In this document: positions 1-34,139 of the stretch, piece after piece
How the letters are laid out: every line of letters starts with the position of its first letter
Numbering within the stretch: position 1 is the first letter of the stretch
Assembly (NCBI GenBank): GCA_031290835.1
Contig: JAISLN010000167.1
Coordinates: forward strand, 1-34,139
Origin: Prevotellaceae bacterium
GTDB lineage: Bacteria > Bacteroidota > Bacteroidia > Bacteroidales > UBA932
Direction of reading: 5' to 3'
Length of the DNA stretch: 34,139 nucleotides
The notes under the pieces: generated by a model
The model's database searches: none
The model's input: only the letters and a program-made list of their open reading frames with translations
What the model was told of the DNA's origin: nothing
Program-made: the position numbers and the translations under genes

Positions 1-174
1 TACATCAACCAAAAAAAGATAGAAAAAGCCCAGCTGCTGCTGCTTACAACGGATATGCCGGTGAGCGACGTGTCGTTTGAGCTATCCATAGAGAATGTTT
101 CCTACTTCAACCGCATTTTTAGGCAGCATACGGGAACAACGCCGAGATGCTACAGAAGCAAGTACAACAAGTAA
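1..174 (+). CDS. AraC-family transcriptional regulator, C-terminal fragment (5' end outside window)
   Basis: Frame 1 is open from the first base to a TAA at 172-174 and encodes 57 residues. It carries the second helix-turn-helix of an AraC/XylS DNA-binding domain: a start like 'KIEKAQLLLLTTDMPVSDVS', then 'FNRIFRQHTGTTPRCYR', which matches the family signature (FxRxFkxxxGxTPxxYR). In this family the C-terminal domain binds promoter DNA and the N-terminal part senses a ligand or partner. That part is upstream of the window, so the regulated process cannot be named. The stop falls where AraC proteins normally end, so the gene looks intact at its 3' side. The ORF track missed it because it has no start inside the window. 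Confidence 0.85.
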   Translation, partial: YINQKKIEKAQLLLLTTDMPVSDVSFELSIENVSYFNRIFRQHTGTTPRCYRSKYNK

Positions 175-910
175 AAAAAAGCCAATAAAAGCTGCGAAGA
201 GCCGAACTAATGAGCAATTACAGCTAAGGCAAGCTTACGAGCCGGAAACTTTTTGAGGCGATTTAAAATACTGACGATATGTAATATAAATAGATAAATG
301 AGGTGGAGAAATTTCCCTCCTCTTATCACGTTAACATAAAATAACTAAATATTACAGCTTTGACTTGCTGTTTTTTGTATCTGTAACAAAAAAATATTAC
401 CTTTGCGTCAACAATTCGCAGCCAAAGACTATTGAAAAGTTGTTGAAAAAAAAGTTCGCTTTGCGCACTTACTTGTAAATACGCCGATTCGCAAAGTTTT
501 TGGTTAGGCTCAAATAGGTGGATGAAAGTTTTTTTGCCGCTGTCCGATGCAGCATCAATGCCGCCCCCTTTTACTACTAAGCGTAGCGACTTATGCGGGT
601 AGAGCCCCCTGTTTACTAATGCCTCCGCAGGATTGCATATCAATATGGAAGAAATTTGGCATCGCTTTAATATATCGAAATTTAAGAAGCATTCAGCTAA
701 ATACAAACACCAGCTTGTCATCTAAGCTACGTTGCAAATAAATAAATGCTCGTTTTTTTACCGACTTAGCGTGGTACAATTTTTTTGAAGATGCAAGCTA
801 CATATTTTAAGTAAAGTCATTAATTGAAGGCGTTTAAAATTCAATGCGGCGGTGTAAAACTCATTGGATATTTGGATTTTAGGCGAGATACGAAACTGTA
901 TGTAAGAATT
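175..910. other. Intergenic stretch without a convincing gene
   Basis: About 736 bp between the AraC fragment and the outer-membrane protein gene. The ORFs the track lists here (326..721 minus, 547..741 plus) show no recognisable domain, and the minus one runs antisense through a good promoter. A weak GAGG...CCTC inverted repeat near 300-322 could end the AraC transcript but has no clear T-run. The only strong signal is the promoter at 374-405. Downstream of it are short open stretches only, such as a 26-codon ORF at 645-725. Decayed gene remnants or a small RNA are possible; neither can be shown from sequence alone. Confidence 0.5.
374..405 (+). promoter_or_regulatory. Bacteroidetes-type promoter with no clear downstream gene
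   Basis: TTTG at 374-377, a 20-base spacer, then TACCTTTG at 398-405. This is an exact fit to the Bacteroidetes sigma factor consensus (TTTG, 19-21 bases, TAnnTTTG). Transcription would start near 412. The next recognised gene starts about 500 bases further on, so this may drive a small RNA, a long leader or a lost gene. Confidence 0.55.
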
Positions 911-1888
911 ATGGATTTGAAACGATTTGTCTTTTTCGCGTTACTATTTTGGAGTAACATTAGCATTGCGGCGGGTAGGTTTGACCATGAAATATCAGGT
1001 GGTTTTAACGTGCTTAGCTCAACCTTAGCGCCTGTGCCATCGGAAAACAATCGGATGGGAATGGGTTTTGGCGGAGGCATTGGGTATTCCTGCCACTTTA
1101 CCAGCAATCTAAGTCTGCGAACAGGCCTGCATGCAAACTACTACCGGAGCTCAACGGGGATGTCGGGATTTGAGGACCATTTGTTGGAAAATTTTCCCGA
1201 AGAGCTGGATTGGTGGGGAAGTACCCCCCCGATACCAAGTACGCATCCCGAGGGCTATGACTATGAGCTCAACATTAAGGTAGAAGATTACGTTGCTCAG
1301 CAGTCTGCGCTATATCTTCAGCTGCCATTGCTGCTTGAGTTTGAGAACATGTTCCCCAACCTTAGATACTTGGGCTGGTATGCTGCCGGAGGCGTAAAGG
1401 CAGGATATGCTATTACCGGAAGCAGCAGCGCCGATATTCGAGGTTTAAGCACCAAAGAATTAAAAACATACCTTTGGGCTGAAAATGTTCCGGTGAATGC
1501 TCCGGAATTTTTAGGCTTCGGAATTGAGGCGGATGATAGGGGTATTGAGGCTAATTTGGATTTGGGAGTTCAGCTGGCGGGCTACCTTGAGGCAGGCTTT
1601 AAGCAGCAGCTGACGGACAAATATACCCTGTATGCAGGATTTTTTGGGGAATACTGCCTGTATAACGTTGCCGGTACCACCGCCTCTAATATGCTGGAGC
1701 ACGAAATACTGCCGGAAGAACGCAACTACCGATTTCGCTATAATCCGTCGGCAAACGTAAAAGGGGTAGGCATCCAATCAAGCTACTTTCTTTCGTTTGG
1801 CATTACGGTGAGGATAGGCTTTGCCTTAAGCAAGAAAGTTCGGCATCGAAACGACCAGCTGTTTAATGTGCGCTATTTTCAGTTCTAA
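911..1888 (+). CDS. Outer-membrane beta-barrel protein (PorT/OMP_b-brl-like)
   Basis: A 325-residue secreted protein. The ORF track begins at a TTG at 824, but the ATG at 911 gives a proper signal peptide (MDLKRFVFFALLFWSNISIA), so that start is preferred. After the signal come alternating aromatic/Gly-rich strands typical of Bacteroidetes 8-10-strand barrels ('GMGFGGGIGYSCHF', 'YAAGGVKAGYAI', 'LDLGVQLAGYLEAGF'). A late strand reads 'YFLSFGITVRIGFAL', and the chain ends in Phe (YFQF), as outer-membrane barrels recognised by BAM often do. No SusD or TonB elements are present. It lies 78 bp upstream of an OmpA-family gene on the same strand and the two may form an envelope pair. The ligand or role is unknown. 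Family-level assignment is moderately sure. Confidence 0.6.
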   Translation: MDLKRFVFFALLFWSNISIAAGRFDHEISGGFNVLSSTLAPVPSENNRMGMGFGGGIGYSCHFTSNLSLRTGLHANYYRSSTGMSGFEDHLLENFPEELDWWGSTPPIPSTHPEGYDYELNIKVEDYVAQQSALYLQLPLLLEFENMFPNLRYLGWYAAGGVKAGYAITGSSSADIRGLSTKELKTYLWAENVPVNAPEFLGFGIEADDRGIEANLDLGVQLAGYLEAGFKQQLTDKYTLYAGFFGEYCLYNVAGTTASNMLEHEILPEERNYRFRYNPSANVKGVGIQSSYFLSFGITVRIGFALSKKVRHRNDQLFNVRYFQF

Positions 1889-1966
1889 ATAGCCCGGAAG
1901 TTCACCATCAATTGTAAACAAATAAATAATTGCAAAGTAGAATTTATAAACCAATTTCTTAAGTGT

Positions 1967-3622
1967 ATGAAAGTTTTTTTTACCATTCAACAGCTTATTT
2001 GGGGCATGCTTCTGTTTCTGAGTAGCGCACAGCTTATGGCGCAATCAGGCGGAGGAATTGAACAGCAGCCCACAGGCGCCGCCTACAAAAGTGCAACGGG
2101 CTTCCATCAGCGCGGGTTATACAAGGAAGCGCTGGCGCTGTATAACAAGGCCCTAGAAGAACATGGAAATCAAGCGAGCGGTATTTCCAACATCATTTTG
2201 AAGAATATAGCACTTTGCGAATATGGCGCCAAGCGCAAGGCCGAGCCGGAACCGGTAAGCATAACCAAGCTGGGCGCAGACGTTAATGGCTCCAACATTT
2301 CAAACACAAACGCTTTTGTAGGAAACAAAGACCAGCAGCTCTTCTTCACCTCTTCCCGCCCCGAAACGGGAGCAAGCGAAAGCAACAGCAGCAGGCAGCT
2401 GGATTACGTGTACGTGGCAAAGTTCGTAAATTCCGCCGAGCGGCAGTGGGACGTTAATATCGTGGGCAAAAAGCACAACAAGCGCCTTCACGAAGGAGTG
2501 CTGGGCACCTCCCCCGACGGAAAAGAAGTTTTCATCTTCCGCGGCAGCGGAGATTTTTTTGTCCTTAATGTTGATTTTAAGGTGGAAATTGATGCGGCGG
2601 ATATAACCTATACCCCGCTGACTAAAATCTACAATGTGCCCAAGCTGAAAGACTACCACGTCCCCTCAATGGCAATTAATAGGGAACGAAATATTATTTA
2701 CATGTGCATGAATGATATGGGAGAACTTGGAGGGCATGGCGGATATGACATCTGGCAGAGCACCTACGACGTATCAACAAAATCGTGGAGCAAGCCGGCC
2801 AACATGGGGCCTATGATAAACACAGAGGGAGACGAATCTTGCATCTCGCTGCTACCCGATGGAAAAACCATCTTTTTTTCCTCCAACGGGTATAAAGGGT
2901 TTGGTAAATTTGACATTTACCGCTCGGAGTACTCAGACTCAATAGGCTCTTGGGGAAAACCCGTGCACCTTGGCTACCCTATCAACACGGCGGGCAACGA
3001 TATTTACTACTCGCCCGTACCGGGTAACTCCAAGTGCGCCTACTACTCGTCCGAGCGAACGGATGGCTCCGGAATGTATGATATAAGCATGATTACCTAC
3101 TACGGCAAAATTGTGAGCGAAGAAGAGAGAGAGGCATTGCGCCGTGCCTACCTAAAAGCCGTAGAGGAAGCGCAAAAATCACTCAAAGCCAAAGAAAAAC
3201 TCAAGCCAAGCGAAACCAAATTGTTGACAAAAAAAGGCTACAACAGCTTCCCTACAGACAGCGTAGCGGTGGGAATGAAAATATACCTTCAGAATATTCA
3301 GTTTGCTAATGCTAAAGCCACCTTGCTGTCCAAATCCTACAAGCAGCTGGACCAGCTCTACAGGCTGATGCTTTACTATCCGGCGATGAAGATTGAAATA
3401 TCAGGACACACGGACAATACCGGCAACAGAAAACAAAACCAGAGGCTTTCGCAGGAGCGCGCCGAGAGCGTGATGATGTACCTCAAAGGTAGAGGAATTG
3501 AGTCTAATCGGATGAAAGTCAAAGGCTACAGCGATCTCCAGCCTATTGCCCCCAATAAAACCGAGGCCGGCAGGAAGCTAAACCGAAGGGTGGAGTTTAA
3601 GGTGCTGTCAGTCAGTGAATAG
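1967..3622 (+). CDS. OmpA-family protein with TPR-like and PD40 propeller repeats
   Basis: 551 residues. A signal peptide (about 1-26, ending '..LMAQS') is followed by a short TPR-like helical segment (about 35-75, 'RGLYKEALALYNKAL'). WD40-like PD40 repeats span about 90-380 ('GDESCISLLPDGKTIFFSS', 'FDIYRSEY'), then comes a Lys/Glu-rich helix. The C-terminal OmpA domain (about 440-548) carries the peptidoglycan-binding signature 'ISGHTDNTGNRKQNQRLSQE'. The order TPR, propeller, OmpA resembles PorE of the type IX secretion system, but the signal peptide has no lipobox Cys and no carboxypeptidase regulatory-like domain is visible. PorE itself is therefore not claimed. The expected place is the periplasm, tethering an outer-membrane partner, perhaps the barrel encoded just upstream, to the cell wall. 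Confidence 0.82.
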   Translation: MKVFFTIQQLIWGMLLFLSSAQLMAQSGGGIEQQPTGAAYKSATGFHQRGLYKEALALYNKALEEHGNQASGISNIILKNIALCEYGAKRKAEPEPVSITKLGADVNGSNISNTNAFVGNKDQQLFFTSSRPETGASESNSSRQLDYVYVAKFVNSAERQWDVNIVGKKHNKRLHEGVLGTSPDGKEVFIFRGSGDFFVLNVDFKVEIDAADITYTPLTKIYNVPKLKDYHVPSMAINRERNIIYMCMNDMGELGGHGGYDIWQSTYDVSTKSWSKPANMGPMINTEGDESCISLLPDGKTIFFSSNGYKGFGKFDIYRSEYSDSIGSWGKPVHLGYPINTAGNDIYYSPVPGNSKCAYYSSERTDGSGMYDISMITYYGKIVSEEEREALRRAYLKAVEEAQKSLKAKEKLKPSETKLLTKKGYNSFPTDSVAVGMKIYLQNIQFANAKATLLSKSYKQLDQLYRLMLYYPAMKIEISGHTDNTGNRKQNQRLSQERAESVMMYLKGRGIESNRMKVKGYSDLQPIAPNKTEAGRKLNRRVEFKVLSVSE

Positions 3623-3654
3623 TTGAAAAAGAGCTGGGTGAACCAACCTATTAC

Positions 3655-3712
3655 AACCAATAGCCCTGAAAGGTAGGACGAAAATACTCCAAGCCTTTCA
3701 GGGCTATTGGTT
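3655..3712. terminator. Bidirectional transcription terminator hairpin
   Basis: A perfect 19-bp inverted repeat (3655-3673 and 3694-3712, arm starting AACCAATAGCCC) with a 20-base loop, followed by TTTTG on the plus strand. It lies between the convergent OmpA-family gene and rfbC, where a shared terminator is expected. The U-runs are short, so efficiency is unknown. Confidence 0.75.
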
Positions 3713-3725
3713 TTGTCGGCTTGCT

Positions 3726-4274
3726 CTAAAAAAGTTCCGCTTCGCAGAATGGTTTTGCGCTGCTCCTGTCTTTTTCCGAAAGGATGAGCTGGCTTGCGTC
3801 CATCCCCCATTCTATGCCTATTTCCGGGTCGTTGAAGCGAATGCTGCGCTCATGCTGCGGCGAATACGTATTATCGACCTTGTAGGTGAAAATTGCCTCG
3901 CTGCTGAGCACCAAAAAACCGTGCGCAAAGCCCCTCGGAATGAACAGCTGCCGCCTGTTTTCGGACGTGAGCGTTACGGCTACGTGCTGCCCAAAGGTGG
4001 GGGAGCCTTTTCTAATGTCAACCGCTACATCGAGCACCTCGCCGCTGATGACGCGCACCAGCTTGCCCTGCGCAAACGGCGGCAGCTGATAGTGCAAGCC
4101 CCGCAGCACGCCGCGCGTGGACTTTGACTCGTTGTCCTGCACAAAGCTTACTTTGCCCACGTGCTGCTCAAACAGGCTTTCGCGGTAGGTTTCCATAAAA
4201 TAGCCGCGGGCGTCGGCAAACACCTTCGGCTCAATAATCCATACGCCTTGCAGGCTTGATTCTGTAAAGTTCAT
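3726..4274 (-). CDS. rfbC: dTDP-4-dehydrorhamnose 3,5-epimerase
   Basis: Cupin-fold epimerase (RmlC) converting dTDP-4-keto-6-deoxyglucose to dTDP-4-keto-L-rhamnose for surface polysaccharide synthesis. 182 residues from the ATG at 4274, the normal family length. The ORF track adds 13 residues, but these lie inside the upstream gene. Visible signatures are 'STRGVLRGLHYQ' with the catalytic base His61, 'PRGFAHGF', and 'FTYKVDNTYSP' with the catalytic Tyr131. The start codon overlaps the stop of the upstream aminotransferase in the four bases ATGA (4271-4274), so the two are probably translationally coupled. No rfbA, rfbB or rfbD is in the window, so the rest of the rhamnose pathway must be elsewhere. 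It ends just before a shared terminator hairpin. Confidence 0.93.
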   Translation of the reverse strand: MNFTESSLQGVWIIEPKVFADARGYFMETYRESLFEQHVGKVSFVQDNESKSTRGVLRGLHYQLPPFAQGKLVRVISGEVLDVAVDIRKGSPTFGQHVAVTLTSENRRQLFIPRGFAHGFLVLSSEAIFTYKVDNTYSPQHERSIRFNDPEIGIEWGMDASQLILSEKDRSSAKPFCEAELF

Positions 4275-5467
4275 GCTCTTTCGGGATAAATTTTTAGCGC
4301 CTCCTTTAGGCACGTTATAGCATTTTTCAGATCGCTGATGTTGAGTACGTACGCCAGCCTGACCTCGTTTAAGCCCAAGCCCAGCGTAAAGTAAAATCCG
4401 GTGGCCGGCGCCACCATTACCGTTTGATTTTTGTAGCTAAACTCTTCGAGCAGCCACTGCGCAAACTTGTCCGAATTTTCGATGGGCAGGCGAGCCATGG
4501 CGTAGAATGCGCCTTGCGGCTTGGGGCAGTAAACGCCCTCTATCCGGTTGAGCTCATCGACCATAAAGTCGCGGCGGCTGACGTACTCGTGGTGCACGCT
4601 CTCAAAGTATGAAGCGGGCGTGGCCAGCGCAGCCTCGGCGGCAATTTGCCCGTAGAACGGCGGGCACAATCGGGCTTGCCCAAACTTGAGCGCCGCCGCC
4701 AGCACGTCCCTGTTTCGGCTGATGATGGCGCCCACCCGCGCTCCGCACATGCTATACCGCTTCGATACGGAATCTATCAGCACAGCGTGGTCTTCCAGCC
4801 CGTGCAGCTGCATGGCGGAGTAGCTTTGCTTGCCGTCGTAGCAAAATTCGCGGTAGGCCTCGTCGCAAAAGAGGTACAAGTCGTACTTTTTTACGATAAC
4901 CGACAGGCGCTCCAAGTCGGCTTTGGAGTAAAGGCATCCGGTGGGGTTGTTGGGGTTGCTGATGAATATTCCCTTTGTTTTGGGCGTTATCAGGCGCTCA
5001 AACGCCTCGATAGGCGGCAGCGCAAAATCGGCATCAATGCTTGATGTTATGGGCTTCACGTTCACGTCGGCTTCAATGGCGTAGGCCCAGTAGTTGGCGT
5101 AAAAAGGCTCCGGAATAATGACCTCGTCGCCGGGGTTGAAGCAAGCCATAAACGAGAACAGGATTGCCTCCGAGCCGCCGTTGGTGATGAGAATGTTGTC
5201 GCTACTTACGCCTATTCCCAAATCTTGGTAGTACTTTGCCAGCCCGCGGCGGTAAGATTCGTTTCCCGCCGAAGGGCCGTACTCAACAATGCTTTTGCCG
5301 CAATTTTTTATGGCGTCCAGCGCTACCTGCGGCGTAACAATGTCCGGCTGCCCAATGTTGAGGTGGTACACCTTTCGCCCCATACGCTTTGCCGCCTCGG
5401 CGTACGGCGCCAGCTTGCGTATGGGCGACGACGGCATGTACAGGCCTTTCTCAGAAATTCGTGGCAT
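4271..5467 (-). CDS. PLP-dependent class I/II aminotransferase (AspB-like)
   Basis: 398 residues, a fold-type I aminotransferase. It shows the N-terminal 'LNIGQPDIVTP', the 'NPNNPTG' loop (about 171-177), 'DEAYREF' (about 202-208, contacting the cofactor ring), 'DSVSKRYSMCGARVGA' with the Schiff-base Lys at about 236, and a C-terminal 'NEVRLAYV' whose Arg binds the substrate carboxylate. The family transfers amino groups between amino and keto acids. Aspartate or a related acid is the common substrate, but specificity cannot be read from sequence. It overlaps rfbC by 4 bases, suggesting one transcript. A -7 element lies 28-35 bp upstream of the start. Confidence 0.88.
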   Translation of the reverse strand: MPRISEKGLYMPSSPIRKLAPYAEAAKRMGRKVYHLNIGQPDIVTPQVALDAIKNCGKSIVEYGPSAGNESYRRGLAKYYQDLGIGVSSDNILITNGGSEAILFSFMACFNPGDEVIIPEPFYANYWAYAIEADVNVKPITSSIDADFALPPIEAFERLITPKTKGIFISNPNNPTGCLYSKADLERLSVIVKKYDLYLFCDEAYREFCYDGKQSYSAMQLHGLEDHAVLIDSVSKRYSMCGARVGAIISRNRDVLAAALKFGQARLCPPFYGQIAAEAALATPASYFESVHHEYVSRRDFMVDELNRIEGVYCPKPQGAFYAMARLPIENSDKFAQWLLEEFSYKNQTVMVAPATGFYFTLGLGLNEVRLAYVLNISDLKNAITCLKEALKIYPERA

Positions 5468-5494
5468 ATATTATTTGCGAGTTGTTTTGCGCGG

Positions 5495-5502
5495 CAAAGA
5501 TA
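5495..5502 (-). promoter_or_regulatory. Probable -7 element for the aminotransferase-rfbC pair
   Basis: The minus strand reads TATCTTTG, an exact TAnnTTTG match, 28 bases upstream of the aminotransferase ATG. No good TTTG -33 element is seen at the right distance, so this may be a weak or regulated promoter. Confidence 0.45.
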
Positions 5503-5530
5503 GGTAAAAATTCCCGAATTGCGCGGCGCA

Positions 5531-6805
5531 TCAGAACAAAACATCTTTCCCTATATCCCTGCGGAAATACTTTCCTTCGTACTCCACCTTTGCTGCGGCG
5601 TTGTAGGCTTTTTCCAGCGCTTGCGGCAGGGAGTCGGCGAGCGACGAAAGCGCGAGCACGCGCCCGCCGGCTGTTTCTACCCTTTCGCCGTTGGCTCTTG
5701 TGCCGGCGTGAAAGGCGATGCAGCCCCGCACGTTCTCCAAGCCGCTTATGGGCGCTCCCTTTTTGTAGCTGCCCGGGTAGCCTCCGCTCACGCACACCAC
5801 CGACGCTGCCGCCTGCGGCAAATGGCGGCATGCCCGCTCCGACAGATTGCCCTTGGCAACGCCATCAAACAAATCTACCAAATCGGCGTCGAGGCGCAGC
5901 ATGACGCTCTCGGTTTCGGGGTCGCCCATGCGAACGTTGTACTCAATCACCATCGGCTCGCCGCCTACATTTATCAGGCCAAAAAAGATGAAGCCCCTGT
6001 AGATGATACCCTCCGCCTGCAAGCCGGTGATGGTTGGCTCAACGATGCGCGCGCGCACCTTTTCCATGAACTCCGGCGTGGCAAATGGTACCGGCGAAAC
6101 GCTGCCCATGCCGCCGGTATTTAGCCCCGTGTCGCCTTCGCCTATGCGCTTGTAGTCTTTGGCTTCGGGCAGCATTTTGTACGCTTTGCCATCGCTCAGC
6201 GCAAAAACCGACAGCTCCACGCCGCTCAAAAATTCCTCCACCACCACCGTGCGGCTTGACTCGCCAAACATGCCGTTGAGCATTTCCTCGAGCTGCTTTT
6301 TTGCCCCGCTCAGGCTGTCCAAAATCAGCACGCCCTTGCCGGCAGCCAACCCGTCGGCTTTGAGCACGTAGGGCGGCGCAAGCGTTTCCAAAAAGGCAAA
6401 GCCGTTGGCGAGGCTGCTGCGCGTAAAGGATTGGTAGCGGGCGGTGGGGATGCTGTACTTTGCCATGAACTGCTTGGCAAAATCTTTGCTCCCCTCCAAC
6501 ATTGCGCCCCTTTTTGAGGGGCCGATTAGCGGAATGTTTTTCAGCGCCTCGTCGTTGGCAAAGTAGTCGAAAATGCCCCGCACCAACGGCTCCTCCGGGC
6601 CAACTACCACCATATCGACCGCATTTTTCAGCGCCACCTCCCTTACTGCGGCAAAGTCGTTGGGGTCAACAGCCACGTTGACCCCAAGCGAGGCGGTGCC
6701 TGCGTTGCCCGGCGCAATAAACAGCTGCGACAGCGCTTTGCTTTGCTTCATTTTCCACGCCAACGCATGCTCGCGCCCGCCCGATCCAAGTAAAAGAATG
6801 TTCAT
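5531..6805 (-). CDS. purD: Phosphoribosylamine--glycine ligase (GAR synthetase)
   Basis: Second step of purine synthesis: joins glycine to phosphoribosylamine with ATP. 424 residues from the ATG at 6805, matching family length. The track's extra 14 residues precede the universal start 'MNILLLGSGGREHALAWKM' and are rejected. The ATP-grasp fold is clear: 'VVVGPEEPLVRGI', 'YVLKADGLAAGKGV', 'VVVEEFLSGVELSVF', 'GLNTGGMGSVSPVP', and the metal-binding 'EYNVRMGDPETESVM'. It lies 38 bp downstream of queG on the same strand and is probably cotranscribed with it. No other pur genes are in the window. Confidence 0.97.
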   Translation of the reverse strand: MNILLLGSGGREHALAWKMKQSKALSQLFIAPGNAGTASLGVNVAVDPNDFAAVREVALKNAVDMVVVGPEEPLVRGIFDYFANDEALKNIPLIGPSKRGAMLEGSKDFAKQFMAKYSIPTARYQSFTRSSLANGFAFLETLAPPYVLKADGLAAGKGVLILDSLSGAKKQLEEMLNGMFGESSRTVVVEEFLSGVELSVFALSDGKAYKMLPEAKDYKRIGEGDTGLNTGGMGSVSPVPFATPEFMEKVRARIVEPTITGLQAEGIIYRGFIFFGLINVGGEPMVIEYNVRMGDPETESVMLRLDADLVDLFDGVAKGNLSERACRHLPQAAASVVCVSGGYPGSYKKGAPISGLENVRGCIAFHAGTRANGERVETAGGRVLALSSLADSLPQALEKAYNAAAKVEYEGKYFRRDIGKDVLF

Positions 6806-6836
6806 TTTTTTTGTAGGAATTACGAATACAATGTGC

Positions 6837-6860
6837 TCAATTTTCAATTTTCAATTTTCA
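6837..6860. repeat. 7-bp tandem repeat (TCAATTT, about 3.4 copies) across the queG stop codon
   Basis: TCAATTT repeats at 6837, 6844 and 6851, ending in TCA at 6858. The queG stop codon (6844-6846) and its last residues (KIEN) lie inside it. The unit is not a multiple of three, so a copy-number change would shift the end of QueG. Confidence 0.85.
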
Positions 6861-7797
6861 GCTTTTTCATTCGCCGCACGTTCTCCTTCATGCCGTGCAG
6901 CGTTGCCCGTTTGATGGGCGAATGGCCAAATATTTTTTCAAAATCTTCGGCGGACATAGCCAACCAATCTTCGGCGGTGAGCGTGAGCAGCTGTGGCAGC
7001 ATCTGCATTTCGCCGTGCGCGGCTACCTTGGCGTTCTTGTTCCAAGGGCAAACCTCCTGACAAATATCGCAGCCAAAAATATAGCCGGCTGTTTTTTCAT
7101 CCTTTGCCGCGTTTGCCGCGTCGTCGTTCAGGGGGTTGGCGTATTTTTCTATGGTGCTATACGATAGGCATCGGCGGGCGTTTATGCTGCCGTTGCCCAC
7201 GATTGCGCCTGTTGGGCAGGCGCTGATGCAGCGCGTGCAGGCGCCGCAGCGGTTTGGCTGCGGCTTGGCGCTGCACGCCACCTCTTGGCTCAGGAGCAGC
7301 ACGCCGATGAACGTGTAGGAGCCGAGCTCTTGGCTTATCAGCATTCCGTTTTTGCCCCGCCATCCCAAGCCGGCCGCCGCCGCCCAATATCGCTCCTGTA
7401 GCGGCGCGGTATCAACGAGCGTGCGCCCCCGCAGCGTTGGCTGTGTGGCTTGCAGCGTTGCGAGCAGGCGCCACAGCTTTTGCTTGAGCGTTTCGTGGTA
7501 GTCCGTCCCGTAGGCGTAGCACGACACCTGCGGCAGGTGCGGTGGCTGCCGGCGCTGCGGCTTGTACGAAAACAGCGTTACCACCGCCGTGCGCGCGCCG
7601 CTCTTCATCAGCAGGCGCGGGTCGGCTCGCTTTTGCGCGTGCCGCTCCATGTAGCGCATTCCTGCGTGGTAGCGGCGCCGTATCCATTCGTCAAAGCTGC
7701 GGAGCACGTCGTCCGGCAAGGCGCTCAGGGCAACAGCGCCGCAGGCGTCAAAACCTGCGGCGCGCGCGGCGGATTGTATGAGCTCGGATGTCAGCAC
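6844..7797 (-). CDS. queG: Epoxyqueuosine reductase (tRNA queuosine synthesis, last step)
   Basis: 317 residues. Cobalamin-dependent iron-sulfur enzyme that reduces epoxyqueuosine to queuosine at position 34 of GUN-anticodon tRNAs. The family features are present: 'DTAPLQERYWAAAAGLGWRGKNGMLI' in the cobalamin-binding part, then two [4Fe-4S] cluster motifs, 'CGACTRCISACPTGAI' and 'FGCDICQEVCPWN', with 'CLSYSTIEK' between. The start at 7797 leaves the usual N-terminus ('IQSAARAAGFDACG'). It sits between the SufT-like gene (53 bp upstream) and purD (38 bp downstream) on one strand. Co-occurrence with an Fe-S assembly factor is sensible for a protein needing two clusters. Its last codons fall in a 7-bp tandem repeat. 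Confidence 0.95.
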   Translation of the reverse strand: MLTSELIQSAARAAGFDACGAVALSALPDDVLRSFDEWIRRRYHAGMRYMERHAQKRADPRLLMKSGARTAVVTLFSYKPQRRQPPHLPQVSCYAYGTDYHETLKQKLWRLLATLQATQPTLRGRTLVDTAPLQERYWAAAAGLGWRGKNGMLISQELGSYTFIGVLLLSQEVACSAKPQPNRCGACTRCISACPTGAIVGNGSINARRCLSYSTIEKYANPLNDDAANAAKDEKTAGYIFGCDICQEVCPWNKNAKVAAHGEMQMLPQLLTLTAEDWLAMSAEDFEKIFGHSPIKRATLHGMKENVRRMKKLKIEN

Positions 7798-7850
7798 GGC
7801 AAATTCAACATTCGACGGTTTCGGCGTTCAAATTTTTTCGGCGTTTGGCG

Positions 7851-8171
7851 TTACAGCAACCCCAATTGCAGCTGGGCTTCTTCGCTCATCATATCCTTGT
7901 CCCACGGCGGGTCAAAGGTGAGATTTACGGTTGCTTCCGCCACGCCGGGCACCTGCGCCACCTGCTCCTTCACGTTGTTCACAATATCGTCTGCAATGGG
8001 GCAGTTGGGCGCGGTGAGCGTCATCGTTATCTCTACCTTGCCCTGCTCTCCCACCTGCACCTCGTAGATAAGCCCAAGCTCGTACACGCTTACCGGAATT
8101 TCGGGGTCGTAGATGTTGCGCAGCACCCGCACAATGTCTTTTTGTATGGCTAATATTTTTTCAGCGTCCAT
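7851..8171 (-). CDS. MIP18/DUF59-family iron-sulfur cluster assembly protein (SufT-like)
   Basis: 106 residues from the ATG at 8171. The track's start at 8234 lies at or before the predicted transcription start and is rejected. The DUF59 signature is complete: 'VLRNIYDPEIPVSVYELGLIYEV' followed by 'TLTAPNCPIADDIVNNV' with the conserved Cys, then 'VNLTFDPPWDKDMMSEEA'. Members (SufT, PaaD, eukaryotic MIP18/CIA2) help mature Fe-S proteins in the cytoplasm. No other suf genes are nearby. The gene is first in a run leading to queG and purD and has a textbook promoter at 8232-8262. Confidence 0.88.
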   Translation of the reverse strand: MDAEKILAIQKDIVRVLRNIYDPEIPVSVYELGLIYEVQVGEQGKVEITMTLTAPNCPIADDIVNNVKEQVAQVPGVAEATVNLTFDPPWDKDMMSEEAQLQLGLL

Positions 8172-8231
8172 CGCGTAAGTTTTACAGAGGGCAAGCCTTC
8201 CGCACTCCGTCAGGCTGCCGATTAAAAACTG

Positions 8232-8262
8232 CAAACTTAGTCAGAATATGGTGTTTTGCAAA
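8232..8262 (-). promoter_or_regulatory. Promoter for the SufT-like gene and probably queG-purD
   Basis: On the minus strand: TTTG (8262-8259), a 19-base spacer, TAAGTTTG (8239-8232). Exact consensus at both elements. Predicted start is near 8226, giving a leader of about 55 bases before the ATG at 8171. Confidence 0.75.
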
Positions 8263-8267
8263 ATAAT

Positions 8268-8298
8268 TTTGCCGTTTTACGTTTTTTGATTAAACTTG
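8268..8298 (+). promoter_or_regulatory. Promoter for the dCMP deaminase operon
   Basis: TTTG (8268-8271), a 19-base spacer, TAAACTTG (8291-8298, one mismatch to TAnnTTTG). The predicted start is near 8303-8306. It is back to back with the minus-strand promoter, the two -33 elements being only five bases apart. Confidence 0.6.
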
Positions 8299-8350
8299 CA
8301 AATTGATTCGTTACCCATACAAACACATCAACTCATTGCATATAAAAGAT

Positions 8351-8782
8351 TTGGAAAATAATTCGAGGAGCGATAGGCAGCATCAGTTTGATTGCAGATA
8401 CTTGGAGATGGCGCGGATATGGGGTAAAAATTCCTACTGCAAGCGCCGCCAAGTGGGTGCGCTGCTGGTCAAAGGCCGCATCATTATTTCGGATGGATAC
8501 AACGGCACGCCTTCGGGGTTTGAGAATGAGTGTGAAGATAACGATGTTACCAAGCCGTACGTGCTGCACGCAGAGGCCAACGCCATCACCAAGGTGGCCA
8601 AATCCAACAACAGCAGCGAAGGGGCAACGCTTTACGTTACCTCGTCGCCGTGCGTGGAGTGCGCCAAGCTGATTATTCAGGCAGGCGTCAAGCGCGTTGT
8701 TTTTGCCGACCACTACCACGACGCCAACGGCATCGCCCTGCTGGAGCGCGCAGGCGTTGAAGTTCAGCAGATAGATATTTAA
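8351..8782 (+). CDS. Deoxycytidylate (dCMP) deaminase
   Basis: Zinc enzyme turning dCMP into dUMP, the substrate of thymidylate synthase. Motifs are complete: 'KRRQVGALLVKGRIIISDGY', 'NGTPSGFENECE', the 'HAEANAI' zinc/proton-transfer motif and 'SSPCVECAKLII' with two zinc Cys. The start is uncertain: the only in-frame ATG (codon 36 of the track ORF) is too late, because homologues carry 'D.RYLEMA.IW' upstream of it. The TTG at 8351 gives 143 residues, normal for the family, and leaves a leader of about 45 bases after the predicted transcription start. The TTG at 8303 sits on that start and is less likely. First gene of a compact operon, 15 bp upstream of the protease gene. Confidence 0.9.
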   Translation: MENNSRSDRQHQFDCRYLEMARIWGKNSYCKRRQVGALLVKGRIIISDGYNGTPSGFENECEDNDVTKPYVLHAEANAITKVAKSNNSSEGATLYVTSSPCVECAKLIIQAGVKRVVFADHYHDANGIALLERAGVEVQQIDI

Positions 8783-8797
8783 CACAATAATTGATAT

Positions 8798-10411
8798 ATG
8801 GCGCTAAAATTAGGTAAAAATAGAATAATGTTCCCGCTACTATTTTTGGGAATACTAACGTTGGGCTTTGTGATAGGAGCTCGCGTGCAGGAATCGAACT
8901 TGCAGCGGCACTACATGACGGTGCAAAAGTGGAACAAGTTCAACACCATTCTTAACTACGTTGATAAAGCCTACGTTGACCATATCCCGCACAAGGATAT
9001 TGAGGAAAAATCAATAGAGCTGATGCTAAAATCGCTGGACCCGCACTCGGTGTACATTCGCGCCTCGGACATGGAGCAAGCCAACGAATCGCTGGAGGGC
9101 AATTTTGAGGGGATAGGCATTGTGTTCAACATGCCCTCGGATACGGTTGTGGTAATGAACATCGTTGTTGGAGGCCCCTCCGAGCGCGTGGGCATACAGC
9201 CCGGCGACCGCATTATTACCGTCAACGATAGCGTCATTGCCGGCCGCAAGGTGCCGCAAGACAGCGTGATGAAGCTGCTGCGCGGCAGAAGCGGCAGCAA
9301 GGTGAAGGTGGGGCTGAAGCGGATAGGCGAGAAAAATCTCGTTTTGGCAACCATCACGCGCGGCAAAATTCCCGTCAAAAGCGTAGATGTTGCCTACATG
9401 TCAACGCCCCATACCGGCTACATCAAAATCTCCAAATTCTCGCGCAGCACCGGCGACGAGTTCAAGGAGGCAGCGCGGAAGCTGATGAACGAAAAAATGC
9501 AAAACTTAGTCCTCGACCTGCGCGGCAACACCGGCGGATACCTAGAGCAGGCAATCGAAATTGCCAACGAAATTTTGGGCGCGGGCGAGCTTATCGTCTA
9601 TACCGAAGGAAAAAGCTCCAAGCGCAAAGACTACTTTGCAGACCGGCACGGCTTGCTGAAAAATATTCCTGTGGCCATTCTCATTGACGAAGGCTCTGCG
9701 TCGGCAAGCGAGGTGCTGGCAGGCGCCATACAGGACAACGACCGGGGGCTGATTGTAGGTCGCCGCTCGTTTGGCAAAGGGCTGGTGCAGGAGCCTTTCA
9801 TCTTCAACGACGGGTCGGGCATGCGCCTCACCGTGGCGCGATACTACACGCCCTCCGGCCGCTGCATTCAGCGCCCCTACAGCAGCAGCGACGATAGCGA
9901 CGACTACTACATGGAAATACAACGCCGCTACGACCACGGCGAAATGAACGTGGAGGACAGCATTAAGCAAAACGATTCGCTGCGCTACCTCACGCGCAAC
10001 GGAAGAACGGTGTACGGCGGCGGAGGCATCACGCCCGACGTGTTTGTGCCGCTTGATACGCTAAACAGCAACAGCTACTACCTGAAAGTATTTCGCAAAA
10101 ATTTAATCTATAAATTTGCGCTTCAGTTCTCGGACGCCAACAGAGCAAGGCTGAGCAAGGTAAAATCTCTACAGGAGCTGCGCAGCTACTTGAGGCGAAA
10201 AAATCTCATCGGCAGCTTCACGTCCTACGCCGCGAGCAACGGCGTTACCGGAAGCTGGGAAGAGCTGCGCGCCTGCCAAAAGCTGATATCTTCGCAGATA
10301 AAAGCCCAAATCGGCAGAGGCACCTCGCTGGACGACGAAGGATTTTATCCGTTCTTGGACAACGTGGATAATGCGCTGCAAGTTGCCATACAACACGTAG
10401 AAGAAAAGTAG
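8798..10411 (+). CDS. S41-family carboxy-terminal processing protease (CtpA/Prc type)
   Basis: 537 residues. An N-terminal membrane anchor or signal (about 10-28, 'IMFPLLFLGILTLGFVIGA') puts the rest in the periplasm. A PDZ domain (about 95-185, 'GIGIVFNMPSDTVVV', 'GIQPGDRIITVND') precedes the S41 catalytic core. The catalytic residues are visible with family spacing: Ser302 in 'EGSASASEV', Lys327 in 'RSFGKGLVQEP' (25 apart) and Gln331. These proteases trim or degrade periplasmic and membrane proteins from their C-termini. A C-terminal extension of about 150 residues follows the core. It is followed 4 bp later by the TM2 gene and then miaB, indicating one transcript. Confidence 0.94.
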   Translation: MALKLGKNRIMFPLLFLGILTLGFVIGARVQESNLQRHYMTVQKWNKFNTILNYVDKAYVDHIPHKDIEEKSIELMLKSLDPHSVYIRASDMEQANESLEGNFEGIGIVFNMPSDTVVVMNIVVGGPSERVGIQPGDRIITVNDSVIAGRKVPQDSVMKLLRGRSGSKVKVGLKRIGEKNLVLATITRGKIPVKSVDVAYMSTPHTGYIKISKFSRSTGDEFKEAARKLMNEKMQNLVLDLRGNTGGYLEQAIEIANEILGAGELIVYTEGKSSKRKDYFADRHGLLKNIPVAILIDEGSASASEVLAGAIQDNDRGLIVGRRSFGKGLVQEPFIFNDGSGMRLTVARYYTPSGRCIQRPYSSSDDSDDYYMEIQRRYDHGEMNVEDSIKQNDSLRYLTRNGRTVYGGGGITPDVFVPLDTLNSNSYYLKVFRKNLIYKFALQFSDANRARLSKVKSLQELRSYLRRKNLIGSFTSYAASNGVTGSWEELRACQKLISSQIKAQIGRGTSLDDEGFYPFLDNVDNALQVAIQHVEEK

Positions 10412-10415
10412 GCCA

Positions 10416-10694
10416 ATGAACACGTCAAAGCTAATTCGATACGAAGCCAATAAGCGCTCGGGGGCGACTGCCGCCGTGTTCTGCATTTTTTTCGGATTTC
10501 TGGGGCTGCACCGTTTTTACGTCAACAAAAAGCGCTCGGGTACGGTTATGCTCATCCTTTCGCTGGTGGGCGTGGGGCTTCCCGTTACCATCATCTGGAG
10601 CATTATCGACCTGTTTCGGATTAGCGATATGGTGTGCACCTACAACAACGACCTAGCCGATAAAATAGAACAACACTACTATACCCTCCGCTAA
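10416..10694 (+). CDS. TM2-domain membrane protein
   Basis: 92 residues. The TM2 domain fills the middle: 'FCIFFGFLGLHRFYVNKKRSG' (first helix, the conserved G.HRFY motif and turn) and 'VTIIWSIIDLFRI' (second helix). Both ends are hydrophilic and probably cytoplasmic. TM2 proteins are small two-pass membrane proteins of unclear function. The gene lies 4 bp after the Ctp protease and 5 bp before miaB, so it is certainly in that operon. A role linked to the protease is possible but only inferred. Confidence 0.85.
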   Translation: MNTSKLIRYEANKRSGATAAVFCIFFGFLGLHRFYVNKKRSGTVMLILSLVGVGLPVTIIWSIIDLFRISDMVCTYNNDLADKIEQHYYTLR

Positions 10695-10699
10695 AGCGC

Positions 10700-12040
10700 A
10701 TGACCTCCCATACTCCCCTCCTGTACATCGAAACCTACGGCTGCCAAATGAACGTGAACGATAGCGAAGTGGTAGCGTCCCTCATGTGCGGGCAGGGCTA
10801 CGCTATGTGTAGCGCTGCCGAAAGCGCCGACCTTGTGCTGGTAAACACCTGCTCCATTCGCGAAAACGCCGAACAGCGCGTGTGGGGACGGCTTGCCGAG
10901 CTGCGCGCGCTGAAGCGCAAAAAACCGCAGCTCATGCTGGGCGTCATTGGCTGCATGGCGGAGCGCCTGAAGGAACAGCTGCTGGAGAAGGAGCAATCTG
11001 TTGACGTTGTTGTTGGCCCCGACGCCTACCGCGACTTGCCCAACCTCGTGAGCATGGCAAAAGCGGGACAAAAAGGCGTGAACGTGGAGCTGTTGCGCGA
11101 GGAAACCTACGCCGAAATTGAGCCCGTGCGCTACAACAGCAACGGCGTTTCGGCCTTTGTGTCCATCATGCGCGGGTGCAACAACGCGTGCAGCTACTGC
11201 GTGGTGCCCTACACGCGCGGCGCCGAGCGCAGCCGCAATACGCAAAGCATACTGCGCGAAGTGCAGGCGCTCATCAGCGGCGGATACAAAGAGGTAACGC
11301 TGCTGGGGCAAAACGTGGACAGCTACAGGGCGCTTGCCGAAGATGAAAACGGCAAAACGGAAACCTGCAACTTTGCCCGCCTGCTGGACCAAGTAGCCCT
11401 GCTGTCGCCGCAGCTGCGCGTGCGCTTCTCCACCTCGCACCCCAAAGATATGAGCAACGAGGTGCTGCACGTAATGGCGCAGCACCGCAACATCTGCAAG
11501 AGCATACACCTGCCGGCGCAGAGCGGCAGCACCCGCGTGCTGGAGCTCATGCACCGCAAATATACGCGCGAAGAGTACCTGGAGCGTATTGCCGCCATCC
11601 GCAGCATCCTGCCCGCGTGCAGCATCTCCACCGACCTGATAGCGGGCTTCTGCACCGAAACGGAGGACGACCACCGGCAAACGCTCTCGCTCATGCGCGA
11701 GGTTGGCTACGATTTTGCCTTCATGTTCATGTACTCCGAGCGCCCCAACACCAAGGCAGCCCGCCGCTACAAAGACGACGTTCCGGAGGAAGTGAAAATG
11801 CGGCGCCTGAACGAAATTATTGCGCTGCAAAGCGAGCTATCGCTCAAGGCAAAGCTCCCATACGTGGGAAAAGCGCTGGAAGTCTTAGCCGAAGGCTTCT
11901 CCAAAAAATCCAACGAGCAGCTTTTTGGGCGCACCTCTCAAAACATGGTGGTGGTATTTCCGCGCGGAAGCCACAGCGTTGGCGAATACCTCACCGTAAC
12001 GCCCACGCGCTGCACATCGGCAACGCTGATTGCGGATTGA
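10700..12040 (+). CDS. miaB: tRNA-2-methylthio-N6-dimethylallyladenosine synthase
   Basis: 446 residues. Radical-SAM methylthiotransferase that adds a 2-methylthio group to i6A37 of tRNAs reading U-starting codons. The N-terminal UPF0004 domain begins 'YIETYGCQMNVNDSEVV' and also holds 'NTCSIRENAEQRVWGRL' and 'GVIGCMAERLK', giving three cluster-binding Cys. The radical-SAM motif is 'RGCNNACSYCVVPYTRG', and a C-terminal TRAM domain is seen from about 375 ('KALEVLAEGFSKKSNEQLFGRT'). Assignment to MiaB rather than MtaB or RimO rests on 'ETYGCQMN' and 'VPYTRGAERSR'. Last gene of the dCMP deaminase-ctp-TM2 operon. With queG it is the second tRNA anticodon-loop modification enzyme in the window. 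Confidence 0.95.
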   Translation: MTSHTPLLYIETYGCQMNVNDSEVVASLMCGQGYAMCSAAESADLVLVNTCSIRENAEQRVWGRLAELRALKRKKPQLMLGVIGCMAERLKEQLLEKEQSVDVVVGPDAYRDLPNLVSMAKAGQKGVNVELLREETYAEIEPVRYNSNGVSAFVSIMRGCNNACSYCVVPYTRGAERSRNTQSILREVQALISGGYKEVTLLGQNVDSYRALAEDENGKTETCNFARLLDQVALLSPQLRVRFSTSHPKDMSNEVLHVMAQHRNICKSIHLPAQSGSTRVLELMHRKYTREEYLERIAAIRSILPACSISTDLIAGFCTETEDDHRQTLSLMREVGYDFAFMFMYSERPNTKAARRYKDDVPEEVKMRRLNEIIALQSELSLKAKLPYVGKALEVLAEGFSKKSNEQLFGRTSQNMVVVFPRGSHSVGEYLTVTPTRCTSATLIAD

Positions 12041-12268
12041 ATGCTGAACGGATAGCACCGCGCAAGCAGCTCGTGGGTGAAACGTTTGAGTATAGCCCTT
12101 GCCGCCTTCGGAGCGCCTCTGTATCATTTGCTGACAACAAAGAAGCAGGCAGAATAAAAAAATGAATTCAAGAAAAATCGTTCCTCCATAAAATATCTTT
12201 CCGCCTCGCTTGTCTTCATAAGTAGAAAATAATCTCTCAAATAATGAAGCTGTAAATCAACAAAAGCC

Positions 12269-12550
12269 ATGAATGCCTATATTATTGTTGGAATTGTGCT
12301 TGTGCTGTGGACGTTAGGCGGCTTGTACCGCAGGCGGAAAAACAGGAATAAAATCATTTGCGTTGTAGAAAGTAGCTGTACCGGCTGCCGACGTTGCGTC
12401 AAGAGATGCACACACCATGTGCTGGAAGCGGTAAAAAATGAAGCCGGAGTACGTGTCGTTGTGAAGTATCCCGACAAATGTACCGCCTGCGGAGACTGTC
12501 TGAGTAAATGTAAGTTCAATGCTTTGAAGTTAATTGAACGAACAAATTAA
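12269..12550 (+). CDS. Small membrane-anchored 2[4Fe-4S] ferredoxin-like protein
   Basis: 93 residues. One N-terminal membrane segment (about 3-20, 'AYIIVGIVLVLWTLGGLY') is followed by a basic stretch 'RRRKNRNK' that would stay in the cytoplasm. Two cluster motifs follow, 'CTGCRRCVKRCTHHVL' and 'CTACGDCLSKCKFNAL', each CxxCxxCxxxC, separated by about 30 residues. This is a bacterial-type dicluster ferredoxin fold tied to the inner membrane. The second motif lacks the usual Pro after the last Cys. It stands alone between miaB (228 bp away) and pyrG (386 bp away), with no redox partner in the window, so its electron donor and acceptor are unknown. Confidence 0.82.
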   Translation: MNAYIIVGIVLVLWTLGGLYRRRKNRNKIICVVESSCTGCRRCVKRCTHHVLEAVKNEAGVRVVVKYPDKCTACGDCLSKCKFNALKLIERTN

Positions 12551-12729
12551 AGAGGTGTAAGCTTAAAATATTAAGCAAATCGTATGAATTAATCTATTTG
12601 GAAATGCCCGCTCCGAAAGCGGAGCTCCGCGAAGTTGACCTGTCAGCAATACGCAAAATTACCCCGCACACCCTATGGAGCTTAGCGCTCCGCAGCTACC
12701 TCCACATCGCTGTGCAGGCGCAAAAAAAT

Positions 12730-12760
12730 TTTGTGCTTCAAAAAATAAAGCGTACTTTTG
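12730..12760 (+). promoter_or_regulatory. pyrG promoter
   Basis: TTTG at 12730-12733, a 19-base spacer, TACTTTTG at 12753-12760: exact consensus. The predicted start is near 12767, about 170 bases before the pyrG ATG, an unusually long leader for this window (glyS and the aminotransferase have about 20). Confidence 0.75.
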
Positions 12761-12780
12761 CTGCGGTTTAATTATCAAAA

Positions 12781-12897
12781 ATGAGCGCGAAAATTATTGA
12801 TACAAAAGTGAATATTTCCGGAGACTTGCTGCTGCATCCCTACATCTTGCTCCATCACAAGGCTTCTTATCCTCAAAATGCGCTTGCTTTGCGGTAG
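12781..12897 (+). CDS. Possible leader ORF upstream of pyrG
   Basis: A 38-codon ATG-to-TAG ORF (starts MSAKIIDTKVNISG) that begins about 14 bases after the predicted pyrG transcription start and ends 39 bases before the pyrG ATG. It matches no family I recognise. Its position suits a leader peptide affecting pyrG expression, but it could equally be chance or a gene remnant. Too short for the ORF track. Low confidence. Confidence 0.25.
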   Translation: MSAKIIDTKVNISGDLLLHPYILLHHKASYPQNALALR

Positions 12898-12936
12898 CGT
12901 ATTTTTCATTCATATAAAAATTCTGGGAGATTAAAA

Positions 12937-14538
12937 ATGGCGACAAAGTATATATTTGTAACGGGAGGCGTTGTTTCCTCCCTTGGTAAAGGTATTGTAG
13001 CGGCGTCCCTTGCCAAGCTGCTGCAGGCGCGCGGCTTTTCTGTGGCTATCCAAAAGCTCGACCCCTACATCAACGTTGACCCCGATACGCTAAACCCCTA
13101 CGAGCACGGGGAGTGCTACGTAACCATCGACGGGGCGGTAACCGACCTCGACCTTGGGCACTACGAGCGCTTTCTGGGTATCCACACCACGCAGGACAAC
13201 AACGTTACCACCGGGCGCATTTACCAAACCGTCATCAACAACGAGCGCAAGGGCGAGTACCTCGGCAAAACGGTGCAGGTCATCCCCCACATCACCGACG
13301 AAATCAAGCGGCGCATACAGCTGCTTGGCGCCCACCATCACTACCACTTTGTCATCACGGAAATCGGCGGCACGGTGGGCGACATTGAGTCGCTACCCTA
13401 CGTGGAAGCCGTGCGTCAGCTGCGCTACGAGCTGGGCGCAGACAACGCGCTCTTTATCCACCTCACGCTGGTGCCCTACATAAAGGCTGCCGGCGAGCTC
13501 AAGTCAAAACCCACGCAGCACTCGGTGAAGCAATTGCTGGAAAACGGCGTGCAGCCCGACATCCTCGTGCTGCGCACCGAAGAAGACCTGCCCCGCGAAT
13601 TTCGCCGGAAAATTGCGCTCTTCTGCAACGTTGACCCCGACGCCGTGGTGCAGTCAATAGACGTGCCCACCATTTACGAGGTGCCGCTCATGATGCAAAA
13701 GGAAAGGCTGGACGAGGTGGTGCTCAAAAAATTTGGCCTCGCCAACGCCCCCGACGCCGACATGAAGGCGTGGGGAGAGTTTGTAGAAAAGTCAAAGCAC
13801 CCCAAAAAAACCGTAAACGTTGGGCTGGTGGGCAAGTACGTAGAGCTTCCCGACGCCTACAAGTCCATTCTTGAGGCGTTCATTCACGCCGGCGTGCACA
13901 ACGAGTGCAAGGTAAAAATTCACCTCTTTCAGTCGGAGCACATAAGCGAGCGCACCGTATCCGAAACGCTAAAGGACATGCAGGGCATAATGATTGCCCC
14001 GGGCTTTGGGGAGCGCGGAATAGAGGGGAAAATTGCCGCCGCCCGCTACGCCCGCGAAAACAACGTCCCGTTTTTCGGCATCTGCCTTGGTATGCAGTGC
14101 GCCGTTGTGGAGCTTGCCCGCAACGTGCTTGGGTACAAGGATGCGCACTCATCCGAAATAAACCCGAACACGCCGCACAAGGTTATCGACATCATGGAAA
14201 ACCAAAAGCACATCACCAACCTCGGCGGCACCATGCGCCTCGGCGGCTACAAGTGCACCGTAAGGGAGGGAACGCTGGCGCACCGCATATACGGCAAAAC
14301 GGAAATCGTGGAGCGCCACCGCCACCGCTTTGAGCTCAACAACGAGTACCTGCCGGAGCTGGAAAAGGCGGGCATGCTTGCCTCCGGCGTCAACGAGCAA
14401 ACCCGGCTGGTGGAAATCATCGAGCTGCCGGCGCACCGATTTTTTATCGCCTCACAGTTTCACCCCGAATTTCAGAGCACCGTCCTCACGCCCCATCCGC
14501 TGTTCATGGGCTTTGTAAAGGCCGTGGCGGAAGGGTAG
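12937..14538 (+). CDS. pyrG: CTP synthase
   Basis: 533 residues, normal family length. Makes CTP from UTP, ATP and glutamine. The synthetase domain (1 to about 270) starts 'KYIFVTGGVVSSLGKGI' with the P-loop-like motif and has 'DPYINVDPDTLNPYEHGE'. The glutaminase domain carries the nucleophile Cys in 'FFGICLGMQCAV' and the His/Glu pair in 'SQFHPEFQSTVL', so it is complete and can use glutamine. It has its own consensus promoter and a long leader. glyS follows after 68 bp with its own -7 element. Confidence 0.98.
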   Translation: MATKYIFVTGGVVSSLGKGIVAASLAKLLQARGFSVAIQKLDPYINVDPDTLNPYEHGECYVTIDGAVTDLDLGHYERFLGIHTTQDNNVTTGRIYQTVINNERKGEYLGKTVQVIPHITDEIKRRIQLLGAHHHYHFVITEIGGTVGDIESLPYVEAVRQLRYELGADNALFIHLTLVPYIKAAGELKSKPTQHSVKQLLENGVQPDILVLRTEEDLPREFRRKIALFCNVDPDAVVQSIDVPTIYEVPLMMQKERLDEVVLKKFGLANAPDADMKAWGEFVEKSKHPKKTVNVGLVGKYVELPDAYKSILEAFIHAGVHNECKVKIHLFQSEHISERTVSETLKDMQGIMIAPGFGERGIEGKIAAARYARENNVPFFGICLGMQCAVVELARNVLGYKDAHSSEINPNTPHKVIDIMENQKHITNLGGTMRLGGYKCTVREGTLAHRIYGKTEIVERHRHRFELNNEYLPELEKAGMLASGVNEQTRLVEIIELPAHRFFIASQFHPEFQSTVLTPHPLFMGFVKAVAEG

Positions 14539-14572
14539 GGGAGCATGAGTTTTAAGGAATAAGATTTTTTGC

Positions 14573-14580
14573 TACCTTTG
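14573..14580 (+). promoter_or_regulatory. Probable -7 element of the glyS promoter
   Basis: TACCTTTG, exact TAnnTTTG, 26 bases before the glyS ATG. The -33 position holds only a T-rich GTTTTA (14549-14554) rather than TTTG. Predicted leader about 20 bases. Confidence 0.55.
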
Positions 14581-14606
14581 ACGCTTCTTATCAATAACAA
14601 ATAAGT

Positions 14607-16157
14607 ATGAATCAAGAAGAACTTTTCAAAAAGCTGATTGCGCACGCCAAGGAGTACGGCTACATTTTTCCTTCGAGCGAAATATACGATGGGCTTAGCG
14701 CCGTGTACGATTACGGTCAGTATGGCGCGGAGCTGAAGAGTAACATCAAGCGGTACTGGTGGGAGGCAATGGTGCGCCTCAACGAAAATATTGTGGGCAT
14801 CGACGCCGCCATTTTCATGCACCCCCGCACGTGGGAGGCGTCGGGGCACGTGGGGGCGTTCAACGACCCGCTGATTGACAACAAGGACTCCAAAAAGCGC
14901 TACCGCGCCGACGTGCTGCTCGAAGAGCATATTGCCAAGCTGGAGGAAAAGGTGGAAAAGGAGGTGGAGAAAGGTCGCAAAAAATTTGGCGACGCCTTTG
15001 ACGAGGCGCAATTTCGCGCCACCAACCCCAACGTGCAGCGCAGCGCAGCAAAGCTGGATGAGGTGCGCCGGCGCATGGTGGAGGCGCTCACCAAAAATGA
15101 CCTCGAAGCGCTGCGGCAGCTTATTGTGGATTGCGAAATTGCTTGCCCCATATCGGGCACGCGCAGCTGGACGGAGGTGCGGCAGTTTAACCTGATGTTT
15201 GAAACAAAAATCGGGTCGGTGAGCGACGAATCCTCTACGCTCTACCTGCGCCCCGAAACGGCGCAGGGTATTTTTGTGAATTTCCTGAACGTGCAAAAAA
15301 CAGGCCGCATGAAAATCCCGTTTGGCATTGCGCAAATAGGGAAGGCGTTTCGCAACGAAATTGTGGCGCGGCAGTTCATTTTCCGCATGCGCGAGTTTGA
15401 GCAGATGGAGATGCAGTTCTTTGTCCGTCCGGGCGAGGAGATGAAGTGGTACGAATACTGGAAGGCTGCCCGCCTCAAGTGGCATCAGTCGCTGGGAATG
15501 GGCGACGACAGCTACCGCTACCACGACCACGATAAGCTGGCGCACTACGCCAACGCTGCGTGCGATATTGAGTTTCACTTCCCCTTTGGGTTTAAGGAGC
15601 TGGAGGGTATTCACTCGCGCACAGACTTTGACTTGGGCAACCACCAAAAATTCTCCGGCCGCAAGCTGCAATACTTTGACCCCGAAACAAACGAAAGCTA
15701 CGTGCCGTACGTTGTAGAAACGTCGGTAGGCGTTGACCGCTTGGTGCTGTCGGTGCTGGCCAGCTCGTACTGCGAGGAGAAGGTGCAGAAGGATGGCGAG
15801 GAAGGCGGAGAGCGCGTAGTGCTGCGCATCCCGGCGCCCATTGCTCCGGTAAAGCTGGCGGTGCTGCCGCTTGTAAAGAAAGACGGGTTGCCCGAAAAAG
15901 CTCGCGAAATACTGGCCGGCCTCAAGTATGATTTCAATTGCCAATACGACGAAAAAGACTCCATAGGCAAGCGCTACCGCAGGCAGGACGCCATCGGCAC
16001 GCCGTTTTGCATAACGGTTGACCATCAGTCGCTGGAAGATAGCACGGTAACCATTCGTTACCGCGACAGCATGGAGCAAGAGCGCGTGGCTGTTGAGGCT
16101 TTGCGCGGTATTATGGATGAAAAAGTAAGCCTGCGCTCGCTGCTGAGCCGGCTATAA
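14607..16157 (+). CDS. glyS: Glycine--tRNA ligase (alpha2 type)
   Basis: 516 residues. Class II aminoacyl-tRNA synthetase charging tRNA-Gly. This is the single-chain dimeric type shared by Bacteroidetes, Gram-positives, archaea and eukaryotes, not the alpha/beta GlyQ-GlyS pair. Signatures: 'FFPSSEIYDGLSAVYDYGQYG'-like N-terminus, 'WEASGHVGAFNDPLI', the motif 2 region 'FGIAQIGKAFRNEIVARQFIFRMREFEQ', motif 3 'VVETSVGVDRLVLSVL', and a C-terminal anticodon-binding domain from about 410. A charged helical insertion at about 105-165 ('AKLEEKVEKEVEKGRKKF') lies between motif 1 and motif 2. A 535-aa ORF lies antisense to almost the whole gene and is treated as a codon-bias shadow. Confidence 0.96.
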   Translation: MNQEELFKKLIAHAKEYGYIFPSSEIYDGLSAVYDYGQYGAELKSNIKRYWWEAMVRLNENIVGIDAAIFMHPRTWEASGHVGAFNDPLIDNKDSKKRYRADVLLEEHIAKLEEKVEKEVEKGRKKFGDAFDEAQFRATNPNVQRSAAKLDEVRRRMVEALTKNDLEALRQLIVDCEIACPISGTRSWTEVRQFNLMFETKIGSVSDESSTLYLRPETAQGIFVNFLNVQKTGRMKIPFGIAQIGKAFRNEIVARQFIFRMREFEQMEMQFFVRPGEEMKWYEYWKAARLKWHQSLGMGDDSYRYHDHDKLAHYANAACDIEFHFPFGFKELEGIHSRTDFDLGNHQKFSGRKLQYFDPETNESYVPYVVETSVGVDRLVLSVLASSYCEEKVQKDGEEGGERVVLRIPAPIAPVKLAVLPLVKKDGLPEKAREILAGLKYDFNCQYDEKDSIGKRYRRQDAIGTPFCITVDHQSLEDSTVTIRYRDSMEQERVAVEALRGIMDEKVSLRSLLSRL

Positions 16158-16173
16158 TGGCGAAATATTTACC

Positions 16174-16181
16174 CACCTTTG
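16174..16181 (+). promoter_or_regulatory. Possible -7 element upstream of the YfhO-type gene
   Basis: CACCTTTG, one mismatch to TAnnTTTG, 24 bases before the ATG at 16206, a layout much like that of glyS. No clear -33 element. Readthrough from glyS is also possible (48-bp gap). Confidence 0.35.
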
Positions 16182-16205
16182 TTTAAATAGTAGTACAAAA
16201 CGATT

Positions 16206-18719
16206 ATGAAAAAAACAAAAACCTCGAGTAGAAAATGGTGGCATTTTTTGCTGCCGGTAGTTTTCTTTATTGCCGTTTCGGCAGTTTACTTCGGCCCTGT
16301 GTTCAAGGGCAAAATCATCCAACAGGGTGATGTGACCAATGTTGAGGGGATGGTGCAGGAGCTAAAGAAGTTCTACGAAGACACCGGAGAAACTTCCTGC
16401 TGGACAGGATCTATGTTTTGCGGAATGCCGGCTTACCATGCAGGAATTTATGGGATAGGTAAAACAAATTATGTGACCTACTTGTCAAAACCATTCTTAG
16501 TATTTGACTACCTTTCCATGTCTATTGTTGTGCTGAGCCTTATCGCTTTTTACCTGTTAATGCTGTCGCTTGGCGTAAATATTTGGCTTGCCACAGCAGG
16601 CGCCATTGCCTTTTCCTTTTCATCGTACAGCTTTATTATAATCGAAGCCGGACATATTACGAAAGCATACGCCATAGCACATATACCGCTGGTGGTTGCC
16701 GGCGTGCTCATGGCTTACCGCGGCAAGCTTGTGCTGGGAGCGGCTGTTACGGCTGTGGGTTTGTCGCTGCAAGTGGGCTGCAACCACTACCAAATTACCT
16801 ACTACCTTATCTTTATCGTATTGGGGCTGGTGCTGTCCTACTTTTTCTACATGCTCAAGCAAAAGCAGCTTAAGCAGTTCTTTATTACTTCGGGCGCTTT
16901 GGCGCTGGCTGCCGCATTGGCGATAGCGGGCAACTCGGTTGGCATCTACGCCAACTACGAAATGGGGCGGGAGAGCATTCGCGGAAAATCGGAGCTGACG
17001 CCGCTGGGCGGAGATGCAGCGCAGCCAAAAAGCACGGGGCTTGATAAGGATTACGCCTTTGCGTGGAGCTACGGCAGAGCGGAAACATTCTCGCTCCTCA
17101 TTCCAAATATTCACGGCGGGGCGTCCGGCGGAGAGCTGGACGCTTCGTCGGAGGTGTACAAAGCGTATAAGGCGAGAGGCGCTCAGCTGGGAAAATCTAT
17201 TCAATCATACACCTACTGGGGCGAACAGCCGTTTACGTCAGGGCCTGTTTATTTTGGCGCAGTAGTGTGCTTTTTGTTTGTCTTTGGGCTGTTTACCTAT
17301 AGGCATCACATAAAATGGTGGCTGTTTGGGTTGACAATACTCTCCGTCTTTCTGTCGTGGGGGAAAAATATGGAATGGTTCAACGATATTCTGTTCTACC
17401 ATCTGCCTTTCTACAACAAATTTCGATCACCGTCCATGGCCCTAGTCATAGCCCAATTTACCGTGCCGTTGCTAGCGCTGCTTACGCTAAAAGATTTGTT
17501 CGACAAAAAAATCTCCCTCGCTGAATTCAAAAAAGGCTGGAAGTATGCGCTGGGTATAACGGGAGGAATTTGCCTGATTCTTGCGGTTGCACCGGGCATG
17601 TTCTTTGATTTTCGCTCATCGTCCGATGCTGCCTACAACATGCCGGACTGGTACTACGCCGCCTTGCTTAGCGACCGCGCGAGCCTACTCCGATCCGACG
17701 CTTTTCGTTCGCTGGTATTTGTTGTACTTTCCGCAGGAGTGCTCTACTTTTTTATGAAAGGAACGCTGAAATCCGGCGTGTACGCTGCCGCTGCCATCGC
17801 TTTGCTTGTGTTCATAGACTTGTGGCAGGTGGACAAGCGCTACCTCAACGATAGCAACTTTGTGCATCCTCAAAGTAAAAAGCAGCAGTTTACCAAGAGC
17901 AAGGCAGACGAGCTGATATTGCAGGATACAAGCCAATCCTACCGGGTGCTTTCGCTCAATAATCCGTTCAACGATTCGTTTGTTTCATACTACCATAAGT
18001 CCATTGGCGGATACAATGCCGCCAAGCTGCGCCGCTATCAGGAGCTGGTAGAGCGCAGAATTACGCCCGAAATGAACTTATTCACTTCGCAGGCAAGCCG
18101 TGCGCTCAACGCCGACGAAATGGAGGCGCTCTTGAGCAAGCTCACAACGCTCAACATGCTCAACATGCGCTACATTATTCACAACAAAGATGCAGCGCCC
18201 ATTCGCAACAGCGCAGCATACGGCAATGCGTGGTTTGTGGAGAATTTTAAAGTTGTCGAAAATGCCGATGCCGAAATGTCGGCGTTGAGCGAAGTTGATT
18301 TGCAAAAAACCGCCGTTGTTGACAAGCGATTTGAGCGCCACTTGGCCGACTACCAAAATCCACCGGCAACAGAAACCGCTACCATCACCATGACGAAGTA
18401 TAAGCCCAACGCCGTTACCTACACATCGCGCTCCGACGCCGATAGGTTGGCGGTATTTTCGGAGATTTACTACGTTCATGGCTGGAAAGCATACGTGGAC
18501 GGCGAGCCTGCGCCGCACTTCCGCGCCAACTGGATATTGCGCGGCATGGTGGTTCCGGCGGGAGAGCATACGATAGAGTTTAAATTTTACCCCGACGGAT
18601 ATTTCAATGCCATTAAAACTGCGCGGGCGTCATCTACGCTATTGCTCTTGGTGCTGGCGGGAGGAGTTGTCCTTGCGCTGCGCAGAAAAAAAGCAGCCTC
18701 AAATTTGTCGGCCAAGTAG
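16206..18719 (+). CDS. YfhO-family multi-pass membrane protein
   Basis: 837 residues. A basic N-terminus is followed by a first membrane helix ('FLLPVVFFIAVSAVYFGPVF'). The extracytoplasmic loop 'QQGDVTNVEGMVQELKKFYE...SMFCGMPAYH' is characteristic of YfhO proteins. About a dozen further membrane helices run to about 540, then comes a soluble part, then a last helix near 800-825 ('TLLLLVLAGGVVLAL'). The segment 'EIYYVHGWKAYVDGEPAPHFRANWILRGMVVPAG' is the family's C-terminal beta domain. YfhO is linked in Bacillus to glycosylation of wall polymers and has a GT-C-like layout; its role in Bacteroidetes is unknown. A convergent glycosyltransferase gene overlaps its 3' end by 21 bp. Confidence 0.85.
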   Translation: MKKTKTSSRKWWHFLLPVVFFIAVSAVYFGPVFKGKIIQQGDVTNVEGMVQELKKFYEDTGETSCWTGSMFCGMPAYHAGIYGIGKTNYVTYLSKPFLVFDYLSMSIVVLSLIAFYLLMLSLGVNIWLATAGAIAFSFSSYSFIIIEAGHITKAYAIAHIPLVVAGVLMAYRGKLVLGAAVTAVGLSLQVGCNHYQITYYLIFIVLGLVLSYFFYMLKQKQLKQFFITSGALALAAALAIAGNSVGIYANYEMGRESIRGKSELTPLGGDAAQPKSTGLDKDYAFAWSYGRAETFSLLIPNIHGGASGGELDASSEVYKAYKARGAQLGKSIQSYTYWGEQPFTSGPVYFGAVVCFLFVFGLFTYRHHIKWWLFGLTILSVFLSWGKNMEWFNDILFYHLPFYNKFRSPSMALVIAQFTVPLLALLTLKDLFDKKISLAEFKKGWKYALGITGGICLILAVAPGMFFDFRSSSDAAYNMPDWYYAALLSDRASLLRSDAFRSLVFVVLSAGVLYFFMKGTLKSGVYAAAAIALLVFIDLWQVDKRYLNDSNFVHPQSKKQQFTKSKADELILQDTSQSYRVLSLNNPFNDSFVSYYHKSIGGYNAAKLRRYQELVERRITPEMNLFTSQASRALNADEMEALLSKLTTLNMLNMRYIIHNKDAAPIRNSAAYGNAWFVENFKVVENADAEMSALSEVDLQKTAVVDKRFERHLADYQNPPATETATITMTKYKPNAVTYTSRSDADRLAVFSEIYYVHGWKAYVDGEPAPHFRANWILRGMVVPAGEHTIEFKFYPDGYFNAIKTARASSTLLLLVLAGGVVLALRRKKAASNLSAK

Positions 18720-19448
18720 CTTTGCCGCGTAAAAGCGCAGCGCAAACCACACGTGGCGAAAAATGGTAGGCAGCAACCCATAGCACTGCGACATGATACG
18801 AAAGCGTTCCTTGAGGGACGCTTTTCGTTTTTGTGATGACAACCCTTCGGTAAGGAAGTTGGATAGTATCAAATGCGTGTTGTGGATATGCTTTGCCCGC
18901 TTAAGGCAGCGGATGCACCAGTCAAAATCGGCGGTAAGCAGGTAGCGCAGGTTGTAGGCAGGCGCAATGCTGCGCTTCACAATGAACGACTGATGGCACA
19001 CCAGCATCCCCATGCTGAAGCTTCGCCATGTGAGCGTTTTTGGGGCTTTTAGCCGTCGAGGAGCAATAAATTTTTCATCCATATTCATCAAATTTGTTTC
19101 GCCGTAAATAACATCGGGAGCGGTTGCAGCAAGCGGTATGCTGCGTACGGCTTCTTCTATGGTAGCTTTGCTGTGCAGCGTGTCGCCGGCGTTCAAAAAC
19201 CACACGTAGTCACCCGTTGCCATGCGCAGCCCTTTGTTCATGGCGTCGTACAGCCCCCTGTCCGGCTCGCTAATCCACATGGAAATGCCGGCGGCGTACT
19301 GCTCAATGATTGCTTTTGTTTTATCCGAAGAGTTTCCATCCACAATGATGTATTCAAGCTGCGGATACGTTTGGTTTAACACGCTCAAAATTGTACGCTC
19401 AAGCACCTTTTCGGCGTTGTAGGTGACGGTGATGATTGAAAAAAGCAT
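18699..19448 (-). CDS. Family 2 glycosyltransferase
   Basis: 249 residues. GT-A fold: 'FSIITVTYNAEKVLERTILSV' at the N-terminus, the nucleotide-binding 'YIIVDGNSSDKT', 'SEPDRGLYDAMNKGLRMATGDYVWFLNAGD' covering the conserved acidic motif, and 'TADFDWCIRCL' near the acceptor site. The pattern is that of enzymes adding a sugar to a lipid-linked polysaccharide or LPS chain; donor and acceptor cannot be told. It has no membrane helix except a weakly hydrophobic C-terminus. The stop lies inside the end of the YfhO-type gene on the other strand. It starts 23 bp after the DUF4143 ATPase stop and may be cotranscribed with it, though the functions look unrelated. Confidence 0.9.
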   Translation of the reverse strand: MLFSIITVTYNAEKVLERTILSVLNQTYPQLEYIIVDGNSSDKTKAIIEQYAAGISMWISEPDRGLYDAMNKGLRMATGDYVWFLNAGDTLHSKATIEEAVRSIPLAATAPDVIYGETNLMNMDEKFIAPRRLKAPKTLTWRSFSMGMLVCHQSFIVKRSIAPAYNLRYLLTADFDWCIRCLKRAKHIHNTHLILSNFLTEGLSSQKRKASLKERFRIMSQCYGLLPTIFRHVWFALRFYAAKLLGRQI

Positions 19449-19471
19449 GGCCTCGGGTTGTTTTTTCAGGG

Positions 19472-20725
19472 TTAAAAATTATTCAAAAACCATTTCCACG
19501 CCGGCACAATGTCAACATGTTTTTTACCGTGTTTTTCGGTTAGCTCCGCGTCTTTTGTAACGATACTTCCGCGCGGCAGCTTGTAGCGCTCAAGAGCTTC
19601 TAAAAGTCCCTCTACTTCGCGCTGTCGATTCTCGGGCGTAAGCTGTTCGCATACCTGAATAGCTTGCACAATGGATGCTCCATTGCGTACTATAAAATCA
19701 CACTCGCGCTTATCTTTATGAAAGTATAATTCGTCCCCATTATTTCGTCGTTTGAGCTCTATAAACACGGCATTTTCGAGCAATTTTCCGCCATCTCCCG
19801 AAAAAGAAAAGGCAACGACGTTGCGTAGTCCGTTGTCTATGGCGTATAATTTTTTGTTGGAAACATGTTGTTTTTTTAGCGAAAAATCGTACTTGGAGAG
19901 CATACAAAATAAGTATGCTTCCTCCATATTTGAGAGGTAATCTTTCACCGTGATGCTACTCTTGAGCTGTAGATTTTTTGCCAGATTTTCGTAGCTAAAT
20001 TCTTTCGTTATGTTCGTCATGGCATAGTTGGCCAGCTCCCGGAATGCTTTTTTTTCGCGTATGGCAAAACGGAATAAAACATCCTTGTAGAGAATATTAT
20101 CATACAGCATGGTCAAAAAGCTGCGCTCTTTGGTTTTGCAGTAGTATGGAAATCCGCCGTGCTGTAAGTAGGCGTCGAAGGCGTGCAGCGTTTTTGCTTG
20201 CTTGGCAGTAGTGGTTATGTTTTTTGTAGGTAGCTTGCATAGCTGCAAATATTCGCCAAATGAAAAGGGGTAAAGCTCTATTTGCCGGTACCTTCCGGTA
20301 AGGTGGGTTCCCAGCTCGCTGCTCAGCAGCTTGGAGTTGGAGCCGGTAACAAAAACCTTATACCCTTCGTCGTGAATACGTCGAACAAAGCGTTCCCATT
20401 TCGGCACGTTTTGCACCTCATCCAAGTAAATACTCTTAAAGTCTCCACCCTTTTGCCAGAGCAGCATGAGCAAGGTAAAATCATTCACATCAAAGTTGAT
20501 GAGGCGCTCATCATCAAAGCTGAGGTAGCAAAAGTTTTTATCTTTTGCCGCAAATTGCCGGAGTAGCGTCGATTTGCCGGAGCGCCGTATTCCGGTAATT
20601 ACCACAACCAGCTCTGTTTTGAAGTATGCTTCGTAATCAATTTCGCGTGGAACGCTTAAATCTTGCCTTTTGAAACGTGCCTGCTGCTCTTGTACTACTA
20701 CTTCTAAAGTTGATAGGTTTATCAT
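19472..20725 (-). CDS. AAA-type ATPase with DUF4143 C-terminal domain
   Basis: 417 residues. An N-terminal ATPase domain has Walker A 'GIRRSGKSTLLRQF' (about 41-54), Walker B 'FKSIYLDEVQNVPKWERF', sensor 'VFVTGSNSKLLSSELGTHLTGR' and 'IELYPFSFGEYL'. The C-terminal DUF4143 part contains 'FSYENLAKNLQLKSSITVKDYLSNMEEAYLF' (winged helix) and a PD-(D/E)xK-like end 'LENAVFIELKRR...CDFIVRNG'. This family is widespread and patchily distributed in Bacteroidetes and archaea; its function is unknown. It is the most accessory-looking gene in the window and borders the 64-bp repeat array. It has an exact -7 element 29 bp upstream. Confidence 0.88.
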   Translation of the reverse strand: MINLSTLEVVVQEQQARFKRQDLSVPREIDYEAYFKTELVVVITGIRRSGKSTLLRQFAAKDKNFCYLSFDDERLINFDVNDFTLLMLLWQKGGDFKSIYLDEVQNVPKWERFVRRIHDEGYKVFVTGSNSKLLSSELGTHLTGRYRQIELYPFSFGEYLQLCKLPTKNITTTAKQAKTLHAFDAYLQHGGFPYYCKTKERSFLTMLYDNILYKDVLFRFAIREKKAFRELANYAMTNITKEFSYENLAKNLQLKSSITVKDYLSNMEEAYLFCMLSKYDFSLKKQHVSNKKLYAIDNGLRNVVAFSFSGDGGKLLENAVFIELKRRNNGDELYFHKDKRECDFIVRNGASIVQAIQVCEQLTPENRQREVEGLLEALERYKLPRGSIVTKDAELTEKHGKKHVDIVPAWKWFLNNF

Positions 20726-20754
20726 ACGTATGTGTTGTTGTTAATGATATTCTG

Positions 20755-20762
20755 CAAATATA
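20755..20762 (-). promoter_or_regulatory. Probable -7 element of the DUF4143 ATPase promoter
   Basis: The minus strand reads TATATTTG, exact TAnnTTTG, giving a leader of about 22 bases before the ATG at 20725. The -33 position is T-rich without a clean TTTG. In this AT-rich region a chance match is a real possibility. Confidence 0.45.
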
Positions 20763-20851
20763 CATATTAATACCATAAATAAAAAATGAATATCAATATT
20801 TATACTATTAGTATTGCTAGTATATTAGTATTATAAATATAAGTAAATAGT

Positions 20852-21171
20852 AATTAATCATATTTATAGTATTGATAATTCAATTATATTCATATTAGCA
20901 ATATAGATAAATAATAATTATTCATATTAGTAATATTAATAATTCTATTATATCAATATTAGTAATATATATAAACGGAAATTATTCATATTACTAATAT
21001 GAATAATTCTATTATATCCATATTAGCAATATGGACAAACTGAAATTATTCATATTAGTAATATGAATAATTCTATTATATCCATATTGACAATATAGAT
21101 AAACTAAAATTATTCATATTAGTAATATGAATAATTCTATTATATTTGTATTGATAATATGGATAATATCT
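20852..21171. repeat. 64-bp tandem repeat array of nested palindromes
   Basis: Units start at 20916, 20980, 21044 and 21108, exactly 64 bp apart, with a degenerate unit at 20852 and perhaps another near 20788. Each good unit holds two palindromes. One has 13-bp arms (ATTATTCATATTA) around one central base; the other has 8-bp arms (TCCATATT/AATATGGA) around three bases. The linkers (ATTCTATTATA, CAAACTGA) are conserved too. The array is almost free of G and C and fills the gap between the ATPase start and the trkH end. Confidence 0.92.
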
Positions 21172-21212
21172 ATTTATCCATTGTAATAGTAATGATATGG
21201 TAATAATACAGC

Positions 21213-22652
21213 TTATCTCCAGTAGCGATAGTAGAAAAGCATTAGCACGCCGTATATCTCCAAGCGGCCGACAAGCATGGCAACGGTGCATACTATTTTT
21301 GCAAAGATGGAAAATTCGCTGTAGTTGCCCAGCGAGTATATTTCACCGTAGCCCGGCCCAACGTTACCTAAGGAGGCTACGGCGGCGGAAAAGCTCGTCA
21401 TCAAGTCTAAGCCGGTGGGGAGCATCAGTAGCGTAACAATGAACGTTATCAGCATGTACAGCACGATGAAAAGGGATGCCGCCGAAACCACGTTTTCGTC
21501 CATAGAAATGCCTTTGAGCCGCACGGAAACAATGGCGTTTGGGTGCAGCATTTTGCGAATGTTTGCTACAAACGCCTTGTAGAATATGAGCACCCTGTCG
21601 GCTTTGATGCCGCCCGACGTGGAGCCAGCACAGCCGCATTGCAGCATGAAAAAAAAGGAAAGCGCAACGGCAAAGGGCGTCCACGAGGCGTTGCTCGCAA
21701 TTGCAAAGCCGGTAGTGCTCGCTATGGAGGTTACCTGAAATGCGGCCTCGCGAAAAGCTTGAAGCCATGACCTGTAATCTCCCGAGCTAATCAGGCTGAC
21801 GGTGGTAAGCAGCACCCCTACCGCTATTGAGCCGACAAAGTAGCGTACTACCGGAGAGTTGAACAGCGGCGTAAACTTTTTTATGATGGACACGTACAGC
21901 AACCCAAAGTTGATGCTCGAAATCACCATAAACACCATGAGAATACTCTCAATGAGCGGGCTGTTGTAGTACATGATGCTCGTGTTGCGGGTGCTAAATC
22001 CTCCGGTGGCGACCGTGGAGAATGCGTGGTTTACTGCGTCAAACAGGCTCATGCCTGCAATCCAAAGCAGCGTTGCGAGCGTTGCCGTAAGCCCCATGTA
22101 CACGCCGAGTATGACGCGCACAATCTTTTGCGCGCTGTAGTTGGCGTCTTCGTGCTTCACCGATGCCTGCGTGCGCGAAAGGCGAATTTTGGCGCTGCCG
22201 ACAGAGGGCAGCACAAGCAGCGTGAACACCACAACGCCAACTCCGCCAATCCAGTGTGTTGCCGAACGCCAGAAGAGCAGGCCACGCGGCAGCGCCTCTA
22301 TATCTTTGAGTATGCTTGCGCCGGTGGTGGTGTACCCCGATACGCTCTCGAACCATGCGTTGGAAACCGAAAAAACGCCGCCGTACAGGATATAGGGCAA
22401 CATGCCGAACAGGCAGCTGACGCACCACCCCAGCACAACAATCAGGTAGCCTTCGCGCGTGTTGATTTCTCTTTCGGGGGGAACAAATATGAAGGGGAAA
22501 ATCCCTACGATGAACGTAGTAACGGCCGACAGCAAAAGCGGCGTAAATGCCGCATCTTGATAAATGAAGGAAACGCCCGCCGAGATGCAGAGGAAAATGG
22601 AGTTGAGCAGTAGGGCAAGCCCAACGTAGCGGGCAACAACAGCAGGTCTCAT
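21213..22652 (-). CDS. trkH: TrkH-family potassium uptake channel subunit
   Basis: 479 residues, normal length. Inner-membrane K+ channel with four pseudo-repeats, each with a pore loop and selectivity residue region: 'SVSGYTTTGASIL', 'FSTVATGGFSTRN', 'TSIASTTGFAIA' and 'VASLGNVGPGYGE'. It also has 'WIGGVGVVVF' and 'CAGSTSGGIKADR', the latter the loop that gates the channel. TrkH normally works with a cytoplasmic TrkA (KTN) ring, which is not in the window. The start lies 4 bp after the stop of a HAMP-domain protein, implying coupled translation, and clpC lies just upstream of that. The downstream end abuts the palindromic repeat array. Confidence 0.95.
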   Translation of the reverse strand: MRPAVVARYVGLALLLNSIFLCISAGVSFIYQDAAFTPLLLSAVTTFIVGIFPFIFVPPEREINTREGYLIVVLGWCVSCLFGMLPYILYGGVFSVSNAWFESVSGYTTTGASILKDIEALPRGLLFWRSATHWIGGVGVVVFTLLVLPSVGSAKIRLSRTQASVKHEDANYSAQKIVRVILGVYMGLTATLATLLWIAGMSLFDAVNHAFSTVATGGFSTRNTSIMYYNSPLIESILMVFMVISSINFGLLYVSIIKKFTPLFNSPVVRYFVGSIAVGVLLTTVSLISSGDYRSWLQAFREAAFQVTSIASTTGFAIASNASWTPFAVALSFFFMLQCGCAGSTSGGIKADRVLIFYKAFVANIRKMLHPNAIVSVRLKGISMDENVVSAASLFIVLYMLITFIVTLLMLPTGLDLMTSFSAAVASLGNVGPGYGEIYSLGNYSEFSIFAKIVCTVAMLVGRLEIYGVLMLFYYRYWR

Positions 22653-22656
22653 TACT

Positions 22657-23439
22657 TTACGCTCTTTCCGTTTTGCCCGATTTTTTAACCTGCGCCACCA
22701 GCGCGGTAATGGCTTTGTTGAGCTGTCCCACTTCGTCGTCCGACTCCACGACGACCCGGAAAGGCGATTTGTACTCTACCGTATTTTCTATGGCGTGCGT
22801 TATTCTTATCAGCGGGTTGGCGAAGTAGTGCATGATAAAATAGTTGAACATGATAATGAGCACCACCCCTGCAAATACGGCAATGATGCAGGGTATTACC
22901 GTACGGTATCGATTTTGCTCTATGGCGGCTGCATTGTTGCGCAGCTCGTGCTGATTGAGCGCTACCATGTTGCCCAATTTTTGCATTAGCAAGTGGTATG
23001 CCGGTGCAAAGGTCATGAAGTAAGCTTCCGGACGTTTTTCGCTGTCTTCAATCAGGAGCAGGTCGTGCACAGCGGTGTGCAGGGGTACGAATAGATTTTC
23101 GATACCTGCCAAGGATTCGGAATTTCCCTGCATGTATAATTCCAGCTCGTTGGGATGCTCCAGCAGCTTTGACACCAGCGAATCGGATGAGGCCAGCTTT
23201 GCCATCGGCGCGTCGTTGTGGTTGAACGTGAACTCCTGCATAGCGTAGCTGACGCGCTGCACCATATTTAGCAGCTCCTGAGAGGCGGCAATGTTGTTCA
23301 CGTTGTTGGTAATTATTCCCGATACGGAGGTGCGCATGCGCACAAGCTCGTATATGGAAATAACGCCCGACACTGTGAGCAGCAGCATCAGCACCATAAA
23401 CCCAAGGGTTATTTTCCCCTTTATGCCTAACTTTTTCAT
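22657..23439 (-). CDS. Membrane sensor-like protein: helical extracytoplasmic domain plus HAMP, no output domain
   Basis: 260 residues. A basic start and first membrane helix (about 10-31) lead into an extracytoplasmic, mostly helical domain (about 35-178) like the four-helix bundle of chemoreceptors. A second membrane helix (about 181-203, 'VIPCIIAVFAGVVLIIMFNYFI') precedes a HAMP domain (about 204-255, 'ANPLIRITHAIENTV' and 'DEVGQLNKAITAL'). The chain stops there, with no kinase, receiver, cyclase or methyl-accepting part. No frameshifted output domain follows: trkH begins 4 bp later. It may signal directly to a partner, TrkH being the obvious candidate, or be a kinase that lost its end. 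It lies 29 bp after clpC on the same strand. Confidence 0.75.
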   Translation of the reverse strand: MKKLGIKGKITLGFMVLMLLLTVSGVISIYELVRMRTSVSGIITNNVNNIAASQELLNMVQRVSYAMQEFTFNHNDAPMAKLASSDSLVSKLLEHPNELELYMQGNSESLAGIENLFVPLHTAVHDLLLIEDSEKRPEAYFMTFAPAYHLLMQKLGNMVALNQHELRNNAAAIEQNRYRTVIPCIIAVFAGVVLIIMFNYFIMHYFANPLIRITHAIENTVEYKSPFRVVVESDDEVGQLNKAITALVAQVKKSGKTERA

Positions 23440-23468
23440 TTTGCGTACTGTTCGGTAAACATCCGGTT

Positions 23469-26099
23469 TCAGCTTGCGGCGATGGCGCTCGTGGGGAGGT
23501 TGACCGTCACGTTGTCTTTTGCCTCGTTCAGGGTTACGGTTATTTTTCGCTCATCCGTGCTGTTTTCGCTCATGCCGCTGCTGATAATCGCTTCTGATAT
23601 GTTATCTTCGAGGTAGCGCTGAATGGCGCGTTTGAGTGGACGTGCGCCAAATTCCAGGTCGTAACCTTTTTCGGCAATAAAATCTTTGGCTTCCTTGGAA
23701 ATTTCAATGGTGCAGCTCATTTTGCCGAGCCTGCCTACCAAATCCGTCAGCTCTATGTCGATAATTTTGCCAATATCCTCCTTGCTTAGCGTGTTGAAGG
23801 TAATAACCTCGTCCACGCGGTTGATAAACTCCGGCGTGAAGGTGCGCTTGAGCGCTTTTTGGATGATACCCTTAGCTTTTTCGTTAATGTCGGCAATGCT
23901 TTGCTCGGTCGCAAAGCCAATGCCTTTGCCGAAATCTTTTACTTCTCTTGAGCCAATGTTGGAGGTAATGATGATTATGGTGTTTTTAAAATCAACCCTA
24001 CGGCCAAGGCTGTCGGTGAGGTGACCTTCGTCGAGTACTTGCAGCAGCAAGTTGAACACGTCGGGGTGCGCCTTTTCTATTTCGTCCAGCAGCACTACGG
24101 AGTAGGGTTTTCTGCGCACTTTTTCGGTTAGCAAGCCGCCCTCTTCGTAGCCTACGTATCCGGGAGGCGCACCCACCAGCCGGCTCACCGAGAATTTCTC
24201 CATGTACTCGCTCATATCTATGCGGATGAGGTTGTCGGTTGTGTCGAACAGGTATTTTGCCAGCACCTTTGCCAGCAAGGTTTTTCCTACGCCGGTAGGG
24301 CCTAAAAAGATGAACGACCCGATTGGCTTGTTGGGGTCTTTCAGCCCTACGCGGTTTCGCTGAATGGCTTTTACGACTTTCTCCACCGCCTCGTCCTGCC
24401 CAATTACGCTGCCTTTAATGGATTCGCCCATTTTGAGCAGCTTTGCTCCTTCGGCCTGCGCTACGCGCTGCACGGGAACGTTGGTCATCATTGCCACCAC
24501 TTCGGCCACCTTATCTTCGTCCACCACTTCGCGGTTTTCCGTAAGGTTGCTTTGCCATTTGTGCTGCGCAGCCGACAGGAGCTCCTGTATCCGGCGCTCT
24601 TCGTCGCGGTGAGCCGCCGCCAGCTCAAACTTTTGGTTTTCCACAGCGGACTTCTTTTCCCGTACAATTGTCTCCAGCTTTTTTTCCATCTCCGTGATTT
24701 CATCGGGAACGGAAATATTGGAGAGGTGCACGCGCGATCCCGCCTCGTCCAGCGCATCTACCGCCTTGTCCGGCAGGTAGCGCTCCGAGACGTATCGCTG
24801 CGTGAGCAGCACGCAGGCGCGGATAGCTTCGGGCGTATAGATTACGTTGTGGTGGTCTTCGTAGCGCTCCTTTATGTTGTTCAGGATTTCGATGGTTTCA
24901 TCAGCGGTGGTAGGCTCTACCATGATGCGCTGAAAGCGTCGCTCCAGCGCACCGTCTTTTTCGATATATTCCCGGTATTCGTTGAGCGTAGTTGCCCCCA
25001 CGCACTGTATTTCGCCGCGAGCCAGCGCGGGCTTTAGCATGTTGGCGGCGTCGAGCGCACCCGAAGCGCCTCCTGCGCCGATGAGCGTGTGAATTTCGTC
25101 GATGAAGAGAATAATGTGCGAATTTTTTTGCAGCTCGTTCAGGATAGCTTTCATTCGCTCCTCAAACTGTCCGCGATACTTGGTGCCCGCCACCACTGCG
25201 CCCACATCCAGCGTCATTACCCGCTTTCCGAAGAGCACGCGCGAAACCTGCCGGTGGGCTATGCGGAGCGCCAGCCCCTCTACGATGGCGCTTTTTCCCA
25301 CGCCGGGTTCTCCGATAAGGATGGGATTATTTTTTTTGCGGCGGCTGAGAATTTGTGCCAGCCTGTCAATTTCCTTTTCGCGCCCCACCACCGGATCGAG
25401 CAGATTTTGTTCGGCGGCCTTGGTCAAGTCCGTGCCGTAGCTGTCGAGCGCGGGGGTATCAGACGTCGTTTTGCCGCCGATTTTGTACTGATGCTGCGGC
25501 GATGTATGGGCAGGCGCCGTGGGCGTATTGATGTACCTTAAATCGTCGTCGTCATCATCGTCGTCGTCGTCGTCGTCATCGTCATCTTCTTCGTAAGCGT
25601 TGTCGCTTCCGCCGCTGTTGTTGCTTTTTTTGTTGCTGATTAGGTTTTCACCGTAAGGCCTATTGCTTTTGTCCGTGAAAGCGTTTATCACCCTTTGGTA
25701 GTTGACATTTTGCTTTTGCAGCAGCTGCGTTACGATGCTTGAGTCGTCTTTGAGGATAGCCAAGAGCAGGTGAATGGTATCCACCTCGTTTGTTTTTAGC
25801 GAAAGCGCTTCGAGGTGCTGCATTTTCAGCGCACGCTCTACCGACTTGTAAAACAGCAATTTGTCTATATCCCTTACGCTCAGCTCATCGTGGCTTCTGA
25901 CCTTTTCTTCAATCGCCTCTTTCAGCCGCTCCAGATTTACCCCAAGCGAGGAGAGCACATCCAGCGCCGAGTTGTTTCCGTCCCTTATCATTCCCAGCAC
26001 GAGGTGTTCTGTGCCGACGGTCTGATTTCCCAAGCGCAACGCTTCTTCCTTGCTAAAGTTAATCACGTCCGTCAGCTTCTGTGTTGAATTTGTATTCAT
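23469..26099 (-). CDS. clpC: Clp protease ATP-binding subunit ClpC
   Basis: 876 residues. Hsp100 unfoldase that feeds proteins to ClpP. The N-terminal double Clp repeat spans about 1-150 ('[20 protein letters not shown]'). The linker to D1 holds about 15 consecutive Asp. D1 has Walker A '[13 protein letters not shown]' and Walker B '[15 protein letters not shown]'. The middle UVR-like helix ('[18 protein letters not shown]') marks ClpC rather than ClpB. D2 has '[14 protein letters not shown]', '[15 protein letters not shown]' and a C-terminal ClpB_D2-small domain. clpP is not in the window. Divergent from gyrA across 309 bp containing an inverted repeat. No CtsR or McsAB genes are nearby. Confidence 0.96.
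25542..25586. repeat. Trinucleotide repeat coding for poly-Asp in ClpC
   Basis: Fifteen consecutive Asp codons, seen on the plus strand as GTC/ATC triplets, flanked by two Glu codons. Runs of five or six identical triplets make slippage plausible, while the interspersed ATC triplets would slow it. Any change stays in frame. Confidence 0.9.
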
Positions 26100-26408
26100 T
26101 TGTATTTGTGTAAGTTAAAGTAGCCAATTAGGTAAAAAAATAAGTTTGGGTAGCAGCCGCATTCGGTTTTGTGCGGTATTTGACTTACGGGGTTAGCGCC
26201 TCAAAATTCATGCCTGCGCCAAATTGTCAGGTTAACCATAAAAAAATTGGGTAAAGGTATCCATCTTTTGGATATGAAGTACCTTTACGCTGTGCACTTT
26301 TAGATTATTTAATGGGGATTGTTGATAAAAAAGCGGCTCGAAAAACGTGGCGTTCGGGGAAAAAATAGTAATTTAGCGAAATTTTTGTTATTTTACAAGA
26401 CTACATAT
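26100..26408. other. Divergent intergenic region between clpC and gyrA
   Basis: 309 bp with no ORF of interest. The track extends gyrA upstream to 26319, but that extension lacks GyrA-like sequence. No perfect TTTG/TAnnTTTG promoter is seen for either gene. Near matches are TACCTTTA on both strands within the inverted repeat at 26251-26288, and TAATTTAG at 26369-26376 facing gyrA. Confidence 0.55.
26251..26288. repeat. Inverted repeat between clpC and gyrA
   Basis: GTAAAGGTA (26251-26259) and TACCTTTAC (26280-26288) are perfect 9-bp arms. Inside, ATCCA and TGGAT (26259-26263 and 26269-26273) can form an alternative stem. Each strand presents TACCTTTA, one base from the -7 consensus. It could be an operator or paired weak promoters. 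Confidence 0.6.
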
Positions 26409-28946
26409 ATGGCAGATATAGAGGGCGAAAAGATTGTTCCGGTAAATATTGAAGAGATAATGAAGTCATCGTACATTGACTACTCAATGTCGGTGATAGT
26501 TTCGCGCGCGCTACCCGATGTTCGCGACGGGCTGAAGCCGGTGCACCGGCGCGTGCTGTACGGGATGTCGGGGTTGGGCTTGTCGTCGGGATCGGCGCAC
26601 AAGAAGTCGGCAAGAATTGTCGGCGAGGTGATGGGTAAGTACCACCCGCACGGCGATAGCAGCGTTTACTACGCTATGGTGCGCATGGCGCAGTGGTGGA
26701 GCTTGCGCTACATGATGGTTGACGGGCAGGGCAACTTTGGCTCGCGCGACGGCGACGCCGTTGCCGCCATGAGGTACACCGAAGCCCGCCTGCGCAAAAT
26801 AGCGGAGGAAATGCTCCTCGACATTGATAAAAACACGGTGGATTTGTCCCTCAACTTTGACGATACCCTCTCCGAACCCACCGTGCTCCCCTCCAAAATC
26901 CCCATGCTGTTGGTCAACGGAGCGTCGGGCATTGCCGTGGGTATGGCCACCAACATGCCGCCGCACAACTTGGGCGAAGCCGTGGACGCCATCTGCGCCT
27001 ACATCGACAACAACGACATTACCACCGACGAGCTGATGCACCACATCAAAGGTCCCGATTTTCCCACCGGCGGTATCATCTATGGGGTGCAGGGCATCAA
27101 GGAGGCGTATGAAACGGGCAAGGGGCGCGTAGTGATTCGCGCCAAAACCGAAATAGAAATCAGCGATACCGGGCGCGAAACAATTGTGATTACCGAGCTG
27201 CCCTACATGGTAAGCCCGGCGTCGTTGGTGGAAAAAATAGCGCACCTTGCCGAAGAAAAAATTGTTGACGGAATATCTTACGTCAACGACGAATCGGACC
27301 GAACGAACACCACCCGCGTGGTGATAAAGCTCAAGAAGGAGGCGGTGGCCAACATCGTTCTCAACCACCTGTTCAAGCACACCGACATGCAGTCGAGCTT
27401 TTCCGTCAACAGCATTGCGTTGGTGGACGGGCGACCGCTCCTGCTGCCGCTCAAAAAGCAAATAGAGTGCTTTGTAAAGCACCGGCACGAGGTGGTTGTA
27501 CGCCGCGCCAAGTTTGACCTCGAAAAAGCAATGGAGCGCCTCCATATCCTCGAAGGGCTGCTCAAAGCCATTGACCACATCGACGAGGTGATTGCCATTA
27601 TCCGCGCCAGCCAAACGCCCGACGAGGCCATACAAAACCTGACAACCCGCTTTGACTTGGACGAGGTGCAGGCGCGCGCCATTGTGGACATGCGCCTGCG
27701 CGCCCTCACAGGCTTGGAGCGCGGCAAGCTGCAGGCCGAATTTGACGAGCTGACAAAGTTGGCCGCCGAGCTCAACGCTTTCTTGGCGAGCACAGCGCTC
27801 CAAATGAGCCTCATTAAGGAGGAGCTTATTGACGTAAAAAAGCGCTTTGACGACGGCCGCAAAACAGAGATAGTGCTCACCTCGGAAGAGTTTAACCCGG
27901 AAGATTTTTACGCCGACGAAGATGTGGTAATTACCATTTCGCATTTAGGCTACATTAAGCGGACGCCGCTCAACGACTACCACACGCAAAGCCGCGGGGG
28001 CGTTGGCGCTAAGGGCGCTGCCGCGCGCGACGAAGATTTCATCGAGCATATTTTTGCGGCAACCATGCACAACACCATGCTCTTCTTTACCGAAAAAGGA
28101 AAATGCTATTGGCTCAAAGTGTATGAAATACCGGAAGGCACCCGAACGACCAAGGGACGCGCCATACAAAACCTTATCAACCTTGAGCCCGACGACAAGG
28201 TAAAAGCGTACATCAACGTAAAAACGCTTGAGGATAAGGACTACATCGACAACAACCACATAGTGCTGTGCACCAAGCGAGGCGTCATAAAAAAGACGGT
28301 GTTGGAGCAATACTCCCGCCCGCGACAAAACGGCGTGATTGCCATTAACGTTAAGGATGGCGACCAGCTGCTCGAAGCCAAGCTCACCAACGGCTGCAAC
28401 GAAATTATTCTTGCCGCCCGCAACGGCAAAGCGCTGCGCTTCAACGAAAGCAAGGTGCGACCCATTGGGCGTACCGGCGCCGGCGTGCGCGGCATAACGA
28501 TTGACGAAGCCGACGAGGTGATAGGCATGGTGTGCGTATCGGACGAAAAGAGCGAAATACTCGTAGTGTCGGAAAATGGCTACGGGAAGCGTTCGGAGCT
28601 GTCCGCCTACCGCATAACCAACCGCGGAGGAAAAGGTATAAAAACGCTCAGCATTACCGCAAAAACCGGCAACCTCATCGCCATAAAAGACGTAATTGAC
28701 GAAAACGATTTGATGATTATCAACAAATCGGGCATTACCATTCGCGTGCCGGTATCCGAAATTCGGAGGTCGGGGCGCGTGGCGCAGGGCGTGAAGCTCA
28801 TCAAGCTGCGCGAGGGCGACGCCATTGCCGCTGTGGCCAAGGTAAACAAGAGCGAGGAGGAGGAAGAAGCTGCGGCCATCGCTGCAACCGATTTGGTAGC
28901 GCCCGAAACGCCAGCGGCGGAAGGCGCAGATGGAGGCGAAATTTAG
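26409..28946 (+). CDS. gyrA: DNA gyrase subunit A
   Basis: 845 residues from the ATG at 26409 ([18 protein letters not shown]). The track's 30 extra residues are not GyrA-like. The breakage-reunion domain shows '[22 protein letters not shown]', the quinolone-region helix '[18 protein letters not shown]' (residues 78-95) and the catalytic Tyr123 in '[10 protein letters not shown]'. The C-terminal DNA-wrapping domain has six-blade repeats starting after a GyrA-box form, '[10 protein letters not shown]'. That box and the otherwise full wrapping domain support gyrase rather than topoisomerase IV ParC, though Bacteroidetes ParC must be excluded by comparison. The tail is Ala/Glu-rich and low complexity ('[11 protein letters not shown]'). 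It heads a long plus-strand run to gmhB. Confidence 0.95.
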
Positions 28947-29021
28947 CCCCAAAAAGTTTGTTTAACTTGAGTAAGGCTCACCCTGAAAAGTACTACAGCT
29001 GCGCTCACAAAAAAAATACTC

Positions 29022-29600
29022 ATGCAAATTTCCAAAAACAAGGTAGTTTCCCTGTCCTACCAGCTCACCGTTGACGGTGATGTGGTGGACAAGGCAACAT
29101 CCCAAAATCCGCTTTCATTCATATTCGGCAGCGGCATGTTGCTTCCCAAATTTGAGGCAAATATTGAGGGCAAGCGCACCGGCGACGGCTTTAAGTTTAC
29201 GCTTACGCCCGCCGAAGGCTACGGCGAAGTTGATGAAAAAAACATCAACGAATTTCCGTTGGACGCTTTTATGGTAGATGGGCAGCTCGAAGAGGGCTTG
29301 CTGGCGGAGGGCGCTGTTGTACCCATGCAGGATAGCGAGGGAAATGTTTTTAGCGCTACCGTGCTGGAGGTAAAGGAAAATTCGGTGGAGCTTGACTTCA
29401 ACCATCCGTTGGCGGGCATGGAGTTGAGCTTTGAGGGGCAGATTGTTGAAGTGCGCAACGCCACCGAAAAAGAGCTCGCCAAAGGCTTGGGCGGCGGCGG
29501 TTGCTGCTGTTGCGGCGAGGACGGCGACGACGATTGCTGCTGCGACGACGACGATTGCTGCTGCGATGAAGATGATAGCTGCAGCTGCGGACGCCACTGA
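29022..29600 (+). CDS. SlyD-like FKBP peptidyl-prolyl isomerase with Asp/Cys-rich tail
   Basis: 192 residues. The FKBP domain with its chaperone insert covers about 1-150: 'KVVSLSYQLTVDGDVVDKA', 'PLSFIFGSGMLLPKFEANIEG', 'FTLTPAEGYGEVDE', 'FNHPLAGMELSFEG'. SlyD proteins catalyse proline isomerisation, fold clients and bind metals through a His/Cys-rich tail. Here the tail after 'GLGGGG' consists almost only of Cys and acidic residues ('CCCCGEDGDDDCCCDDDD', about 12 Cys in all) and ends 'CSCGRH'. The DNA shows a 21-base internal duplication. Metal binding is likely; which metal is unknown. It lies 75 bp after gyrA and 53 bp before tpiA. Confidence 0.92.
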   Translation: MQISKNKVVSLSYQLTVDGDVVDKATSQNPLSFIFGSGMLLPKFEANIEGKRTGDGFKFTLTPAEGYGEVDEKNINEFPLDAFMVDGQLEEGLLAEGAVVPMQDSEGNVFSATVLEVKENSVELDFNHPLAGMELSFEGQIVEVRNATEKELAKGLGGGGCCCCGEDGDDDCCCDDDDCCCDEDDSCSCGRH

Positions 29601-29653
29601 CAAAGAAATTACAAGTTAGAAGTATCACAAATTAATTGAGCTGTTTTATTATC

Positions 29654-30403
29654 ATGAGAAAAAAAATTGTTGCAGGTAACTGGAAAATGAATACCACCTT
29701 TGCCGAAGGTGAAGCGCTGGTAAAAGCAATCATTGCCAAAAAAGGCGAGCTGAAAAGCGATGTAACGCTGGTGGTAGCGCCGCCGTTCACGCACCTTACC
29801 TGTTTGGCAGAGGATCTGGAGAAGGCGGGCATTGGGCTATCGGCGCAAAATTGCGCCGAGTACGAATCGGGCGCATACACCGGCGAGGTGTCCGCCAAAA
29901 TGTTGGCTTCGGTTGACGTGAAGTACTGCATACTTGGGCACTCCGAGCGCCGCGAATACTACGGCGAAACCAACGCCACGCTGTCGCGCAAAATAGCCCT
30001 GACGCTCAAGCACGCGCTAATACCCATCTTTTGCGTAGGCGAAAAGTTGGACGAGCGCGAAGCTAACCGCCATTTTGACGTAGTGAACGCGCAGCTGGAG
30101 GTGCTTACGCAGCTGAGCGCAGAGGATTTTGCCAAGGTAGTGGTTGCCTACGAGCCGGTGTGGGCTATTGGCACGGGCAAAACGGCAACTTCGGCGCAGG
30201 CGCAGGAAATGCACGCATCTATCCGCAAAACGTTGGCGGCTAAATTTGGCGCAGCGGCAGCGCAAACGCCCATCCTGTACGGCGGCAGCTGCAAACCCTC
30301 CAACGCTGCCGAAATCTTTGCACAACCCGACGTGGACGGCGGACTTATTGGCGGCGCTTCGCTCGTTGCCGATGATTTTATTGCCATCGCAAAAGCGTTT
30401 TGA
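29654..30403 (+). CDS. tpiA: Triosephosphate isomerase
   Basis: 249 residues from the ATG at 29654 ([16 protein letters not shown]). The track's six extra residues come from the spacer and are rejected. Interconverts dihydroxyacetone phosphate and glyceraldehyde 3-phosphate in glycolysis. Active-site parts are complete: Asn-Lys in 'GNWKMN', His in '[14 protein letters not shown]', Glu in '[18 protein letters not shown]' (with mobile loop 6), and the phosphate-binding '[14 protein letters not shown]' and 'GLIGGASL'. Same strand as the FKBP and holA genes. Confidence 0.98.
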
Positions 30404-30477
30404 GAGCCTAAGCGCTAAGAGTTCGGCTTCAAACTTCATTTTAATTCCCTGTTGCGTCAATTCGCAGCACGTGAGCT

Positions 30478-31524
30478 ATGGCAAAAATTCGCTTTGAGGA
30501 GGTAAAATCGGGCTACGAGCGTATTATGTCCGACTTGAAAAACAAAATATACAAGCCGGTGTACTTGCTCATGGGTGAGGAGGCGTACTACATTGATTTA
30601 ATTTCAGGCTATATTCAGGACAACGTGCTGGGCGAGGCCGAAAAAACGTTCAACCAAACGGTGCTCTACGGCAAGGATGTGAGCGCCAAAGCGGTGATTG
30701 AGGTTGCGCGGCGCTTCCCCATGATGAGCAGCTATCAGGTGGTGGTGGTGCGCGAGGCGCAGCACATCAAGGATATCGACAAGCTGGAGATTTACGTCGG
30801 CAGCCCGCTGAAATCTACCTTGCTGGTGGTGTGCTATAAGGGGAAAACGGTGGACAAGCGCACGTCGTTCTACAAGCAAACGGTCAAAATCGGAGAGGTG
30901 TTTGAGTCCGCCGCGCCCTACGAGGAGAGGCTACCCGACTGGATTATCAGCTACCTTAGCTCCAAGCAGCGCACCATCGACACGGTGGCTGCAAAAATTC
31001 TGGCGGACTACCTGGGAGCCGACCTGACCAAAATCGTAAATGAGCTCGACAAGCTGGCGGTGGTGGTGCCCCAAAACAGCAAAATCACGACCGACCATAT
31101 TGAGCGCAACATTGGCATCAGCAAGGACTACAACACCTTTGAGCTCTGCAACGCCATCACGGCAGGCGATGTGCTCAAAGCCAACCGCATCATTATGCAC
31201 TTTGAGCGCAACGCGGAAAAAAATTCGCTACCCGCGATAGTTAGCCAGCTGTTTTCTCAATTTTGCAAAATCTTTCTGCTGCACATGCTCAAAGCAAAGT
31301 ATAAAAACGCCGCTATTCCGTCCACCGAAATTCAGGGGGTGATGGGCATCAACTCCTACTTCTTGAGAAGCTACGAGGCGGCAGCGCGACGATTTTCGTC
31401 CACCAAGTCAGCCGAGGTTATTGCGCTGCTGCGCGAGTTTGACATGCGCAGCAAGGGCTGGAACAACGCCTCTACCGGCTACGGAGATTTGCTGCGCGAG
31501 CTGGTGTACAAAATAATGCACTGA
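30478..31524 (+). CDS. holA: DNA polymerase III subunit delta
   Basis: 348 residues, family length. The delta subunit opens the sliding clamp as part of the clamp loader. It shows the weak AAA+ fold without a working Walker A typical of delta: 'KPVYLLMGEEAYYIDLISGYI', 'FPMMSSYQVVVVREAQHI', 'STLLVVCYKGKTVDKRTSFYK', 'YLGADLTKIVNELDKLAVV', and the helical C-terminal collar 'FELCNAITAGDVLKANRII'. It follows tpiA by 74 bp and precedes the rhomboid gene by 23 bp, so it may share their transcript. Confidence 0.93.
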   Translation: MAKIRFEEVKSGYERIMSDLKNKIYKPVYLLMGEEAYYIDLISGYIQDNVLGEAEKTFNQTVLYGKDVSAKAVIEVARRFPMMSSYQVVVVREAQHIKDIDKLEIYVGSPLKSTLLVVCYKGKTVDKRTSFYKQTVKIGEVFESAAPYEERLPDWIISYLSSKQRTIDTVAAKILADYLGADLTKIVNELDKLAVVVPQNSKITTDHIERNIGISKDYNTFELCNAITAGDVLKANRIIMHFERNAEKNSLPAIVSQLFSQFCKIFLLHMLKAKYKNAAIPSTEIQGVMGINSYFLRSYEAAARRFSSTKSAEVIALLREFDMRSKGWNNASTGYGDLLRELVYKIMH

Positions 31525-31547
31525 CAAAAAATATCCAAATCAACGCT

Positions 31548-32165
31548 ATGACTATTACCCTTGTAATCCTTACGGTTTTGGTATCAATAGCGGCGTTTAG
31601 GCGGCGCGCGCTCTTCGACAGGCTGCTGCTGTCGCCCTACCGCGTGGTGTACCGCAAAGAGTGGTATCGTATCGTTACGCACGGCTTTGTTCATGCGGAT
31701 TACGTACACCTGGCGGTGAACATGATAGTGTTCTACTCGTTTGGCGGGGCTGTGGAGATGGCGCTCAATGAGCTGCACGCGGAAGGGGTAACGTCTGTGC
31801 CCGTGCTTCACTACTTTTTGCTCTACTTTGGCGGCATGGCGGTAGCAACACTATCGACCGTTACCAAGCATAAGGATGTTTACGACTACTCGGCGGTAGG
31901 GGCGTCGGGGGCGGTGAGCGCCGTGCTGTTTGCGTTCATCTTTTTTCAGCCGTGGAGCATGCTCTACCTCATGGGCGTTATTCCCGTGCCGGGCGTTATC
32001 TTTGGGCCGCTCTACCTTTGGTATTCGTCCTACATGAGCAAGCGCGCCGCCGACAATGTAAACCACGACGCGCACTTTTACGGCGCTGTTTTCGGATTTC
32101 TTTACCCGATAGCCGTAGATCCGCAGCTGCTGTGGCATTTTGTGTACCAGCTAATGCGGTGGTAA
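31548..32165 (+). CDS. Rhomboid-family intramembrane serine protease
   Basis: 205 residues, about six membrane helices. Loop 1 has 'EWYRIVTHGFVHADYVHLAVNMIVFYSFG', with the conserved His and Asn of the oxyanion side. The catalytic Ser is in 'YSAVGASGAVSAVLFAF' (GASGA) and the catalytic His in 'NHDAHFYGAVFGF'. Rhomboids cut membrane-spanning segments of other proteins; the substrate cannot be predicted here. There is no extra cytoplasmic domain. It lies 23 bp after holA and 38 bp before the gmhB-like gene. Confidence 0.92.
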   Translation: MTITLVILTVLVSIAAFRRRALFDRLLLSPYRVVYRKEWYRIVTHGFVHADYVHLAVNMIVFYSFGGAVEMALNELHAEGVTSVPVLHYFLLYFGGMAVATLSTVTKHKDVYDYSAVGASGAVSAVLFAFIFFQPWSMLYLMGVIPVPGVIFGPLYLWYSSYMSKRAADNVNHDAHFYGAVFGFLYPIAVDPQLLWHFVYQLMRW

Positions 32166-32203
32166 GTTTTGAGGATGAAATACCTACGTATATCATAAAG
32201 CTT

Positions 32204-32704
32204 ATGCAAAAGGTCGTTTTTCTTGACCGCGATGGGGTAATCAACAGCGACGAGGGGCGCTACTACGTGTACCGAAAGGAGGATTTTGCCCTCACGCCGC
32301 GCCTTGGCGAATGCCTGAAGCGGCTGCAGGACGCCGGTTTTTTGCTCATCGTCATCAGCAACCAGAGCGGAGTGGCGCGGGGCTTGTACGGCGTACAGGA
32401 GGTGGAGCGGCTCCACAGCTTTTTGCGCGAGCAAATGTCAGCGCTTGGCGTACAGCTGACGGAGCTTTACATTTGCCCGCACCACCCCGAAGCGGGGAAA
32501 TGCTTGTGCCGTAAGCCGCTGCCGCTGCTTGTGCAGAAGGCGTTGGCGCGCTACCATGTGGATGCCTCGCGCTCCTACCTCATCGGCGACCGCCAAACCG
32601 ATATGGAAACGGCACGCAACGCCGGCATTAAAGGTATCCTCGTAGAAGCAAATGCAGGAATCGCAAAAGCAACGGAAGAAATTTTAAATTCTAAATTTAC
32701 ATAA
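32204..32704 (+). CDS. gmhB: HAD-IIIA phosphatase, D-glycero-D-manno-heptose-1,7-bisphosphate 7-phosphatase-like
   Basis: 166 residues from the ATG at 32204. The track start at 31952 runs through the rhomboid gene in another frame and is rejected. HAD motif I 'VVFLDRDGVINSDEGRYY' holds the nucleophile Asp, 'LLIVISNQSGVARGLY' is motif II, 'YICPHHPEAGKCLCRKP' the Cys/His zinc loop typical of GmhB, and 'SYLIGDRQTDMETARNAG' motif IV. GmhB makes heptose precursors for LPS core; related enzymes act on other sugar or histidinol phosphates, so the exact substrate is an inference. The last residues (NSKFT) run into AT-rich repeat-like DNA. Confidence 0.88.
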   Translation: MQKVVFLDRDGVINSDEGRYYVYRKEDFALTPRLGECLKRLQDAGFLLIVISNQSGVARGLYGVQEVERLHSFLREQMSALGVQLTELYICPHHPEAGKCLCRKPLPLLVQKALARYHVDASRSYLIGDRQTDMETARNAGIKGILVEANAGIAKATEEILNSKFT

Positions 32705-32748
32705 TTACATAATTTACAGAATTTACATATTGTTTATTTATCATTCTA

Positions 32749-32756
32749 TAGATTTG
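32749..32756 (+). promoter_or_regulatory. Possible -7 element for trpS
   Basis: TAGATTTG is an exact TAnnTTTG match, but no TTTG lies at the usual -33 distance. If used, transcription would start near 32763 and the tandem repeats would form the 150-base trpS leader. Confidence 0.35.
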
Positions 32757-32758
32757 TA

Positions 32759-32900
32759 AATTCTGTAATTCTGTAATTCTGTAATTCTGTAAATCTTTAT
32801 TTGTAAATTCTGTAAATTCTGAAATTCTGTAAATTTTTATTTGTAAATTCTGTAAATTCTGAAATTCTGTAAATCTTTATTTATAAATTCTGTAAATCTT
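32759..32900. repeat. 8-bp and 40-bp tandem repeats upstream of trpS
   Basis: AATTCTGT repeats four times without error (32759-32790). Then a 40-bp unit (starting AAATCTTTATTTGTAAATTC) occurs at 32791-32830 and 32831-32870 with one difference, and partly at 32871-32900. The 40-bp unit is itself built from variants of the same AATTCTG word, so the array probably grew by stepwise duplication. Ends 12 bp before the trpS ATG. Confidence 0.92.
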
Positions 32901-32912
32901 AGCTATAATTTT

Positions 32913-33905
32913 ATGGAAACAGTTCTTAGCGGCATACGCTCTACCGGTAATCTTCACTTGGGCAACTACTACGGTGCGCTGCGCAACTTTGTCAAGATGC
33001 AGGAAAGCAACCGCTGCTTCTTTTTTATAGCCGATCTTCATTCGCTCACCACGCATCCCAAGGCAGCTGATTTTCACGGCAACGTTCGCCAAATTTTGGC
33101 GGAGTACTTGGCCGCAGGCTTAGACCCCGAAAAGTGCACGCTCTACGTGCAGAGCGACATCCCCGAAATTTCGGAAATGTACGTGCTGCTCAACATGCTT
33201 GCCTACGTGGGCGAGCTGGAGCGAACGGCGTCGTTCAAGGAAAAGGTGCGCAAGCATCCGCAAAACGTAAATGCCGGCCTGCTTACCTACCCCGTGCTCA
33301 TGGCAACCGACATCCTCATACACCGTGCAAACAAGGTGCCCGTGGGCAAAGATCAGGAGCAGCACCTTGAGATAACCCGCGTGTACGCCCGCCGGTTTAA
33401 CAACATGTACGGGGCAAACCTCTTCCCCGAGCCGGACGCCTACAACTTTGGCGGCGAGCTCATCAAAATTCCGGGGCTTGACGGCAGCGGAAAAATGGGC
33501 AAAAGCGAGGGAAACGGCGTCTTCCTGATGGACGACGAGGCGGCTATCCGCAAAAAGGTGAAGAAAGCCGTAACCGATACCGGCGAAAAAACCGACGCCA
33601 TGAGCGAGCCGGTTAAAAACCTTTTCACCATAATGAGCGTCGTTTCTGCGCCTGAGGTGGTCAGCTTTTACCGGGAGGCATACGCGGCGGGCAGCATCCG
33701 CTACGGCGATATGAAAAATCAGCTTGCCGACGACGTCTGCAAGGTTACGCTACCCATTCGCGACCGCATACTAGACCTGCTGCAAAACGAGGACTACCTC
33801 CGCAAGGTGCGGAAAAACGGCGCGGAAAAAGCCCGCGAAAGCGCCGCCGCAACCCTACAGGAGATGAAAAAGCTAATGGGATTTAAGGGATTGGAAAGGG
33901 CGTAG
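32913..33905 (+). CDS. trpS: Tryptophan--tRNA ligase
   Basis: 330 residues, normal bacterial length. Class I synthetase charging tRNA-Trp. The HIGH-type motif is 'STGNLHLGNYYGALRNF', the tryptophan pocket region 'TYPVLMATDILIHRANKVPVGKDQEQHLE', and the KMSKS-type motif 'GSGKMGKSEGNGVFL'. The C-terminal helical domain is complete. The start at 32913 gives the expected 'METVLSGIRSTG'. An array of tandem repeats ends 12 bp upstream, so these lie in its promoter or leader. A T-rich stretch follows the stop, without a clear terminator hairpin. Confidence 0.97.
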   Translation: METVLSGIRSTGNLHLGNYYGALRNFVKMQESNRCFFFIADLHSLTTHPKAADFHGNVRQILAEYLAAGLDPEKCTLYVQSDIPEISEMYVLLNMLAYVGELERTASFKEKVRKHPQNVNAGLLTYPVLMATDILIHRANKVPVGKDQEQHLEITRVYARRFNNMYGANLFPEPDAYNFGGELIKIPGLDGSGKMGKSEGNGVFLMDDEAAIRKKVKKAVTDTGEKTDAMSEPVKNLFTIMSVVSAPEVVSFYREAYAAGSIRYGDMKNQLADDVCKVTLPIRDRILDLLQNEDYLRKVRKNGAEKARESAAATLQEMKKLMGFKGLERA

Positions 33906-34034
33906 AGGTTCTTAGCGGATCCGTAAGACAGTTGTTTTATTTTATTCTTTTCTTCGACATGCCTTTGTAATATCAAAAGTGGAATTTTGCGCCGAACTTA
34001 AAATCGCAATTAATCCACTAAAAAAAATTGATTT

Positions 34035-34139
34035 ATGAAGCGCAGAATCTCCGTATTTATGCTGACAGGGATGGCTCTATCCGTGTTGGCGCAGCCCAAA
34101 GCGGTTTCGGACTCCGCTCACTCGCAAGGCGAACAGGAG
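34035..34139 (+). CDS. N-terminus of a secreted or envelope protein (truncated by window end)
   Basis: An ATG at 34035 opens a frame of 35 codons that runs off the window. It encodes a signal peptide, 'MKRRISVFMLTGMALSVLAQ', with basic start, hydrophobic core and cleavage before Gln as is common in Bacteroidetes, then a hydrophilic 'PKAVSDSAHSQGEQE'. There is no lipobox Cys. A weak -7-like TGCCTTTG lies at 33960-33967. The family cannot be told from this fragment; an outer-membrane protein is a reasonable guess. Confidence 0.6.
   Translation, partial: MKRRISVFMLTGMALSVLAQPKAVSDSAHSQGEQE

Follow-up and report, generated by a model that had tools for sequence, protein, structure and literature searches.

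HAMP modules are known to act on kinases, chemoreceptors, and further enzymes of the cytoplasm. The prototype of the HAMP domain, Af1503 of Archaeoglobus fulgidus, is described as a non-signalling transmembrane protein without input and output domains (PMC3585426). Among potassium uptake systems, the TrkH channel is gated by its partner TrkA in response to ATP/ADP (PMC6987127), and the KdpFABC pump is controlled by the KdpD kinase both transcriptionally and by inhibitory phosphorylation (PMC11018627). Here we analyse a locus of a Prevotellaceae bacterium in which a small membrane sensor ending in a HAMP-like segment is encoded just before trkH; the contig carrying it (JAISLN010000167.1, 34,139 nucleotides) is called the window throughout. 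We found no description of a TrkH-sensor pair in the open-access literature, a search that did not cover subscription papers and preprints.

The Sensor and Its Domains

The gene begins with an ATG and ends in a stop codon at 22657-22659; its product is organised as follows.

22657..23439, minus strand: stand-alone four-helix-bundle/HAMP membrane sensor, 260 aa (open reading frame, 26 homologues in relatives, each upstream of trkH, and family profile)
23347..23415, minus strand: TM1, about residues 9-31 (alignments, conservation, hydropathy)
22906..23346, minus strand: helical periplasmic domain, residues 32-178 (4HB_MCP_1 match, AlphaFold2 helices, Foldseek hits)
22828..22905, minus strand: TM2, residues 179-204 (conservation analysis)
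22684..22827, minus strand: HAMP-like segment, residues 205-252, with P209 and D235-E236...L240 (Pfam in relatives, motif conservation)

Taken alone, the window protein gives weak Pfam evidence, since its matches to 4HB_MCP_1 (1e-5) and HAMP (0.031; 15.1 bits against a cut-off of 25) both fall short of the curated thresholds. The domain identity rests on the family as a whole: in a set of 31 relatives 4HB_MCP_1 matches every member (best 1.3e-12) and HAMP matches 17 (E <0.1, best 3.5e-9), while the hallmarks of HAMP are retained over 112 members, with P209 in 100%, D235 in 99%, E236 in 96%, and L240 in 96%. The sensor has the motifs expected of a HAMP domain, namely a proline after TM2 and DExxxL before the second helix, and it satisfies the definition of a 4HB_MCP receptor, a periplasmic four-helix bundle flanked by membrane helices (31/31 in Pfam, plus fold matches in the PDB). 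The AlphaFold2 model of the single chain is all-helical with long helices (pLDDT 77.7, pTM 0.49), and its top PDB matches are four-helix-bundle receptors, namely YvaQ-McpB (8.6e-4, TM-score 0.61) followed by NarQ and MCP2201. In the alignments K9, L21, and E31 of TM1 are almost invariant and TM2 follows the family consensus R-x-IMPGIIAI...LFNYFI; the periplasmic domain is the folded part with the greatest variability.

Only eight residues follow the HAMP-like segment of the window sensor, which stops about 24 residues past the DE motif with no C-terminal MCP signalling domain and no Pfam match to HisKA or HATPase_c. An output domain after this segment is likewise absent in 112/112 aligned sensors, the C terminus lying 16-44 residues (median 24) beyond the conserved D. 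The initial annotation, which had described a 260-residue input half of a receptor (membrane helix, helical extracytoplasmic part, second membrane helix, and HAMP) devoid of output and ending 4 bp from the start of trkH, is therefore confirmed by the Pfam matches of relatives, the motifs, and the model, and the coordinates of the spacer given below agree with it.

Could such a protein simply be the remnant of a histidine kinase or chemoreceptor in decay? Its homology with the first 260 residues of kinases is clear, and the annotation had accepted that a full-length histidine kinase at this locus in relatives would overturn its interpretation. Instead, the relatives found at trkH are stand-alone and form a group separate from the kinases. 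A search with the window sensor recovered 26 stand-alone homologues in 61 relatives, mostly of about 250-280 residues, and when 393 genomes of the order were searched with the sensor profile, 52 stand-alone copies in 29 families were recovered at 141-341 bits, with full-length relatives at 93 bits or below. Overall, stand-alone homologues score at least 140 bits with open reading frames of about 237-350 aa, against at most 112 bits for kinase relatives of 600-630 aa. With over 110 intact members of similar size, this wide gap in score, and a history in common with TrkH (see below), decay is already contradicted by conservation and we give it virtually no credence; the reading as a truncated kinase was rejected on the same grounds. 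Judged by length and score, the sensor is a stand-alone family and not a broken kinase. Searches of plasmid and phage proteins for it found nothing.

Linkage with trkH

The genes surrounding the sensor comprise the following features.

21213..22652, minus strand: TrkH potassium channel/transporter of the sensor-linked subfamily (TrkH-S), 479 aa (Pfam, structure match, subfamily clade and profile gap)
22494..22499, minus strand: F52-P53 of TrkH, putative contact site (comparison of sensor-linked, trkA-linked, and sensor-less TrkH)
22653..22656, minus strand: 4-bp spacer from the sensor stop to the trkH start (many relatives have a 4-bp overlap instead)
23469..26099, minus strand: clpC-type AAA+ gene, separated from the sensor by 29 bp on its upstream side (neighbourhood comparison)

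The identity of TrkH, whose ATG lies at 22652 on the minus strand, is secure: it matches Pfam TrkH (PF02386) at 1.7e-58 and the Vibrio parahaemolyticus TrkH structures over its full length at 3.5e-80 (4j9u over 6-479), and it possesses the C-terminal GR motif with G462-R463 invariant, thus meeting the criteria of the TrkH family.

All 26 homologues in relatives immediately precede trkH and share its strand; 6/6 members in another class likewise precede trkH, and 49 of 50 further loci in the order adjoin it, the remaining one (L127) stopping at a contig edge. Among 65 loci of named genomes, scanned with a profile built from a subset of the diverse alignment, trkH is immediately downstream of the sensor in 61. 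Of the other four, L211 has a single intervening gene, L208 runs into a contig end, L253 contains a masked stretch, and L254 is a decayed fragment. Locus L251, marked as sensor-less in the tree, does possess the sensor and was so marked solely because its open frame extends upstream. By the named records, the pair spans Bacteroidales and relatives (Marinilabilia salmonicolor, Imperialibacter), Melioribacter/Ignavibacteria, Caldithrix, Desulfobacterales, Syntrophales, and Acidobacteria; many of these loci come from metagenome-assembled genomes, and each taxon label is only as reliable as its bin.

The counts above start from the sensor, and the question was therefore reversed by picking loci on TrkH alone. 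A profile of sensor-linked TrkH (A2), which gives at least 593 bits to its own subfamily and at most 465 bits to trkA-linked TrkH, retrieved 50 subfamily proteins from the same 393 genomes in an independent search, and 50/50 have the sensor directly upstream. Conversely, sensors without a subfamily TrkH match occur in just two of these genomes, one at a contig edge (G205) and one in an assembly 60% complete (G349). The linkage of sensor and trkH is far beyond chance, and the association is reciprocal, being conserved in both directions. The survey of trkH neighbourhoods that the initial annotation had proposed thus found the small sensor to be conserved, and the lack of any conserved linkage, which would have refuted its idea, was not encountered from either starting point. 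The spacing is equally tight: in 114 unique pairs the genes overlap by exactly 4 bp in 40 and lie within -20 to +35 bp of each other in 108, a pattern which we count as support for the explanation favoured below insofar as it indicates translational coupling of sensor and trkH.

The clpC-type gene was ruled out as a member of the conserved unit, its linkage being confined to the window's own genus. Elsewhere in the window, an AT-rich tandem array lies just downstream of trkH (20852-21167; 64-bp unit, 4.6 copies, half-unit of 32 bp) and another precedes a tryptophanyl-tRNA synthetase-like gene (32759-32899; 40-bp unit, 3.3 copies, 94% matches), while 29022-29600 encodes a FKBP/SlyD-like protein with a C-terminal tail unusually rich in Cys and Asp (GGGGCCCCGEDGDDDCCCDDDDCCC...), which is probably metal-binding.

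Shared History and Loss of the Sensor

Sensor-linked genes fall into a single well-supported clade of the TrkH tree, distinct from trkA-linked TrkH. The pairs of Desulfobacterales, Syntrophales, and Acidobacteria cluster in the trees of both proteins, weakly in that of the sensor (SH-aLRT 67), and the mirror-tree correlation reaches r = 0.81 against a label-permutation maximum of 0.15, relatedness not being controlled. The sensor and TrkH trees, as reconstructed here, agree, and it follows from the common grouping and the distance correlation that the pair, which is co-transmitted across phyla, has most likely moved as a unit.

The exceptions are instructive. Of 29 genomes in the window's family that have this TrkH, 23 carry the pair and six lack the sensor. 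In one of the same genus (G002), the interval between clpC and trkH reads ATGAAAAGGTTAGGGATTCTGGGAAAAATAACCCGTAAAGCGGAGGGAATGTAA and contains a 17-codon in-frame remnant (L091:2939-2992), which joins the sensor's initial residues to an end resembling its tail, next to an intact TrkH; as read from the nucleotides, this is a clean and recent in-frame deletion of the sensor gene. The sensor is dispensable to the persistence of the TrkH gene, and because TrkH persists without it, the role of a regulator fits better than that of an essential subunit. At the level of residues, F52-P53 of TrkH is conserved in sensor-linked proteins and differs in trkA-linked ones; F52 in particular is 94% conserved in the subfamily but altered in 4/6 sensor-less TrkH of the window's family, which represent few branches. 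This makes F52-P53 a candidate site of contact with the sensor, on evidence that is suggestive only.

Kinase Relatives and the Pattern of Constraint

The nearest full-length relatives of the sensor that were tested carry, by Pfam, HAMP, HisKA, and HATPase, in some cases with PAS after HAMP, and are neighboured by a sigma-54 response regulator; regarding these proteins of 600 aa as MCPs was wrong for those tested, which are HAMP-(PAS)-HisKA-HATPase kinases. A potassium transporter, be it TrkH, KtrB plus KtrA, Kup, or KimA, adjoins 11 of 17 inspected kinase loci, which were chosen from the high scorers and hence do not provide a population estimate; one KimA neighbour (L259) was identified at 6.7e-66 against the KimA structure. 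The context is consistent in its theme and places this sensory module in potassium transport.

Several of these loci deserve description in their own right. Genes for KimA-type potassium importers lie beside kinases with the same sensor module at L259:1442-5337, L260, L268, and L269, the first confirmed and the others recognised by resemblance. At L265:1318-4289, a stand-alone 4HB-HAMP sensor of 321 aa comes after Kup, and a response-regulator-like reading frame and a kinase-like fragment lie just upstream. Stand-alone HAMP-type sensor relatives of 297-299 aa are found between kdpC and kdpD at L266:4858-5751 and L267:3228-4127, where they could possibly supply KdpD or the Kdp pump with an additional input. 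Finally, L255:2727-9350, L256, and L257 are operons with a response regulator, a 4HB-HAMP kinase, a divergent stand-alone sensor, and TrkH, near which occur KtrB (L255, L256), KtrA (L255), and an antiporter-like protein; these operons thus contain a second, distant sensor-TrkH pairing inside a kinase operon.

Given such relatives, the sensor might have a separate kinase, or another protein of the cytoplasm, as its target and be merely co-transcribed with trkH, as would befit a domain whose relatives are the input half of true histidine kinases adjoining potassium transporters, and whose stand-alone versions neighbour kinases in L255-L257 and sit between kdpC and kdpD in L266 and L267. The linkage, however, is to trkH and not to a kinase gene, and Pfam profiles detect no match to HAMP, MCPsignal, or KdpD in the window's own genome, in which no second copy of the sensor domain was found either. 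This genome does yield five HisKA kinase matches, and the search for partners was a profile search in an assembly 87% complete with a HAMP model that misses the sensor itself. We consider signalling to a separate kinase improbable.

Where, then, does selection act on the sensor? In 48 diverse sensors, TM2 shows an identity of 0.41 against 0.27 for HAMP, whereas 13 diverse kinase relatives show the reverse, 0.16 for TM2 against 0.39 for HAMP, and the resampled ranges of the differences do not overlap. The kinase set consists of more diverse paralogues, one of them poorly aligned; the reversal nevertheless lies within proteins. Constraint shifted to the membrane helices is what would be expected if kinases read the HAMP domain and a TrkH partner reads the membrane helices.

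Conservation that peaks in the membrane helices would also suit a factor for the assembly, insertion, or stability of this TrkH subfamily rather than a signal transducer, especially one that is always encoded just before TrkH and often overlaps it by 4 bp; conserved operons can, after all, reflect co-expression or assembly instead of regulation. Yet the combination of a variable periplasmic bundle with retained HAMP motifs resembles a receptor, and TrkH persists without the sensor in six relatives, one of which has the in-frame deletion. A role in assembly is accordingly rather unlikely in our estimate.

The Place of TrkA

Where a family lacks the sensor, trkA is typically located just upstream of trkH, while at sensor loci it was never found inside the 6-kb flanks examined. 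The idea that the sensor has replaced TrkA was rejected, because TrkA is encoded in 51/52 sensor-positive genomes outside the window's family, several of which have no Trk-type TrkH other than the sensor-linked one. The window's genome itself has trkA on another contig (L106, contig C100), and some other genomes possess trkA-linked and sensor-linked trkH together; both TrkA and TrkH went undetected in six relatives, several of them incomplete. Since TrkA persists, the most likely role of the sensor is to supplement TrkA gating and not to substitute for TrkA.

The same evidence leaves room for a variant in which the sensor acts on TrkA instead of TrkH, its HAMP segment touching the cytosolic TrkA ring and shifting the ATP/ADP gating equilibrium. 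TrkA is, indeed, the known gating partner of TrkH (PMC6987127), and its presence in nearly all sensor-positive genomes outside the family, including those in which only the sensor-linked TrkH is available, speaks for this variant. On the other side, trkA lies outside the 6-kb flanks in all loci examined and so is not inherited within the linked pair, and in the sensor family conservation is lower in the HAMP segment than in the membrane helices. We judge TrkA to be an unlikely target, but not a negligible one.

Proposed Function

The pairing with trkH conserved across several phyla suggests that the target of this receptor is the channel itself. We favour, with a probability of roughly 0.6, the interpretation that the protein is a homodimeric membrane sensor with the TrkH channel as its effector. 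The initial annotation had supposed a separate partner protein, with the potassium channel as the tightest genomic neighbour, and this claim gains support from the two-way linkage and the constraint on membrane helices, while contact and gating have not been shown. We also count in favour of the interpretation the common history of the two genes, the potassium transporter genes beside kinase and stand-alone relatives, and the lack of Pfam-level HAMP, MCP, or KdpD partners in the window's genome.

By this interpretation, the sensor would form a homodimer in the membrane, its periplasmic four-helix bundle reading an external cue tied to potassium or to the ionic or osmotic state. The resulting change would travel via TM1 and TM2, which are presumed to pack against TrkH inside the membrane, and would bias the gating of TrkH; close to the TrkH-TrkA face, the HAMP segment would serve as a short switch on the cytoplasmic side. 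TrkA, encoded elsewhere, would still provide ATP/ADP gating from the cytosol. Dimerisation, physical contact, the gating effect and its sign, and the signal or ligand are inferences for which there are no physical or functional data. An AlphaFold2 model of a sensor-TrkH read-through chain, built from 19 natural in-frame read-through neighbours plus unpaired rows, reached a pTM of 0.79, which lends mild support when compared with the value of about 0.6-0.65 that we estimate for independently placed halves; the model has no control pair, a short forced linker, and no coordinates. Against a sensor subunit speaks, besides the caveat on operons mentioned above, the dispensability of the sensor in 6/29 TrkH genes of the family.

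A broader proposition is that an ion channel can be the direct effector of a HAMP receptor. The 4HB-HAMP sensor would then inform the transporter directly, through the membrane and with no kinase involved, about potassium or the ionic state outside and, to judge by the related loci, would belong to a wider set of such sensors encoded beside genes of the Trk, Ktr, Kup, KimA, and Kdp systems. This we advance only tentatively. Were it true, the pairing with a potassium channel would represent a new output for the HAMP signalling module and would explain how the Trk system could respond to outside conditions besides ATP/ADP. It would also provide a bacterial sensor-gated channel testable by patch clamp, and a handle on what is detected by the 4HB-HAMP sensors of kinases located beside Trk, Ktr, Kup, and KimA genes.

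Comparison with Known Systems

The sensor shares with the 4HB-HAMP chemoreceptors and sensor kinases of the Tar/Tsr, NarQ, and KinB types the same input half, consisting of membrane helix, helical bundle, second membrane helix, and HAMP; it differs from them in lacking a kinase, MCP, or other output and in having its conservation on the membrane helices, not on HAMP. Like Af1503, the sensor is a membrane protein that ends in HAMP without an output domain, but no partner is named for Af1503 in the source passages, whereas the partner gene of the sensor is fixed across phyla. In KdpD there is already a membrane sensor that acts directly on a potassium uptake system; it is, however, a kinase with catalytic domains, of which the sensor has none, and Pfam profiles did not find it in the window's genome. 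With the TrkH-TrkA system of Vibrio parahaemolyticus (PMC6987127) there are in common a TrkH of the same family over its full length and a TrkA encoded in the genome. As differences, the window trkH has no adjoining trkA, its product belongs to a clade separate from trkA-linked TrkH, and the usual upstream place of trkA is taken by a membrane sensor.

What the first reader, a model, noticed from the sequence alone, without database searches (positions are those of the whole stretch)
29480..29600. FKBP tail made almost only of Cys and acidic residues, with a 21-base duplication
SlyD tails usually mix His, Cys, Gly and Asp. Here about 12 Cys alternate in blocks with about as many Asp/Glu and only one His, the second-last... 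final residue. The DNA block GACGACGATTGCTGCTGC occurs at 29526-29543 and again at 29547-29564. The Cys content would suit soft metals (Cu(I), Zn, Cd) rather than the nickel typical of His-rich tails.
Basis: partly seen in the sequence, partly recalled or inferred. Interest (0 to 1): 0.5.

Follow-up and report, generated by a model that had tools for sequence, protein, structure and literature searches.

The report
SlyD chaperone with cysteine-aspartate tail
This is an ordinary bacterial folding helper (SlyD) whose floppy end carries unusual blocks of cysteine and acidic residues; the style is shared by its whole genus and probably holds soft metals such as zinc or copper, because these bacteria show no sign of the nickel enzymes that SlyD is famous for serving.

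Summary
ORF 29022-29600(+) is a SlyD-type FKBP (PPIase plus insert-in-flap core, confidently modelled). Its disordered tail has 12 Cys, 13 Asp/Glu and one His, the last residue. An exact 21-bp tandem duplication lies at 29525-29566 (0 of 1000 codon shuffles reach it). The tail is not unique. All nine genus members with a visible tail have Cys-plus-acid tails (7-13 Cys), differing in length (28-80 aa) and sequence. Cys-rich tails are common in Bacteroidales (73 of 120 order-wide genomes). Special to the genus is the style: CCC blocks (7/9 tails versus 0/94 other Cys-rich tails) between acidic blocks, with CxxC almost absent. The genus shows no NiFe hydrogenase, HypB, urease or LarA in 11 genomes, so nickel delivery to those is unlikely. 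Across the order, however, Cys content does not track HypB (p=0.84), so 'Cys replaces nickel function' is no general rule. Best reading: a thiolate metal-buffering or metal-sensing SlyD tail whose length and repeats drift by slippage. Metal identity is untested. Side finding: the genus has poly-Asp codon runs (7/11 genomes) that are rare elsewhere (2/50). Low-to-moderate interest.

The parts
29022..29600 (+). slyD-type gene, 192 aa, FKBP PPIase domain with insert-in-flap chaperone domain plus C-terminal tail
   Evidence: Pfam FKBP_C 2e-9; NCBIfam PRK10737 (SlyD) 6e-24, below its curated cut-off; PDB T. thermophilus SlyD 4e-25, E. coli SlyD 2e-23; AF2 core pLDDT mostly 84-98, Foldseek top hits SlyD E 6e-17
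29478..29597 (+). C-terminal tail (residues 153-192): 12 Cys, 13 Asp/Glu, 1 His; predicted disordered
   Evidence: Direct reading; AF2 pLDDT below 50 for most of residues 158-192
29525..29582 (+). 21-bp (7-codon) tandem repeat, two exact copies 29525-29545 and 29546-29566 plus a degenerate third
   Evidence: TRF; 0/1000 codon shuffles as long
26319..28946 (+). gyrA-like gene upstream; same neighbour in genus relatives
   Evidence: ORF; tblastn of neighbours; name from recalled family resemblance, not profile-searched
29654..30403 (+). tpiA-like gene downstream; same neighbour in genus relatives, not found next to slyD in the fetched loci outside the genus
   Evidence: ORF; tblastn of neighbours; name from recalled family resemblance, not profile-searched

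Best explanation
A SlyD orthologue: a cytosolic prolyl isomerase and chaperone with a disordered tail that acts as a multi-thiolate metal ligand. In this genus the usual HGHxH/His tail is replaced by blocks of two to four Cys separated by acidic blocks. The tail most likely binds several thiophilic ions (Zn(II), Cu(I)) in clusters, buffering them and possibly tuning the isomerase/chaperone core when metal is bound, rather than passing nickel to hydrogenase or urease. The tail is rebuilt quickly by 21-bp and GAY-codon slippage while Cys content is kept. Shown: SlyD fold, tail composition, genus-wide trait, block architecture, repeat, absence of the main nickel enzymes. Inferred: metal binding, which metal, buffering role, slippage mechanism.
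For: SlyD core by sequence and fold. Tail disordered. All nine visible genus tails keep 7-13 Cys despite different lengths and sequences. Cys occur in adjacent blocks (CCC in 7/9 genus tails versus 0/94 others), with CxxC spacing depleted (3 observed, 28 expected) and block spacing enriched at 7-8 residues. No NiFe hydrogenase, HypB, urease or LarA over cut-off in the 11 genus genomes. Published SlyD tails of E. coli and H. pylori bind Ni and Zn through His, Cys and carboxylates, and nickel lowers PPIase activity (PMC7055735, PMC10653786). Exact repeats at 21-nt spacing recur in several relatives.
Against: No metal-binding measurement for any Bacteroidales Cys-tail SlyD was found. Order-wide, Cys-rich tails are equally common with and without HypB (24/41 versus 49/79, p=0.84), so tail type is not a readout of nickel use. 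Tail Cys can also form disulfides: H. pylori SlyD forms tail-dependent multimers under non-reducing conditions (PMC7840056). One genus member has drifted to a mostly poly-Asp tail with 8 Cys (L010). Genus genomes are 50-91% complete.
Confidence: 0.55

Rival explanations
1. The tail still serves nickel (or cobalt) like classical SlyD, storing it with Cys and carboxylate ligands for an enzyme not searched for here.
For: E. coli and H. pylori SlyD tails contain Cys as well as His and bind Ni(II) (PMC7055735, PMC10653786). Order-wide, Cys-rich tails also occur in HypB-positive genomes (24 of 41).
Against: No NiFe hydrogenase, HypB, urease or LarA in 11 genus genomes; almost no His in genus tails (0-1 per tail).
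Confidence: 0.15
2. The tail is largely a by-product of codon-repeat slippage (GAY and TGC runs) in a genus prone to repeat expansion, with little function beyond solubility.
For: 21-bp exact repeats. GAYx8 arrays in 7/11 genus genomes versus 2/50 other relatives, including the ClpC-like linker in this window. One member has a ~53-residue Asp-rich extension.
Against: Cys count stays at 7-13 in all nine genus tails although the sequences differ, and the whole host family has Cys-rich tails (23/23 other members). Slippage of GAY does not create Cys blocks.
Confidence: 0.15
3. The Cys blocks act as a redox switch or disulfide-mediated oligomerisation element in an anaerobe exposed to oxygen.
For: H. 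pylori SlyD forms multimers through its tail under non-reducing conditions (PMC7840056). Block Cys could form disulfides (inference).
Against: The reported multimers are from purified protein and are described as spontaneous; the bacterial cytosol is normally reducing; the acidic partners fit cation binding better. No direct test here.
Confidence: 0.1

Closest known systems
Escherichia coli SlyD
   Same: FKBP plus insert-in-flap core aligned end to end; unstructured metal-ligand tail with Cys, Asp and Glu (PMC7055735)
   Different: E. coli tail has 13 His and 6 Cys (PMC10653786), here 1 His and 12 Cys; the HGHxH start of the tail is absent here; no HypB/NiFe hydrogenase partner in the genus
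Helicobacter pylori SlyD
   Same: Same fold family; tail with 5 His and 5 Cys binding Ni and Zn (PMC7055735, PMC10653786)
   Different: Mixed His/Cys tail and nickel physiology (urease, hydrogenase), both absent here
Thermus thermophilus SlyD (PDB 3cgm, 4odm)
   Same: Closest solved structure, Foldseek E 6e-17, 37% identity
   Different: Short tail with a three-His HGHxH site (PMC7055735); no Cys blocks
Other Bacteroidales Cys-tail SlyD
   Same: Cys-rich disordered-type tails in 73/120 genomes
   Different: Cys mostly separated by Gly/Ser (CGC, CxxC), no CCC; lower acidic fraction
Metallothioneins and other Cys-block metal buffers
   Same: CC and CxC thiolate clusters in a chain without fixed fold (resemblance from general knowledge, no homology claimed)
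   Different: Here it is a tail on a folding enzyme; no sequence relationship tested

Membership tests
SlyD-type FKBP | FKBP PPIase domain | tested here: met
   Pfam FKBP_C 38 bits against cut-off 21.1
SlyD-type FKBP | Insert-in-flap chaperone domain in the FKBP fold | tested here: met
   Full-length alignment to T. thermophilus and E. coli SlyD; Foldseek to full SlyD structures E 6e-17
SlyD-type FKBP | NCBIfam SlyD equivalog score (PRK10737) over curated cut-off | tested here: not met
   84.9 bits against cut-off 174; an equivalog cut-off marks the E. coli-type protein, so a divergent phylum can fall below; the assignment 'SlyD-type' rests on full-length similarity and fold, and I do not claim functional equivalence to E. 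coli SlyD
SlyD-type FKBP | C-terminal metal-ligand tail | tested here: inconclusive
   Met by composition and predicted disorder; metal binding not measured
SlyD-type FKBP | PPIase and chaperone activity | not testable with these tools
   Core positions conserved across 32 homologues; activity needs an assay
Nickel metallochaperone for NiFe hydrogenase (classical SlyD role) | HypB and NiFe hydrogenase present in the organism | tested here: not met
   No hit over cut-off in 11 genus genomes; genomes are 50-91% complete
Nickel metallochaperone for NiFe hydrogenase (classical SlyD role) | His-rich tail / HGHxH site | tested here: not met
   One His in the tail, no HGHxH
Metallothionein-like metal buffer | Binds several d10 metal ions through thiolate clusters | not testable with these tools
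   Cys-block architecture only

The most novel reading that the evidence does not exclude
A genus-specific SlyD in which the nickel tail has become a metallothionein-like Zn/Cu thiolate-cluster module fused to a folding enzyme, with cluster number tuned by gain and loss of 7-residue repeat units.
Probability: 0.2. Interest if true: 0.5.

Novelty: new variant of a known kind. Interest (0 to 1): 0.3.

Why it matters
SlyD is known mainly through nickel delivery in E. coli and Helicobacter. Many Bacteroidales carry a Cys-based tail, often with no HypB in the genome, and I found no paper on it. Knowing what such tails bind would show what SlyD does where there is no hydrogenase to serve. The genus tails offer a natural series of repeat-number variants on a nearly constant core.

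Tried and rejected
(1) 'Unique oddity of one strain' rejected: all nine visible genus tails are of the same kind. (2) 'Cys tails mark loss of nickel enzymes across the order' tested and rejected: Cys>=4 in 24/41 HypB-positive and 49/79 HypB-negative genomes, p=0.84. This used raw genome counts, not a phylogenetic correction, and only genomes whose best SlyD hit was listed and fetched. (3) Zinc-finger-like CxxC sites in the tail: not supported for the genus, CxxC spacing is depleted. (4) Repeat as chance: rejected. (5) Antisense ORF 29115-29603(-) over the gene: taken as a mechanical by-product, not pursued. (7) An alignment with a 10-base locus stub was a mistake of mine and is not used. (8) Papers on Bacteroides SlyD or Cys-rich SlyD tails: none found in the open library. 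(9) Weak urease-family hits in other family members (G014, G018, G022, G031) cover 41-61 of 121 positions inside ~170-590-aa frames and are probably other amidohydrolases; not pursued.

Full report
What was checked. The gene at 29022-29600(+) encodes 192 aa. Pfam finds FKBP_C, NCBIfam's SlyD model matches over residues 1-190 but below its curated cut-off, and the nearest solved structures are T. thermophilus and E. coli SlyD. An AlphaFold2 model from 32 homologues gives a confident core and a disordered tail (pLDDT below 50 for most of residues 158-192), and Foldseek returns SlyD structures first. The gene is therefore a SlyD-type FKBP.

The tail. From residue 153 on it reads AKGLGGGGCCCCGEDGDDDCCCDDDDCCCDEDDSCSCGRH: 12 Cys, 13 Asp/Glu, one His at the very end. 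With the same codons shuffled, no exact direct repeat this long appeared in 1000 trials.

Origin. The window lies in a 2.69-Mb, 87%-complete genome (G000). The nearest named records are metagenome-assembled 'Prevotellaceae bacterium' genomes; their isolate names look like those of termite-gut samples, which is recollection and not tested.

Relatives. Tails of 70 loci from two searches, and of 120 order-wide genomes, show a continuum. SlyD from other orders and phyla sampled here, and many Bacteroidales, end in HGHVHGPGGHHH-like tails, while 73 of 120 Bacteroidales have at least four Cys. HGHxH and Cys-rich tails tend to exclude each other (14/48 versus 59/72 Cys-rich, p=1e-8). On a quick tree of 151 cores the Cys-rich label needs 20 changes against 40.8 when shuffled, and the genus forms one group with moderate support (SH-aLRT 81).

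Genus style. The nine genus tails have a median of 10 Cys (7-13) and acidic fraction 0.29, against 5-6 Cys and 0.13-0.15 elsewhere. CCC occurs in 7 of 9 genus tails and in none of 94 other Cys-rich tails. Cys pairs three apart (CxxC) are nearly absent (3 against 28 expected) and pairs 7-8 apart are enriched, so Cys come in blocks about one 21-bp unit apart; in other Cys-rich tails adjacent Cys are avoided instead. Without L001 and L010, the two tails sharing CCCDDDDCCC, the 7-residue signal is weaker (p=0.07; lag 8 p=0.02). Tails of relatives share the kind of sequence, not the sequence itself, and vary from 28 to 80 residues. The longest exact repeat has 21-nt spacing in five of nine tails, and is beyond codon shuffles (at most 27 of 1000) in four of these: L001, L003, L007, L010.

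Metal context. None of the 11 genus genomes has a NiFe hydrogenase large subunit, HypB, urease alpha subunit or LarA over cut-off; the same holds for hydrogenase and HypB in all 26 other genomes of the family. This argues against the classical nickel-delivery role here. The genomes are 50-91% complete, but joint absence in 11 is hard to explain by gaps. The wider test was negative: Cys-richness does not depend on HypB across the order. So the soft-metal reading for this genus rests on the tail chemistry and the missing nickel enzymes, not on a general correlation.

Mechanism. Published work says SlyD tails are variable metal-binding extensions of 2-50 residues rich in His and Cys, that E. coli's binds up to seven Ni and H. 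pylori's binds Ni and Zn, and that nickel lowers PPIase activity (PMC7055735, PMC10653786). H. pylori tail Cys can also cross-link under non-reducing conditions (PMC7840056). By analogy the tail here most likely binds several thiophilic ions in clusters, buffering them and possibly tuning the core. That is inference; no binding data exist for this protein or, as far as the open library shows, for any Bacteroidales Cys tail.

Slippage background. GAYx8 codon arrays occur in 7 of 11 genus genomes, 1 of 26 other family genomes and 1 of 24 other order genomes. Several encode poly-Asp in proteins, including the ClpC-like protein of this window and relatives. The Asp part of the SlyD tail may therefore owe much to slippage, whereas Cys content appears kept.

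Verdict. Observation confirmed; interpretation partly supported; a lineage-specific variant of a known protein, worth a modest note.

Noticed in passing
window 25542-25586 (-), ClpC-like ORF 23469-26099: Run of about 15 Asp in the linker of a ClpC-like ATPase; genus relatives have runs of 8 to 20 Asp at about the same place (L235, L237, L240).
   Followed up: partly
G000 contigs C17, C192, C203, C262, C288 (L241, L266, L269, L277-L279): Poly-Asp codon arrays at several further places of the own genome, some in proteins whose C-terminus looks like a type IX secretion sorting domain (recalled resemblance); 7 of 11 genus genomes have such arrays, almost no other relatives do.
   Followed up: partly
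L010 (G004) SlyD tail: SlyD tail with CCCDDDDCCC followed by about 53 residues, 51 of them Asp, in mixed GAC/GAT codons.
   Followed up: partly
L023 (G032), L039: SlyD tails of other Bacteroidales built from repeated GHHEGGCC-like units (70-80 aa), another repeat-built tail with both His and Cys.
   Followed up: no
L266 (own genome C192): Open frame ending in a long alternating His-Thr run; may be a simple DNA repeat rather than a protein.
   Followed up: no
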